Assembly: GCA_018398765.1 (NCBI GenBank)
Contig: JAHBMJ010003498.1
Location: 1 to 64,000, forward strand
DNA from: Chromera velia
Taxonomy: Eukaryota > Sar > Chromeraceae
Direction: 5' to 3'
DNA length: 64,000 nucleotides
Shown here: positions 1 through 64,000 of the stretch, in pieces
Numbering within the stretch: position 1 is the stretch's first letter
Layout: each line of letters starts with the position of its first letter
The notes under the pieces: model-generated
The model's database searches: none
Told to the model about the DNA's origin: nothing
What the model saw: only the letters and a program-made list of their open reading frames with translations
Position numbers and translations under genes: made by a program

Positions 1-7
1 CTTTCGG

Positions 8-16
8 ACAGACAGG

Positions 17-50
<34 letters not shown>

Positions 51-100
51 CACAAACAAGCAGACACAGACAGACAGACACAGACGAACAAACAGAGCCT
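8..100. repeat. (GACA)n tetranucleotide satellite
   Basis: Imperfect GACA/CAGA tandem repeat at the left edge of the window. The same motif dominates 619-903. It has no coding value: long Cys/Ser/Leu/Val reading frames on the minus strand here are repeat translations. Confidence 0.95.
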
Positions 101-676
101 TCCCTTCATTCTCTTCTGTTTTCTTCTTTTCTTTTGGCGCGCTCTCAGTGGAAGGGTACCAGAGCTCCAGGCCTTGAGTCGTACCCTGCGGCCCTTCACT
201 GCCCAGTGCAGGGTTGCCCTCTTGCACTTCCACATTCTTTCCATCTGAACGAGTTCGTTTCTTTTCATTTCCTTTTGCATAGGGACCTTCTACAAGGAGT
301 TCGTTTTCAGCATTCTCCACTTTCTTCTTCTGGGGTTCGATTTCTTCTTCTGGGGTTCAGTCGATGACACAAACAGAAGCAAAATCCCTCTCTACTTGTT
401 GGATCTCTTCTTTTGACCGCCCGTCCAGATGGAAAGAATGCGTGTGCGTGTAGGCATGAGTGTGTGTGTGTGTGTGTGTGTGTGACTGCTCACAGGTATA
501 AGGACCTGCAAGGAAATACCTCCTTTGAGGAAACGAGAAAAGATAACAGGCTATTCGAAAATAACCAGGAGGATTTCGTCACACGTCGTTGCCATCATAT
601 TGGCCATAAGTTGAACTCGAGACAGACAGACAGACAGACAGACTATATGTTTCTTCTTCTCCCTTCTTTTCTTCAT

Positions 677-709
<33 letters not shown>

Positions 710-832
710 AAGACAAACAGATAAACAGACAGACAAACAGACAAAGAAACAGACAGACAGACAGACAGACAGACAAAAAAATAGACAAAAAGACAAACAG
801 ATGAACCGACAGACAAACAGATAGACAGACAA

Positions 833-870
<38 letters not shown>

Positions 871-1256
871 TGCTAGACATACATACAGACAGACAGACAA
901 ACTGCGTCGTCCGTTCTTTCTCTATCATTTTTTCTGCTTTTTTCTTCTCTTCCTTCCTGTCTTGGCATTTTTCCTTTGGAGGCAGTGGGACAGAACCAGC
1001 GTCTGGAGCGTGCAGTCGTTCCCTCCATCATCACCCCGCCCTAGCTTACCCTCTGAAGTGCCCTTCCACCTCGTGTGAATCTAGGCATTTTGGTTTCTTT
1101 TCGATCGATTCTTTGATGAGGACAGCTGTCCTTTTGCGTTCAAAGACAGGCTTTGATTTTTGGGGGGCCATTCCCGGACAGACTACGTGGTTCTTTCTCC
1201 TTTTCGTTTATTTTTTCCTTCCTTCTTTCCTTCCTTCCTTCCTTTCTTTCTTTCTT

Positions 1257-1296
<40 letters not shown>

Positions 1297-1877
1297 ACGG
1301 ACAATCGGACAGATAGGCAGACAGGCAGGAAAGCAGGCAGACACGCAGACAGGTAGACAGGTGAGTAAGCAAAGCCACCCAGATAACTGACGGACGTTCC
1401 AAGTTCCTTGATGAAGAAGTCCACCGCCCTTGTCAGCGTCTCTCCATTTGTTTGAATTTCTCCCACGGCTTTGTGTACCCTTGTGAGGGTTTTTTCCTTG
1501 TCTCTTTTCGCTGCCGCCTCTTCAGCCAGCTGCCTCTGCTCTGCCTCCACACTCGCTTGATCTTCAGAGGACAAAACTGCTCCAAGGTCAAACGGACAAA
1601 CACTTCTGTGACTGTCTCCCTCTTTGACTGCTTCATCTCTCAAGGGAAAGGCAGGAAGCTCCCATCGGTCTTCTCCCTCCTTCCCGCCCTGCTCTTCCTC
1701 AGAGGAACCCAACGCCTGGGTGGCAGTGCAGGTCCTCGAAAGAAGGAGACGGCGAGTAGGGTCGTCAACTCCTGTGATGTCAGGCAGAGAGAAGCAAGAG
1801 CAGGAGAGAAACACGCATAGAGCGAATGTAAAAAGAAATAAACGGGAACTATAGAGGAAAGACAGAGTAGCCCGCAT
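100..1877 (-). CDS. secreted/ER-entering hypothetical protein, fragmentary multi-exon gene
   Basis: The first exon is 1392-1877 (162 codons). The protein starts MRATLSFLYSSRLFLFTFAL, a basic N-end followed by a hydrophobic core ending near a CFS segment, so a signal peptide is likely. The rest of the exon is hydrophilic and charged, with a helical stretch rich in E, A, K and Q (about residues 105-135). The exon ends in phase 0 at a GTCAGT donor (1391 downwards). The following intron contains a CTTC/CT satellite (1216-1292), so the ERERER-type extension of the open frame is not protein. A further exon is suggested near 1051-1130, ending in a GTAAGC donor. Another open, lysine/glutamate-rich stretch lies near 100-345. 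Their reading frames cannot be fixed. I do not recognise the family. The first exon is fairly safe; the later exons are tentative. Confidence 0.5.
619..903. repeat. (GACA)n satellite, long imperfect array
   Basis: About 285 bp of GACAGACA repeats with interruptions (GACAAACA, GATAGACA). It lies inside the presumed intronic or 3' part of the minus-strand gene that begins at 1877. The same tetranucleotide, in the GTCA/GTCT orientation, begins many introns further right. Confidence 0.95.
1216..1292. repeat. (CTTC)n/(TTTC)n/(CT)n compound microsatellite
   Basis: Polypyrimidine satellite on the plus strand, inside an intron of the minus-strand gene starting at 1877. It encodes the spurious RERERE and KERKEG frames seen on the minus strand. 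Confidence 0.95.
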
Positions 1878-2073
1878 CGGAATTTCTTTCTGTGTTCAAG
1901 ATCATGAGCGTATTCAAAGCTAACTGTCGGGATTACTTGTCTTTCTACAGATCTTCATGTCGCGGGAGAAAGGAGTTCGTCTACGTCTGTTTTTGTCTTT
2001 TAGCTCTATTTGTCGCCATTGCTTCTGATGTGTGCTCTGGTGGTTCTGTTTCTGAGAAATATGGAGAGGTGCG

Positions 2074-3279
2074 CTAGTGGGTGCGCCGAGAGGCGAAGCC
2101 GACAAACGAAGAAGATACAAGAGAGTAGCGTGATTTCATAGGAAGAGAGGGGCTTCCGTGCTGACCCGAAAAGTGGGCAACCCAGTCCCCTCGGTGCCAC
2201 TCGTGCACCTTCAGGTCTTCGTATTTGTTGCCTCTTCTCAAGGAGTTCAGCTGCCTGCCTGGCACAACGCACAGATCTTTGCCGGCACAGACCAGGGGCC
2301 TCCATGTCTTCAGGCGACGGGAAAGAACCGAGCGGTGTCCTTCAAGCTCCACACACGCATCCATCATCCTGGAGGGGGAGAGCTGGCCTGTTTGAACTAG
2401 GACGTCGACAAGCAAAGGTTGGTCGATCAACCCATGCGCCCCCCAGGCGTCTGTTGCCTTCAAGGCTGGCAGGTAGTCCCGCCTTGTCAGAGTTTGTTGG
2501 GCGACGTAGAGGGTGAACGGTGTGGGACGGAACAGGAAAACACCGTTATTGATCGGGTACCTTTCGTTATCGCATGAAGCGTCGGTCCCGATGATCAGGG
2601 AAGGAAACACAGAAACATCTTCTGCATTGTCCCTGTCCTTGTTTGCTTGCCTTACGACGTTTCCGGCAAAATTTTCTATTGAGATCTCAAAGTTCGTTAT
2701 CATCGTGTCAGTGTCCATGTACAGAACCCACTCCACCTCTGTCGGAAGTGAGCGAGCTTTCAAGACTCCTATGTACCTCCAAAAGTGCGGAGATTCGCAC
2801 AGGCCCTGACCCTCTGCAGCACATTTCAGGTGTGCGTAACAACAACGGTGCACTTTGCAGTACTCGACACGGTTGAGGCGGAGGAAGCTGTCCACTTCGG
2901 TCAATTGGTCTCCGGCTGTGTACAGAAAGGTGTGGCACTGCGACTCTGAAGGACTGTAGATGTCCTCGAAGACGTAATTCTTTTCATTTGCCCATGAAGG
3001 CAGATACGCGAGGAAGAATGGGTCCTCAAATGAGGAAGAAGATGCTTTGGGACCATCCCCCTCAAGGAGAGAGGTTGAGCGAGGAGTGAAAAAACGCAGC
3101 TTGAAAAGAATGCCGAGACAGAAGCCGAGGAAAAAAACAAGGGAACCTGCTGCCGATGAGAGCAACGGCTGCGGTTTCTTGTGCAAACGATTTCCATCCG
3201 CACGCTCTTCATCTGTCTCGGTGCCGCTTCCCTTTCCCATCTCTCGCCACTTCCCCCTTTCCCTCAAAGAGACTTTCAT
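2074..3279 (-). CDS. type II membrane glycosyltransferase, GT34/GT77-like
   Basis: Single-exon gene of 401 residues. The N-terminus is cytosolic and basic/acidic (residues 1-40). A single hydrophobic segment around residues 41-63 (SSAAGSLVFFLGFCLGILFK) fits a Golgi/ER type II signal anchor. The luminal domain has the DxD-type metal/nucleotide-sugar motif in WVLYMDTDTMITN (about residue 190). It also has a PINNGVFLFRP segment, a DQPLLVDVLV segment and a C-terminal WVAHFSGQHG. This DxD, NNGVF, DQ, HFxG order is typical of the GMA12/MNN10 (GT34) and related GT77 transferases that add galactose, mannose or xylose to glycans. The exact sugar and acceptor cannot be told from sequence. It has no introns although most neighbours are intron-rich. 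The start is the first ATG of the frame, immediately before the charged tail. Confidence 0.82.
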   Translation of the reverse strand: MKVSLRERGKWREMGKGSGTETDEERADGNRLHKKPQPLLSSAAGSLVFFLGFCLGILFKLRFFTPRSTSLLEGDGPKASSSSFEDPFFLAYLPSWANEKNYVFEDIYSPSESQCHTFLYTAGDQLTEVDSFLRLNRVEYCKVHRCCYAHLKCAAEGQGLCESPHFWRYIGVLKARSLPTEVEWVLYMDTDTMITNFEISIENFAGNVVRQANKDRDNAEDVSVFPSLIIGTDASCDNERYPINNGVFLFRPTPFTLYVAQQTLTRRDYLPALKATDAWGAHGLIDQPLLVDVLVQTGQLSPSRMMDACVELEGHRSVLSRRLKTWRPLVCAGKDLCVVPGRQLNSLRRGNKYEDLKVHEWHRGDWVAHFSGQHGSPSLPMKSRYSLVSSSFVGFASRRTH

Positions 3280-3734
3280 CGTGGGTTCGGATTGACGTGC
3301 AGCGAACCGAGACTATTTCTCCTCTTGTCCAACTGTCCCAACAAGTATACACAGAAACGGCGTCTTCTGCACCTGTTTCGTCCACCACACATCGAAAGTG
3401 GAACGTTGGCGGTCTGTCTTTTCTCATGCAATGATCGCAATCGTACATGGCTGCTACGCAGGTACAGTATATACTGCAGTGCCTGTGCTGTACGTCGATA
3501 GCTATACATGGTTGCGCGAGTTGATAATTAGTCTGCATGCAACACTGTGCAGCACCGCAACGATTCTTGCGACGCTGCAATGACACTGCATGTCACTGTC
3601 TGCATGAGTCGATTAATTCGTGCGCGCATGCATGCAACACTCATGCAGTCGGGGGCGGCTTGCGGCCCCGCCCGGCCGGGGCCACGCTTATAATTCGGAC
3701 CCCGCGCGCGGGCCGCCGCATTCGGCTCCCATTA
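3280..3734. other. upstream region of the glycosyltransferase gene, GC-rich end
   Basis: No convincing gene. The first part carries TGCATGCA words (about 3624-3640). A GC-rich block at 3649-3720 (GCGGCCCCGCCCGGCCGGGG) ends at the left terminus of the transposon at 3735. A similar GC-rich block (GCCGGGCCGCGCCGAGCCGC) lies just inside the right end of that element near 5140-5165. The short frames here are not supported. Confidence 0.5.
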
Positions 3735-5220
3735 GGTAATCCAACTAATGAAGAGTCAAATATATAGGATTTTATAGGAAAAATTCAAAAACTAATATTT
3801 TTTAAAATAATTTCTTTCTTTCATTCTTTTCGAACATGTTATTATTGGATGCAGAAGCATTTGTGTCCTTTTGCTAGCTCGCCACACCAACATTACTTCT
3901 TCTTCCTTCCAGGCTTCTTCTTGGGCGCTGCAAGTTTCTCCACACACTCGGTACTGTATGGAGCATAGCATCTGACGTGAAACTCTCGACACTCAGGGTG
4001 GCGATGCCTGGGCCTCCCAGCTGCAACTTGCTCTTTTGAAGCAGGAACAGAAAGAAGATTCTCTCTATCAACTGTACAAACAGAGCTTCCTCCACATTCA
4101 TGGAGGGGACCCCAACATCGGAAGCACAACAGGCAAGACTGTGCCCATAAAAGAGGAAGTCTCTGTGTCCACACCCGTTCTTCACCTTCCATCATGTGGT
4201 TTCTCCATCCAGGCCCCACAGCAAGAACTTCCCCCACAGTTTCCATAGGTAGACTGTCTTCCTGCAATCAATAAGCAAATCAAAAACTAAAATCAAATAG
4301 GCATTCAATTTCATTCAGAAGAAGAAAATTTGTAAAGAATGCTAGCTGACCGTAAGATTAGGTCCGCACAAGAAAGAACCTCCCACTGCAGTCTTGTCAA
4401 ACGGCACGGGATGACGCCCATCTCGCCCCACAATCCATCGATGAGCAAACATGCTCATCAACCAGTCCGTTTCCACATCAGCAGCTTCATATTTATTCTC
4501 TACAATGGCAACTANNTTTGCAACTTCTATTGCCCTTGCCTCCATCGGTGCCTTCTTTGCGCCAGAATATATTTTCACTGTATTCTTCTGAGTCTCATGG
4601 ATGGTCACATAGTTCACCGTCCATCCAGCTTTGACCACCTTGTCAGACAAAGTGCTGCTGTGCTGTTGCAAATGAGATTCAATACTCGCAATCGATAAGA
4701 AAGAAAATCTGAACTCCTCTCCCACCCTTTTTTCCTCCGCAAAATGGGCCCATGCCCTTGTTGCCCAGTCAGGAAGCATCCCTCCGTTCCCGTTTTGTCT
4801 TCAGGACAGGCGTTATCAACCAAAAAATTGAAATTCTGTTGCCATCTTCCTCCCCTCTGACTCTTTTCACACATGCACCAGCTTTCAAAGCACCCAAAAC
4901 TGCTGTATTTTTATCTCAATCATAGCGGGTAATCTTTGTAAAATATAGGGGATCTCAACTCCAGTCTCCAATTTGTAAGACGCCTTCTCTCTAGAAGACG
5001 CCATCCTGTCATGCAAGTTAAACAAGGGAAGAAACAGAAGAGAGCATCTTGGAGACGGTGTCATCTATTGTTGGAGTATTCAGTCAGTCAAAGCTGTTGT
5101 ATAGCCGTCTACGCGATGCATGCATGCGTATATATGCTTGCCGGGCCGCGCCGAGCCGCAGCCCCGTCATTTTGAACTCAATGCGCTCTCATGCAATGAC
5201 TCTTCATGAGTCGGATTACC
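3735..5220. mobile_element. TIR DNA transposon, about 1.5 kb, TA-flanked
   Basis: The ends are inverted: 3735-3758 (GGTAATCCAACTAATGAAGA...) pairs with 5197-5220, with two mismatches in 24 bases. Both ends abut TA (3733-3734 and 5221-5222), as expected for a TA target duplication. The match continues outward through CATTA/TAATG, so the true TIR may be 29 bp (3730-3758/5197-5225), with no duplication seen in that case. Inside is a minus-strand spliced reading frame (3893-4779) of unknown family. Its protein does not show a transposase catalytic signature I recognise, so the element may be non-autonomous or of an unfamiliar superfamily. Two Ns lie at 4515-4516. The good TIR match suggests moderate to young age. 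Confidence 0.68.
3893..4779 (-). CDS. transposon-borne cysteine-rich protein, two exons at least
   Basis: Exon A is 4352-4779 and ends in phase 0 at a GTCAGC donor. Exon B is 3893-4261 after the acceptor ...TTATTGATTGCAG. The joined frame is about 265 residues. Exon A begins MLPDWATRAWAHFAEEKRVG and contains a tryptophan/tyrosine-rich core. Exon B has a cysteine cluster (C-x2-C-x2-C, then C, C, and HPEC..C..C near the C-end). It ends in a basic tail (PKKKPGRKKK) like a nuclear-localisation or AT-hook signal. Upstream codons may exist: an ATG at about 5003 opens MASSREKASYKLETGVEIPY, but I could not join it in frame. Since it lies between the two TIRs it is probably the element's own protein, possibly a DNA-binding or transposase remnant. 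The family is not recognised. Confidence 0.45.
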
Positions 5221-5487
5221 TAATGCATGCCTTCGATCCAAATTAAAGCTTTCATTCGTCGATCCCTGCATGATCGAATTTCGCTTCACTATTAATTCCT
5301 CGATCGGCAGACAATACATACGGCACGCGAAGGGGCGAAAGAGCTTGAAAGTTTGTATGATCAACCGAGCGGTGTGTGCCAGAGAACCTCCACGCGCAAA
5401 AGGTTCTGTGTCGGTGCACACATATATATATGTCTGCCACAAACAGTTGAAAGAACAAGGTCAGGCATTACACGACTCCCCGAAAGT

Positions 5488-6864
5488 ATGGGGGACTATC
5501 AGCGAAATAGCGCTGGATTTCAAGCGTCATCCCGAAGTGACAAGACATTTTGGCGTCACAATCTTGGACAAGTAGACATAGAGGCTGCAAAGCAAAGGGT
5601 GAGCTCACGTGAGCAAGGACTTTTTGCGTCACAGCGACATGTGCGTGTATGTCATTCCGAGGTTGCATGTCCTGACTGTCTTTCCTTCCAACCTGACTGT
5701 CATTGCAGCACTTCCAACTTTACACACGCAACCACTCGCGCCCTTACGGGCAGGAGGTACCACCAGAGAGAAGGACACAGGCCCGGGTGCCATCTCCAAA
5801 ACCTCTCCGGAGCAGTCGGTCGGAGCAGAGACTGGGTATTCCTATTTACAGAACACCACCTGAGAGGACGCCGAACGAATTCAAAATCAAATATTCTTCT
5901 GTACCGGGAGCAGGTCTTTATGCCATCCCGCCGGAGAGGGCGTGGCAAATGCAGCGGCGTCCCCCTCTGCTTCTCCTTGCTCGTCTCCCCCTCCCTTTGG
6001 GCAGAGGGTCCCCCACTCTGGTTGACAGACACAAAGAGAAAACGCGAGAGATACGGAAACTGTCAGTTCGTCCATAGATTGCTTTAACGAGCTGAGTGGG
6101 TAGCCGGACACTCCTTTTTCGTTACCCTCCCTATCTTCGTCAGTAGCTTGGCACATCGACTTGATCACAAGACCAGTCAGCCAGGAGCTCCAAGTGAGCC
6201 ATTCAAGCCCCTTGCCCATCCCTTTCGTGATCCATCGAGCGAGTCAGACACTCGGCAAGTTCTCTTATCATTGAGGCATTAAGAAGGAGCTGGCAGTCCC
6301 GCAGACAGCTGGACAGCCAGATACATGCAGCAAGGCTTTCAAAGATGCGGGAATCCGCAGTCACCTATCCCAAATGATACATTTCCTGTTTTGTTCTTTT
6401 TGTGCCCAGAGTGCCTCCTTCCTTTTGTGTCTAGCATTCTTTGCGAGAGAAGCTCCGTTCACTTTAATCAATGCGTGCTTTTTTACCTGCTCTTTGCCTC
6501 AACCAATCCATACTTTTTCTGCCTGACGTAATGATTACTACACTCTTCTTTGGTCGTTTGCAGACTGCCTCCCCTCGGACCGCCCCTGGTGCTGGAGGAT
6601 CTTTTTGAGGCTGCAACCGCGACGGAGAATCCTTCCTTTCCCCGAGCGCCGCCACCAACTCGAGCAGCCTCTGGACATTCTCCAGCAAGAAAAACTTTGA
6701 ACGGCACCGTGCCGAAAGATGACGGACATATTCATACAAACTCGCCCAACGATTTGAAAGTGCAAGAGCCTCAAACAGAGCCAAAGCGAAGCGAAGCGCG
6801 TGCGTACACAACTGGTGCGATAGTCACGACATCTCACAACCCGAACACGAACACAGAAAAGTGA
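5488..6864 (+). CDS. hypothetical proline/arginine-rich protein, three exons
   Basis: Exons are 5488-5598, 5709-6061 and 6564-6864, giving 254 residues. Phases agree at both junctions: GTGAGC to TTGCAG in phase 0, and GTCAGT to TTTGCAG in phase 2. Both acceptors follow good pyrimidine tracts. The protein starts MGDYQRNSAGFQASSRSDKT. A Pro/Arg-rich middle follows (PPERR, TPPER, SPKPLR). One short stretch, IKYSSVPGAGLYAIPPE, resembles the start of SET-domain proteins, but no SET core follows. The C-terminal exon is rich in P, T and N and is probably disordered. No function is proposed. An overlapping minus-strand frame at 6464-6811 is also open, but it has no matching splice chain. Confidence 0.5.
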
Positions 6865-7368
6865 ATCGTTTTCAGCAAGTGTGTGTGACCGACAAGTTTG
6901 CTGGGCGCCTTGACTACTAAGAGTAGCGGTGCCTAGAGCGGTGCTTCTTTGCATTTATACACATCCAAATACACATACATACAAAAGTGAATCTGCACAA
7001 TGCCTAGTGCATGCCAGATGTCCTATCATGAATGCATACGGCATTACCCGTTTTGATTCGAAAAGTCCACTAGAAACTAGACTAGAAAGTCCATCATACA
7101 CAGTTTAAGTTCCATTCATTAATCATATCACTCTAGATATCAATACCATTTTTTAAAATATAGTTTTGTAACCTTTGTTTCAAGTTTTAAGAGGTTAGTT
7201 CATGTTTAGTAATAAACCAACTACTAGACAGACTATAAACTTACTACTACTATAGTAACTATACTACTTAGTAATTTATTAGCGTTGTGTTGCAGCGCTG
7301 TACAGTTTTATGAGAGTTATTAGGACTTTGGTTTTGAAAATAATTTTTGAAATATGAGTAAACCACAC
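6865..7368. other. AT-rich intergenic DNA
   Basis: No gene seen. AT content rises sharply after 6960. Short TA/TACTA repeats occur at about 7195-7280. Confidence 0.7.
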
Positions 7369-7370
7369 TA

Positions 7371-7974
7371 CCCTGTAGGTAGCCAGGATTTTATGGGGTT
7401 TTAGCGGATTTTACGGGATTTTGGCCAGGATTTTAGCGGATTTTGGCGGATTTTGCCCAAGATTCTGCTGGACTCTTAACGTTAAAAATATAATCCCTAC
7501 ACCTAGGATTTTAGAATCTAAAATCCTGGAAGAAAGCTAAAACCCTAGCCTCTTTTTAGGATTTTACGGGATTTTATGGGATTATACGGGATTTTATGGG
7601 ATTATACAGGATTTTATATGAGATTTTAAAGAAATGAATAAAATTAAATTCAAAGATGAATGACACACTTCAAGGCTGAACAGAAGCGATAAGCGGCATC
7701 GATTGTGATCGACTTTTATTTTATTGTTTTTGTTTATGTAAAAATCCCGTATAATCCCATAAAATCCTGGCATTCATTTCTAAAATCCTAGGATCCAGGA
7801 TTTTAGTCTTTATAATCCCTAGAGCCAGGATTTTAGACTCTAAAATCCTGGAGAAATAGTCCGGCAGAATCCTGGGCAAAATCCGCCTAAATCCGCTAAA
7901 ATCCTGGCCAAAATCCCGTAAAATCCGCTAAAATCCTAGTCTACAATCCCGCAAAATCCTAGCTACCTGCAGGG
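7371..7974. mobile_element. fold-back MITE with GGATTTTA sub-repeats
   Basis: The ends are CCCTGTAGGTAGCCAGGATT (left) and the inverse of CCCTGCAGGTAGCTAGGATT (right), flanked by TA on both sides (7369-7370, 7975-7976). The inverted match runs inward for about 120 bases with scattered mismatches and indels. The interior is also largely self-complementary: ACGGGATTTTATGGGATTAT at about 7565-7615 pairs with ATAATCCCATAAAATCC at about 7750-7770. The whole 604-bp element can therefore fold into one long hairpin. It is built of repeated GGATTTTA/GGATTTTG/GGGATTAT words. No protein is encoded. This is a non-autonomous DNA element. Confidence 0.85.
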
Positions 7975-7976
7975 TA

Positions 7977-8511
7977 TACATACATTCAAGTTATATATAT
8001 CCATACATTCTTGGTCGACAGAATTTAATTTCTGTATGCATGTATGTAAAAATCACTCGGATTCACTCCTACTACAATTTATTTTTCAATATTGTCTCAA
8101 TTTCTAGCTCAATTTTTGAGGATTTTACCCAACTTGAAACCCATTGCAAGTGGGCCAAGTTGATTCCACGAACGGTAAATTCCACAAAAATCCCTTAAAT
8201 TCCACTAATTTAAATTCTATTGAATTCCAGATTAATTTCCACTGACACCGATGGGACAGAAAGACATCGATAGAAGATTCTTCCATGCTTCATTCAGCCT
8301 GAGCTGCGGTCAGCCTGGAGGCCGGCCGGTAGGGCTGCCTCGCTGCACAGTTGGTTGGTTTGAGGTGCCCTCGAAGAAAGGAGAGCAGGAGGAGACGGAG
8401 GCCATGCAGAGTTTTCCCCTCCCTTTTGCACCCGCCCCTTCTTTGTCTTTCTGTCTTTGTATGTGTGTGTCGGTATATGCGTGCCTCTCTCCTCTTTCCA
8501 AATCTTTCAAT
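7977..8511. other. gene-free stretch between MITE and minus-strand candidate gene
   Basis: AT-rich to about 8240 with ATTCCAC/TTAAATTCCA words, then normal composition. The plus-strand frame at 8251-8520 is not supported by splice or domain evidence. Confidence 0.5.
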
Positions 8512-9048
8512 TCAGTCTGAGTGTCCCTTCCCTCCTCCTCTGACACTGTCCAGGACCCTTTTCACCTCTGGTCTTAGCAGCTGACAACCGCCCCTCTGCA
8601 TTTTCACCAGCCCCCCCTGTTCCGTCCCTGAGAGTAGAGCAAGCACACGCTTGGGAGGCGACTCAGACCCGTTCGAAGGCCGCTTTCGATCAGGAACTGA
8701 GCAAGGAGGAGGGCAGGCAGGTCACGAGCACATCACGTAAATGCGCATGGCAGCTCTGCCATAGGAGAGCTCCTAAAGGGCTGAGCAACGAAAAAAAAGA
8801 CTGGCAGGTCGACAGCAAAACAATACCAGGGAGTGACGCCTTCATGACAGCACTCTGACTCTCTCTTTCGTGAAGCCTTTGAGAATTGTCCCCAATCGAG
8901 TTGCTCTCGCGCTTGCTGGGCTCTCCACATAGATTTCTTTCGCTCTCCCCTTTCGTCTCTTTGCCAAGTCAATTCTTCGAATGCTGCGAGTCCTGAATCC
9001 GTCTCCGACCCTCCTCAAAGCACGCCTCCCTTTCGTTGGGCCGTTCAC
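8512..9048 (-). CDS. weak candidate: small basic protein, two exons
   Basis: The likely terminal exon is 8512-8696, entered at an acceptor CTCCTCCTTGCTCAG. It reads a basic Ser/Pro-rich start (PDRKRPSNGSESPPKRVL), then GTEQGGLVKMQRGGC, and stops at TGA. A possible first exon is 8842-9048 (MNGPTKGRRALRRVGDGFRT...), very rich in arginine and lysine, which could be a mitochondrial presequence or a ribosomal-type protein. I could not find a donor whose phase joins the two, so the gene model is incomplete. The family is not recognised. Confidence 0.3.
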
Positions 9049-9700
9049 TCAAGCTTTTTCTTCCTGTCTGTCGATCGCACGATGGCTCCACAGAAAGAAA
9101 GAAAAAAAGGAAGAAAGAAAGAAAAGTGGGAGAAGAAAAAAGAAAAAGGCACAGCAACTCTGCAAGGAGAGTCGACAGAAGAATACGGACGCGAGCGGCA
9201 GCGGAGGATGGAGGGAGGGAGAAAGAACAAAAGAACAGTTGCGTAGAGAAAGCAGAGTACATTTAAATTATCGGTCTATGTGACAGTCACTGCCCCTTCG
9301 TTCAGACTGCAGCTTCCCTAAACAGTCCCTCCCAGATACGCTTCTTGACCTCTCCCCCCTTTCCTTTCTCCACCCCTTCACAACCCTTCCCGACACAAAG
9401 ACAGTCAGTCGGGCAGACTGCATGAGTCAGGAAAGGAAAGGACAGATCGAAGGGAATACGTCATGCGTGCAGTCACAGTCACGGACAGCGCGAGACAGTT
9501 AACAAGCATGGTAACAACTCGCTGACTCCTTCACTGTGTTGGTCTTACAGCATTATCGCCCCCCCCCCGTCCCCTGCAAAGGGAGAAGGGAGCCTCGCAA
9601 TTTCGTTCTTTCACGTTTTTCTGTCTGTCTGCCAGTCTGTCTCTCTGTATGCAGTCGTTGACTCAGCCACTCAATCCACGCATACGCCATGTACCCCTTC
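9049..9700. other. no clear gene
   Basis: GAAA/GGAA-type purine-rich patches occur at 9095-9155, with a C10 homopolymer at 9560. Open frames here are low-complexity lysine or phenylalanine runs and I do not call them genes. Confidence 0.5.
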
Positions 9701-9702
9701 CA

Positions 9703-9830
9703 TCCACCGTCCCCCACTGCCTTCGTTTGTCCTCCACCGTCCCCCATTGCCTTCTGTTGTCCCCCACCGTCCCCCACTGCCTTCGTTTGTCCTCCACCGT
9801 CCCCCACTGCCTTCTTTTGTCCCCCCCCCG
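9703..9830. repeat. 30-bp minisatellite, about four copies
   Basis: The unit is CCACCGTCCCCCACTGCCTT plus CGTTTGTCCT (30 bp), repeated about 4.3 times with few changes. Because 30 is a multiple of three, it stays open on both strands. On the minus strand it would read as a 10-residue repeat, GDGGGQTKAV. No supported exon contains it. Confidence 0.9.
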
Positions 9831-10407
9831 CTCCTCTGGACAAGTGACGACAGAACACGAAAAAGAACGACAACGCAGACATACGTTGCTACCAAAAGCC
9901 GAAGCTGAAGGCTTCCGTTCAAATTCGAGGCTTGCCACGCAAGCACGCATAGAAGTGCACTTCATAAACCCTCTGATCCCTCTTTTGATTGACACAGGTC
10001 TTACTTAAAATGATGTGCGCCCGGGACCATATGAAGGGATACGGCCGAGAAGAACAAAAAAACTACGCAGAGAAAAATGAGGCAGACGGAAAGGACTGCT
10101 CATGACACAAGATATGTCCATCCTCAAGCGAGCGGAAGATTTCTCATCAAGATCGTTGATGTCTTTTTTTTCATGAGAAAAGCCGAAGCAATTCATTTTG
10201 ATGCGACCTCTGGATCAAAAAAACCTTCACGCTCACCACGATGGATCGAACCAAAGAATCAACAACGTCTACTCGAGAGAAAAGATCTTCTTTCCGTCTA
10301 CTTTTAGAACAACGACCTTGACCTCCAGACTGATAGCTAGATGGAATTAGCTGAAGAGAGAAAAAAGTTGTTTCTTCATTCCAAGTCGCTTCTGCAGTCC
10401 ATCTCGG
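9831..10407. other. no clear gene
   Basis: Short frames only. The region is downstream (3') of the minus-strand gene ending at 10408 and may include its 3' UTR. Confidence 0.4.
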
Positions 10408-11006
10408 TCAGCCAGTTCTGAATGAGAACTGACGTTTCATCGGTCGACGCTTTTTGCCGTGTTCTGCAAAGAGAAAACATGACAGCAGAGAATGAGATGC
10501 GGTGACCTCCTTTTGTATCACGACACTCATAGAGCGGGCGACCGAGGCTCACATACCAGACCAAGAGCAGTACAGGCAAAATCGGAAACCAGTCTATCTC
10601 GGGACTTTCCCCTTCTGTCATACTGTTTTTCTCCATGCATCCACAAGGTTCCGTGCGGTTCCGTAATATCCGGCCAGCTGCTGGCAGCGCAGGTACCTGA
10701 CCTGCATTGCCTGTTACCGTACAGACAGCCGCCTTTCAAAATTTTCCCGAATCGCATTATTCTGGTTCTCGGTAGATCCTTAACGCACCTCATGAGTTCG
10801 GACCGCTTGAGGACCTTTTTAAGACCTGACGCCGGCTTTCGCTCTGAGGCCTCGGACGAGTCCTGAAACGATACGCGAAAATTAAAGAAGAGAAAGGAAA
10901 AGGAGTGAAGAAGGGAAACGGAAAGGTATGGACTTCATGAAACGAAAGGAACAGGAAATCTATCAGAACACAAGGAAGGAAGGAAGAGAGAACGAAACCA
11001 AGAGAA

Positions 11007-11050
<44 letters not shown>

Positions 11051-13814
11051 AAGAAAGAAAGAAAGCAAGCAAGCAAGCAAGCAAGAAAGAAAGAAAAGAA
11101 AGAAAGGAAAGAAAGAAAGAAAGAAAGAAAGACCGAAGCAGGAAGCAACCGAAGAAACGTTTTGCTTGAACGGCAAACGAGAGCAAGTTCTGAGTTGAGG
11201 CGGTAGGTACACGAAACAAGCATGATGCACGGGGCAAAACAGGTCAAATGAACACATAAAGCCAGAGACAAAAGCACTGAAGGGACCGACTGACTCGAGC
11301 TTGGCCAGTAAAAATACCAGACTGTCCGACGTTGGACAGCGACGACGATGTGCCAAATGCTGCAGGGTCAGAGAAGGGCTTTGTCTTCTTCTCTGCATGC
11401 TCCCCCTCGTTGTCCTTCTCTGCCAGAAAGGGGGAAGCCAAACTGCCGCCACCATCAGACGAGGACAGTGCCCTCTTCAGGCCCTCTGCCCCCACCCCCA
11501 CCCCCATCGTCCTCGTGTCCACCGTCAGACCCAGGAACGGGGGCACCTTCAGAGGAGAGGCAGAAGGGGAATCGAGAGGGCCACTTCCCGACCTCAGAGC
11601 TGACGACAATCCCCCTCCTGTGCCTGTCGTGTCTCCTGCATGCAGACTCATGTGAGTGCCCTGTGCTCGGGTGAGCATGGACAGCTGGAGGCCCTGCTTC
11701 TCTTCTCCACTCCCGCTTTCCTCCGACCCCCCCATCATGACGTCTTGCTCTTTGTCTTGGGGGAGTTGTGGGAGACCTTGAGCTGGAACGGCTTGACTCT
11801 CCGCCTGAAGGAACGAGGTGTCGGGCTGGGTTACCTGACCTCTTGGAGAGGCGGTCTTTGTTTTGTCCTTCTTTCCTTCCCCGTCTGCCTTTCCTGCCTG
11901 CTTCACACCTGCCACCGTCCCTCCAGTCGGTGAAGCAAGAGGGGAGGGGGCGGGCACTTCTGCAGGAAAACCTTTTGCTCTGCGTGTGATCACTCCTGAG
12001 GGTTCAGTTGCAACTCTGTCTTTGCGGATAAGGGCACTCTCGAGCAGGCCTTGGGAGGACCCAAGGAAGGACACGCGATCCTTTGCCACCTGACCCTTCC
12101 TTTCCCCTCGCACCCTCTCGCCGCTGGAGGATTGCAGTCGTCCTGCAGTCACGCAGAGGGAGAGATAATTAAGTGAAATACAAGAAATAAAGGAGCCATA
12201 CAGAGAAAAGGGCGAAGGGGCAATAGAAAGAACCTGCCCCAAAAGAAGGATAAAACCAGAAAAATATTCTCAATCGACAGGTTCGCATACACAGTGTGTC
12301 ACAGAGAGAAGACAAGCAGAGTCAAGAAGCAGACAGAAAGTGACTGTCATGACAGCAGCTTTCAGTAAAGTACACTCAGAGAGGTAGGCAAGCCAAACAG
12401 ACGACACGAAAGGGTGAAGAGACGGGAGGAAAAAGTGTGCCAACCCACCTTCGGCTTTCCTTGAAGACTCGGAAAAGGCAGAGAGATTGACATCCTCATC
12501 GTCTTCGTCTTCCTTTGGTGAACTCCTAGTCGTCCCTCCCGTCTTTCTACTCTTTCCCTGACTGCTTGCACTCCCTCCGATCGCTGAATTCTGCAATCTC
12601 GGAGCTTCCTCATCCTCCAAAGCATCGTCGTCGTCGTCGTCGTCCTCGATGACCATTTTCTTGGAGAGCACAGCAGGACGGCGAAGGGAGACGCTGCTAG
12701 TGGGGGTCTTCCCCGGGGCTCCTGTGGATGTTTTTGTTTTTGGTTTTGTGGGGGACTTGGAGGGTTCGGGAATGCCCGGGCGCCCCGTGGAGATGGGGGA
12801 GGCCTGCTTGCTTCCCTTTGGTGTGCCTGCGGTCTGTGTTCGTGCCTTGTGGAGTTGTGTGAGGGGCCTGTCCTCGAAGGCCTCATGGGAGCCTGTGATC
12901 CCGATGTTCACATGGGGATGATGAAAGGAAAGGGAGGGGGGGAAAAGGAAGGGTGAAATGCCTGATTCAGAACTGAGTTTGATGGTCGCACTTTCCTTGC
13001 GGGGGCGCGAAGATACGCAAGCAGCTGCCGCTGCGACTGTCGAGCGACTACACTGCTGTCGTGCCCTCGCGGAGGTGTTCGCTTCCCGGGGAATTTGCGT
13101 TTGTTGACGCGGAAGGGGAAGAGGTGCGAGTCGGCTAAGTGGTTGGTCTTCAAGAGAAACGGGTTCTGGAGGACGGGGGGGGGGATGAGCGGCGAAGTGC
13201 CTCTCAACCTGGTCCACGAAATAGTTCGCGTAGTATGCGTCGAATGGAGTCTGGTTGAGGCTTTCCAGGTAATCCGGGTGTTGATTGCTTATCTCCCGTG
13301 TCTGCATGGCAGCCTCGGCGCTTTTGAGTTCGTCACTGTTATATACGCGCCGCCCACTCACGTTCCGTGAGCCCATCGTATTCGAATTCCGGTAGCACGA
13401 AGGGAAGGTATTTCGTGAGCATCGATTTGGGCATGGTCGGGTAGGCAGTCCAGGAGCCCAGGGCCATCTCCCAGTCCCACTTTCTGGGATAGGGGAAGGT
13501 CATGGCTGCGAGCTCATGTGCAAGGGGTGGGCGATCTACTTTCCAGAAGTTGGACCAGAACAGGGGGGGATGTCTTTTGCTCTGAACCACGGGGGGTCTG
13601 GCTCAACTGGGTCGTATTTCTCTTCAGTCACGCCTTCAGATTGAGGAGATCGCGAGAATTTGCGGCCAAGATCGGCGGCCTCTTTCTTCTTCCTTGGGTC
13701 ACTCCTCAAAATCAGAGCGTCAACGACATGATCTGGCAGCATTCTGAAGGAGCGTTTTTGCGTCTGAGGGCTGGTTTGCCCTTCCGGCTGCGCTGCCGTT
13801 TCGTATTCTGTCAT
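10408..13814 (-). CDS. hypothetical acidic/Ser-rich protein, at least four exons
   Basis: The first block (13814 down to 12449) begins MTEYETAAQPEGQTSPQTQK. It includes a conserved-looking W/Y/P-rich segment (FPYPRKWDWEMALGSWTAYP) and a helical segment (NQTPFDAYYANYFVDQVERH). A Pro/Ser/Thr-rich region with an eight-Asp run and a DEDDEDV patch follows. Next come exon 11295-12142 (phase 1 entry via GTGCGTGACTGCAG-type context, phase 0 exit at GTCAGT), exon 10718-10862 (GLKKVLKRSELMRC, very basic) and a probable last exon 10408-10463. Phases agree at these three joins. Two frame changes occur in the first block. One is at a C7 run near 13567-13573, where eight Cs would keep the frame. The other is near 13350, beside a GTGAGT donor-like site. 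These may be sequence errors or an unrecognised short intron. Family unknown. The acidic and basic blocks suggest a nuclear or nucleic-acid-associated protein, which is inference. Confidence 0.55.
11009..11133. repeat. (GA)n/(GAAA)n/(GCAA)n compound microsatellite
   Basis: Purine-rich satellite lying inside an intron (11294-10863) of the minus-strand gene 10408-13814. It accounts for the long KERKER and SLSLSL frames on both strands. Confidence 0.95.
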
Positions 13815-14997
13815 CTTGTGTGTGTGTTTTGACCTATAGGAGGTGAAGACTCAGAAGAGATGATCTCACTTTTCCCTGTTTTCTTGCTTTGGCTCTTCGA
13901 GATGTGCACGCGACCCAACGGCGCAGTGGGTCTTTTGAGAGTTCTGGAGAAGAGAGAGGGGACCAACTTTTCTCCCGGTAACGTATCTGCACATGCGTCT
14001 ATCAATGTACAACCAGCTGTGTGCTCATGAAGAAAGGGAGGGAGAACCAGAAACACATAGTATGTCAATTAAGATCGATCGATCGAGAAACATATATCGA
14101 TCGAAAAAAAAAAGATATGCCGGGGCCCTGGGCCTCGGTTTTTGTTTTTATAGAGCAGTGGCGCCCACGGGAAAAAAAGGCGAGGACTCGTCAAGATCCG
14201 CAAAGATCCTCGCCTTGGGGTCATATTCTCGTGCCCAGCAGTTAATTTTTTTCTTTTTTGCGTTTCGCGCTCGAATTATTCTCGCGCATGCAGGTGTGGA
14301 TCCGCACCGAGGCATTGGTTTGTACAACTATGGAAAACTCCGGCTTTGAGACTTTCATTTCGACTTCATTGTCAGTTGTACAACCATATATTACACATAT
14401 TACCGTCGCATGGACTTAGACCAATCCGAGATTTAAAACGGTAATCAGTTCCGAACCTTACGAATTTCTCTGACAATCGTCCCTCGCAAACGAAAAAAAC
14501 CTCAAAAATATTCAAAAATTGAAATCCACCTGATAGTCATTCCATTATTACCAGACAGATGAAATTGCACTCAGGTGCGCACCCAGAACTCAAAACGAGA
14601 CCTGGATCTGTCCAATATAATGGATTTCTGCTGTCGGTCCCTCGAAAAAAACGAAATTTCAAGGTTTGTACAAAAACTCAAGTTCTGCATGTATATGCGC
14701 ATGAACAATGAGAACACCAAGAATGGGTCTGGCTTAATGAAATACAATACAGACATGGAATACATGCAACTAATTTCAAATCTCACTCATTCCAGAATGC
14801 GTGGACGGACAGGAAGAACCGACGATTCTTGTCTACAGCCCGAAAGCCAGGCCTTGGTCCCCTGTCAGAGGATAGACAACGGTGATTCGGATCAGGTGAA
14901 AGCTCAGGTGTGCATACGATCCACTGAGAGCTAGTTAAGTGCAGGCTGTGCAGCCCCAAAGGTCACCGAAGGATCTCACTTCTCGAATCACAGCCTT
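13815..14997. other. intergenic, start-to-start gap of a divergent gene pair
   Basis: GATCGATC and ATATCGATCG palindromic words occur at 14073-14105. The rest is AT-rich with no coding signal I can support. A plus-strand frame at 14575-14934 has no acceptor, domain or composition support. Confidence 0.5.
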
Positions 14998-17492
14998 ATG
15001 GACACCGCATTGAACAGGCCTGCCGCCGGTGGTCTGCAGCACTCTGAGCGCAAACTATGCAGTGCACCAGGTTGCACGACTCAATTCGTCCCGAGGAACT
15101 CTGAGCATAAGTTCTGTAGCACACGATGTGGGAAGAAGACACGGCACGCAGAAATGCGATCGAAAAAGGTACGTGAGCATTAAGTCGGCGGTCGTTGACC
15201 GACTCATTAGCACACATGCACTTGCCTCCTCTGTAGGGTGATCAGATTTCATTCATGCATACATGCAGCACTTGATGTATCGCAAAGAACACCGTACGTG
15301 CAGGAATCCGTATGCGCTGCGAAGGATTGCACGGCGAAATTCGTGCTGAGCCTGCGGGAGAGGACTTATTGCTCAGACGAGTGCCGTTCCACTGGCAGGA
15401 AGACCACCGTAAACTGTGTGCGAGAGGGTTGTGAAAATAGGTTTGTGAGAGACACACACCTTAAGGCATACTGTTCCGATGAGTGCCGGTTGTCAAAGAG
15501 AAAGACTGAGGCTAAGTGTGCGCACTGCAATACCGTCTTTGAGAAGCCAGCGGCAGAAATCATACTGTTCGACTGCATGTGAAAGGCTCAGGGGAGAAGC
15601 TGTCAAAAAGGCACGCAGAAATGCGGTCACAAAAGAAAAACAGGTCGAACACGCGGCCCAAAGGGACAGAATTCTCGAGGTAAGTGAATTCTACTGCAAT
15701 CACCGATTACCCGCCTTTCGTTCACAGATAGAAACCGACACCGCCGCCCCGTTTTTCTCCTCTTTATCTCTCTTTTTGTCTCTTTCCATTCACAAAGCCG
15801 TCTCCCACAGTCAGAAAGCGACACAGCTGCCTCGTTTTCCTCTTTTATCCCTCTTTCTGTCTTGTCTGGCGCCTCCTCCTGTCTCCCACAGGCAGAAACC
15901 GACACCGCCGCCCCGTTTTTCTCCTTTATCTCTCTTTTCGTCTCCTTCCATGCACAGAGCCGTCTCCCACAGTCAGAAAGCGACACAGCTGCCCCGTTTT
16001 GCTCCTTTATCCCTCTTTCTGTCTTGTCTGACGCCTTCTCCTGTCTCCCACAGGCGGAAACCGACACCGCCGCCCCGTTTTTTTCCTTTATCTCTCTTTT
16101 TGTCTCTTTCCATTCACAGAGCCGTCTCCCACAGTCAGGAAACAACACAGCTGCCTCGTTTTCCTCCTTAAAGTTTATCTTTCTTTCTGTCTTATGTGTC
16201 TGCAGCAAGTGGAACATTTTCGAAGGCAGCGGAGACAGCAACGCCTAGATTTTCCACGACCTCCGACCATCGCCGAGAGCGCTCAAGCCGTGCATGACTG
16301 CCGAGTGCGAGACCTCCCCCCATCATATCAGACCGTTCCGTGTGCAGTTTGCGCATGCCGAACTCGCCATGCAGTAATCTGCACCCTCGAACAGTTCGTC
16401 CACCTGCTGAAGCCGGTCCGTGTTGACAAACACGTAAGCTCAACACTCCAGCCTCAGTCCATCCCTCCAGAACTTGCACCAGACGCTGCGTTCGTTCACG
16501 ACCACCCTGGATCCGGAAACGCCACAGTTTTGGCGCACAACCAGCGTCTGTGTCCGGACTGCGGCCTCCACGGCTTCCTTTGCGTGCGTGACCGTTGCGG
16601 TTCCTGTGGCAAAAAAAAGGTGGCAGGAGAAGGAAATGAGACCAACCTGTGCAACCGTCCTGTGAGCGAAGAAAGTGGGCATGGGTTTGAGTGAGAAGAA
16701 TGGATAACAGTGATTAAGAGGAAACCAAGGGAACAGTCCACAGAAGAAGACTGTGACCCAAAAGCAGAAACCGGGTCTGCACTAGGGTCTGCGGCCGAAC
16801 ATGAAGACGCAGGTGAACTTATCGACGCAGAAGAAGCTGCGTCCTGCAGCGCTGAGCTAGTTTTAAAAGTCAATGTGCTGTGTTGGCTCTCGAATCCTTT
16901 TTTGAGTCTGGTGATGAAAAACGCGCCAAAGGTCTTCAATTATTTAGATGAATGGCAGGCCCTCAACGGCCTTGTGCTCTGTCGTGACGGTCTTAAGCGA
17001 AGAAAAGAGTTGGACGCCATTCCAGCGATCCAGCATATTTTTGGTGAGTCCATGTTACTTGTATCTGCCAGACAGTCTTGCATTTAACAATCTGCACACT
17101 AAAAACGCAGGTTGCCTTCACATGTCTGTTTACCGGTCTCTTACTTCCTTTCACCGAATTTCAGTGCCTTAACTTTCCCTTCTCTCTGCGACTGTTCCTT
17201 GGTCACCCCTGACCCATCAAACATTTAATGCGCTTGGGCGTTGTTGGTCGGTCTTGCAGGTGGTTTTGCTAAAAATGCTGGCGTCATTCTCTGTGTGGAC
17301 TGTGCTCCAGACCTGGTTAAGAAACGACGCTTGCCATTTTTACTTATATGTTCACAGTACTTCATTTTGTATATAGAGCTCTGTGACAGTTTTCTCTTTA
17401 CGTCAACCCTGTCCACTCACTCATGGTTCACAGAATATACTTTGGTCAATGCTCTTACACACTTACTGTATCATAGACTCACAGTTATATAA
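14998..17492 (+). pseudogene. FCS-type zinc-finger protein, possible Helitron-derived, broken
   Basis: Exons: 14998-15168, 15304-15679, 16206-16661, about 16719-17043 and 17260-17492. The first two exons carry repeated small fingers of the form C-x3-4-C-x4-F-x7-8-(F/Y)CS-x2-C followed by a basic stretch (CSAPGCTTQFVPRNSEHKFC...; CAAKDCTAKF...YCSDEC; CVREGCENRF...YCSDEC; CAHCNTVFEK...YCSTAC). Near 15540, inside the fourth finger, the frame shifts by one base, so the protein as read is interrupted. Exon 3 has CAVCACRTRHAVICTLEQF and CPDCG..CGSCGKKK. The last exon has AGGFAKNAGVILCVDCAPDL followed by a basic stretch. This paired Cys layout resembles the N-terminal region of Helitron helicase proteins (DUF6570-like). 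That assignment is inference, and no Rep or helicase domain is present. It could instead be a decayed host zinc-finger gene. Confidence 0.5.
15725..16190. repeat. 81-bp intronic minisatellite carrying repeated acceptor-like ends
   Basis: About six copies of an 81-bp unit (a 162-164-bp higher-order pair). Each contains CTCCCACAG followed by (G/T)CAGAAASCGACACMGC and a CTTTATCYCTCTTTYTGTC pyrimidine tract. The array fills the intron between 15679 and 16206. Each unit thus carries a pyrimidine tract plus AG. On the minus strand the array is open throughout as a 27-residue repeat within a 204-codon frame (15627-16241). Confidence 0.85.
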
Positions 17493-18723
17493 CGTGCAAT
17501 CCACATAACGAGTCACCAATTATGCACTTGAGTTGCAACATTTTAATGTATGTTTCAATTAATACGTACAATCTGTGGCTCAACGCACCCGCGGTGCAAG
17601 ACATGGTGCACTCATGCGGCGCGCCGCCCTAGGCGCCGCCACCATCAACTGCGTGCGAACATGTATTATCAAAGTATGACTTTAAGTGCCCCACCAGCTG
17701 CTAGTCGCGGCATGCATCCCGTCTCTCAGGGCCCCGGCATACCCCCGGAGCCTGTGGAGGGGGTATCCTGCATATCCGATAATTAATATATTATCCGATA
17801 TATGTCGATATGTCCGCGCGCCACCAACCCGCGGTGTGGGGCTGGGGCCCCACACCGCCCGGCCGGCGGCAGCCAACCGACACCGCGGCCTCACGAGCAC
17901 TACTCACGAGTTCAGGATAGCACTAAATGGCACCTACCCTAATATAAGTCCAAGACTCCAAAAGTTTTTTTTTCGTTATTTCTAGTTATCTCTTTAATAA
18001 AGTTTTTAATAATTTAAGATTTAGGTACGCAACATACCTACGCTGCATATAGCTGCATGGCTTTAATCTCAAAACTTTTTTTTTTTTGTTTTCGGCTATT
18101 AAGTAACTTTAAGCCACTTATATCTACTTATGCCTTGGGAATGGCCTTTCAGGTATGGAGTTTTCAACTCAGTTTTGTATAACCTGGACCTAGGCCGGCC
18201 TGGACTTTCAAGTAACTTATAGTGTTAAGTGACCTTTCACTTAGTTGAGACGTGCCGCACTCACGTTCGGACTCTTGTGAACTTCTCTGTCGTTCAATAC
18301 AAATTCAATTACCCTTCTTAATGTATTACATAATTAAAGCAAACGGATCGATACAAACGGACATAATTAAAAGTTATAAAACTGGCAATCTCTGGCATAG
18401 AGTAGGTTGGCCAGAGCCTGAGAAGGCACTGCCTGCTGCATCCTCGCCGCTATCTCGCCGCCCCATGCCTACCCATGCCGCCCCATCAGTCTCCCCCTCC
18501 GCTTAGTAGCAGATTGCCGCTGCGCATGCTGCCCCCCCTTCGATTCCCACCCTTTGGACGTCCCCCCCCGTCCAGAGCAGGCACCTGCTCGCTGCTCTGC
18601 GGTGTGCGGCCTACAGCCTCGCTCTCACGTAGTTATGAATACTGTCTTGTGGAATTAGGATCGTGCGTGCATGCATGGCACAGACGTGTTGAACCTTTGG
18701 ATCACTTGACCCGGCCACATCGC
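17493..18723. other. gene-free region with hairpin cluster
   Basis: No gene supported. It contains GC-rich palindromes (listed separately), T9-T11 runs at 17965 and 18078, and AT-rich sequence to about 18400. It is a tail-to-tail intergenic gap between the zinc-finger remnant and the macrodomain-like gene. Confidence 0.55.
17738..17862. other. cluster of three perfect or near-perfect hairpins
   Basis: ATACCCCC...GGGGGTAT (8-bp stem, about 17739-17766), TCCGATAATTAATATATTATC (about 17776-17800) and GTGTGGGGCTGGGGCCCCACAC (about 17833-17854) lie within 125 bp. They could be transposon termini, including a Helitron-type 3' hairpin, or a structured element. I found no clear CTRR end or target duplication. 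Confidence 0.45.
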
Positions 18724-20028
18724 TCAGGCTTTCTTTGGAGCTGTGCCAACCAACCCATAGACCCCCACTTGGATGCCCGGGGTCTTCTCCAGCTCTTTGT
18801 ACTCTGACCTCACAGCGCTGTAGTTCACCATCCGCACATCCAACGGGGCGTCTCTGAACACCTGAAGAGCCTGCCGGACAGCCCCCACAATCCAGGCATG
18901 CCGGTTCCCAAAAGCGCCCCCTCCCAGCGACGTGAGGTAGACAGTCACTCTCTTCTTCCTCTGGGCTGCAAGCACTGCAGCGACAGCGAATGTTGCCAGG
19001 TATGCGCCCTGAAGGACTAACGACGCGAACGGCTGCCAGTCAGTCGAGGTCGTCGATTTAGCATACGCAACCGGCACGGCAGACGCATACACCTGGCAGA
19101 CACTCTGCCGTCTCTTCTCGCCTCCCTCAGTGGCCTTTGACTTCGCACTCTTCACCGAAACCTCAGTATCCCAGTGCACACCCACCCTCAGAGCTTGGAG
19201 ACAAGAGAGGAAGAGGGGGGCTGTGGGGGGAAGAGGTTCTGTGAAAGGCGCCAACGAAGGAGGGCATGCCGGGGCCCCGGGCCCAACTTCTCCTTGGGGA
19301 GTCATGGAGAGCAGAAGACTGCCTGACAGGGCATCCTCTTGAGAAGGAACGCCGGACAGAATACGGGAGCCGACCTCTGCTATCGACTTATTTGTGACCG
19401 GCAGACAATACCCATTCTTCATATCCCAGCTCTTTTTCGATCCATTGTTTCCCAAAATTTCCCCCACACCGTACAGAGTGTCAATCTGTCGAGTGCCCTG
19501 CCCTGTGCTCACGGCACCCTCCTTGCTCGTCTGAGCCACTCCTTTTGCGTTAACGGGCACGAAGTAATTCCGGTAGACGGTGCCCGCGGGGCACGACAGG
19601 GCACAGGCAGGGCCCTGTGTGTGGTCCATGGCATAGCCCGTCACACCATGCTGTGGTGTCACGCCGGGGCCCACCATCTCAAGGCAATTGAATTGGCTTG
19701 CCACTTGAAACACAGCTCCTGCATTCTCAGGCAAGCGGTGAAAGGTGCGAACGTCTCCCGTTATGTTCAGGAATGCGAGGTTCGATTTTTTCTTCTCCTT
19801 GCCCTCAGTCTCTTTTTCCTTATCTTCCTCAGTGATTGCAGCAGGCAGTGCAGTCAGCATTGCAGCCAGCTCCCCCACGCTGGGGGTGGTGAACTCTCCC
19901 ACGAAGAAGGTCTGCTTGGACTTGGAGGAAGTGAGGATGTTATCTTTGTAGTCATACGAAAAGAGCTGCTGTTGGGTGACCTGAAAGTCCCCTTCCTCAC
20001 ATCCGAATTCGGAAGCAAACCACTGCAT
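18724..20028 (-). CDS. macrodomain-like protein, intronless
   Basis: 434 residues in one exon. The N-terminal half reads like a conserved microbial family: RLPENAGAVFQVASQFNCLE, then a VGPGVTPQHGVTGYAMDHTQ segment, GPACALSC and YRNYFVP, and LYGVGEILG...MKNGYCLP. The C-terminal half has RVGVHWDTEV, QVYASAVPVAY, and the macrodomain-type loop VYLTSLGGGAFGNRHAW. It ends in a strand like LDVRMVNYS. The Gly-rich GGGAFGN loop and alternating beta/alpha pattern suggest binding of an ADP-ribose-like nucleotide; the substrate is unknown. A K/E-rich insertion (about 80-95) and a Pro-rich insertion (about 250-275) look like lineage-specific loops. The lack of introns among intron-rich neighbours makes bacterial origin plausible (inference). 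Start chosen at the first ATG (MQWFASEFG), which matches the family's start with an aromatic segment. Confidence 0.8.
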   Translation of the reverse strand: MQWFASEFGCEEGDFQVTQQQLFSYDYKDNILTSSKSKQTFFVGEFTTPSVGELAAMLTALPAAITEEDKEKETEGKEKKKSNLAFLNITGDVRTFHRLPENAGAVFQVASQFNCLEMVGPGVTPQHGVTGYAMDHTQGPACALSCPAGTVYRNYFVPVNAKGVAQTSKEGAVSTGQGTRQIDTLYGVGEILGNNGSKKSWDMKNGYCLPVTNKSIAEVGSRILSGVPSQEDALSGSLLLSMTPQGEVGPGAPACPPSLAPFTEPLPPTAPLFLSCLQALRVGVHWDTEVSVKSAKSKATEGGEKRRQSVCQVYASAVPVAYAKSTTSTDWQPFASLVLQGAYLATFAVAAVLAAQRKKRVTVYLTSLGGGAFGNRHAWIVGAVRQALQVFRDAPLDVRMVNYSAVRSEYKELEKTPGIQVGVYGLVGTAPKKA

Positions 20029-20928
20029 GGTTCACGAAAAAGAAAAAAGGGGCAACAAAAGAGAGTCTGTCTATATAGACCTTGGATGGTTGCGACGCAC
20101 CCTTGAAAATTCTAGATGGAGACAGGAAACACTGTATGTTTTGGAGAATAGTCCTATATATCTACTTCAAGAACTCAAGGCACCTGGCGAATCTTGGAAG
20201 AGCATCTACCAGAAGGATGCACACAACGACATTTTTCAATCTATCACATCGAGAAGGAAAAGAGCAAACCTGGCACCGAGGCACTGCATGCATGGAGATT
20301 CATTGGCCGGAGAATGGTGACTGACCTTTTTAATTTGTGGAGCATGCCGGCCGAGCCAAGCTAGCCGAGCCGAGCCACACCTCATGCAGGAGACGGCACT
20401 GAATGGCACTGAGCGAGACGCTGCTCTGAAGAGACGGGAATTGTGACAACGAGACGAAAGTCACAATTTAAATGGCAGTTTGGGGCCAACTTTGGGACAC
20501 GTCGCACAGAGATGTACTGAGAATTCTCTCCTGGCTCCTACAATTCCGCCTTCAATTCAGTCATCAATCGGTCTGGTGGAGAAGCGAGAGAGGCCACGTC
20601 GAGACAGAGAGTGGAATCGCAGTAAGAAAGCCTGCAAACTTGACTACAGCGCTTGTATATATATACACACCGATACACACTTCGTCAACAACATTTTTAT
20701 AGGGCCAAAAACGAAAGAGACATGCGCGCTTTTTGACAGCAAAGTGAGTATTGAGCTGTAGTGGGTATGAGGGCTTCACTTTCACAGTCACGATGCACGG
20801 GTCTGTAAGTGGCCGCTTCATGCAATGGGCTCTAACACGCATGAGAATTAAGTGCCGCGGTCTCCTGTTGTGTGCATGCAGACTGAATTGTCCTTCGGAC
20901 AGAAAGAAAGGGGCCAGAACCTACGGAG
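20029..20928. promoter_or_regulatory. divergent intergenic region between macrodomain-like and ankyrin genes
   Basis: About 900 bp between two start codons facing apart. Contains TGCATGCATG at about 20286, a repeated GCCGAGCC motif at 20348-20378 and a short ATATATAT run near 20660. No coding signal. A shared promoter is inferred from orientation only. Confidence 0.4.
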
Positions 20929-23900
20929 ATGTCCGTGCAGGCACTGGTGGCAGCTGCCCGAGAGGGAAAAGAAAAGGAGATTCGTGAACTCGTTCGAAAA
21001 GGCGTCGACGTAGACGGGGTTGCTCAGGTCTGTCTGTCGATCCTGTCAATTCTCCTTCACATTCTTGTCGTTTCTCTGCTCGCTCCTTTCCTGAGTCAAA
21101 TACCAACTCAAATCGTTTTTATCCCTCTTTGCCGTGCTCATGCTTTCAAGTATATACGTATTGTGCACGCTATGCAGCCATTGCACAAAAACAGTTCCAA
21201 TTACCCACCACGCTCTGTTTTCAAGAGGTGCTGCGTCCACTCTCTCTCCGATCTGTTTTGCGATCATTGCAGTACTCGGACGAATGCAGAGGGACTGCAC
21301 TTCACGCAGCGATTTTCGGAGCTGTCTCGAGCGGCCAGCAGGGAGCCCCAGCAGGCGGGGTGACACGAATCAAAGAGACGGCCACAGCACTGGTGGCTCT
21401 CGGGGCAGATCCGTTGAAGAAAGATTCGGTCGGTCAGACAAGGGGTCAGAAGGGAAGGCAAATCGGCAGGCAAGCAAGCACACAGACAAAGAGACAGTGG
21501 CTAGTCCTCTTGGTAAGCTCGCTGGCTAGTAGGTACTCAAACATCTGTTGTCCCCCCTACTTCGCCCGCCCTATTCTTTGGAACTTTTCTCGCGCTTTTT
21601 CGTTCTGTTCTCTTTCACTCATAAGTGTAGATTTTGTTTTGTTTTCCTGATTTGCGCTTGCGCATCTTCTTGATACAGGCAGGACACTCGGTCTTCGGAG
21701 TTGCGGTCCGAGAAAGCGACGACCCTGACGGGGCACTTTTCGCCTTGTCCCTGGAAGAAGCGGCCCACCGTCGTGGGGGAGGGGGGGGGAGTGGAAGAGG
21801 GGCGGGGATGAATGGTGACAGTGGGCAGGGGTCCTCGGGGGGTGGCGGAGGTGGATGGGGTGGGGGCGGGGGATGGGCGAACTCTGAGGCGGTGAGTCTG
21901 TGTGTGCGTGATTTGTGTGAGGAAAGAGGGGAGAAAGTCCCGTCGGCTGAAAGGAAAAAAGAAGCACACTTCTCATCAGTGCAGGGAGGTCGCAATGAAG
22001 AAGAAAGAAATAATGCAGGAACCCTCAGCAGAAAGCCCAAAGTGTCTGACATCGCTGCATTCGTCTTAAATACAGCCTACAAGTGAACAAGGCCCAGCTT
22101 TCATCGAGCAAGGGAAGGAGAGGCGTCCTCCGAGGAAAAGGGAAGGATTCACTCAAGAAGGGGAATTCTTTGCCATACAGATAAAATTCAACTCAATTTG
22201 CATCGGAGCGCGTCTACATGTTACCTTGTTGAGGCCTTTTCTCTTTTTGCGCGTTCACATGGGGAAAAAACATAAAGACACCGCAGCCCCCTCCAAGCCG
22301 GAGCAACAGAAAAAGACAATGAATAAGAAGGAAGGGAGCTGGGTAGATGGCCGCCAGGTGAAGGAAATCATCAGAAAGTATAGATCTGGAAGGGGGTTTC
22401 GGTATGAAGTTGCGTGGCATGGGTGGCAAAGCACATCCCATGAGCCAGCATCACTCATGCGCACGCATGCCCTGCCAGAAGTGAAAGAGTTTGAAAAGAA
22501 GTATCCGTCTTGAGCCTGTTTGCTAGAAATTGGTTCGTTAATTCAACCTGCTCTGCCTGTGCTGACTTGCCGAACGCTAGACACCTAATTATGGGCCGAT
22601 GGCGATGGCGTATGATGATGATGATGATGATGATGATGATGCTTCCTGCTCTCTGTGGTGTTTTTCCACTTCTTCACTCAGGTCAAGGACCCCTCTGCTC
22701 TCCATCTGGCGGCCAAGTATGGTCGTGTCCGGGTTGCCTCTTCATTGGTGGAGAGGGGAGAAGATGTTTGCAAGAGATGGGCAGAGGACGGATGGGTTGG
22801 TCGTGGGAAGGGGAGTGTCTGGAAGTGATTGTTTTTGGCATGCAGGAAGAGTTGTAGAATGTCCGTACTCGAGATATGTTCTTTTCTGTTCTTGTGTCTT
22901 GTTTAAGGTGGGTGGATTCTCAGAAAGTTCATCTTCCTTTCTGGTTTTGAGTTGGGCAGTGTGTGAGGAGGCTGTACATGAATGCCCGTTTAGGCGGCGT
23001 GTGTTCTGGTTGATAGGTGCCGTGGTTGTCATTTTTGTGACAGGAAGGAGACTTTTGGGGGGCTTGGATTCGTTTTTAAGTGTAAAAGATCTACAGTGAC
23101 TCTCATGTATTTTCTCGTTGGTTGTTCTCTTTTTCCGTCAGACAGAGTGACAGCATGGTGTCTTGATGACGGTTTCGTACCGTTTTGTTTTGCTTCCCTT
23201 CAACCTTTTGAGCAAGCACCTTGCTTCCTTTGCAGGGAGGGGGGGATACGCCGTTGGAATTGGCTGTTCGAACAGGGGAGACTGCGGTCGTTCGGGTGTT
23301 GTTGAGTCCGCCTGCTCTGGAGAAGTTAATGAAGGGGGTCGAGGGGGAAACCAAGGTCAGAGGGAGAGGGTGGAGTGACTGTCTTGTATTTGATCGAGGG
23401 TTCGCTCATATCCTTTGGTTTGACGGCTTCTCAGTGTGCTTCTTTTGGTTGGGTGCCTGGTGTGTCAGTGGGGACTCATTTGTGTGAGCTTGAGCGAAGG
23501 TTGACTCCAGCAGCCTCATAAGATGCGTCTTGTCTGATTGGGTTGAGAGTTCGTCCTTTCGTTTGGGTCGAGGGACCCACACCGCATCATGTTGTATGAT
23601 GAAGGTGAAGAGCACGTACTTTCTTGATTGTGAAGACCTTGTGTATTTTCATTCGCCTGCTGAGCAGTCCGACCGAATATTGTTGGGTGCCCAGTTTTGT
23701 TCTGTTCAGTCTCCCTGCCTGCCTCCCTGCCTGCCCGTTTGCCGCTCCACACGTTTCTCCTTGACGACCTTCGCGAACACTTGCAGAGAGTTTCAAGCTG
23801 GGGGTGCAGTTCCGGGGATGGAGGCGCGGAAGCTGCAAGTTCGGTGCTTGCTGATCCCCTTCTGCTGGCTGTCAAGAAGGGAAACTCAGAGGCAGTCGCC

Positions 23901-25022
23901 GTCCTCCTTCAGAGAGGAGCAGACGCAAACGCCAAAAATGGGGTCCGTCCGTGAGTGCACAGAGAGATGGATCGACACACTAAGACATAAATGGAACTGT
24001 CTGGCCAGTCGTGATTGGAGTAGAGAAGTTGTGGAAAGAAAATTCAAGGTGGATTCCTCCGCTTTCTTCACCATTTTCGCCCTTCGACAGCTATTCATTT
24101 TGTCAGCATTTTTTTTCTACTGTGCTTTCTGCTGCCTCCACTGACCTGCCATATTCTTGCGTGCAAAACTGTATGAGTGTGTACATGTAGTTGCATGAGA
24201 GAAAGAGAGGGAGCGTGTGCGCGATAGATAGTTCTTGATGGGCAGCCCCGTTTAATTGTGCATGCACGCAGAAGGGTGAGTCGGCTTTGATTCTCGCTGC
24301 GGCAGGGGGGTTTCTGGAGTGCTGCCGGCCCCTGATGGACAGAGGTGCGAACGTGAACTCGCTTGCTCGGGTCGGTCAAGGATTTTTCAGGAGGGGTGCT
24401 GAAGGGACTGTCTGCTGCTGTTCGCAAGCGGGATGTAGGGCTAGGCTGAAGGAAGGAAGGAAGGAAGGAAGGAGGGAAAGAGGGAAGGAAAGAAGGAAGG
24501 AAGGAAGGAAGGAAGGAAGGAACGAACGAACGAAGAAAATGACGCCTCTTCTTTAGACTGTTGTTGAAATTTGGAAATTGCAAATTTAGTTCCAGTACCC
24601 CAGTCTGAGATTACGCACGTTCTGCACCCAGAGTCAGCTCGAATCTGGTCTTCAAATTCTGTTAAAAACTTTCAGAGGAGAGCAGAGACTCCCTTAATTT
24701 TCTGAAGTCAGAGGAAGCCCCAACAAAGGGACGTGAATTAAAGACGTCGATGCTTTTGCCTGTGTGAATATTTGTCTGACCACCCTCATTGCAGAATGGG
24801 TGGACTCCCCTGGTGGCTGCCCGCGTGAAGGGCCATACTGAGGTCTCAGATCTGCTCGTTGAAAGAGGAGCGAAGGACGACTCGGACTGGCAGGCCCGGT
24901 TCGTCAAGGGAGTCCCATCCGCAGAAGCTGCATGGGGCCCTACAGCGATGCCCACTCCGGAGAACACCGCCCCCCACCCTGACGAACTCGATCTGCAGGA
25001 ACCGCTCTGCAGACCCTATTAG
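20929..25022 (+). CDS. ankyrin-repeat protein, eight exons
   Basis: Exons: 20929-21027, 21273-21428, 21679-21891, 22682-about 22795, 23236-23355, 23787-23942, 24272-24370, 24795-25022; about 394 residues. Every junction is phase 0. Ankyrin signatures appear exon by exon: ALVAAAREGKEKEIRELVRK, GTALHAAIFGAV...LVALGADPL, SALHLAAKYGRVRVASSLVE, DTPLELAVRTGETAVVRVLL, DPLLLAVKKGNSEAVAVLLQ (then RGADANAKNG), SALILAAAGGFLECCRPLMD and TPLVAARVKGHTEVSDLLVE. Exon 3 inserts a glycine-rich linker (RRGGGGGSGRG...GGGGGWGGGGGW). The C-end is acidic and Pro-rich. The likely role is a cytosolic protein-protein scaffold; the partner is unknown. Most donors start GTC (GTCTGT, GTCGGT, GTCAGA, GTCCGT, GTCGGT). The donor after exon 4 (GTTGGT) is the least certain. 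Confidence 0.88.
22259..22513 (+). CDS. chromodomain-like mini-protein inside an ankyrin-gene intron
   Basis: 84-residue single-exon frame. A basic N-tail (MGKKHKDTAAPSKPEQQKKT) is followed by a chromodomain-like block: WVDGRQVKEIIRKYRSGRGF, YEVAWHGWQ, the HEP triad, and a final helix ALPEVKEFEKKY. This matches the W...EI....G...Y.V.W.GW....WEP order, with H in place of the second aromatic W. It lies between ankyrin exons 3 and 4, on the same strand. Chromodomains of this size often come from the C-end of a Ty3-type integrase, so it may be an old retroelement fossil; no LTRs or other pol parts are visible. A host mini-gene or unrecognised exon is the alternative. Confidence 0.5.
   Translation: MGKKHKDTAAPSKPEQQKKTMNKKEGSWVDGRQVKEIIRKYRSGRGFRYEVAWHGWQSTSHEPASLMRTHALPEVKEFEKKYPS
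24445..24535. repeat. (GGAA)n microsatellite
   Basis: AAGG/GGAA tetranucleotide array with AACG variants at its end, inside ankyrin intron 7. Confidence 0.95.
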
Positions 25023-25252
25023 ATGGATCTAAAGGTGGATCAGGATTTGCCTCCCTGCACTGGAGTGCCTAGGGGAGTGCACAAAGCATCACACAGTGAA
25101 GCAGTCCCGTGAAACCCGGCGTTGCTTCGGTTTTTGCGCTGGAAGGGATCACGGTATGTTACGCGCCTGTATTCGACACAAAAAGCGTTCTTGTACTCGC
25201 TTTTTCAGTATGGTAGATTAATTGAAGTACGACTATTCAGGCTGTACCGTAG
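25023..25252. other. 3' flank of ankyrin gene
   Basis: Tail-to-tail intergenic DNA; no gene seen. Confidence 0.5.
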
Positions 25253-25260
25253 CCTGTACG

Positions 25261-25814
25261 TAGTGACCATGTTTGATTTGATTATATTTGATTTGATTTG
25301 ATTTGATTTGATTTGAGCTTCAACCTCAAATATTTGATATTTGAGGTAAGATTTGAGGTTAACCTCTTAGGGTTCCTCACTGAGTCACTGACTTACTGTC
25401 ACTCTGATCATTTTTCTCATAACAATAGTTATCAGAACATTTTTGATGTGTGTTTCAAAAATTTAAAAAAATATATATAAAATTATAACGTATCAGTTCC
25501 GTAAAAAAAATATGCCTGTGTGGCAGTGTATATACACTAGTCACTGAGACTCACTCTACTACTAATAGAGATTAAGAACAAACCATCAAGATTTAGGTTT
25601 TTTCATTTGAATCAGCATGCGTGACGGATCGGTACTTGCAAAAGTTTTTTCGGGACCTTCATATTTGAGGTTGAAAGTCATATTGATCAAATATTTGATC
25701 GTATTTGATAGGTCTTTAAACACTAGGTCCTCCCTGACTGGATATTTGATTTGAGCTTAAGCCCTACCTCAAATCAAATCAAATCAAATCAAATCAAATC
25801 AAACATGGTCACTA
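25261..25814. mobile_element. hAT-type MITE with perfect 8-bp target duplication
   Basis: The element starts TAGTGACCATGTTTGATTTG and ends with the inverse (CATGGTCACTA). It is flanked on both sides by the identical octamer CCTGTACG (25253-25260 and 25815-25822). An 8-bp duplication plus a TAGNG-type terminus is diagnostic of the hAT superfamily. Subterminal regions are (TTGAT)n arrays in opposite orientation (about 25271-25316 and 25767-25804), so the ends can pair as long arms. No protein is encoded; it would depend on an hAT transposase elsewhere. The perfect duplication suggests fairly recent insertion. Confidence 0.92.
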
Positions 25815-25822
25815 CCTGTACG

Positions 25823-26477
25823 TGACATTTAAGAAAGTTTCATCAATGAGCTAGATGTGTCATGCTTTAATGCATGCCTAGATGCAGGAATGGCAACGCA
25901 AAGTTTTGAGAGCCATCTGTAGTGTTGAAGAGGAAATTGACTTTTTTAAAGTTTTTACAACTATGTAGACTCTAAACCAGACTGGTATTACGTATCATAC
26001 GTACAAGTAGACTCACGATAATTATGAATAGAAACCATAAGAAACCATATACTGGAAATAAATTAGCAGTAGTGGACTTAAAAGCTAGCTTCAAACTAGG
26101 CTTCAAAGTTGATGATGATGATGATGATTGAGGGTTAAATCCTAGATTTAGCGACGTCAAATCCCAAGCCACTAGCAAGGCTTTGAGTTGAGTAACTTGA
26201 GTTTAACGCCGGTCAGATCTTCACTAACTATCTATTGATAGGTAATAATAAAATTTTATTTCGTATCTAGTTTCACATAGTATTTCATCATGTTGATCAA
26301 TTAGCCTTGAATTAGGTATGCAGTACTACTTGTTGAAATCTCTTTCATTTATGACGTTTCAGATCGATGTACAATTTAAATACAAAGTATAGTAGAAATT
26401 GTATTTGGATGCACAGCTTGACGTACACGGTAATACCAGGCTAGACACCAGGATACATCACTAGAAGAAGATCAATT
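25823..26477. other. AT-rich intergenic DNA
   Basis: No gene seen. A (GAT)n run lies at 26112-26127. Confidence 0.6.
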
Positions 26478-27830
26478 TTACAGCAACACAGATGGTCTAA
26501 TAGCTTCATATTTCATCTCCCCAAGCCTCATTATGACCATCCCATCCGGACCGCCGAGGATACCACGGGACACGTGCGGCGCCCTTTCCGGCGTGAAGGG
26601 AACGGGTTCGTCTTGGAGGGGACGAGGGCACCACCGAAGAATTCCCTCCGCAGCGCCCCCTCTGTCATCAAGGACGGCTCGAAGAGAACGGGGAGGTGCA
26701 ATGAAAGCAGGTGCCCGTGACTCTTCGCAAATCCATGCAGCTGGAGGAGCATCTGATTCAAAAGACTTGAAGCAGGGGCGATAATGCGAACGAAAGGTGT
26801 CCCTCAACTCCACCCAGGTTCCCGACTCCCAATTCCACACTTCGACACACCAGCTGAGCTGTGTACGAATGTCAGGAACATCGCCGACCATTCTCACCGT
26901 TCTCAATGCCTTCTCCAACCACTCAATGCTGTGCGTCTCTTTTTCCACCCTCATCAACACAGTCCCCCCCGTGTTTCGATTTTTCCCATATGTCCTCGCC
27001 TGCCTCCTTGTTGGCCCCCCTCTGGCACCCGCACTTGCGTCTCCCCCCCCAGTTGCTGCGGCAATGCCCCCTCCCTCTCTGACTGGAGGGGTTGGCCCCC
27101 CTCGACTTGCTGAGGCGTCAACCCCTCCCGCCCCCCCTTGTGTTCCCCCTCCCGTTGAAGGAGTGGGTCCTACTCCGCTTGAAGAGGCGTTGCCACTCGG
27201 GGCTGCCCCCGAAGAGGGGGCACCGGCGACGGCAACGTATGCTCTGAACGTCTCCGCTTTTGCAATACCGTCGAGAGTCATCTCGAAAGGGAGAGAGGGG
27301 GGAAAGTCCTCCAAGGTTCTGTTAACGAATTTGTGGACTTTCAGACCTGCGGCATCAGCCACGAGCACAGTTTTCTTTTCCTTCTCGTATACAGTGGGTG
27401 TATATATGCCTGGAGACGGCACACAGTCTCCCGCAGAGTTACGAAGCAAGGCCTTCACGGCACTCTGTGGAAAAAACTTCCGGAAAACCCCAACAAGATG
27501 CGGGAGACTTCGCTTGTCATCGGGGGGCAGAAGTGCTGGTTCGAGCTTTCCAAAACACTCATCGATTCGGTACTCAAAATCGTCGGTGGTTTCTAATGAG
27601 GACCGGAAGGAGGCAGAGCCGAAAATCTCATCGAACGCCCTCTCGATTTCAGAGGAGACGGGACCGGTTGGATTGGACTCAGGAGCGGCTTGCGCCATGT
27701 TTTGAAATCCCTTGCTTTCTGTTCTTACGTTTTCTTGTGAAAGTACGTTCATTAGAAGCCCTTCGAGTGCCTCGAGTTTCCTCCCTTCGCAAATTTCGGA
27801 TCGCCTTTCGATATGCGAATCGATGGCCAT
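26478..27830 (-). CDS. hypothetical intronless protein with Gly/Ala/Pro-rich hinge
   Basis: 450 residues in one exon. The N-terminal third (to about 205) looks globular and mixed alpha/beta (FDEIFGSASFRSSLETTDDF; GVFRKFFPQSAVKALLRNSA). A low-complexity Gly/Ala/Ser/Pro hinge with repeated GPTP, GGG and DAS words spans about 205-290. The C-terminal part is globular and Trp-rich (IEWLEKALRTVRMVGDVPDI; WCVEVWNWESGTWVELRDTF; FIAPPRSLRAVLDDRGGAAE). I do not recognise the family. The Trp/aspartate-rich C-part could be a carbohydrate- or peptide-binding fold (speculative). It is divergent to the SNIP1-type gene, starts 414 bp apart. The lack of introns is notable in this neighbourhood. The ATG at 27830 is the first in frame; an internal ATG (MAQAAPESN, residue 45) is a possible alternative start. 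Confidence 0.7.
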   Translation of the reverse strand: MAIDSHIERRSEICEGRKLEALEGLLMNVLSQENVRTESKGFQNMAQAAPESNPTGPVSSEIERAFDEIFGSASFRSSLETTDDFEYRIDECFGKLEPALLPPDDKRSLPHLVGVFRKFFPQSAVKALLRNSAGDCVPSPGIYTPTVYEKEKKTVLVADAAGLKVHKFVNRTLEDFPPSLPFEMTLDGIAKAETFRAYVAVAGAPSSGAAPSGNASSSGVGPTPSTGGGTQGGAGGVDASASRGGPTPPVREGGGIAAATGGGDASAGARGGPTRRQARTYGKNRNTGGTVLMRVEKETHSIEWLEKALRTVRMVGDVPDIRTQLSWCVEVWNWESGTWVELRDTFRSHYRPCFKSFESDAPPAAWICEESRAPAFIAPPRSLRAVLDDRGGAAEGILRWCPRPLQDEPVPFTPERAPHVSRGILGGPDGMVIMRLGEMKYEAIRPSVLL

Positions 27831-28244
27831 TTCATTTCGTTCTTGAAACGGATTTGGGGGGGGCGCTCGACATGGGTCAGGTTCTCATTTTTGTTGCTGC
27901 ATGGGGCGCGCCGTCTCTGTCACCGCGGGACTCCACCACCCTCGGTGCGGAATCACTGCAGATTCAAAGAAGTCAACGAACAATTCCGCCAGAATGGAAT
28001 TGTGAATGGGGCAGTACTCACGTCGGCTTGCAGTCAAGCTGGGTCTCAGGCAGTCCAGGCACTTTGGAGAATTGTCGGTGGAACTCCGGCCGACCGAGAC
28101 CGCCATTTCTCCTCATGCCAATCGAGCAAAAGGCTAAATCTTCAGTGCAGCTTCGCTCTGGAAGTCTCGATTTTTCTTCTCTTGGTGTGTTTACTTTCTG
28201 CCTCTCCTTTTTCTGTATTTGAAGTGTGCCTTCAAGACTGCGAA
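27831..28244. promoter_or_regulatory. 414-bp divergent promoter gap
   Basis: Shortest head-to-head gap in the window, between the hypothetical gene (-) and the FHA gene (+). The plus-strand frame stays open through it, but the SNIP1-type N-terminus begins naturally at ATG 28245. A shared promoter is inferred from orientation. Confidence 0.4.
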
Positions 28245-30585
28245 ATGTCTTCTGGACAGAGCAAGAAAGGGCTTTCCGATACTCGGTCTCCCCAGAATTC
28301 TCCTGGCGGCCTGAATTCTCCGGACAGGTGGCGGGAGGGGTCGGGTCGTGCGGACGCACATCGAGTGAATGGAAGGAAGAGGGACGACAGCAATGAGAGA
28401 GATGGTAGAAATGGGAGGGATGGAGAAAGAGAAAGGAGCAAACACGGAGATCGGGGAGAAGGCAGGGGAAGGGACACAAGCGTTGACAGGGACCGGATGG
28501 ACGACAGGGACAGAAGACAGGAAAGAGAACGTGGCAAAGAAAGAGACCGGAGGGATGTGAGAGAACGAGGGGTGAGTGGTAGAAGGGGTGCCAGTCGAGA
28601 TAGAGACCACGAAGACGAAAGGGGGGGACACGACAGGAACGAGAGGGATAGGAGACGGGTACGTGATCGTAGTAGAAGTCGAGATTGGGCTGGAGAGAAA
28701 GAAAGGGAGATGGGAAGGGAACACAAGAGAGGGAAAGACAGAGGCCACTCACCCAGAGAGCGCGATGTTTCTGGAGACCGTCACGCTTCTCGAAGGAGGA
28801 GCAGATCGAGAAGCAGAAGCTGTGACCGTCACCGACGGGGGCGAGACCGTTCCCCGTCAAACAGTAGACGCCCCCCCTTTCGCCCCTCTCCTGAAAGGCG
28901 CCCCCCTGACAGGGATCGGGATCGGGGCAGACACAACAGAGATGGGTGGAGAGACGGCCACCGGGACCGAGGCTTTAACGGAAGCAGCCGTTTTGATGAC
29001 AGAGACAGTCGTGAAATGAGAGAAAGGCACCGAGATGAGGGGCGACGTGGTGATTCTGGTGGTGCATCTACAGACCGCTACCGTGGAGGAGGCAGGGGAG
29101 AGCTTGAGGCTGAGGATGGAAGAGGTGTGAGAGAGAGGGGGGGGGGAAGAGGAAGAGAGGGCCAGCTGGCAGTTAGGGACCGCCCTAAAGAGAGGGAGAG
29201 AGGGAGAGGAGGGGACAGAGGCCGTTGGGAACGGGGGAGAGAGGAGACGGGGGGCGGGGACTATGGGCCCATACAAGAGGCTGGGGAGGAGAGGGAAGAG
29301 GAGGAGGAGGACGAAGACGAGCCCTTGGAAGGTCTGTTCAACTCGAGTTGTTCCGACGGTGCTTTTCTTTCTTGACCGTATTGTCTTGTTTTTTGTCAGC
29401 AACCCTTTAAAAAAACTGCAGGTGAAAGACAGACGGAGTGTGTCGTCAACTGAACTGAGTTGGTCGTGTCTTTGTACTCTCATTTTTCCGCTTCGCCGGC
29501 CTCTCTGCAGCAGCACTGGAAAGATGCAGTCTGGTTGCTTGTTTTTTTTTCACGAATAGATCCAGACAAATCAACTGCAGTACCTGTGAGTGCACCTTTT
29601 GAACAGACTTCTCATGCGCATGTCTTCCAGGGTTTGTTTCCATTTCAATCAAAATCACGCGCACCCACCACGACAGGATCTGAACGGATGTGTGGATGGA
29701 TGAGTGCAGTCGAGAAGCCCAACTTCGAACCTTCCGGCCTCCTCGCCGCTGAGACGAACACAAAAAATGGAGTCACTGTCAAGGCAAGTCAAACTCTGCT
29801 TTTCTTTGCGTTTGCGTCCCCTCTCACGTTGGGACATGGGAGCTGAAAGAGAGGGAGGGGAAAGATTGTTGTCTGTCTCCGTGAATTATGTCTGTCAAGT
29901 GGTGTCAAAAGGTCTTCCGTTCCCGACGTCGTCTCTCACTTTTTTTTTTGCTTTCTTTCCGTCCGACAAGCTGCAGAATGTCAAAAAAAATATGGGTTGA
30001 ACGTGTTTGTATCCCTGCTGTATGACACGACTGCAGCATACGAAGCCGGCCGATAGCCGCATGCCCACAAAGAGGTGGCGCCTCTACGTCTTCAAACAAG
30101 AGCAAGGAGGGGGAGCTGGGGAGTCTGGTCAGTTACGATTGGCGGGAGGGAGAAGGCGAGAGAGGGCTTTTGAAGGACTTTGACAAGAGATTCGTTGTAG
30201 CCAGATCCTCCGTCTACCCTTTCTTCCTCCCCTCCTTCCGTTTCTCCCTCGTCTTTACAAAGGACGCAGACAAACACACTTATTCACACAGCGAGAAGTA
30301 GAGAGAGAAACAGCAAAAAGAAGTCGATGTCGTCATGGATGTCGGAAAGGTGTGCGTGGTCAAGGTACATCAAAAGCAGATAGATACATTCAATCGGACT
30401 AGCCAGATTTTTGCTCTGTCTCTGTGGTGTGAGAGTGCGTGCAGAGGTTCTCCACATCCACAGACAGGAAACTTTCCTGATGGGTACGTGAGCTTGGAAA
30501 GTTCCTGCATGGTGCGAGCATTCCGTCCTCTTCCAACCTCTTCTCTTCTTCTTCTTCTTCTTCTTCCTCTTGTTTTTCTTCTTCT

Positions 30586-30618
<33 letters not shown>

Positions 30619-31847
30619 TCTCTCTCTCTCTTTGCTCTCTCTCTCTCTCTGCTCTCTCTGCGTGTATGTGTGTCGATACTTTTGCTTTTTGTTTGAGTGC
30701 ATCCTCAATTTCATGTCCTTGTATCCTTCCCTGTTCCCTCCCTTCACAACAGACATGACTCACTGACTGTGAGTGTGTGAGTGAGTGAGAGAGTGAGTGA
30801 GTGACTGAGTGCGTGACTGACTGACTGACTAAGTGAGTGACTGACTGGGTGAGTGCAGGAAAGGACTTTCGGGTCTGCGAGGTGAAGGCCATGCACCCCA
30901 CCTGCTCAAAGCAGCACGCAGTCATCCAATACAGGCTCAAAGGGGGACAGGACGTCAAGTGAGTCAGGCATGCAGGAAAGACTGGATGGCATATTTGACC
31001 CCAAGTATGCATACGATTTCTTTCCAAGCTTTCCTTTCCGGCATTTCAAGTAGGACAGTCTTCCTTCCAGAGGACACGTGAGAGTGAGCAGACAGGCATG
31101 GGGCAAGGAATGAAACAAGGAATTGGAGAAAGGTGTAGGAAGTGCAGCATTGAAGGGGAATGGAAAGGCTCACTCATGTCAAATGAAACGATTTTGGTAC
31201 ACACGCTTCTTCCATTTCGTGAGCATGAGCGAACAAGCAAAGAATTAAGTGACTGCATGCATGGCTGCATTGCTGCAGACCCTACCTGATGGACCTGGAG
31301 TCAACCAACGGCACTTATCTGAATGGGGAGAAGATCGAGGCATGCAGATACTACGAGCTCATGTCAGTCTCTCTCTTCTTCAGACTATCTTCAACACATC
31401 TGCCGCATTCTCTTAAACCCTCATGCACCTGTTTCACTTATCGACAGTCTCGAGTGAGACGCTTCTGCCCTCTCTGCCCTTTTTTAGTTTTGAGGCAGAT
31501 AGACCACGTCAAGAAAGAGGGAGCAGGCGGACGCATCACGGAGCAATGAAGAAATGAACGGAAGCAGGGAGGAAGGGGGAAAGAGGGTGGCGACGAAGAA
31601 CACAGATCACATGCAACTGTCGACTCATTTGTCATTTCATGAAAGCGAAATGATTTCAGGTGGATTCCTTCTTCTGCTTTTGATCTGTTCCTCGTTGTAC
31701 TCTCTCGAAGCTTCTCTCACCCTTTCTGGCTGTTCTATGCCTTGCAGAGAGGGAGATGTGATCAAGTTGGGCAAATCGACAAGAGAGTATGTTCTCCTGC
31801 ACGATCAGTCAACCGCCGACTCGACCTTAGAGTCGGTACAGGCATGA
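28245..31847 (+). CDS. SNIP1: SNIP1/DAWDLE/Pml1-type FHA-domain protein, seven exons
   Basis: Exons: 28245-29331, 29710-29783, 30037-30127, 30445-30483, 30859-30958, 31279-31362, 31748-31847; 524 residues, all phases consistent. Residues 1-360 form an RD/RE/RS-rich disordered region. The C-terminal part matches the SNIP1 family motif by motif: EKPNFEPSGLLAAETNTKNG, MPTKRWRLYVFK, VLHIHRQETFLMG, HPTCSKQHAVIQYRL, PYLMDLESTNGTYLNGEKIE and YYEL, then GKSTREYVLLH. These are FHA strands with the SxxH (SKQH) and NG loops. Family members bind phosphothreonine and act in the spliceosomal RES complex or in Dicer/miRNA processing in the nucleus. The FHA Arg of the GR motif reads Lys here (LMGK). Intron 2 appears to be GC-AG (AAG|GCAAGT). 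The short exon 30445-30483 is needed to complete the FHA fold. Confidence 0.93.
30545..30662. repeat. (CTT)n/(CT)n intronic microsatellite
   Basis: Pyrimidine-rich satellite in FHA-gene intron 4. A GTGA/GACT tetranucleotide stretch (about 30770-30857) ends at the next exon's acceptor. Confidence 0.9.
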
Positions 31848-32129
31848 TAAGCTGCAGAGGATCGATGGACTCCACTATCGATTTGTTCGACGGAGTGAGG
31901 AAACCTGAAGCCTACTAGGCTGAAGGACCTTATAAAGATATACTGCCAACTCTAGTACTAAGTAGTATATCTAGTAGTATATAATATAGAACTAGTATAG
32001 ACATGCATGGAAAGCCTCTTTTAAGTGATAAGTATCATGTGTTTCTAGATGTGTCTAGGAGTCTTTGTTGAAAACCTAAACAAACAGCTCAGACCAGAAG
32101 CTTGGGCTTGTAACATGTTCAATCTGTAC

Positions 32130-32167
<38 letters not shown>

Positions 32168-33081
32168 ACACTGGCACCTAGGGGTAATTTTCAAAAAAAA
32201 AAAAAAGTCATTTTCATCTTTTTCTTTTTTGTTTTTTTTCTGGTGTCAAGCTGAAAAATATGTTGTTTAAGTGTTGTTCATGTGTTGCACGAATCAACAA
32301 GTGCTGTTTAAGTGTTGTTATACTATTGTTTCTTTGTTATGATGATAAATGAATGGTGTTGCACTGTTATACAAGTGTTACATTAGTGTTGTAAGCTAGG
32401 TTGCAAGGTGTTACATATGGTTGTTACGTCTTGGTGGAGGTTATCATCGAAAAGCAAAAAAAAAGAAATAAATTTTGCTCTTGAGACCATACATATAAGA
32501 TTAGGATTAGGATTAGGATTTATGTTCCGGGTTGCCCCACAGTCCACTACCGGGCCTCAACTTGCACCGTCGATATGTGAATATGACACATGCAGACGTA
32601 ACATCTAGCATAAGATGGTATATGGTTTGAAATAATATTACTGTAAAATAATATTTGATTAAATGATTTGAACCAGTGTTGAACGTTCAATGTTTGTTGG
32701 AATATTCATTGAAACTAACATTGAAAAGCTATACGGTTAAAGTTCAAAATCATTATTTCAATGAATAAACTGACTGTATAATTGATAATTTCAGTAAAAC
32801 TTTTCAGTGTTTTCACAACAAAATATATTATTTTCATTCGGCATTGCTTGCTTGTTTGCTTTTAAGCAACTTAAGCTGCATTCATCTGCATTCTAGACCA
32901 ACTTTTCCGGCTTCTTCCTTCTTGTCTCACCTGAATTTGCGGCCCCTCGATCAGGCTTATGGAAGGGAGCACTTTCATGAGAAAACTGTTCATGCCATAA
33001 AACCATCCTTCTCAAAACGGCTCCAAATTAACTCGACCAAACAATTGCATGAGGAAAAACAAAAGAGAACGAAGGATCTGA
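31848..33081. other. AT-rich tail-to-tail intergenic region
   Basis: No gene supported. Contains a (TA)n run at about 32131-32163, TGTTGTT/GTGTT-rich DNA at 32260-32400, and GGATTA triplication (AGGATTAGGATTAGGATT) at about 32502-32521. The short frames are not gene-like. Confidence 0.6.
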
Positions 33082-36001
33082 TCACATGACCTCGCAGCTT
33101 GACCGCATGGAGTCCCTGACAAGACCCGGAGTCTTCAGCCAGCTCGACCGACGGGAGCTCAGGGACCCCCTTGTCGGCCTCCTGGCACCTTCCAGGGCCC
33201 CGACCGGTGCGTAGACAAACGAGGAAAGGGGGAGTGCCTTGCGGAGTCTCTGGGTGGCCTTCTCACAGGAATTGTGGCACAACAGCGGGCAGTCACCCAC
33301 TCCCAGAGCACGAAAAAATGTACGTCGGGTGCCGAGAAATTTGGGGGAGCAGAGCCCCGCCACGATTTTTTCGATGCCCTCCGGTGTGATGGCCTCGTTC
33401 CCCGAGAGGTCCAAAACGACCAGGCGAGGGAAGTTGGCAAGTCGCTCTGAGAGCTGATGCACGAATTGTTTCTGAATCGATGAGCGGGTCAGTCGGAGAA
33501 CCTCCAGACTGGAATGTTCACCGCACTTCGAAGAGGCAAAGTCGAGGAAACGGAGCAAATACGCACCTCGAGAAAACACCTGCATGCGCGAACACAAAAA
33601 AACAAGAGAGGGCGGATCGAGCAAGTTGATCCCAAGAACAGACAGACATCACGAAGAGACCATGCATCATCATCATGACAGCATTGTTTTTCATCATTTT
33701 CGTGTGCGCAGCTTTTCGCAAGTTGGCCCTGTCCAGGAAGGAAACGAGACGGAAAGTCAAAATCGAAAGACCATAGGAAGAAAAGGGGTTTGGGGTGAGC
33801 GGTGCGAAAGGGACACAAGAGCGAAAGCAAATGCGGAACCGAGAGAGGGCCTCAGAGTCGCAACAGATAAAAATGGGGAGGGGGTCTTACGCACAACCAG
33901 GAAAAGAGTGACATATCCAGAGAGAGGCACAGAATCAGAGGATCTCGGGATCGAGAAAGAGACACGCAGAAAGAAAGAACCGTATGCGAGAAACAACTTA
34001 CCCTGCCTGCTTGGAAGCAATACTAAGAGTGAGAATCCCACTGTGCAGTACTAGCCTCCTGACTGCATGATTCCAGGCTGGCTGGCTGACCGTCTGGCTT
34101 GCTAAGTGACAGACTGACAGACAGACAGACTGACTGACTGACTGACTGACTGACGTTGAGGTCGATGTCATCGAGGTTCACTTTTCTGAGGCTCCAAGCC
34201 ATGTGGATGGCAAAGTCTGAGTAGATGCGAATCACCAGACCTGCATCCATCGGCCGGTGGAAAAACCCCACCCCTGTAGATGCCTCCATCTTTGCTCCGA
34301 CTGCTTCCTTTGGCTTTGTGTCAACGATCAGACCAGCAAAGTCATTCGGACACAGGGGGACTCGGACTGTCTGCTCAAAATCTCGGTAGTCCCTCAACCC
34401 CACCCCATCGTCTGAATCAATCAACTCAATCACACTTTCCGCCTTCTTCTGGCAACTCAAAGCGGTTTCAAGGCGCTGCCACCCTCTCCCGTGGAACGGA
34501 ATCTGTACACCTGGAACCGCAGGGAGGCGGAGGACTGCTGTGCATGGATGGGTTGAGCCAAAGAACAGGTCCATCAGGTGGGCAGCTGCATAGAAGGAGT
34601 ATTCGTCTTCCTCGCACTCAAACTCTCCCTCAACGTCTGGCTGGTACACAGAGCAAAAGTCCCAATACAAGGCAATTCGGCCGTCGTAGCCTTCCTTGAA
34701 ATACGTCACCAGGCGCTCGCACACGCGCCCTGCCAAAATGCCTTGTGGGTCAGGCTCTTTTTTCGAATACCAGGGGGCACTGACAGCAACAAACAGAGCT
34801 GCTTCTTTGGCCTTCCCAAGACAGGTTGGGGCACTCTCCATTGTCTCCAGAAAATCCAGGTCAGTGAAGAAGACCTCGGGGTGCTCTGCCTCTAGAGTTT
34901 GACGTTTACTGATCCCCCTACCCTCCTGCATGTGCTGCACCAATGCGTGACCGTCGAGCAACGCAATCAGTCCCGCACGAGCATTCTCTGTGATGGGCAG
35001 TAGACTCCGGCAACGATAAGTGCTTCTGGACACGACCTGCATGCATGCAGAGGCATTCGAGTCACACGAACAGACAATTCATTCCCGTTTCCTCAGCCAA
35101 TCTTTCCCTCCTCCTACGAAAAGCTCTATGAATTTTCGGATGAATCGTTTCAAATGTAGAATACACACTCCATGATTCAAACGGGGATCTCAAACAACCC
35201 TCCAGACCAGTCCAATCTCCCTTTTTGTGCTTCATCATCACGAACCTCAAACAAGATTCACTCACCTCCGGTATTGCAAAAGGACCTCGTGAAAAAGAGA
35301 AAAATCATTGACACCCGACTAACAGTCTCTACAGCAACTTGCGCCTGCTGTGTTTGCATGCTTTGGTGTCGCTCAGTCTGCCTCGATCCGAACCATGGTT
35401 GAGCGTGCCCGAACACGTATAACTGTACTTCTGTTTTTCTATCCACCTGTCTGCGTATGTGAACATCACCCGCCTTCCAGTCCGCTTTCTCTCTAACCAC
35501 CCCCTCTCTACTTGGCATGCATGCATTTTGACTGACGAATGCGAAGCAAGACCGGCAGAAGAGCGCCTCGCTGTCCAGACAGCCGACAGAGTTGTCCCCC
35601 TTTTTACGACCGCATATGAAGAAGGGGGCGCTCGGAGAAGAAGGGGGGGGAGATATGGAAGATGAAGAGAAGCTCTCTCTCACGGGCGCATCGCAGCATG
35701 CGCACACCCGGTCTTGTCGCTCGGCCTCTGGGACCCACGAAGGGAACTTCTGTAGGGGTTCAGTGACGGCCTCTGCGTGCGTGTGCAGACATTGAGCTAG
35801 GTGTTCTAGGCGCGAGAAATCGTCCATGTTGGCAGGCGGCCCCTCGCTAATGGCCATGGACGGTCTTCTGATTTGGACCTTGACAGCTTCTCTTTTGCTG
35901 TTGTTCTTTTCCTGAGATGCAGCACTGTGGCTGCTCTCATTGTCGGACATGCGGTCCTTTTCAGAGGTGTCTGATTGGACTGTGAGCTCTCGCAACTCCA
36001 T
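33082..36001 (-). CDS. HET/TIR-like domain plus leucine-rich-repeat protein, four exons
   Basis: Exons in transcript order: 36001-35512, 35285-35266, 35036-34155, 33579-33082; 629 residues with matching phases. Exon 1 is Ser/acidic-rich, then a Cys-rich block (VCACCDAPV...FFICGRKKG...LFCRSCFAF) that may bind zinc. Exon 2 is a 20-nt microexon (PFAIPE). Exon 3 holds a domain with AALFVAVSAPWYSKKEPDPQ, GRIALYWDFCSVYQ and GRGWQRLETALS. This order echoes the HET core (SYxW, D..C.NQ, RGWxLQE) and TIR-like folds (inference). Exon 4 is LRR-like: HSSLEVLRLTRSSI, ANFPRLVVLDLSGNEAITPE and GIEKIVAGL. The role may be signalling or NLR-like sensing, but no NTPase is present. Intron 3 begins (GTCA)5. Acceptors of exons 3 and 4 end CATGCAG. 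Confidence 0.75.
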
Positions 36002-36070
36002 GCCTTCTCTTCTTTTCGCACTGAACAGACTCGATCAATCTTCGCACAGGTCCGACAGGTGGGTCGACAT

Positions 36071-36090
36071 GCATGCACACGCGTGCATGC
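36071..36090. promoter_or_regulatory. GCATGCAC/GTGCATGC palindrome upstream of the HET-LRR gene
   Basis: An 8-bp inverted repeat with a 4-base loop, 70 bp upstream of the minus-strand start codon in a 693-bp divergent gap. It overlaps TGCATGCA words, which in apicomplexans are bound by ApiAP2 factors. Function here is inference. Confidence 0.35.
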
Positions 36091-36694
36091 TTCCGTTGCA
36101 CAGCGACAAGTTTGAGGCTGTGAGACCTTGGAGCACGGCTGCTACTATGTCTTACCGTGCCTTTCCTGAAAATCTGCTGAACAAACACTGTCCTTCCGGG
36201 GGGAACTTTCCACACACATAGACGGCATTAGTACTCGCTGCGGTTCGAGCAGCCTGAATATGCCTCAATTCAGCTATAGTGATCTTCTTTCAGTCGGGAT
36301 CGTAATTCCTGTACGTGCCCCTCATACACCCAAAAACCTGACCTTGCATGAGCTCCGTGCGAGCACGCTCAGGCTGGACAAATTTTCTTTTCCTTTCCGC
36401 GATCGAATCGGCGCAATGATTCTTTCAGACTTCGATCCGGCCCTCTTCACTTTTCTTCTACCGGCATTGAAGCTCCATTCGACATCTCTCGATCCGAACA
36501 GTTTTTTTCAGTATGTCTGGTAGTGCTTTCTCGCCATTTTGCAGCTCTGGTTAATGGATTTAAAGCCGATCAGGCTGAAGTTTCGTTTTTTGTGCATCAT
36601 TTCAGCATTCTTTTTTCCCGATTGGTGAGACGGCAAATCGAAATGCGTGATCAGAAAACAGAGCACAGTTAGCGACAGAAATCATTCCGCCACG

Positions 36695-39600
36695 ATGGAA
36701 CTTTTGCATCGCTTTTCCCAAATGAAGGAGCTGTGCTCCGCTGGGAGTGCTCAAATCACATTGGGGTCTCAGGGAGCCGCAGTGACCCTCAAGGCGGGAA
36801 CCGTCCGCCTTTTTGCACCTCCAGGTCAGTCCGGTACATCGAGTTTTCCTTCCTTCTCTGCTTCCCACTTTTGCTGTGTGTGGCTGAACGTTCTCATAAC
36901 GATCATTTGAGCTGACACATACACTCTTTCGCCGCTTTTCTGCCTGCGATGCCCTTCAGAGGGAGAGTTTGGGGTTCTTCTCTACGATGATTACGTCCTC
37001 CTGCGCTTCGAGGAACACTGGACTCTCAACAAAAAGAAGCCAACGGGCTCTTTTGACTTCACCCCGCCACGAGGGAGTCGGCGGCAGGGTTTCAACCTGA
37101 GGCTGGGAAATGACACGGAGTAAGTCGAGACCGAAGGGACTTCTCTCTCTTTTCTTTTAGGCGAAGCGTCTCCTCTGTTTCTTTCATCCCTTCTTCCCTC
37201 TCCCTCGTTTTTTTCAAGCGTCCCCGTCGTCTTTATCTGTTTCGCATCCATTTGTCTGAAAGGTTCGTGGCTGTCGTCGACAGGTTCCTCCGTTCGTCGG
37301 AATGTTTGTCTCATTGGCTGGTTGAGTCAACATATGAACTGTTCGCCTCTGTCAACTGCCTGTCTACCTCCCTGCCAGCCGGTCTTTCCGTCGTGTATGC
37401 ATGTACTTTCATTTATGTGACTGTATGCGTATGTGTCTATCTGTGCATTTTTGCCTGTATTTTATGCGTGGACATATGAAATGAAATGCATACAGGTATG
37501 TAGGAGTACCTGTCTGTCTGCTTGTCAGTCCGTTCGACCGTCCGCATCTGTTTGTTGCTCTCTGTCGGTTTGCCTGTCTGTCCGTCTGTCTGTCTGTCTG
37601 TGTGTGATGTGTCTGTATCGGTATTGTGCTTCGGTGTTGAAATGAAAAAGAAGAAATGGAAGAAGAAGAACAGGAAGAAGAAGAAAAAGAGGAAGAAAAA
37701 AAGAGATCAGGAAGAGAGAATTCTCGGTGCGCCTGTCCGTCCGTCCGTCCGTCCGTCTGCCGCTTCCTTCACACGTTGAAAGAGGAAGAAAGGGAGCAGA
37801 TAGAAAAGATGGATGCAGATGAGACATTCTCTGCCGTCTATCCGCGCTTTTGCCGACTTTCATTTGCTGCCTATTTTTCTCTTCCCAAGAAAAGGTAAAG
37901 AGTATCAAAACAAAAATCACAAACGAAAAATAAAGCCTTAAAGAGAGAATAGTCTGCCCCGAAAACTGTCTTTTGCTACACGCCCGTGCAGGCTGTGGGC
38001 AACTTTTTTGACCCATTTGGAGAGCCTGCCTTTCTTCAAGTCCGCCTCCTCCGGGATCACTCCGCAGAGATCACTTGAGAGTGGAACCTCTGCTTCCTCT
38101 GTACCCATTCAGCAACAGCAGCAGCAGCAGCGCACTTCTTCTCCCCCGCTTTCTGTTGAAGCCCCACCAGGACTGGCGATGCCTCCAGGTCTGCACACGG
38201 TGCATCAACAGCAGCAGCGCGAGCAAACCCGGCCCGTCTCCATCCAATCTGCAGATCCGTCCGCAGCTTCTACTCCCTACAACCTCCTCCCGATCGCCCA
38301 AAACCCCCACGCAGACAACGCAGCAGCAGCACTGCTCTCACACTCACAGCAAATCCTCCAACCCCAGCAGCATCAGCAGCTCTCCCTGTCCTCCCACACT
38401 CCCGATGCCCATCTGCACTTGTCCTCCTCGTCTTCAAACGCTGCCCACACAAATGCAGCCATGGCAATCCAACAGCTCATGGCAGGAGGTTCAGACGCTG
38501 TTGTTCCTGCAATTTACGCACCCCCGACGCAAGGTTACCACCAGCCGCCCACTGTTTACCCCGTCCCCCCACGCACCCCGAGTCCCGAAAACCTTATGAC
38601 CGACCACCAGTGGAGCGCTGGAAAAGACACAGAGAAGGACAGAGATGGAGGAGGAGGAGGAGGAGGAGGGACGGTTCTCCGAAAAATCAGAGGCGCTGGG
38701 ACAGACGGCCAACGAAGTCCCATCGGGGAGAGTCCCCGAGAGACCACCGGAGCCATGCAATCGCACAGCCGAAAAATACAAAATGTGCCGTACACTTCCC
38801 CCTCCATGAGTATCCAAGAGATGCGAAAACCGTCTCTACCTTTGCCAGACGTAGGTGTCCAATCCGCGTCAGTCGACGAACCGGGTCCCTCTGCAGGTCC
38901 TCCTTCTCGAGGTCTCCCTCGAGGCAATAGAGGTCAACAGCAGGGGGAGCAAGAGAGCTCTCCCGACTTTGCCTCTGGTGTACCTTCTTTTTCTGCAGAG
39001 ACTTCAGAACGTTTTGCCCTCTCCCTTTTCGTTCCGGGCGTTGATCAGAAAGTCCTTGAGGAACGAAGCAAACCACTTGCAGCTGCCCCGGTACACATCC
39101 ATAAAGCAGCCGAAGAAGCATTTAGAAAGAACTTTCCTGACAAAAAAGACGACATCCCATACGAGCCGCCACTGGTAGACTGGGAGTGGGAGGAAGAGAA
39201 ACAGTCATGGGGATCCTTCGGCATAGGCCCTCTTGCCCCTGGAGACAGAATCCGTCTAGATGCCGATACGGCTTTTGCTTCCGACTACATTCATGCCGCT
39301 CCCAGTCCGAGAGCACGCGACGGTGGGAGTGGTGCAGGTCCTGCCTGGGGTGGGGGTGCAGAGCTGCGGGACATGCAGGCGTCTCCTTCCTCTGTTCCCC
39401 TCAGGTCTCCCCGAGGAGGCGACTTGAGGTCCCCCCACCCCTCCCCCTCCTCTTCTTCCTCTGCTGCTGCAGCGGCTTTCCCTCCCCCCACAAACGTTAA
39501 GAGTTCTCCCAGAGCTTCGGCGGGGCATGGACAGGCAGCGGGAGGGAGTGGGGACGAGGGGCTGGGAGACTTTCTTGCCCAGGAACTTGTCGGCTGCAAG

Positions 39601-42600
39601 AGTGTTGGTGGTAAGTCTGTTCTGTGTTTCAATGAGTGGTGCAAATGGTTGGAGGAGAGTGGACACAGATGTGTGTGAGCTTGCCTACGGAAAGGCTGGA
39701 TGGTGTTCTTGAGGCCGGAGAGTCAGACAGACAGACCCTAGAGGTGTTTTGTCAACGAAGGAGCAGTCAGTTCCGTCTTTTCCGATTGGGAAGCGTGTCT
39801 ATCTCTATGTGTGCAACTTCTATTGCTCGCTTCTGTGCTCTCTCTTCCCGTACCCCTTCACTTCACCCCTTGTCTGTCCCTTTATTTGTTCATGCAGACC
39901 TGTGGGAGTCTATGAGGACAAACTTCGAGTCACACCTGCAAGACCCGAAGTACGGTTGTGTTGTGGACGGACGGGTGCCCAGGGAACCCGGGCAGAGGAC
40001 ACTCGGGGACCTCCTCTTGATTTGCCATCGGATCATTACAGGTACCGTCGGGGTGGAAAGGCTGGCTGGCTAGCGTCGTCGCCTCTTCAATTCAAAGAGC
40101 CAGACAGTCAGCCGGACGCCTTTCATTCATGCAGTTAGAGAACGGACAGGCAGGCATTCTGCTAGAGGACAGTCGAATTGATGCAGATTCATACGGAAAA
40201 GGGAGTCAGGCAGTCGCCAGGGTTCCTCGCGCTGCGACCTTCCACGAGAAAAAAAAAAAACATTGCTCAGAGGCCGAAACAGACAGTCGCTTTCACCTTC
40301 CTCAATTTTCCATTCGCTCTTCACACCGAGAAAGGTCGCTTAAGTTGTTCCTACCTCCTTCCTCTCTCGCTCTCTGCAGAGAAGCTCGGGTTTTCTGTCA
40401 GAGACCCTGCTTTTTTGGAAGCGGTACGAGAGGCAAGGGATGGAGGGTGGGACATGAAAGCGCATCGTTCGAGTGATCAGAGGCACCATGGGGGGCAGTC
40501 GGGCGGTTTTGCTGTTGACATAAGGCATTCAGGGGTCCGTGCCACCCCCGACGTCCTCTCAAGCAGGCGAACTTCATCTTCCAGACCCCAGACAATCGAG
40601 AGCTCTGTGCCAGTCATTCTGCAGGATCCCTCGCGGGACCATTTGTTAGCTGAGCAGTTGCAGAAGGCACTCGACAAGGAGGAAGAAGAGTACCCTGCCC
40701 TCGGTGTTGCCCCTGCCGCTTCCTCCCTCTCTCAGGGCGGGAAGAAGAAAGGGGGGGCGACACCCGGAGGGTCTGGGGTTGGCACTGCTCAAGGCCCCCC
40801 CGCCTCTTCTTCTTCTTCCTCAAAGCCACAGCATGTAGCTGGGGGCATGTCTAGTCCCCCGACGGTTCTGCAGCCTCCCACGAGGGCTCCAGCCACCGAG
40901 AGCTTCAATATGCCCGTGTCACGAAGAGAAGGAGGAAGAGAAAGAGAAAAGGGGCTCCCCCAAAGGGAGAGAGAAAGAGAACGAGGAAGGGGCCTCGACT
41001 CAAGTGGGTACGCAGAAGGGGGGCACGGGGGGATGGGGGCAGAGGCTTCTTCCCCTGCTTCCGCGTCAATGCCGATCCCGGCCTCAGGGGCCGGTCTGCC
41101 CCCCCCCACGCCGTTTGACATGCGGAATGGTGGTGGGCAGTTGTCTGAATCCTCCCCTCCTTCATCCTCCTCCCAAACATTGCAGCAGCCGTCAGGAGGT
41201 GTGAAGCTCGACTTGAATGCCCTCCTTCCCAATCGGTTTAGCGATGCAGAGGGACGGCTTGAGAGCACAGAAAGGGAGAGAGAAAGGGAGAGACCACAGC
41301 ACTCAGAGTCATCCCTGAGTCTGTCCGAGAGAGACAGAGAAAGAGAGGCCCAGCAGATGTTGCTGCCTGAGCAGCAGCAAACTGCTCCCACTCCACCCTG
41401 GAAAGGAAGGGGAGACGAGAGACCCCTCCCGAGCCACACAACGGGTTCTGAATCCCTTACCAAACGGCAACAGCAGCAGCAACAGCACAGACCTCTCCAC
41501 GAGGGTCTACCCCCCCAAGAGAAAGAGAAAGAGAGAGAGTCAGTGGCCACAGCCCCCCCGCATCACAGGGGCAGAGGCACCCCCTCGTACGACCCAGCTG
41601 CAGAGAGTGCCAAGAGAGAGAGGCAGCTGGGGAGAGAGGGAGAGAGGGGCGAAATGGATCATCGGGACAGAGACCGCCAGGAGGCCTCTGATAGGTTCCC
41701 TCCGAGAGACCCTAATTCTTCTTCATCCTCTCAGTATCCAGCACACACCCACACACCCAGGGAGAGGGAGAGGGAAGCTGACGCGGATGGTGGTGACATG
41801 GGAGCTGAGGCAGAAGAGGAGAGAGAAGTTGACGAGAAGGATTTGACAGGCCAAAAAGACAAAACACTCATGTATCGGAAGAAAAATTCCGCAGTTCTCT
41901 TCACTCGCGAGTATGACGCTGAGACCCCTCGAGTTACTCGTGATTTCGTCGACCCCCTTCGTCAGCAAACCCAACACCGCACTGCCGTTCCGGGGCCAGC
42001 AGGAAGAGCGGGGCCAAAGGCTGGCGGTCAGATAACCGCCTCCTCCCCGCCTGTTCCCCCCTTTGTGTCTCGATTGAAGGAGATTGCGAGGGAGCATCAT
42101 GTACGCGGGAAGAAGGAGAAGATTGAGAACATCTTTCTGAATATCCCAGATTGGAAGAAATTGAAGAGTGACGAGGACCGACTTGTGTATCTCACAGAGC
42201 TGCATGCGTTGGCGCCTGGCTCGTCGATCAGATTTCTCAGTTCGACTCTTTCAAGTCCGTCAGCGCGACTTCCTTTCTCCTTCCTTGACTCCGACAACCT
42301 TTGAACTGATTCCTGTCTCAATTTTTTCAGCCAAGCTCGCCTTCCCTTGCTGTTTTTGTTTTTGCGTATCGCCTGAACTCTCTTTGCCGTCCATGAACGA
42401 AGAGAGGTGGGTCGGGTCTATCACAGAGATTCACCTCACCCTCGACTGAATGGAATGGAGGAGCACAAGAAGGAAAAGTCGTTGGATTGGATTTCCCTTG
42501 AGGTTGTGTGTGTTTGTGTGCCTGGGTGTTTCCTTTGCATTCCTCACACCATTCCTCCCCCCCCCTGTCCTGTCCCTCCCGTCCTTTTACAGAGGATCAC

Positions 42601-43920
42601 GACGCGCACCTGAAGAGTTCCGGTGTGCCTCCAGTTGCCAAGCGCCTCCCTTTCCTGCTCGATGCCCTCCACATCTCCCCTTTCCCTTGTGTCAGTCAGT
42701 CAAGTCGCCCTTTCTCTTCTCTGTCTCCTCTCCAATTCCCTCAAGTTTCTTCTGTTGTCCTGTTTATCATCTGTCTAGTTCTGTTCTCTCTCTCCTGCTG
42801 CTCGATGGAACTTGGTGACCGTGTTCACCTCTCATTCATTCTCTCATGGGGGGGGGAAGAAGATCCAAAAAAGGTTGATCAGTGGAATTGAAAAGTTCTC
42901 CGGTAGTATGGATGGGCTGTGGTGTTCGTGCAGAAGGCTTCCGCTCTACCTCGTGTGTCATTGAGTTTGTTCTTATGCATTCATATCTCACACGCAACAA
43001 TGCGGAAACACAGACGGACACAGACGCATGGGCACCTACACACACTCACACATTTTCAGAGAGAAACGCGAGCAGATGCAAAGACTGCCTCTAATACTCA
43101 CATATCACCCACGCATGCTTTTCTTTTGTGCAGAGAATTCGGGGCTTCAAAACTGGAAAAAGGCCCCAAAAGTGAGCAAGCACATTGATAGATGGAATGA
43201 TCAGCCGAGGGAAGGAGTAGATAGATGTCGTCTGCTGGTGAAAGAGGAGATGGATCAATGCAGTTCAGGAAAAGAAAGCACAAGAAGAAGAAGATGCACA
43301 CACAAAGACAGGATCGAGCCAGCCAAAAATATGAGTCCGCACCAAAGTGATAGCCGAAACGAACAAGAAACCGTCTCGCTTCCGCGGTTTACTTGCCTCT
43401 CTGCTGGCACTCAGCTGACTTTCTGCGTGCCCTGGCTTAAGCCCCGAGTCTTCTTCTGTTCCCTTCTCTCGTCCTGCACGCCTGCACTTCCTGGCTCGAC
43501 CTGTATTTGTGTCAATCTTTTTTTCATCATCGTGTTGTCCCTTCCTTATCCTTGCTGCTCATTTTCTTTCTTTGTTTATTTGTTTGTTTCGCTGCTTTCT
43601 TCTTCTTCTTCTTCGTGCAGAAACGACGCCATCTGCTCGATGCAGAGAGTGAAGATCCAGCCGTGGGGTCTCGCGTGGGACTTCGCTTGGTCGTTGGATG
43701 GCGATGACGTGGCGGTGGTTAGTTGGTTGGTTGGTTGGTTTTCTCCTCTGTTTGTCTGTTTGGAGGGAGGGAGAGCTTTTGGGTCTTCTTGAAGTCTGCT
43801 TCCCTCTCTGTCTTCCCGTGTGGTCTTTTTGGTTCTGTCGCTTTCTCAGCAAGTCTCCTGCTGCGGCAACGCCTTTTCTTGTTCTCCTTTTGTTTTGTCC
43901 TTGTTCGCGTGTCACAATTT

Positions 43921-43967
<47 letters not shown>

Positions 43968-43985
43968 AGAAAGAAAGAAAGAAAG

Positions 43986-44068
<83 letters not shown>

Positions 44069-45568
44069 AAGAAAGAAAGAAAGAAAAAAAGAGTGCACGC
44101 GCGGAGAGAGAAGCTTTCTGTCGGTCGATGAATCAATCTGCCTTTCCCTTTCTGTCGGCTCGCCCACGATGGTGTACGTGCTGACTTGTGTCTGTCTTAT
44201 GATCAGTGGTGCGCTCCCTTCGTTTTGCCTGTGGACTGCCTCCCTGTCTGCTCTCATGTTGCAGCTCTATTGTCTTGCTTCCTGGCTGAGGAGGGAGGCC
44301 TTGATGAAGGTGCTGACTGCTGCGACAAACGCACTGTTGGACGAACAACGTGCTTCTTCTGGCAGGTCTGCATGTTTGTGGTTGTTTGTTTGTTTGTTGT
44401 ATTCTCTCTCGCCTTTGTGTTTGTTTACCTACTCTTTCTTTTGTCCTTCCTGCATTATGTGTTTGTCAGTTATCTGTTTGTCGGTTGTCGGCCGGTCTAT
44501 CAATACACCAGCCTTGCAGCGAGCCGCAGTGTTTTCAAGAATATGCGTAAACTGTATGGCGATGTGGCAGCAAAATTTTTGTCAGCCAGATTCTCCCTCG
44601 TCAGTGCGAAGAATGCCGTCGACAGCTGTCTCTTTCTTTCTTCCACCGGAAAGAAAATCCTCCACCGTCCCGTCGCTTCCTTTCCTCAATTTTCCTCCCT
44701 CTTCTTTTACCCTCTTTCCACACTCACTGATTTCCCTCTTTTCTTTTCTGTCTGTGTAAATCTGTATCAATTTGAGAAAAGCAGGAGACAGCCGGATGAC
44801 AAGATCGACGAGAACCTGAAAAGCCGGGTGATGAAGGACCACGTAAGAGAGAAACTTCGGGAGTTGCAGACTGAGGTCATGCCTTTTGACAAAGTTTTTC
44901 AGGACGCTGCCGACATATGGGCAGACCCTGGCTTTTCCACTTTCTGGCTCAGTGGATCAGAGTCGAGTCACTCAGGTGGCGGAGGCGGATCAAAAAATCG
45001 TGGCGGACATGGGATGAGTGATCGAGACAGAGACAGAGAAAGGGGCGGAGGAATGAGGGGGGACGGGTACAGAGGGAGAGGGGCCCTCCAGCAGTCTGCT
45101 TCATCTGACAGGGGGGAGAGGTACGACCGAGGAGGGGGAGGTGACAGGAGACGAGAGCACCAGAGAGACAGGGGGGAAAGAGAAAGAACGGATGGAGGCG
45201 GAGGAAATAGAGGCAGTTCCAGCCGGGGGGAAGGGGGTGCGGCGAATCCGCGCACAGCGAACGTGAATGGAGACATAGGGGAGGCCCAGGCTCGCAGTAG
45301 AGACAGGTCAAGAGAGAGGGAGAGCAAATTTGAGGACATGTGGATGACTGGACGGACTAACGGCATCAAAAGTGGAGACAGAGACAGAGACAGAGAGAAA
45401 GACCGAGAGAGGATTATGAATAAAGGAAGGGGGAGAGACAGAGGAGGACATGAGTATGAGTCCTTCCAATCAGGGCACGAGGGAGGAGGAACCGTTGGGG
45501 GAGCGCATCTGAAATCTTTGAAAGAACCGGGCAGACACCAGCAACAGGGAAATGGGGTGGTTGAGTGA
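36695..45568 (+). CDS. giant low-complexity protein with PH-like start, 11 exons
   Basis: Exons: 36695-36824, 36960-37119, 37992-39610, 39898-40041, 40380-42254, 42593-42690, 43134-43171, 43621-43717, 44265-44365, 44530-44580, 44785-45568; 1,698 codons with every phase matching and total length divisible by three. Residues 1-115 resemble a PH/EVH1-like barrel (GAAVTLKAGTVRLFAPPEGE, VLLYDDYVLLRFEEHW, and a closing helix ELWATFLTHLESLPFF). Then follow polyQ, His/Ser-rich and Gly-rich segments, an acidic WEWEEEKQSW patch, and long RE/RD-rich tracts. A helical region (SRLKEIAREHHVRGKKEKIE; LASWLRREALMKVLTAATNA; LKSRVMKDHVREKLRELQTE) precedes a final RD/RG-rich tail (SDRDRDRERGGG). The composition suggests an RNA-granule or splicing-associated scaffold. 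No family name is supported. Small exons 7-10 are less certain than the large ones. Confidence 0.72.
37500..37765. repeat. intronic (GTCT)n, (GAA)n and (GTCC)n satellites
   Basis: Compound satellite inside intron 2 of the giant gene; explains the polyK/E and Cys/Ser frames there. Confidence 0.85.
43935..44090. repeat. (GT)n-(GAAA)n-A81 compound tract
   Basis: A (GT)n run followed by GAAAGAAA and an uninterrupted run of 81 A (43986-44066), then GAAAGAAA again, all in intron 8 of the giant gene. The run is flanked by matching GAAA tetranucleotides on both sides, which argues for satellite expansion rather than a retroposed poly(A) tail. Confidence 0.95.
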
Positions 45569-45659
45569 AAAGAGAAGAAGAGACATGAAGAAGAGAAGGA
45601 AAAAAGCTTGTCACCCTTCTGAGTGCTCGCTCCTGACATGCGAAGCCACCCCCCCCCCC
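45569..45659. other. 3' flank before the assembly gap
   Basis: Downstream of the giant gene's stop; ends in a C-run adjoining the N block. Confidence 0.5.
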
Positions 45660-46008
45660 NNNNNNNNNNNNNNNNNNNNNNNNNNNNNNNNNNNNNNNNN
45701 NNNNNNNNNNNNNNNNNNNNNNNNNNNNNNNNNNNNNNNNNNNNNNNNNNNNNNNNNNNNNNNNNNNNNNNNNNNNNNNNNNNNNNNNNNNNNNNNNNNN
45801 NNNNNNNNNNNNNNNNNNNNNNNNNNNNNNNNNNNNNNNNNNNNNNNNNNNNNNNNNNNNNNNNNNNNNNNNNNNNNNNNNNNNNNNNNNNNNNNNNNNN
45901 NNNNNNNNNNNNNNNNNNNNNNNNNNNNNNNNNNNNNNNNNNNNNNNNNNNNNNNNNNNNNNNNNNNNNNNNNNNNNNNNNNNNNNNNNNNNNNNNNNNN
46001 NNNNNNNN
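45660..46008. other. assembly gap (349 N)
   Basis: Ns bounded by poly-C on both sides (C11 left, C8 right), suggesting a G/C-rich tract that blocked sequencing. Frames running across it are meaningless. Confidence 1.
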
Positions 46009-47719
46009 CCCCCCCCTCTCCCTCCCTCTCTCTCTTGCTCTGGGGAGTCGTCAACTGCCGCTCTCTTACTCTCTTTTTCTACCCGTGTATGCGGTGCGCG
46101 GCCCCTCTGTATCCCCTCCTCTCCACCCATTTCTCTTCCTTCCCGCTTTTTCGTTGGGACCCTTCCCCGCTCTTTCCTTTTCATTCTTTCCCTCTGTTCA
46201 TCTTCTGTCTGTTCCGTGTGATTCTTCTTTCTTTCTGTCGGTGTGGCAGGCTCTTACTCTGTGCCTTTCTCTCACGTACGCACAGAGAGAGATCCAGCTC
46301 TGAAGAAACAAAACACTTTTTGGTGCTCGGTCCCCCTCCTGATCAGAGAAGAAACTAATCTGTGCCGTCGACCAGTGAGAAACACGCGCAGACAGGACAG
46401 GACGGGAGGTTGCTTGGTTGTCGTTGTAGAGGCGATCTGAATGGAAGGAAACCTTTCCAAGAGTTCTGGTCTATCTATTTAATTATTGACTGCGCGCGTG
46501 CACGTTTGTTTGTTTTTGGACGTTTGGCGTGAATTTTCGTTTGTTTCTTCTTTCTCTTTTTCTTCTTCTCCGAGACAACCGTTACGAAAGGCAACGAGCA
46601 AGAGTCCGAAGGGGCAGGGGAAATGAAAAATGATGAAGGGAAAGGAAACGCACACTTCAGAGAGGTGAAAGCATCACGATGTTTTTGGTCGTCTTGGGCT
46701 CTCACGCCTCTTCGTCTGCGTGTCTGTCGAAGGAAGTGTTGCGGGTGTGCTCTGGAAGCTGGAGGGGAAGGGTGGGATGTTGTAGGGGAAGAAAAAGGGT
46801 TCACATGAACTGAAGGGGGGGGTTAATGTCTTAGTTGTCTGCATGAGTCTCTCTGGATCTTCCTGCGTTGTTTCATTGACCCCGTCAAGTGAACGAAAGA
46901 AAAGGGGAAAAGCTGTAAAGCTCCACTCCCCTCCGCGTGTCTTTTCCTTCCTTTCTTTCTCTCTTTCCCCCCTCTTGCTTTTGACTTTTGTGTCTCACTC
47001 TCGCTCTTTCGTTTTCAGTGGTGTGGCTGCATACGCTGCATGTATGTGTGGGTCTACGCAGCCGGATCCAATCCATTGTTGTGGTGTGATTCGAAGTTTG
47101 ATGAATGAATTGACGGATGCCTGGATGGATGAATGAAAGCAAAAGGGGGGGCTCTTTCTAGCTGTCTGTCTTTTCGTCGAGATTTGTGTCGGGGTCTGGA
47201 ACGTCAGTCTTTGCCAACCAGGGTGAGAAAGAAGGAGGATTCGTGGGTGGGGGGAAAGAGAAATAACACGGGTGGGTGTATGTGAGGGACAGACTGTTTG
47301 TTTGTTCGGGGAAGAACACACAATGAAGCTTGCAGGAGCCTGTGTACGTCAACGTTGATCAACTGCCGATGTTCTTCGATGCTGTCTTCCTTCCTCACTT
47401 GTCTGTCTCTCTCTTTCTCCCAACAGCATTTTGTTTCTCTAGTACACATAGTAAGGTGCGCTTCGTGAATGAAATTCGTTCCCGAAATTAATGGATGCGT
47501 GCGAGGCCCACAATCTGTTTCCTGTTTCTATGTATCTCAACAACAACGCCGCACATGCATGTCGTCTGTTCAAATTCAACGGAAAACGGCCAACAATGCG
47601 GCAGATCTGCTGCAGCCCGAAGAATACAATAAGCGAGAAGCTGAGTCACTAACAACATGAACTGACGCAGAGTTATTATCAATTTCTAGATAAACTTTTG
47701 TTTGCTGAATAAGAATCAT
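46009..47719. other. no clear gene
   Basis: T/C-rich and G/T-rich unique sequence with short frames only. No splice chain or domain found. Could hold UTR or non-coding RNA. Confidence 0.45.
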
Positions 47720-47721
47720 TA

Positions 47722-48074
47722 CCCTGCAAGTTTAAATAATTTAGATGAGTAATGTAATTTAGAGCCTGAGTAATAATCAGTAATATTTAGCTAGTAATTT
47801 AGCTTAGTAATTTAAAGTAAAACAATTTAGATAATTAAAAGTCATTTAGAATAGTAAATTAAAGTAATTTGGAAAGCTAAATTATTCATTTTAGTCAAAC
47901 TTTGGAGGTCGATTTCTCGTGAACCATAAAGAGTTAGGCGTTCAAACTAACCATTGGTAATTTAGCTTAAATTCCAAATTACTTTAGTTTACTATTCTGA
48001 ATTACTTTAAATTACTAAGCTTAGTAAAATAAATTACTTTAAATTACTCATCTAAATAACTCAAACTTGCATGG
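47722..48074. mobile_element. fold-back MITE with TAATTTA sub-repeats
   Basis: The left end CCCTGCAAGTTTAAATAATT and the inverse of the right end (CCATGCAAGTTTGAGTTATT) match with few changes and abut TA on both sides (47720-47721, 48075-48076). Inverted similarity extends inward for most of the 353 bp through repeated AGTAATTTA/TAAATTACT words. The CCCTG terminus and TA flanks are shared with the 7371-7974 element, but the body sequence differs. No coding capacity. Confidence 0.75.
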
Positions 48075-48076
48075 TA

Positions 48077-49481
48077 TAAGCAATATAACCATTATAATTA
48101 ATTATAATTTTAGAAATTGATTGTATATTAAATGTATGCATGCATGCCATGTTATCATCATCATTATCATTCATCATCCTAGTCATCATCGCTGTCAGCG
48201 CATGTAAATGAGCGTCTAGCGTTGGGCTGCCATATACTAAATATACCGTGAGTGAAACCGTACTTTGCACAGAAAGGCCTCTCTGCGAGACCCAGTGCTA
48301 GACCCAGTGTCAGACCTCTCCCGCGTCCCCTCGCGTTCCTGAAAGCCCATCTGTCTCCTCTCTCCAAATGACAAACAACACAACGAAATTGAATTCGGGA
48401 GGATGGATCCTTCCTTACCTGGATCCTTTCTTTTCAGCTGACACACCCTAGGCCGCTGCCTCATTCCCAGCCGTCCGTGCTGTAAGCTTCCCACCAGTCC
48501 TCTCCCCCACTACCGCCACGGCTAGGAACTCCATGCTGTTAATTCTGCTCCCTCTTCCCCTCAATCCCCCCGGTGACGGGAGAAGCGGATGCAAAGGCCA
48601 CCCGTCGAGGCTCCCTGGCTGCCTGAGAGAAAAGGCTGAGTCGGACGGCAGCCCCCTCACACACAACCCTTCAAGAGAAGTTATGCAAACAGAGAACGCT
48701 CAAACGCACACGGGAAAGGGAAGGAGCCCAGGAGGAATTTGACAACGATTTCTCTCCTGCCACTCGCTTTAATCTCTGCCGCCATCGATCCTGCCCAGCT
48801 CTTGATCGCGAAAGGAGGGGGTGCAGCAAGGGGTAGCTGTACAAGCATCTTCACCTGACTGAGGTCTACCGGATCCGGCATCTCCGTCTGCCCACGCTTC
48901 TCATCATCTCTCTAGGGTTCCTCCCTTCCCCCTGCGTCCCCTCACCAAATGGTGGAGGTCGAAGGAGGAGAATGCCCCAACTCCCTGCAAAGCAGGAACC
49001 CCGAGAAAGAGAGTGCATGCGACGCCCTCTTCTGCTCCCCTCTTCTCAGAGATCTGGACCCCGTCCATTCCTCGAGTGCCTGTCTTCCTGACTTGCTCTC
49101 ATCTGCGCCTCGCTACTGTTCTTTTCGGGGTACGAGCGGAGGATCCGTATCCGGTCCATCATTTCAAGACGAACCGAAACGAAAACGCTCTCTCAGAGAA
49201 ACGATGCGAGGTCAGCAGTTGGGGATCGAACAAACCATCTGAGAGAGAGTAAGAAGAGGACAACACGGGAGGAGACCACGATGGTAGGGTGAGGGGGGGC
49301 AGTGAGCCACAAAGGCAAGGAAAGAGAGGAAGGAAGGCCCAGATCTGGACGTCCCCCTCTTTCCCTTTCCCTCCTGTATGTGATCTAGACCATGTCGTCC
49401 TCTCTTGCCCTCTGCTGCTGCTGCTGTTGTTGGAGGAGAGAGAAGTCGATCGGGTCCTCTGGGGTCTGTTTCTCACACTCA

Positions 49482-49525
<44 letters not shown>

Positions 49526-49760
49526 TACATACATACGTACGTACGTACATACATAAACACACATATATACACACACTTACACAGACACTTACACTGACAC
49601 TTACACTTACACTTACACTTACACACACACACACACACACACAGCCACAGAGAGAGAGAGGAGGCGCGGGCATTGGTGGCAAGTGGGCGAGGTTTGCCTC
49701 GTCTCCTCAAAGCTGAGTGTACCTGTGCACGTATGCTTGTATGCGAGTGGGCGTATGGGC

Positions 49761-49807
<47 letters not shown>

Positions 49808-50002
49808 CGCGCGTGTGTGTGTACCCGTGTGCGCGTGTAACCATGGAGTGTGCAGACGTGTGGCAATGAAGATGCGTAAAGGATCGGTACCGCTGCACGG
49901 CGTTCTCATTTTGAACATTCAGCAAAGAAGACGCATGCGCATGCACAGACCGACGACTATTCTCGCTCTGGTCTGAACACAGCCGACAAACAAAAAGCCG
50001 AC
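48077..50002. other. 3' region of the voltage-sensor gene, uncertain exons
   Basis: A strong acceptor (CTCTTCTTACTCTCTCTCAG, minus strand, at about 49242-49261) could begin the last exon of the gene at 50003-50890; all three frames after it stop within about 26 codons. Minus-strand pieces at 48448-48666 and 48681-48881 and a plus-strand frame at 48949-49242 are open but cannot be tied to a splice chain. A (CAT)n-like stretch lies at 48149-48190. Confidence 0.35.
49479..49835. repeat. (CA)n/(CATA)n/(CGTA)n and (GT)n microsatellites
   Basis: CA-type array at 49479-49642 with ACATAC, GTAC and ACACTT sub-blocks, then a (GT)n array at 49762-49805. The two are complementary in sequence and 100-300 bp apart, so they could pair in RNA. 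Confidence 0.95.
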
Positions 50003-50890
50003 CTTTGATCTGACGTTGTGCAGGGCGAAGGATACCATTCTGCACACCTGCACGGTGAAGCGGAAGAACAAGAGCGCTGTCGTCAGAACGTCCTGCACCT
50101 CCTCTTCCTCCTCGACCTCGTCAGTCCAATTCTCATCCGCGTCCCCCTCAAATCGCGCTGCGGCAGCCCCTCCCTTCCCCTTCCCCGCCTTCACAAGAAG
50201 TTTCTTCACCCCCTCAACCTGCCGTCTCTCGTAGTTCACCGTCTCCAGATGCTCTTTGCAGGCCAGCCCGAAGAGCACCAGGCACAGGCAGAGCACACCG
50301 AGGTCGAACAGGTTGGACGCGTGACTGCAGTAGCTCCCCCCCTGCAAAGAGAAAGCAAATGAAAAGATGTTAAGTTAAGCCCCATCTGATCACAAGAGGG
50401 TTGCCGGAGATTAAAGAGCCCGGGAACAGACCAGCACATTGTCTTTTGATGACAGCCCCACCCAACACCCCCAACTGACCTGCATTGCAAATCGCAGCAA
50501 AACCTCCACGAGAACCATGAAGGTCATCAGTCCCTCGAGACAAAGAAGCAAGACGTCGGGGGGCTCATCGCTGTTCAGGGTCCGATAGAGGACGTAGCTG
50601 TTCACAGCAAGCATACTGCCGAAGACATACACTGCCGCTCGGGAAAAGTAGAGTCTCTTTGCAACTGTCTGTAGGAACTCTTTCCACTCAACAGACCGTG
50701 TATACAGCAGCACCCTCTTGTTGTGCTTGTCCACCATGGCATGCGCAACATCATCAGGAACCCTGGCTGCCCAGAGCTGAACCTTTAGAGGCGTCTCAGT
50801 CTCTCCCTCGTGCTCCTCTTGATCGTCATCTGCGTACCCATCCATCTCCCCCCCGTTTGATTCTCTCTCTCCAGGAGTCTTCCTCTGCAT
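50003..50890 (-). CDS. voltage-sensor-like four-helix membrane protein (3' end uncertain)
   Basis: Exon 1 is 50890-50480 and exon 2 is 50341-50003, joined in phase 0 (GTCAGT to TTTGCAG). The N-terminus is acidic (MDGYADDDQEEHEGETE). Hydrophobic helices follow: S1-like AVYVFGSMLAVNSYVLYRTL, S2-like DVLLLCLEGLMTFMVLVEVL (acidic residues within), S3-like NLFDLGVLCLCLVLFGLACK, and S4-like TTALLFFRFTVQVCRMVSFA with two arginines. A long acidic/alanine loop separates S3 and S4. The NLFDL segment and Arg-bearing fourth helix match the voltage-sensor superfamily (Hv1, TPTE, TMEM266 types). With only two S4 arginines, voltage sensing is uncertain. No pore is seen. The gene ends either after a GTCGGC donor at 50002 into a short terminal exon near 49250, or in missed exons. 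Divergent from the peptidase gene. Confidence 0.7.
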
Positions 50891-51685
50891 TCTGTGTATT
50901 TCAACTCCACAGCCGTCTCCTCGTCGATGTTATCCTTTTACGGTGTTCTCTTTCCCTCTCCGCTCCGAAATGAAGATGCCTTGCAGGGCTCAATCAAAAC
51001 TCTAGGTGCTGAAGTTGAAAGCTCTCACAGCCTTACAAACATATTCTCCGCTTTCAAACGCAGCGACAAAACTCAACTCTCCTGTACACTCTCCTCGATC
51101 ACAAACTCGGAAGGTTTGCATGCGAATTCCCGCATCACTGCCCACACGATTCCAGAGTCCACACAAAAGACCGAATTGAGTTGATCTTGCCTGTTGATAC
51201 GGGGTGAGAATGGAACGGAGTACGATGGATTGTGAAAAGGCAGCCGAAGATATTAATAGCTTTGCCTGGTACTTTGCCCAACCACATGATTTCGAGAAGG
51301 AGCTAGCTCCGCGACGTCGCTCGGCTTAAGCGCGCGCGTGCGTCAGATGGAGACGGCGAGACGGCTACTTGAAAAGTAAGGGGAGAGAGATACCTTTCAA
51401 GTGACTAAGTTAGTGCTGCCACTGCATGGGTCTGGTTAATGCGAGCGGAAGGGCAATTGCTCCCGACCAGAACACTCGAACACTGGCACCATTCCCGTGA
51501 CATGAAGGACGTCAGGAACTTTCGCGAGCTTGTGGCGTGTTCTGAAGACGTATGATCCAGCGGAAGATTGATGTCAAAAAGAGTGAATTAAGAGCAATCC
51601 GGCGAAATGCACAAAGAAAGAGTGAATGCTTGAAGCCATTCGGACCTTGTTCTTCAGAGACTGCTGTTCATAATTAGTCTGCAGC
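50891..51685. promoter_or_regulatory. 795-bp divergent gap
   Basis: Head-to-head spacing between the membrane-protein gene (-) and the peptidase gene (+). No coding signal. GCGCGCGTGCG at about 51330. A shared promoter is inferred from orientation. Confidence 0.35.
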
Positions 51686-53304
51686 ATGTTGATGGTTACG
51701 GGGAGTCAACGAGCTGTTGTGCAAGCGTGCAAGGCTCGTGTCCAGTCTCCCCGTCTCCTCTCGGACTTTCTGTCAGGGAGACGGCAGGGCACAACCAAAA
51801 CCGCGGCGAGCCCGAGCTCTTCCCTCCTCTTCACGCGCTTCGAGCAGAGACGATTCTTCTGGGGATTCGGAAAACGGGTCAGTTGGTAGCCGGAAGAGAT
51901 CTGCGAGTAGTTTTCTCATCCGTCTACATATGCATGCCTCTTCAAACAGAAACCCATGTGGTTTTTCGTATTTCGGACGCTGACTCTTTCTTTGTTCAGG
52001 TCGAAGAGTCTGGGCTTCTCTGTCTCCCAGGACTCCACAAACCCCCAAATTTCCTTCAATTGGCGGAGACGGCCGTGAGAGACGCTGAGGCCATTCTCAA
52101 GGACGCCAACACATCCCCAGGACGCCCTAGAGTGCTGGTCAATGCGCTAGACTCCGTCTCCAATCTCCTATGCAAGGTGGCCGACTCTGCCGAACTAATC
52201 CGGTCAGTGTACTGTAATCCCTGGCTAATGATGAAAGGGACAACAGAAAGACAGGTTGCCTGCCGAAACAGATCGATAACCCGCACGAAACTGAGACACT
52301 GTTGGATGGCAATCTGCATGTGTCGTCTCTTTTTTGGCCCGCACGACGGACCTGCTGCGTACGTCCTGTACGTTTTTCCATGTCCTCCTTTGCGCCATGC
52401 AGAAACGTTCACCCAAAGCGCGAGTGGAGAGATGCGGCTGATCAGGCAGTTGTGCGGGTCTCGAGCTTCATCGACAGTGTGAATCTCGACGAGACGCTGT
52501 ACGAGTCCCTGAGGTCATCTGAGAATTCGTCGGAACTCGGCAGCCTCACTGAGGAGGAGAAAATTGTCAGTCAGTCAGCCAGCTTTCCAAATGGCAGTCT
52601 CTTTCAAATCTTTCTGAAGAAGAAACGAGAAGCATGAGTTCAATTTCGAACTACAGTGCTTGGATGTATCAGCAAAGGTAGTTTCTTGCAATCCAGAATG
52701 TATTTTCCCCCCGCTCTTTGTGCCGGTGGGAGTCCGTCCGTCCGTCTTCCTTTGTTTTGTTTTGCTTTGAGAGAATTATAGCGAAAACCCTTTTCCTCTT
52801 CTTTTTCTTCTTGTTCTTGTTTCTCTCAGGTGCTGAAGAACATGAGGGAAGCGATGGAACAGCAGGGCGTGCACCTGACGGGAGATGCAAAAGTGAGCCC
52901 AGAGGCCCTCCAGATGGAGAAGTCGATTGGCTGCTCTTGCTTTTACTCTCTGCTTCTGAGAACGCCCTGGTGCGTTGCGTAGTAGCCATCCTCTCTTTGG
53001 CATGTTGAGTTTGCTCGACGACGAATGGGAGTCTGTCTGTGCCCCCCCTCTACCCTCCCTTACTTTTCCGTTGTCTCTGGTTTTCCTGCACTTTTCTCTT
53101 TGCAGAATGAATGTCTTTTCCTTCTGGCGAAAAGCACTGAGGTGTGCTTCAGCATCACTTCCCATGATGAGCGGGCATCGAGAGAAACACCAGTGACTGG
53201 AGGGGAGGGGCAGGGTCAGTAGAGACAGACAGAGACCATCGTTGCAAAGCCTGTCTGCGTTTGCAATCTCCTCGACTTTCGCCCCTCCTTTGCTGTCCAT
53301 TCCC

Positions 53305-53359
<55 letters not shown>

Positions 53360-53989
53360 ACCATTTTGTTCTCTTGAGGGCGTCTGCGAAAGTGCTCATG
53401 GTCCATTGTGAAAAAATTTGAGGGGGCTTCGTTGATTAGTTTGTGTGCTTATGAGGAAAAAGATGTGCTTTTGTACGCAGGCGCGTGTGATTGTCTAGCT
53501 GTCTGGCTGTATCTAGCTGTATCTATCTATCTGTCGATCTATCTTTCTGTCTGTCTGCCTGTGTGTCTCTTGGCTGGGATTTTGAGATTAGACATTTGTG
53601 TGTGTGTGTGTGTGTGTGTGTGTGACCGTTTTGGAGCCTGCAATTTCTGTGTGTGTGCACCAAGTGAGTGCACTCCCCTCCCCTCCCCTCCCTTTTATGT
53701 CAGCAGACGGGAGCCTTTGGGTTGAAGAGAAGGAGCTGCTAGAGGCAGGAATCTCTCCAGAGGAAGTCGCGAGTCTGCCCCGGATAGGCGGGGCCTCTGT
53801 GCTGTCCTCCTCTCCTTCTGCCGTGATTTGTTCACTGGACCCTGACGGGCTTGTGGCACAACAGCTGCTCTACGGGGGAAAGAATGCGACGCTGAGACAG
53901 AAAGTGTTCGAAGCGCAGAACAGAAAAGTGCCGGTAAGTTGGCTCATGCAGGTGAGCGAAGTCACCGTCTTGTATGCGTTTTGCCTGTC

Positions 53990-54045
<56 letters not shown>

Positions 54046-57000
54046 AGGAGCTTTGACTTCCATACTTTCGTGGAGATAACAATGGAATGAAATTCGGTTC
54101 ACACTCTATCTATCCTCTCAGCCTCTTCTTCGCTTTCGCTGCTTCTCCCTTCTCCTTTTTGTTCTCCATAAGTCTCAATCTTCTGCTTCGTTGTCGTTTC
54201 CCTTGCAGAACAAAGAGCAGGGTCTTCTGGAACTCCTCACTTGTCGGCAACGGCTTGCTCAAATGAGGGGGTACCGTGACTGGAAAACATTTGCGCTTCG
54301 GTGAGTTCAGCCGTGTTGTCTTTCCTCTTACCTTTTCATCTTTCTTCTCTCTTGCTTCATCGAAATGAGGAATTTGAAAGCAGTCAAATCTGTGGGGTGC
54401 ATTTGTGGTCTTCCGCATGTCTGCTCTATGTGCCTGCATGCTGGGCATAAATTTTCCGTCTTCTCTCATTGGGGCCAAATCTTCTCATGTTTTCTATGTG
54501 TCCATTCTCTGTCTTTTTCTGTTGTGCCTGCAGCGAGTCTGTAGTGAGGCAACCTGAGTGTGTGGTGCACTTTCTTCGGAAGTGTGTCACGATGCTGGAG
54601 GTATGTGGGAAGGCTTCTGTGTGTCGCAGTCGAGTTTCTTTTTATTCATAGTTGTCTCCGACGTTGGGATAGCGAAAGTTGCGAGAAAGAACTTCTCTCC
54701 GAACACCCCAGCTGTATTCTGGAAGGAAACGATTGGATGCATGAAAGCGCGTCCATGAGCCTGCGATTCTCTGGGATTCCTGTTTTGCTTTTTCGTAGGA
54801 GTTTTGCCCTTTGTATCTTTAAAGTCTCATGCCGATCTGTGAAGTGCCTTCTGTCTCAGCCTGACTTGTTTCATGAACGCAGAAGGGTCTTGTAGAGGAA
54901 CTGAGAGCTTTGGCTGCTCTGAAGGCAGACTTGAGACGGGAGAGAGGAGAGGGGGACGGGGAGACTCTGGGAGTTCTCTGTCCTTGGGACATCCCCTTTC
55001 TCACATCGGTATACAAGGACAGACACTTCAGGGATGTGGCCTCTGAAATGCAGTCAGTCAGACAGGCAGGCACACAGGCAGGCAATGTTTCCAGCTTGCT
55101 TTCATTCTTTTGCCTCCAGAATCGACAACAGAGTCAAAGAACTTGTGCATTTTTGGCTCGATCGGACGTTTTTGTGTCCATGGAGCGGATCAAAAAGACA
55201 CAGTTGGCATCCCCTATGAGAGGAAGCCAAAAACCAAACAGACAGCCCAAGCAGAGCTTTTTGACGGAAAGAAAAGAATGCTGGGATATCTTTGTGGCTC
55301 ATTGTTGCGCAGTGTCGACGTGTTTTCTGTGAGTGAGTGAGTGAGTGAGTGAGTGAGTGAGTGAGTGAGTGATGACTAGGGTTGTCACGGGGCCAAATCT
55401 CCGTCCTTGTTGTATACCTCACCTCAGTCGCCCGTTGTTTGGGAATCCTGCCTAGAGGAATCACCTTTGGTTGCCGATGAAAAGCTCCATTGGTCCCAAT
55501 GCTCGCTTGCACTCATGCATGGATCATGTCGTTGTTGTCTGCAGAAATTTCCTGAGTCTGCAGAGTCTGTTGGACGGTGTCCAAGTCGCTTTCCGTTCTC
55601 TTTTTGGTCTGGAACTTCACAGAGAGATTCCCTTGGAAGGAGAAGTCTGGCACTTCTCCGTCCTTAAATATTCAGTCAGGGACCCTTCAAGAAAAGAGGG
55701 ACAGGCCCTGGGGACTCTGTACCTAGACCTCTTCTCCCGATTTCCGAAGAACATTCCCTCAGCCCAGTTCACTCTCGTCTGCTCCAAAGATCTGAGCTAC
55801 GAGAGGGAAAGGGAATGGCCTGTGGGGGGGTCTCTTGGAAAGATGCACGTGATTAACATCGAGGGATTTTCTGAAACCGCACCGAGTACACAGGAAGGTG
55901 AAGCCAATCAGCAAAAGAGACCTTGGCAGATGCCTGCGACTGCTCTGGTGAGCGACTTCTACCTTGACCCCTCTGCTTTTCCTCAGGGTCTTCCTGAAGA
56001 CAGCAGAGACCGAGAGAAGACCTTGGGGGAACTTCTTCGAACAACGCGACTGAATGTCTCGTCAGGTGGGATTGAGCACACATACACATGAACGTACAGA
56101 TAGATACACTTGTCTCTGAGCACACAAGTCCGAGTCTCTCCATTCTCCATCGTTCGGCAAGACTTACCGAGTGGTCAATTGTTGTGAGGATTTTTTCAGA
56201 AAGGGGCGGAGAGGCGTTGAGGAAATATTGTGGCATCCTGTCTTCTTTGAGAGTTTTCTTCTCTTCTGCGTCTCTCCGGACACCCTTGAATGTTCGGGTT
56301 GATCCCCCTTCTTGTCTCTTTTTTCTTTTTCTCAATGACATCTTTCTTCGTCTTCTCTCTCTCCCTCCCTCCCTCTCCCTCCCTCTCCCTTCTTCTCCCT
56401 CTTCCGCCCTCTCCCTCTTCCGCCCTCTCCCTCCATCTCCCTCTCTCGCCCTCCCTCTCCCTCCCTCGTTTTGCCTTCCTTAACTCGCTTTCCAGCTCTA
56501 ACGCAGATGCTGTCCTGTAAACTTGCGCATCTGCAGGCCGCACGCACTCTTGAATGGTCGCTGAGCAGCGCATTTGTACAAAAGAAGGGCATCTGTGCAT
56601 TAAGCAAATCCCGGACTACTCTTAAATTTTCTCTTTTTGTGTCTTTTCCATCTTGCAGCGAAGACTTTTTTCCACGAACTCGGCCACGTGACTCACTCTC
56701 TCCTCTCTCGAACGAACCTCCAACATCTGGCAGGCACGAGGGGAGCGATCGATTTCGTGGAGTTTCCCTCTCACCTCTTTGAACACTTTGTGACAGACCC
56801 TGGGTGCTTGAAGATGTTCGCTCGAGACGCGCAGGGCAACCCCCCATCAGAGGATTTGCTCGGACGATTCTCGAAAGGGAGACATCTGTTTGGACATCTG
56901 GAAGCAATGCAACAAGTCGTCTACGCACTTGCTGACCAGGTCAGTCAGTCAGTCAGTCAGTCAGTCAGTCAGACAAGACGAAGCATGACTTTAGGATGGA

Positions 57001-57106
57001 CATCATCCATTCTGGCTCGATCTGCACGGATGTGGATGTGGGCAGTGCAGTATGAGCGAGGGAGGTGGTTTATTCCCCACTTTACCGAGTTTCCTCCGTC
57101 TCTCCC

Positions 57107-57140
<34 letters not shown>

Positions 57141-57647
57141 CGTGTCAAGTTTTTTCGTGGCCTGTCTGTCGGTCTACCTATTTGTTTCTCTGCTGCAGAG
57201 GTGACTGAATCCTGCTTTGGAGTCTGCCTTTCCTTTCAAGGATTGTCCACTCGATTTCGCTCGCTCCCCTGTGCCTGCAGGCCTTCTACTCGATTGAGCT
57301 GTCTGCAGACGGCCAGAGTGTGCAGCTGGAACCCGGGCGGCTGCAGAAGCACATAGAGGAAAGCCTCGGCAGAGAGGCCGTCTTAGGAGAGACCCCAAGG
57401 GGAGTACCCTCTCAGGGCACGGTGGTGGACCTGGTGGGGCTGCCTGCGATGACATCCTTCGACCACCTGGTGCACTATGGGGGCAGCTACTATTGCTACA
57501 TTTTCTGCAGGTGAGTGAGCTAGGTGCATGGGGAGGTGAGGGGAGTTGGAGATTGGTCGGTCTCTCTGCCCTGTCTTTCGTTCATCTTTCTCTCTGTCTC
57601 TGTCTCTGTCTCCCTCGCTCTCTCTCTCTCTCTCTTTCTCTTTTTTT

Positions 57648-57698
<51 letters not shown>

Positions 57699-57729
57699 CC
57701 CTGCCGTTTCTCTCACTCTCTATCCCGCC

Positions 57730-57771
<42 letters not shown>

Positions 57772-58127
57772 ATGTGTGCGTGTGTGTGTGTGTTTGTCTC
57801 TCTAGAAGAGAGGAAGGCGACGAAGAAAGAAGGGCAACCGAACAATGAAAAAAAGAAAGACAGGCAGACAGAGAGACAGGGACAAACAGAAAGTAGACGG
57901 AAAGAAACAAACAAACAAACAGAAAAAGAAAGAAAGAAAAAGAGAGAGAGAGAGAGGGAGAGACAAAAAGAAAAAAAAAAAGAAACAAACGAACAAACAA
58001 ACAAACAAGGGAGGAAGGAAGGAAGGAAGGAGGGAGGGAGGGAAGGAAGGAAGGAGGGAAGGAAGGAAGCAATGAAGGAAGGAAGGAAGGAAGGAAGGAA
58101 GGAAACACTAACACACGCACGCACACA

Positions 58128-58168
<41 letters not shown>

Positions 58169-58915
58169 GACTGTTTATATTGAGGAAGACCGAAGGCCGG
58201 GAGCGTCTGAAGGGCCTGCAGGGCTGCAGGATGAAATTGTGATTCAGTTCGATCTTCTGCTATCGAAGAAGTTCTCTTGGTAGACTTTTTGTCCTTGGGC
58301 CAGTCCTCCTCCTCCTGGTTTCTGAATCGCCGCTTGTCCCCCTGCTGAGCTGAGCGACATCCCAATTTTGTTCCTGGCAGACATTGCTTTTTGTGAAGTG
58401 TTTTGCACATCGAGTGGACAAGTTGGCGTTTTCAGTTCGTCTACTCATGGAGAGCTGGATTTGATTTGACTGCTTAATTCTGCAGGATCCTGGCTGCCCA
58501 TGTGTGGAAAGAGGAATTCAGTCGTGATCCGTGGGGAAGGGAGGTGGGACAGAGACTCCGTCAGATGTTTGCACAGGTACGTGTGTCCGTATCCCATTCT
58601 GCCGCCTTCGCGTTCTTTCCTATGCTTACATACAAAGCCGTTTTCCCGTCTGGGCCAGATCTTTCCGGCATCTGTGTCTCTTATTTAGCATGGCACAATA
58701 CTTCCAGTAAAAATATATTTTTGATAGTTGATATGTTTGCCTGCTTGCCTCTTACTTCCTTGCAGGGTTCGCTGGAGTCTTCATTGCGTGTTGTGCGTCA
58801 GCTTTTGGAAGATGAAAAGCAGTTGTCTCTTAATCACGACATGCCAGAAGAAATTCCTCTTCAGCCTTTTTTGTCTGAACTTGAGTCATCGCTTCCCCAG
58901 GGAGAAGAAATGTAA
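51686..58915 (+). CDS. MIPEP: mitochondrial intermediate peptidase (M3A metallopeptidase), 14 exons
   Basis: Exons: 51686-51877, 52000-52202, 52403-52565, 52830-52892, 53106-53214, 53707-53933, 54209-54300, 54534-54600, 54883-55052, 55545-56065, 56659-56939, 57281-57510, 58486-58576, 58766-58915; 852 residues, phases all agree. The N-terminus (MLMVTGSQRAVVQACKARVQ, later RFEQRRFFWGFGKR) is a basic, acid-poor matrix-targeting sequence. The catalytic exon has FFHELGHVTHSLLSRTNLQH, i.e. HExxH, followed by GTRGAIDFVEFPSHLFEHF, where the Glu of DFVE is the third zinc ligand. The GTR..DF.E.PS signature separates MIP/Oct1 from thimet oligopeptidase. The C-end HYGGSYYCYIFCRI...HVWKEEFSRDPWG matches the substrate-binding Tyr-rich loop. 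It removes an octapeptide from imported precursors after MPP cleavage in the mitochondrial matrix. It is longer than the usual roughly 700-residue family size; the extra length lies in the Ser/Gln-rich insert near 55860-55930 and elsewhere. Six introns begin GTCAGT. Confidence 0.95.
53309..53357. repeat. (GT)n microsatellite
   Basis: In peptidase intron 5. Further (GT)n runs lie at 53596-53624 and 54010-54041 in introns 5 and 6. Confidence 0.95.
57585..58170. repeat. large intronic (CT)n / (GAAA)n / (GGAA)n / (CA)n / (GA)n cluster
   Basis: About 585 bp of consecutive microsatellites in peptidase intron 12 (57511-58485). The CT block (57585-57762) and the GA/GGAA blocks (57930-58168) are complementary, so the intron RNA can fold into a long imperfect hairpin. 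Confidence 0.95.
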
Positions 58916-59645
58916 GAAAGACCTGCCTTCTCTAGTGCCTTCTGGACCTTTTTGCATGTTATTGATTATAATTTAAAAATTTGATATTTTCTTGGAAGCC
59001 GCATGTTGGATAATTAATCGGCATGGGGACGGGAAGTCAATCTTCCAGGCATAAATCCTATCTTACTATCCTATTTGAAAAAATCTTTGTAAAAAAATTT
59101 CAAAATTGGTATATGCCAGGAGCTAGGCCCGGACTCCGACGGCTTTAGTCATTCATTCATTCATATATACTTACTTATCATATTGATTGATTAATTGATA
59201 TCTAGGCTTGTATTTATTATGATACCAGCTACTAGCTAAGCTACTAGACACGGTGACTTAGGTCTTAGTTATACTTCTAATTATGCTTAAAGAACTAAGA
59301 ATTCAAAACCATTATATAGTACGGTTAGGAGTTACTATTGGGCCCTTTGGGGGGGCGGTGGGTTACTGTCACTTTGGTAACCATGGGGCGGTAACTTGGG
59401 GGCCCAAAGGCCCCTACCACTAGCCCTACCACTACCGTGGTAGTTCGGGCCAAGACCCCAGCAAAGGATACAAAAAAAGCGCGACGCATGCATGGATTGA
59501 AAATGTCTCCTTCAAATCCGTTTCAACTTTCAAAAGTCAAGTTTCAAACAAAGGTCAACCTTACTTATAGTCAGAATTATAGAATCGTTTCTCTTTTGTC
59601 CCCTATCAGAGTAGACGGACAATTGACGAAGGCTGCAGTTCGGCA
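58916..59645. other. AT-rich 3' flank with a GC-rich inverted patch
   Basis: No gene. At about 59336-59432 a patch reads TTGGGCCCTTTGGGGGGGCG ... CTTGGGGGCCCAAAGGCCCC, partly self-complementary, with GGTTAC/GTAACC inside. It may be a transposon remnant; boundaries are not clear. Confidence 0.5.
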
Positions 59646-59699
59646 GTGATCAGTGTTTTTTCACTGTACTACAGTTTGGTAGTGCTTCCTCAAGAGGGG

Positions 59700-59935
59700 G
59701 TCGAGGAGGCAGTGGAGTTGCAGGGGTCTCCCAAAGAGGGAGGGGGGGTGGTGGGGCTGCAGGAGGCTCCCGAGGAAGGAAGGGGGGCGCTGGAGCTGCA
59801 GGAGTCTCCCGAGGAGGGAAAGGGGGTGGTGGGGCTACAGGAGGTTCCCTAGGAGGGAGGGGGAGTGGTGGGGTTGCCGGGCTCTCCCGAGGAGGGAGGG
59901 GGGGTGGTGGGGCTGCAGGAGTCTCCCGAGGAGGG
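59700..59935. repeat. 39-bp coding-compatible minisatellite, about six copies
   Basis: The unit is GGGCTGCAGGAGTCTCCCGA plus GGAGGGAGGGGGGGTGGTG (39 bp). On the plus strand it reads as a 13-residue repeat (VGLQESPEEGKG-type). On the minus strand it reads PREPPAAPPPP-type and stays open for about 148 codons (59650-60096). No splice support ties it to a gene. Confidence 0.85.
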
Positions 59936-62595
59936 CGATGAGTTTTTCCTTCCTTCCAGCCCGTTTTTTGATTCTTTCCTTCTTCGTTCTTCTTTTTTCT
60001 GTCCTGTGTTTTTATGGCCCGCTTCTTGATTCTTTCATTCTTTGTTTTTCTTTTTTTTTTCCTGTGTCTCCCTCCTGGCCAGAAGAGGTAAGCCACGCAT
60101 CGACTTCAGGGCTGACCGGCCGCATAAGTCTGGGTAGAAAGGCAGCGACATACCGATCTCCCAGTCACCCCCCAATGTCGCATTCGTTAGAGTTCGAGTC
60201 AGAGCGGAAGTGCAGTCACTGTACAGTTATTTATGTGTATCGTAGTGCATCGTAGACATACCGAAGCCGAGCCTTGTACGGTAGGCTCATGCTGCCGAGT
60301 CATGCAGTTCTTATTCAATGACGTTGGTCCTCTTACGAGGAGGTACGTGCAGTTACGTCGGTTGCTCAATATACTGAGCTGAGTACAGAGGTCGACGCCT
60401 CACACAGCCCTGACAGGCCTCACTAAGTGACCTCGACTGTCTAGTCCACATAGTTTGGACATTCATAGTATACAGCATGCATTATCGCATAATTATTGAA
60501 CAACCAACGCTCGTACTGCAGCTGTAGTAACTTTCTACCGCTTTGGAGGTAGTGGCAGGACAGATGGAGAGCTAGACCAGAGACGAGGCCTAGACAGAGA
60601 GGCGGATCTATAGGCTCTACCGACTCTAGCTTAGTCTGAAGATCTCTGTTAGCTAAAGGATTGGATATGGGAAGATGCTTAGCCATTCGTAGAGTCGAGA
60701 GCTTGGACCTTGAACTAGTGATGCTAAGATAGGATAGACTCACGACGGGCCAAACCGAATAAACGATCTCAGCGTCAGAGACGGCTGAACACAAACTTTT
60801 TAAAGCCTGGTCCCCGCGCGAATGCAAAGACAAGCTTTCCGGAGTCAGACAGACAGAACGCGGCGGCGGGCGATCGAAGCAAAGGCGGTGCGCATGCGAG
60901 AAGGACCGGACGGTGGCGGTGGGACGGCGTCGGAAGGTAGGACACTACACATCCCCCCCTCTCACCGGTAAGAAAATCGCGCCCTCACGATCACTCATGC
61001 AAACACACTCGAGTATGCTCAGAAACACGGCCGGTGAAGATACAACCACGCAAGCATACGCTGAAAACCGGATGAATAGATGGCATACCACTCGTAAACA
61101 ACAAAGCAAAAGCGCCGAACTGACACACTTCTCTGCTAAACACAGCTGAACACTCAAAAACCTTAGGCTAGCCGGGCAAAGCAAATGAGTCATGCACAAA
61201 GATGAGAAATTGATTGACAGAGCAGTATAGAAGCAGCGACTAGAGTTGGTCATATAAACACAGTGAGCCTGACAGCGTCGATTTTTTTTCTCCATAACTT
61301 CTTTTTCTTCTTTCTTTCATTTTTTTTTTCTGAGGGTGCTAGATCGTGAGATCAGCTACTGACAGAAATCCGATGCAACCTTCTGCCTTCCAAGACCGGA
61401 CCAGGTACTTTACCCTGGAACCCTTGGCTCCAGGCTTTTCCCATCGGACACGCCACTACCGAAGCACCAGGTTTCGTTCGCTTTATATCACCAGTCAAGG
61501 TCGGACAGGCGGCTACGGTTTCTATCAACCCCTCATTCATTGTTCTTTTCTCTTTTTCTTTCTTTCTACTGTCTTTTCTTCAAAGCTCCAAACGCAGAAG
61601 CAGCAGTGGACAGAAACAAAGACAGCGGATGCACTTAGTCTGCTCTCTTTCTTCTTCCGTATCTTCAGGGAAGCTGCTTTCTTCTGTTAACTACCTCTGT
61701 TGACAGGAAGCACACGGCGGGCAGCTCGACAGATTTAACAGACGGACACATGGACGATGCCAGACAAAAAGGCCCTGAACTCTCATGTAAAGCAAGGAAA
61801 GACGGCGACGGTACAAAGTTCCTTCTTCTCTTTTCTTTTTTCTTTAATTCCTCCCACCTCCCCTCTACTTTTTGCCTACCGTGCGCCCTCACTCTCAAGG
61901 AGCCTCAGGAGTACTGTAGATTTCCGGCGCAAACGGTGACAGCAAGTCAGGGAACGACAGAAAGAAATATGCTAACAGAAAGGGAGGACAGAGAACAGAT
62001 TCATTTCTTCCTGTACCTTCTTTTCTTAGACTCACTTAATCCCATATCGCCCCACATTCACAACATGCCGCAAAAGAAGGGAAAAGTCACCAAAAACACA
62101 AGCGCTGGAGAAAGATGCACACAGATGTAAAGAGAGACAGACACAGCAGACTGTCACAGCAATATAAATGCGTCGCCGTCTCCAGAAGTTGCCTCCAGAT
62201 GAACAGCATGCTTTTCCCGCTATCAGGGGGAAAGAAACGATACCGCCAGACCTAGAAGGATCCGGAGCATCGCAATTCCCCCTACAGTGGCAGACACAAA
62301 AGGAGAGAAGACACAAGGGATGCACAGGCTATTCCTTCAGGTTGACTTCCTCTCTTCCATTCTGCTTTGCAAATGTCTGCCTCGACAGCCGTCTCCTTTC
62401 CTCACACTCATACCTCCATATTTTCTCTCTCTTCCTCTCTTCTTCGCTTGGTCTCTCTTTTTTTTTTCTTCTCACAAAGAAACGAAACGTTCGACCTAGA
62501 AGGATTCACTTGCACGTGGACTGGACACTCTTCCACCAAAGAGACTAAAAGGAGAAGGCGAGGGCACCTAGGAGGGCACAAACGTAAGCAACGAA
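59936..62595. other. gene-poor region
   Basis: No gene supported. A minus-strand frame at 60441-60833 and plus-strand frames at 61750-62130 and 62168-62548 are open, but show no domain and no consistent splice chain. Direct or inverted transposon ends were not found. A short tract near 60940-60985 (GACACTACACATCCCCCCCT) resembles sequence found downstream of some retroelement frames; this is not enough to call one. Confidence 0.4.
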
Positions 62596-62994
62596 ATGAA
62601 GAGAGAGAGATCGATCCTCAGGGGAAGCTCCAGCAAGCTCCAAGCGCTCTCAAGTGGTGCGCGACTTGTTCTTCTTGCAGTTCTCCTCGTTATCGCTCTG
62701 CTTCACAAGGAGGTCAATTGGTTGCTCTCCCTCCCAAGTCCAGGGCGGGAGCGTGAGAGCAGTCGCGAGCATGCACAGCCTCCCTAAGGCTTCTCGTGAC
62801 TCTCACCTTTTCTCATCCTACCTCACTATTGCTGCCACGTCTCCGTCCTCCCCTTCACATTCTCTCTCTCTCTCTCTCTCTCCCTCTCTCGTCTCTCTTT
62901 TCTCTTTTTTGCTTATTCTCTTTTATTCTTTTCCTCTCTCGTTTGTAGGTGTATCTGTGTGAGAGAGAGAGAGAGACAGAGAGAGGGAGGGGGG

Positions 62995-63037
<43 letters not shown>

Positions 63038-64000
63038 GGAATCAAGAGATAGAGAAGAGGGCCCGGAGATCTCGAGTGCCAGAAAGGGAGGGAGGGAGGG
63101 AAGGAGGGAGAGTAAGAGGTCCTGGAAAGAGAGATGCATCACAAAGAAGTGTAAACGGAATGCCAAGGAAAAGAAAAGGATAAACGGATGCAAAGAGAGG
63201 AAGCAAGGAAGAACAGGAATTTTCAAAGCTAAAAAGAAGTAAGGGGAAAGTTCGCTTCCTGCACATATTTGTTCAAATTGTCTCACGTGTGGTCTATTTT
63301 CTTCCATCAGGCTGTGTAAAGGTTTAGGCTTTTCCTCAAGCCCTTTTTTCTTGCGGGTATAGATTCGTTCTCTGAGTCCAACAGATCAAAAAAGTGGTTT
63401 TCTTTCCTATCCAGCTGGTTGAAGAAGAGAATAGAGAGGCCTACTCAGCATTTTTGCTGACTTGTTTTCCTTCCGTTCTTTTGTGTGTGCGCGTATGTGT
63501 CTGTCTGTCTGTCTGTCTGTGTTTTTCTTTCTTGATCTCTGCAGGAAGAAGATCCAGAGCACCTCGAGAGGGGCAAACGCTAATTGGAACGAGGTCGGTC
63601 TCTTTATCCCTTTCTTTCTCATATTGAGGAAAGATTTTTTATTTTTTGTCTGATCTGGTCTGGTCTTGTCTTTATGTATGTTTATATATATGTGTGACTC
63701 TGAAATGGTCATTCTAGTTTCTGTTTCTCTCCTTTCTTCATTATTGTGTACAGGCGATTGAAGCAAGGTATCCCTGATCTTCCTCCCTCGCTTTGCTCGT
63801 CTTCGATCTTTCGATCGATTTTGCTGAAGAGCGTAAATCTACTATAACACAAGACGAACTCTTCCACAGGTATGTCCGAGTATGTGTGCCTTTTTCCTCG
63901 ACATCTTTCTAGTATGGCTCCCCAGCCTTGGCTGTATTGCATTGTGTTGCTCTTTTCTCTCGTGAAACACACGATGGCTCCCTACCAACCCCCCGCTATC
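62596..64000 (+). CDS. type II membrane protein, partial gene running off the window
   Basis: A possible first exon begins at 62596: MKRERSILRGSSSKLQALSS, a basic stretch, followed by a single hydrophobic helix ARLVLLAVLLVIALL (about residues 22-36) and a Ser/Arg/Glu-rich stem. This is the usual layout of a Golgi type II enzyme. Candidate later exons are at about 63418-63464 (LVEEENREAYSAFLL, after a TATCCAG acceptor), 63546-63591 (KKIQSTSRGANANWNE, after CTCTGCAG), and 63754-63767 (AIEAR, after TGTACAG). Their phases could not all be fixed and the catalytic part would lie beyond 64000. Function unknown. Confidence 0.4.
62861..63034. repeat. (CT)n ... (GA)n complementary microsatellites
   Basis: A CT block at 62861-62890 and a GA block at 62961-63034, complementary and about 70-100 bp apart; probably intronic. 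Confidence 0.95.

Follow-up and report, generated by a model that had tools for sequence, protein, structure and literature searches.

Several introns in a stretch of 64,000 nucleotides of the Chromera velia genome (contig JAHBMJ010003498.1, positions 1 to 64,000 of the forward strand; here called the window) appear to begin at the first unit of a tetranucleotide array such as (GTCA)n or (GTCT)n. This raises the question of whether introns of this organism start in such repeats beyond chance and, if so, whether the arrays grow from the splice donors, are a way in which new introns grow, or serve as a set of alternative donors four bases apart.

Repeats at candidate donors in the window

The original prediction placed a donor at the first unit of an array at seven sites, and (GTCA), (GTCT) or (GTCC) repeats are indeed read at all seven. 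Two of them, on the forward strand in an M3 peptidase gene, can be judged by homology. At 55053..55060, (GTCA)2 gives way to a stretch of imperfect period 4 (GACA/GGCA), and joining the first unit to the acceptor before the exon at 55545 gives 64.0 bits with Peptidase_M3, against 50.2 bits for the alternative at +4. At 56940..56971, (GTCA)8 stands behind the exon end CAG, the next exon begins at 57281, and the Peptidase_M3 score is 74.3 bits with the first unit and 70.0 with the unit at +12. In both cases the homology fits the first unit best as the putative donor. For (GTCA)3 at 52566..52577 in the same gene (exon end ATT), no Pfam match was obtained across the junction; the reading frame stays open and in phase across to the next exon, at 52830, and an ab initio gene finder that works without a donor motif likewise closes the exon at 52565. 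To judge from its letters (GTGAGTGAG), (GTGA)2 at 57511..57518, behind the exon end CAG, is a further likely tandem donor of this gene, absent from the original prediction. One peptidase intron also holds (GTGA)11 at 55329-55372, in sense orientation and away from the donor.

The two ankyrin sites are likewise on the forward strand. (GTCC)2 at 23943..23950 lies behind the exon end GGG, and its first unit joined to the exon at 24272 gives unbroken ankyrin repeats (Ank_2, 42.0 bits). (GTCT)2 at 21028..21035, behind CAG, is consistent with the frame, and the joined protein has a weak ankyrin score of only 20.9 bits, below the Pfam cut-offs. With the same acceptor, the unit at +4 or +8 would shift the frame at either site. 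On the reverse strand, (GTCA)6 followed by GTCT and GTCA units spans 34107..34154 (array span by TRF) at an intron start of a HET-LRR-like gene. The candidate donor at 34154, with the exon end AAC, leaves the two flanking exons in phase when the first unit is used, with an acceptor before 33579 that is deduced from the frame. Pfam scores do not separate the first unit from +12 at this site, and the gene finder disagrees, ending the exon at 34147, eight bases inside the array, with a different acceptor. The seventh site, (GTCA)3 at 42691..42702 on the forward strand in the so-called giant gene, is a candidate read from the letters. The donors proposed at 55053, 56940, 23943 and 52566 are supported by Pfam scores, ankyrin continuity or frame and gene finder; the one at 21028 is weak, and those at 34154 and 42691 stay candidates. 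The gene finder was run on about 260 kb, where the coding signal was too weak with the training used, and is excluded from the counts.

Introns chosen without regard to repeats

The genome sequence searched comprises 178 Mb in 4040 contigs, with a G+C content near 50%; the Chromera velia assembly has been described as 193.66 Mb in 5953 scaffolds, with abundant low-complexity sequence (PMC4501334). Exons of kinesin, myosin and dynein (AAA_6) genes were located genome-wide by profile, and part of the loci was taken: 29 kinesin genes of 134 matches, 10 stretches of myosin and, for dynein, 27 of 38 picked junctions. Adjacent exon matches with a profile gap above 14 were left out. Protein kinase genes were dropped as a source of introns, most of their adjacent matches apparently lying in one open frame and representing inserts rather than introns; several kinase domains seem to carry such inserts between two matched halves of a single open frame.

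Junctions were placed by protein profile score alone, with GT or GCAAG as donor and AG as acceptor, and with the donor motif unscored. The profiles derive from these very loci, and the scores are therefore relative only. Out of 92 junctions attempted, 69 are confident (kinesin 34, dynein 25, myosin 10), 14 are ambiguous (margin below 3 bits, kept out of the main counts) and 9 gave no call; one of the 69, dynein junction C1340, was set by visual inspection and has a nominal margin. The intron statistics cover one genome and three gene families, with 44 introns available whole. Established by computation are the junctions by homology, the donor consensus, the start of arrays at the exon border, copying at lag 4, the excess in orientation, the differences between paralogs and the 5' end of U1.

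At least two identical GTNN units stand at the start of 13 of the 69 confident introns, about one intron in five of the conserved genes tested, and at least three in 4. The units are GTCA, GTCT, GTCG and GTTG, to which the window adds GTCC and GTGA. Tandem donors occur in kinesin (8/34) and dynein (5/25) genes and in none of the 10 myosin introns. The result holds when the ambiguous junctions are added (17/83) and under stricter margins, with 12/62 at 6 bits and 10/41 at 9 bits. All 13 arrays start exactly at the exon border: runs beginning at offset 0 number 13, and those elsewhere between -12 and +19 together number 6. With the 4 donors that start in GTGT set aside, tandem units are found at 13/65 donors, while the remaining sense GTs of these introns have them in 22/780 cases (Fisher p 4e-7), an excess of about sevenfold at donors; with the same exclusion, the other backgrounds give 20/564 for antisense GTs, 4/335 for exonic GTs and 240/16825 for GTs from a genome sample. 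Identical four-base units in tandem beyond chance are one mark of a tetranucleotide microsatellite, and the observation that introns start in such repeats is confirmed and not peculiar to the window.

Donor consensus and copying of the unit

The donor consensus in this set is a relaxed GTNNGT, in which +3 and +4 are little constrained, against the usual GTRAGT (PMC1779574). Among the 69 donors, G is found at -1 in 52, at +5 in 60, and T at +6 in 44; position +3 is C in 29, G in 19, A in 12 and T in 9, and +4 is A in 24, T in 19, G in 16 and C in 10. Preferences continue past the usual consensus, with C at +7 in 37, G at +9 in 36, G at +13 in 35 and T at +14 in 32. The full GTNNGT, which has a second GY exactly four bases on and is thus a GYNNGY site, is present in 44/69. 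An exon end in AG and an A at +4 tend to avoid each other (both 9, AG only 30, A only 15, neither 15; p 0.024). Among the tandem donors, 1/8 with GTCA units and 5/5 with other units have an AG exon end (p 0.005, for a split made post hoc). A single non-GT donor occurs among the 69, that of the GC-AG kinesin intron C1717_2, which reads GCAAGT behind the exon end cag.

The repeats at donors reflect copying of the unit, beyond a shared consensus. In the 44 whole introns, identity at lag 4 climbs from 0.26 at bases -24 to -5 to a value of 0.51 at the donor, falls to 0.34 by +60 to +80, and lies between 0.32 and 0.39 from +80 inward. Over +7 to +28, 590 lag-4 matches were counted versus 340 expected from column composition (SD 15), whereas lags 3 and 5 are at expectation. 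The excess is also present in the 56 donors that lack a perfect tandem (453 versus 264, SD 14), as expected from decayed arrays. Towards the other end of the intron, lag-4 identity rises weakly in the last 40 bases (0.40, versus 0.32-0.38 further in), and some acceptor ends carry CTGC or CTGT units running towards CAG.

From this pattern we infer replication slippage as the mutational cause, with cutting at the first unit in the living cell and neutrality of the added units. Slippage from the donor's own unit, harmless if the first unit is cut, is the best explanation of the data and a probable one. Because GTNNGT amounts to one and a half copies of a GTNN unit, the donor would be its own, ready-made slippage seed. 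Replication slippage would duplicate the unit downstream, into the intron, and the duplication would be neutral provided that the cut falls at the first GT, since the exon is then untouched, while the exon side would be guarded by its coding function. The array would begin at the border because copying on the intron side leaves the exon intact, and would fade over some 40-60 intron bases and decay by substitution. Slippage and neutrality together would explain why arrays start at the border and keep to one register, why they fade, and why units vary and paralogs differ. The idea that arrays grow from donors had been put forward in the original prediction, as had the sharing of one unit by donor motif and array; the copying at lag 4 and not at 3 or 5, the start at the border and the genome-wide excess in donor orientation described below speak for the former, and the copying of units at donors bears out the latter.

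The pairing of these donors with U1 bears on a different reading. The 5' end of U1 RNA is canonical (AAACUUACCUG); AAACTTACCTG forms the 5' end of the sole U1 above the cut-off and of one weaker copy, and a third U1-like match begins at model position 12. A U1 altered to pair with C at +3 was rejected, its 5' end being unchanged, and the C at +3 is therefore a true mismatch. Both weaker U1-like copies, of which the first keeps its 5' end whole and the other is matched without it, may be variants or pseudogenes.

The repeat could, in principle, be a functional extension of the 5' splice signal, in which additional registers for U1, U6 or another factor offset the mismatch at +3 and selection keeps the G at +9 and +13. 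The mismatch is real, given the canonical U1; the G at +9 (36/69) and +13 (35/69) lies outside the usual U1 pairing, and a register-locked period of 4 is seen in the 56 non-tandem donors too. This reading is nevertheless unlikely, since the copying occurs within introns and not through a shared consensus alone, paralogs differ in their unit at one and the same intron position, and about half of the donors have no G at +9.

Coincidence and arrays across the genome

A repeat-rich genome, together with the need for GT at +5 and +6, might also place some repeats on donors by coincidence. Intronic lag-4 identity does exceed 0.25 away from the donors (the 0.32 to 0.39 found from +80), (GTCA)n is frequent in the genome, and two controls that retain GTGT runs show no excess: given GTNNGT, tandems were found in 8/26 versus 56/161 when GTGT runs were counted as tandem, and at least 11 of 20 lag-4 matches in 20/69 versus 176/772 (p 0.24) when GTGT runs were kept and long arrays counted repeatedly. 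Against this stand the enrichment of tandems at donors, which with GTGT left out is roughly sevenfold relative to the remaining sense GTs of these introns, and permutation within donors, which yields a mean of 5.5 tandems among the 44 GTNNGT donors where 13 are observed (p 0.0007).

The orientation of arrays genome-wide points the same way. AG directly precedes (GTCA)3 at 650/4890 G-phase starts (13.3%), as opposed to 90/3222 (2.8%) for AG before (GACT)3, its antisense equivalent, and 173/3059 C-phase starts (5.7%) for TC before (CAGT)3, a reversed control in the same orientation; for GTCT, AG precedes (GTCT)3 551 times and (GACA)3 242 times. Arrays in donor orientation start behind AG more often than the controls. 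Coincidence is therefore very unlikely and already mostly refuted. Since most G-phase (GTCA)3 is not preceded by AG, many arrays may have other origins. The enrichment of repeats at intron starts that the original prediction would lead one to expect is found at donors (13/65 versus 22/780), and the arrays behind AG (650 versus 90 antisense) agree with it.

Choice of the unit to be cut

All 13 confident tandem donors sit at the first unit, 12 of them as placed by the donor-blind protein score and 1 by eye. The homology thus fits the first unit as the predicted cutting site, in keeping with the suggestion that splicing picks it. Each extra unit had also been taken to be a candidate donor shifted by 4 nt, and the inner GTNN units bear this out. 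In a GTCA array, use of +4 or +8 would shift the frame and use of +12 would add VSQS, and sense (GTCA)n is free of stops in all frames.

Pairing with U1 was compared at 24 sites, namely the 7 cited window sites and 17 junctions from the intron set, some of them ambiguous. By a match count in fixed register, the first unit is better than the second at 21 sites and equal at 3. In duplex energy, where the exon ends in G, the first unit ranges from -4.4 to -9.5 and the second from -6.5 to +0.5 kcal/mol. The first unit pairs better with U1 at exons ending in G, above all in CAG, because the inner units are preceded by letters of the repeat itself at -3 to -1. Where the exon ends in another letter, as at 34154, 52566, 55053 and 42691, the energy advantage of the first unit is small or absent; by the same measure, the second unit is better at junction C46_1 (-4.6 versus -1.8) and slightly better at 52566 and 42691.

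Such sites, where U1 energy barely favours the first unit, and the frame shifts that the inner candidate donors would cause at +4 and +8 in a GTCA array, are what one would expect if tandem units were used for regulated frame-shifted isoforms. This use is highly improbable in view of the fit of homology to the first unit in 13/13 cases and of the situation in mammals, where splicing at GYNNGY sites is described as chiefly noise (PMC4267661; PMC2423196).

Age of the arrays

Paralogs that share an intron position differ in the state of their donors. At kinesin profile position 291, phase 0, an intron common to six paralogs starts with GTCTGTCTG, GCAAGT, GTGCGTCT, GTCTGCCTG, GTTTGTGTG and GTTGGTCA; all six starts differ, the perfect tandem being GTCTGTCTG, with one near-tandem. 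Likewise, for 5 of the 13 tandem donors the intron position is shared by paralogs without a tandem. Because the tandem state varies among paralogs at one intron position, the arrays look younger than the introns, and the proposal that they are how new introns grow is not supported. Overall, the interpretation given in the original prediction is partly supported.

No change in the length of a donor array was found in two aligned pairs of paralogs (about 90% identical over the aligned part), and slippage is for this reason deduced rather than caught in the act. In these pairs, one donor differs by substitution (GTCAGTCA versus GTGAGTCA). The duplicated kinesin genes (90% identical over the aligned part) have a second donor-like GTCAGTCAGTGA, outside the counted set, that is unchanged in both. 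In the aligned myosin pair, a substitution at +6 separates the two donors, and the 4 bases inserted or deleted close to the acceptor do not make up a tandem unit. A tandem of two units can arise or vanish by substitution alone.

That the introns are introner-like or made from repeats is extremely improbable and already disfavoured, even with a unit common to donor and repeat and with introners known in the dinoflagellate Amoebophrya (PMC7789003), since an all-against-all comparison of the 44 whole introns found no long sequence shared between introns of unrelated genes, its sole match above 52 bases being the duplicated myosin pair (203 bases, 85%), and five tandem donors are at positions shared by paralogs.

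Comparison with known systems and implications

A close parallel is found in the mammalian GYNNGY (delta-4) donors, reported at 52,887 plus 5,211 of 113,356 human constitutive sites (PMC2423196). As in Chromera velia, two GY donors lie four bases apart and use of the second shifts the frame. In mammals, however, the second GY comes from GTRAGT, whereas here the whole unit is copied (2-8 units in the 13 cases, at least 3 in 4 of them) and C is frequent at +3. The arrays also resemble intronic tetranucleotide microsatellites, in that perfect and interrupted period-4 arrays fade by substitution, and depart from ordinary ones in a start locked to the exon border, in the donor register and in their orientation.

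Introner elements, described in Amoebophrya, Micromonas and Aureococcus (PMC7789003), likewise involve repeats at the ends of protist introns; the introns considered here differ from them in lacking long common sequence between unrelated genes, in their GT-AG ends and in positions that paralogs have in common. Intron gain by tandem genomic duplication (PMC4974935) is similar in that a tandem duplication involves a splice motif, but the duplication proposed here takes place within an intron already present and adds none. Among the literature matches listed on splicing and repeats, no paper on tetranucleotide arrays seeded by donors was found.

Growth of the arrays by slippage from the donor would connect a mutational process with the 5' splice site as a functional signal. 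It can be extended, speculatively and with more doubt than confidence, to a picture in which the relaxed GTNNGT is a genome-wide birthplace of tetranucleotide repeats whose units feed back on splicing: they would help to tolerate the mismatch at +3, make an AG at the exon end less necessary and perhaps form a landing strip for U1 or U6 in several registers, so that the consensus has drifted to a self-copying form. For gene predictors, the inner units are a warning, as they act as decoy donors within sense (GTCA)n that has no stops. If slippage from the donor is true, splice donors would be a standing source of microsatellites, the donor consensus could shift towards a self-copying form, and the introns of Chromera velia would offer a natural test of how the spliceosome chooses among near-identical sites four bases apart.
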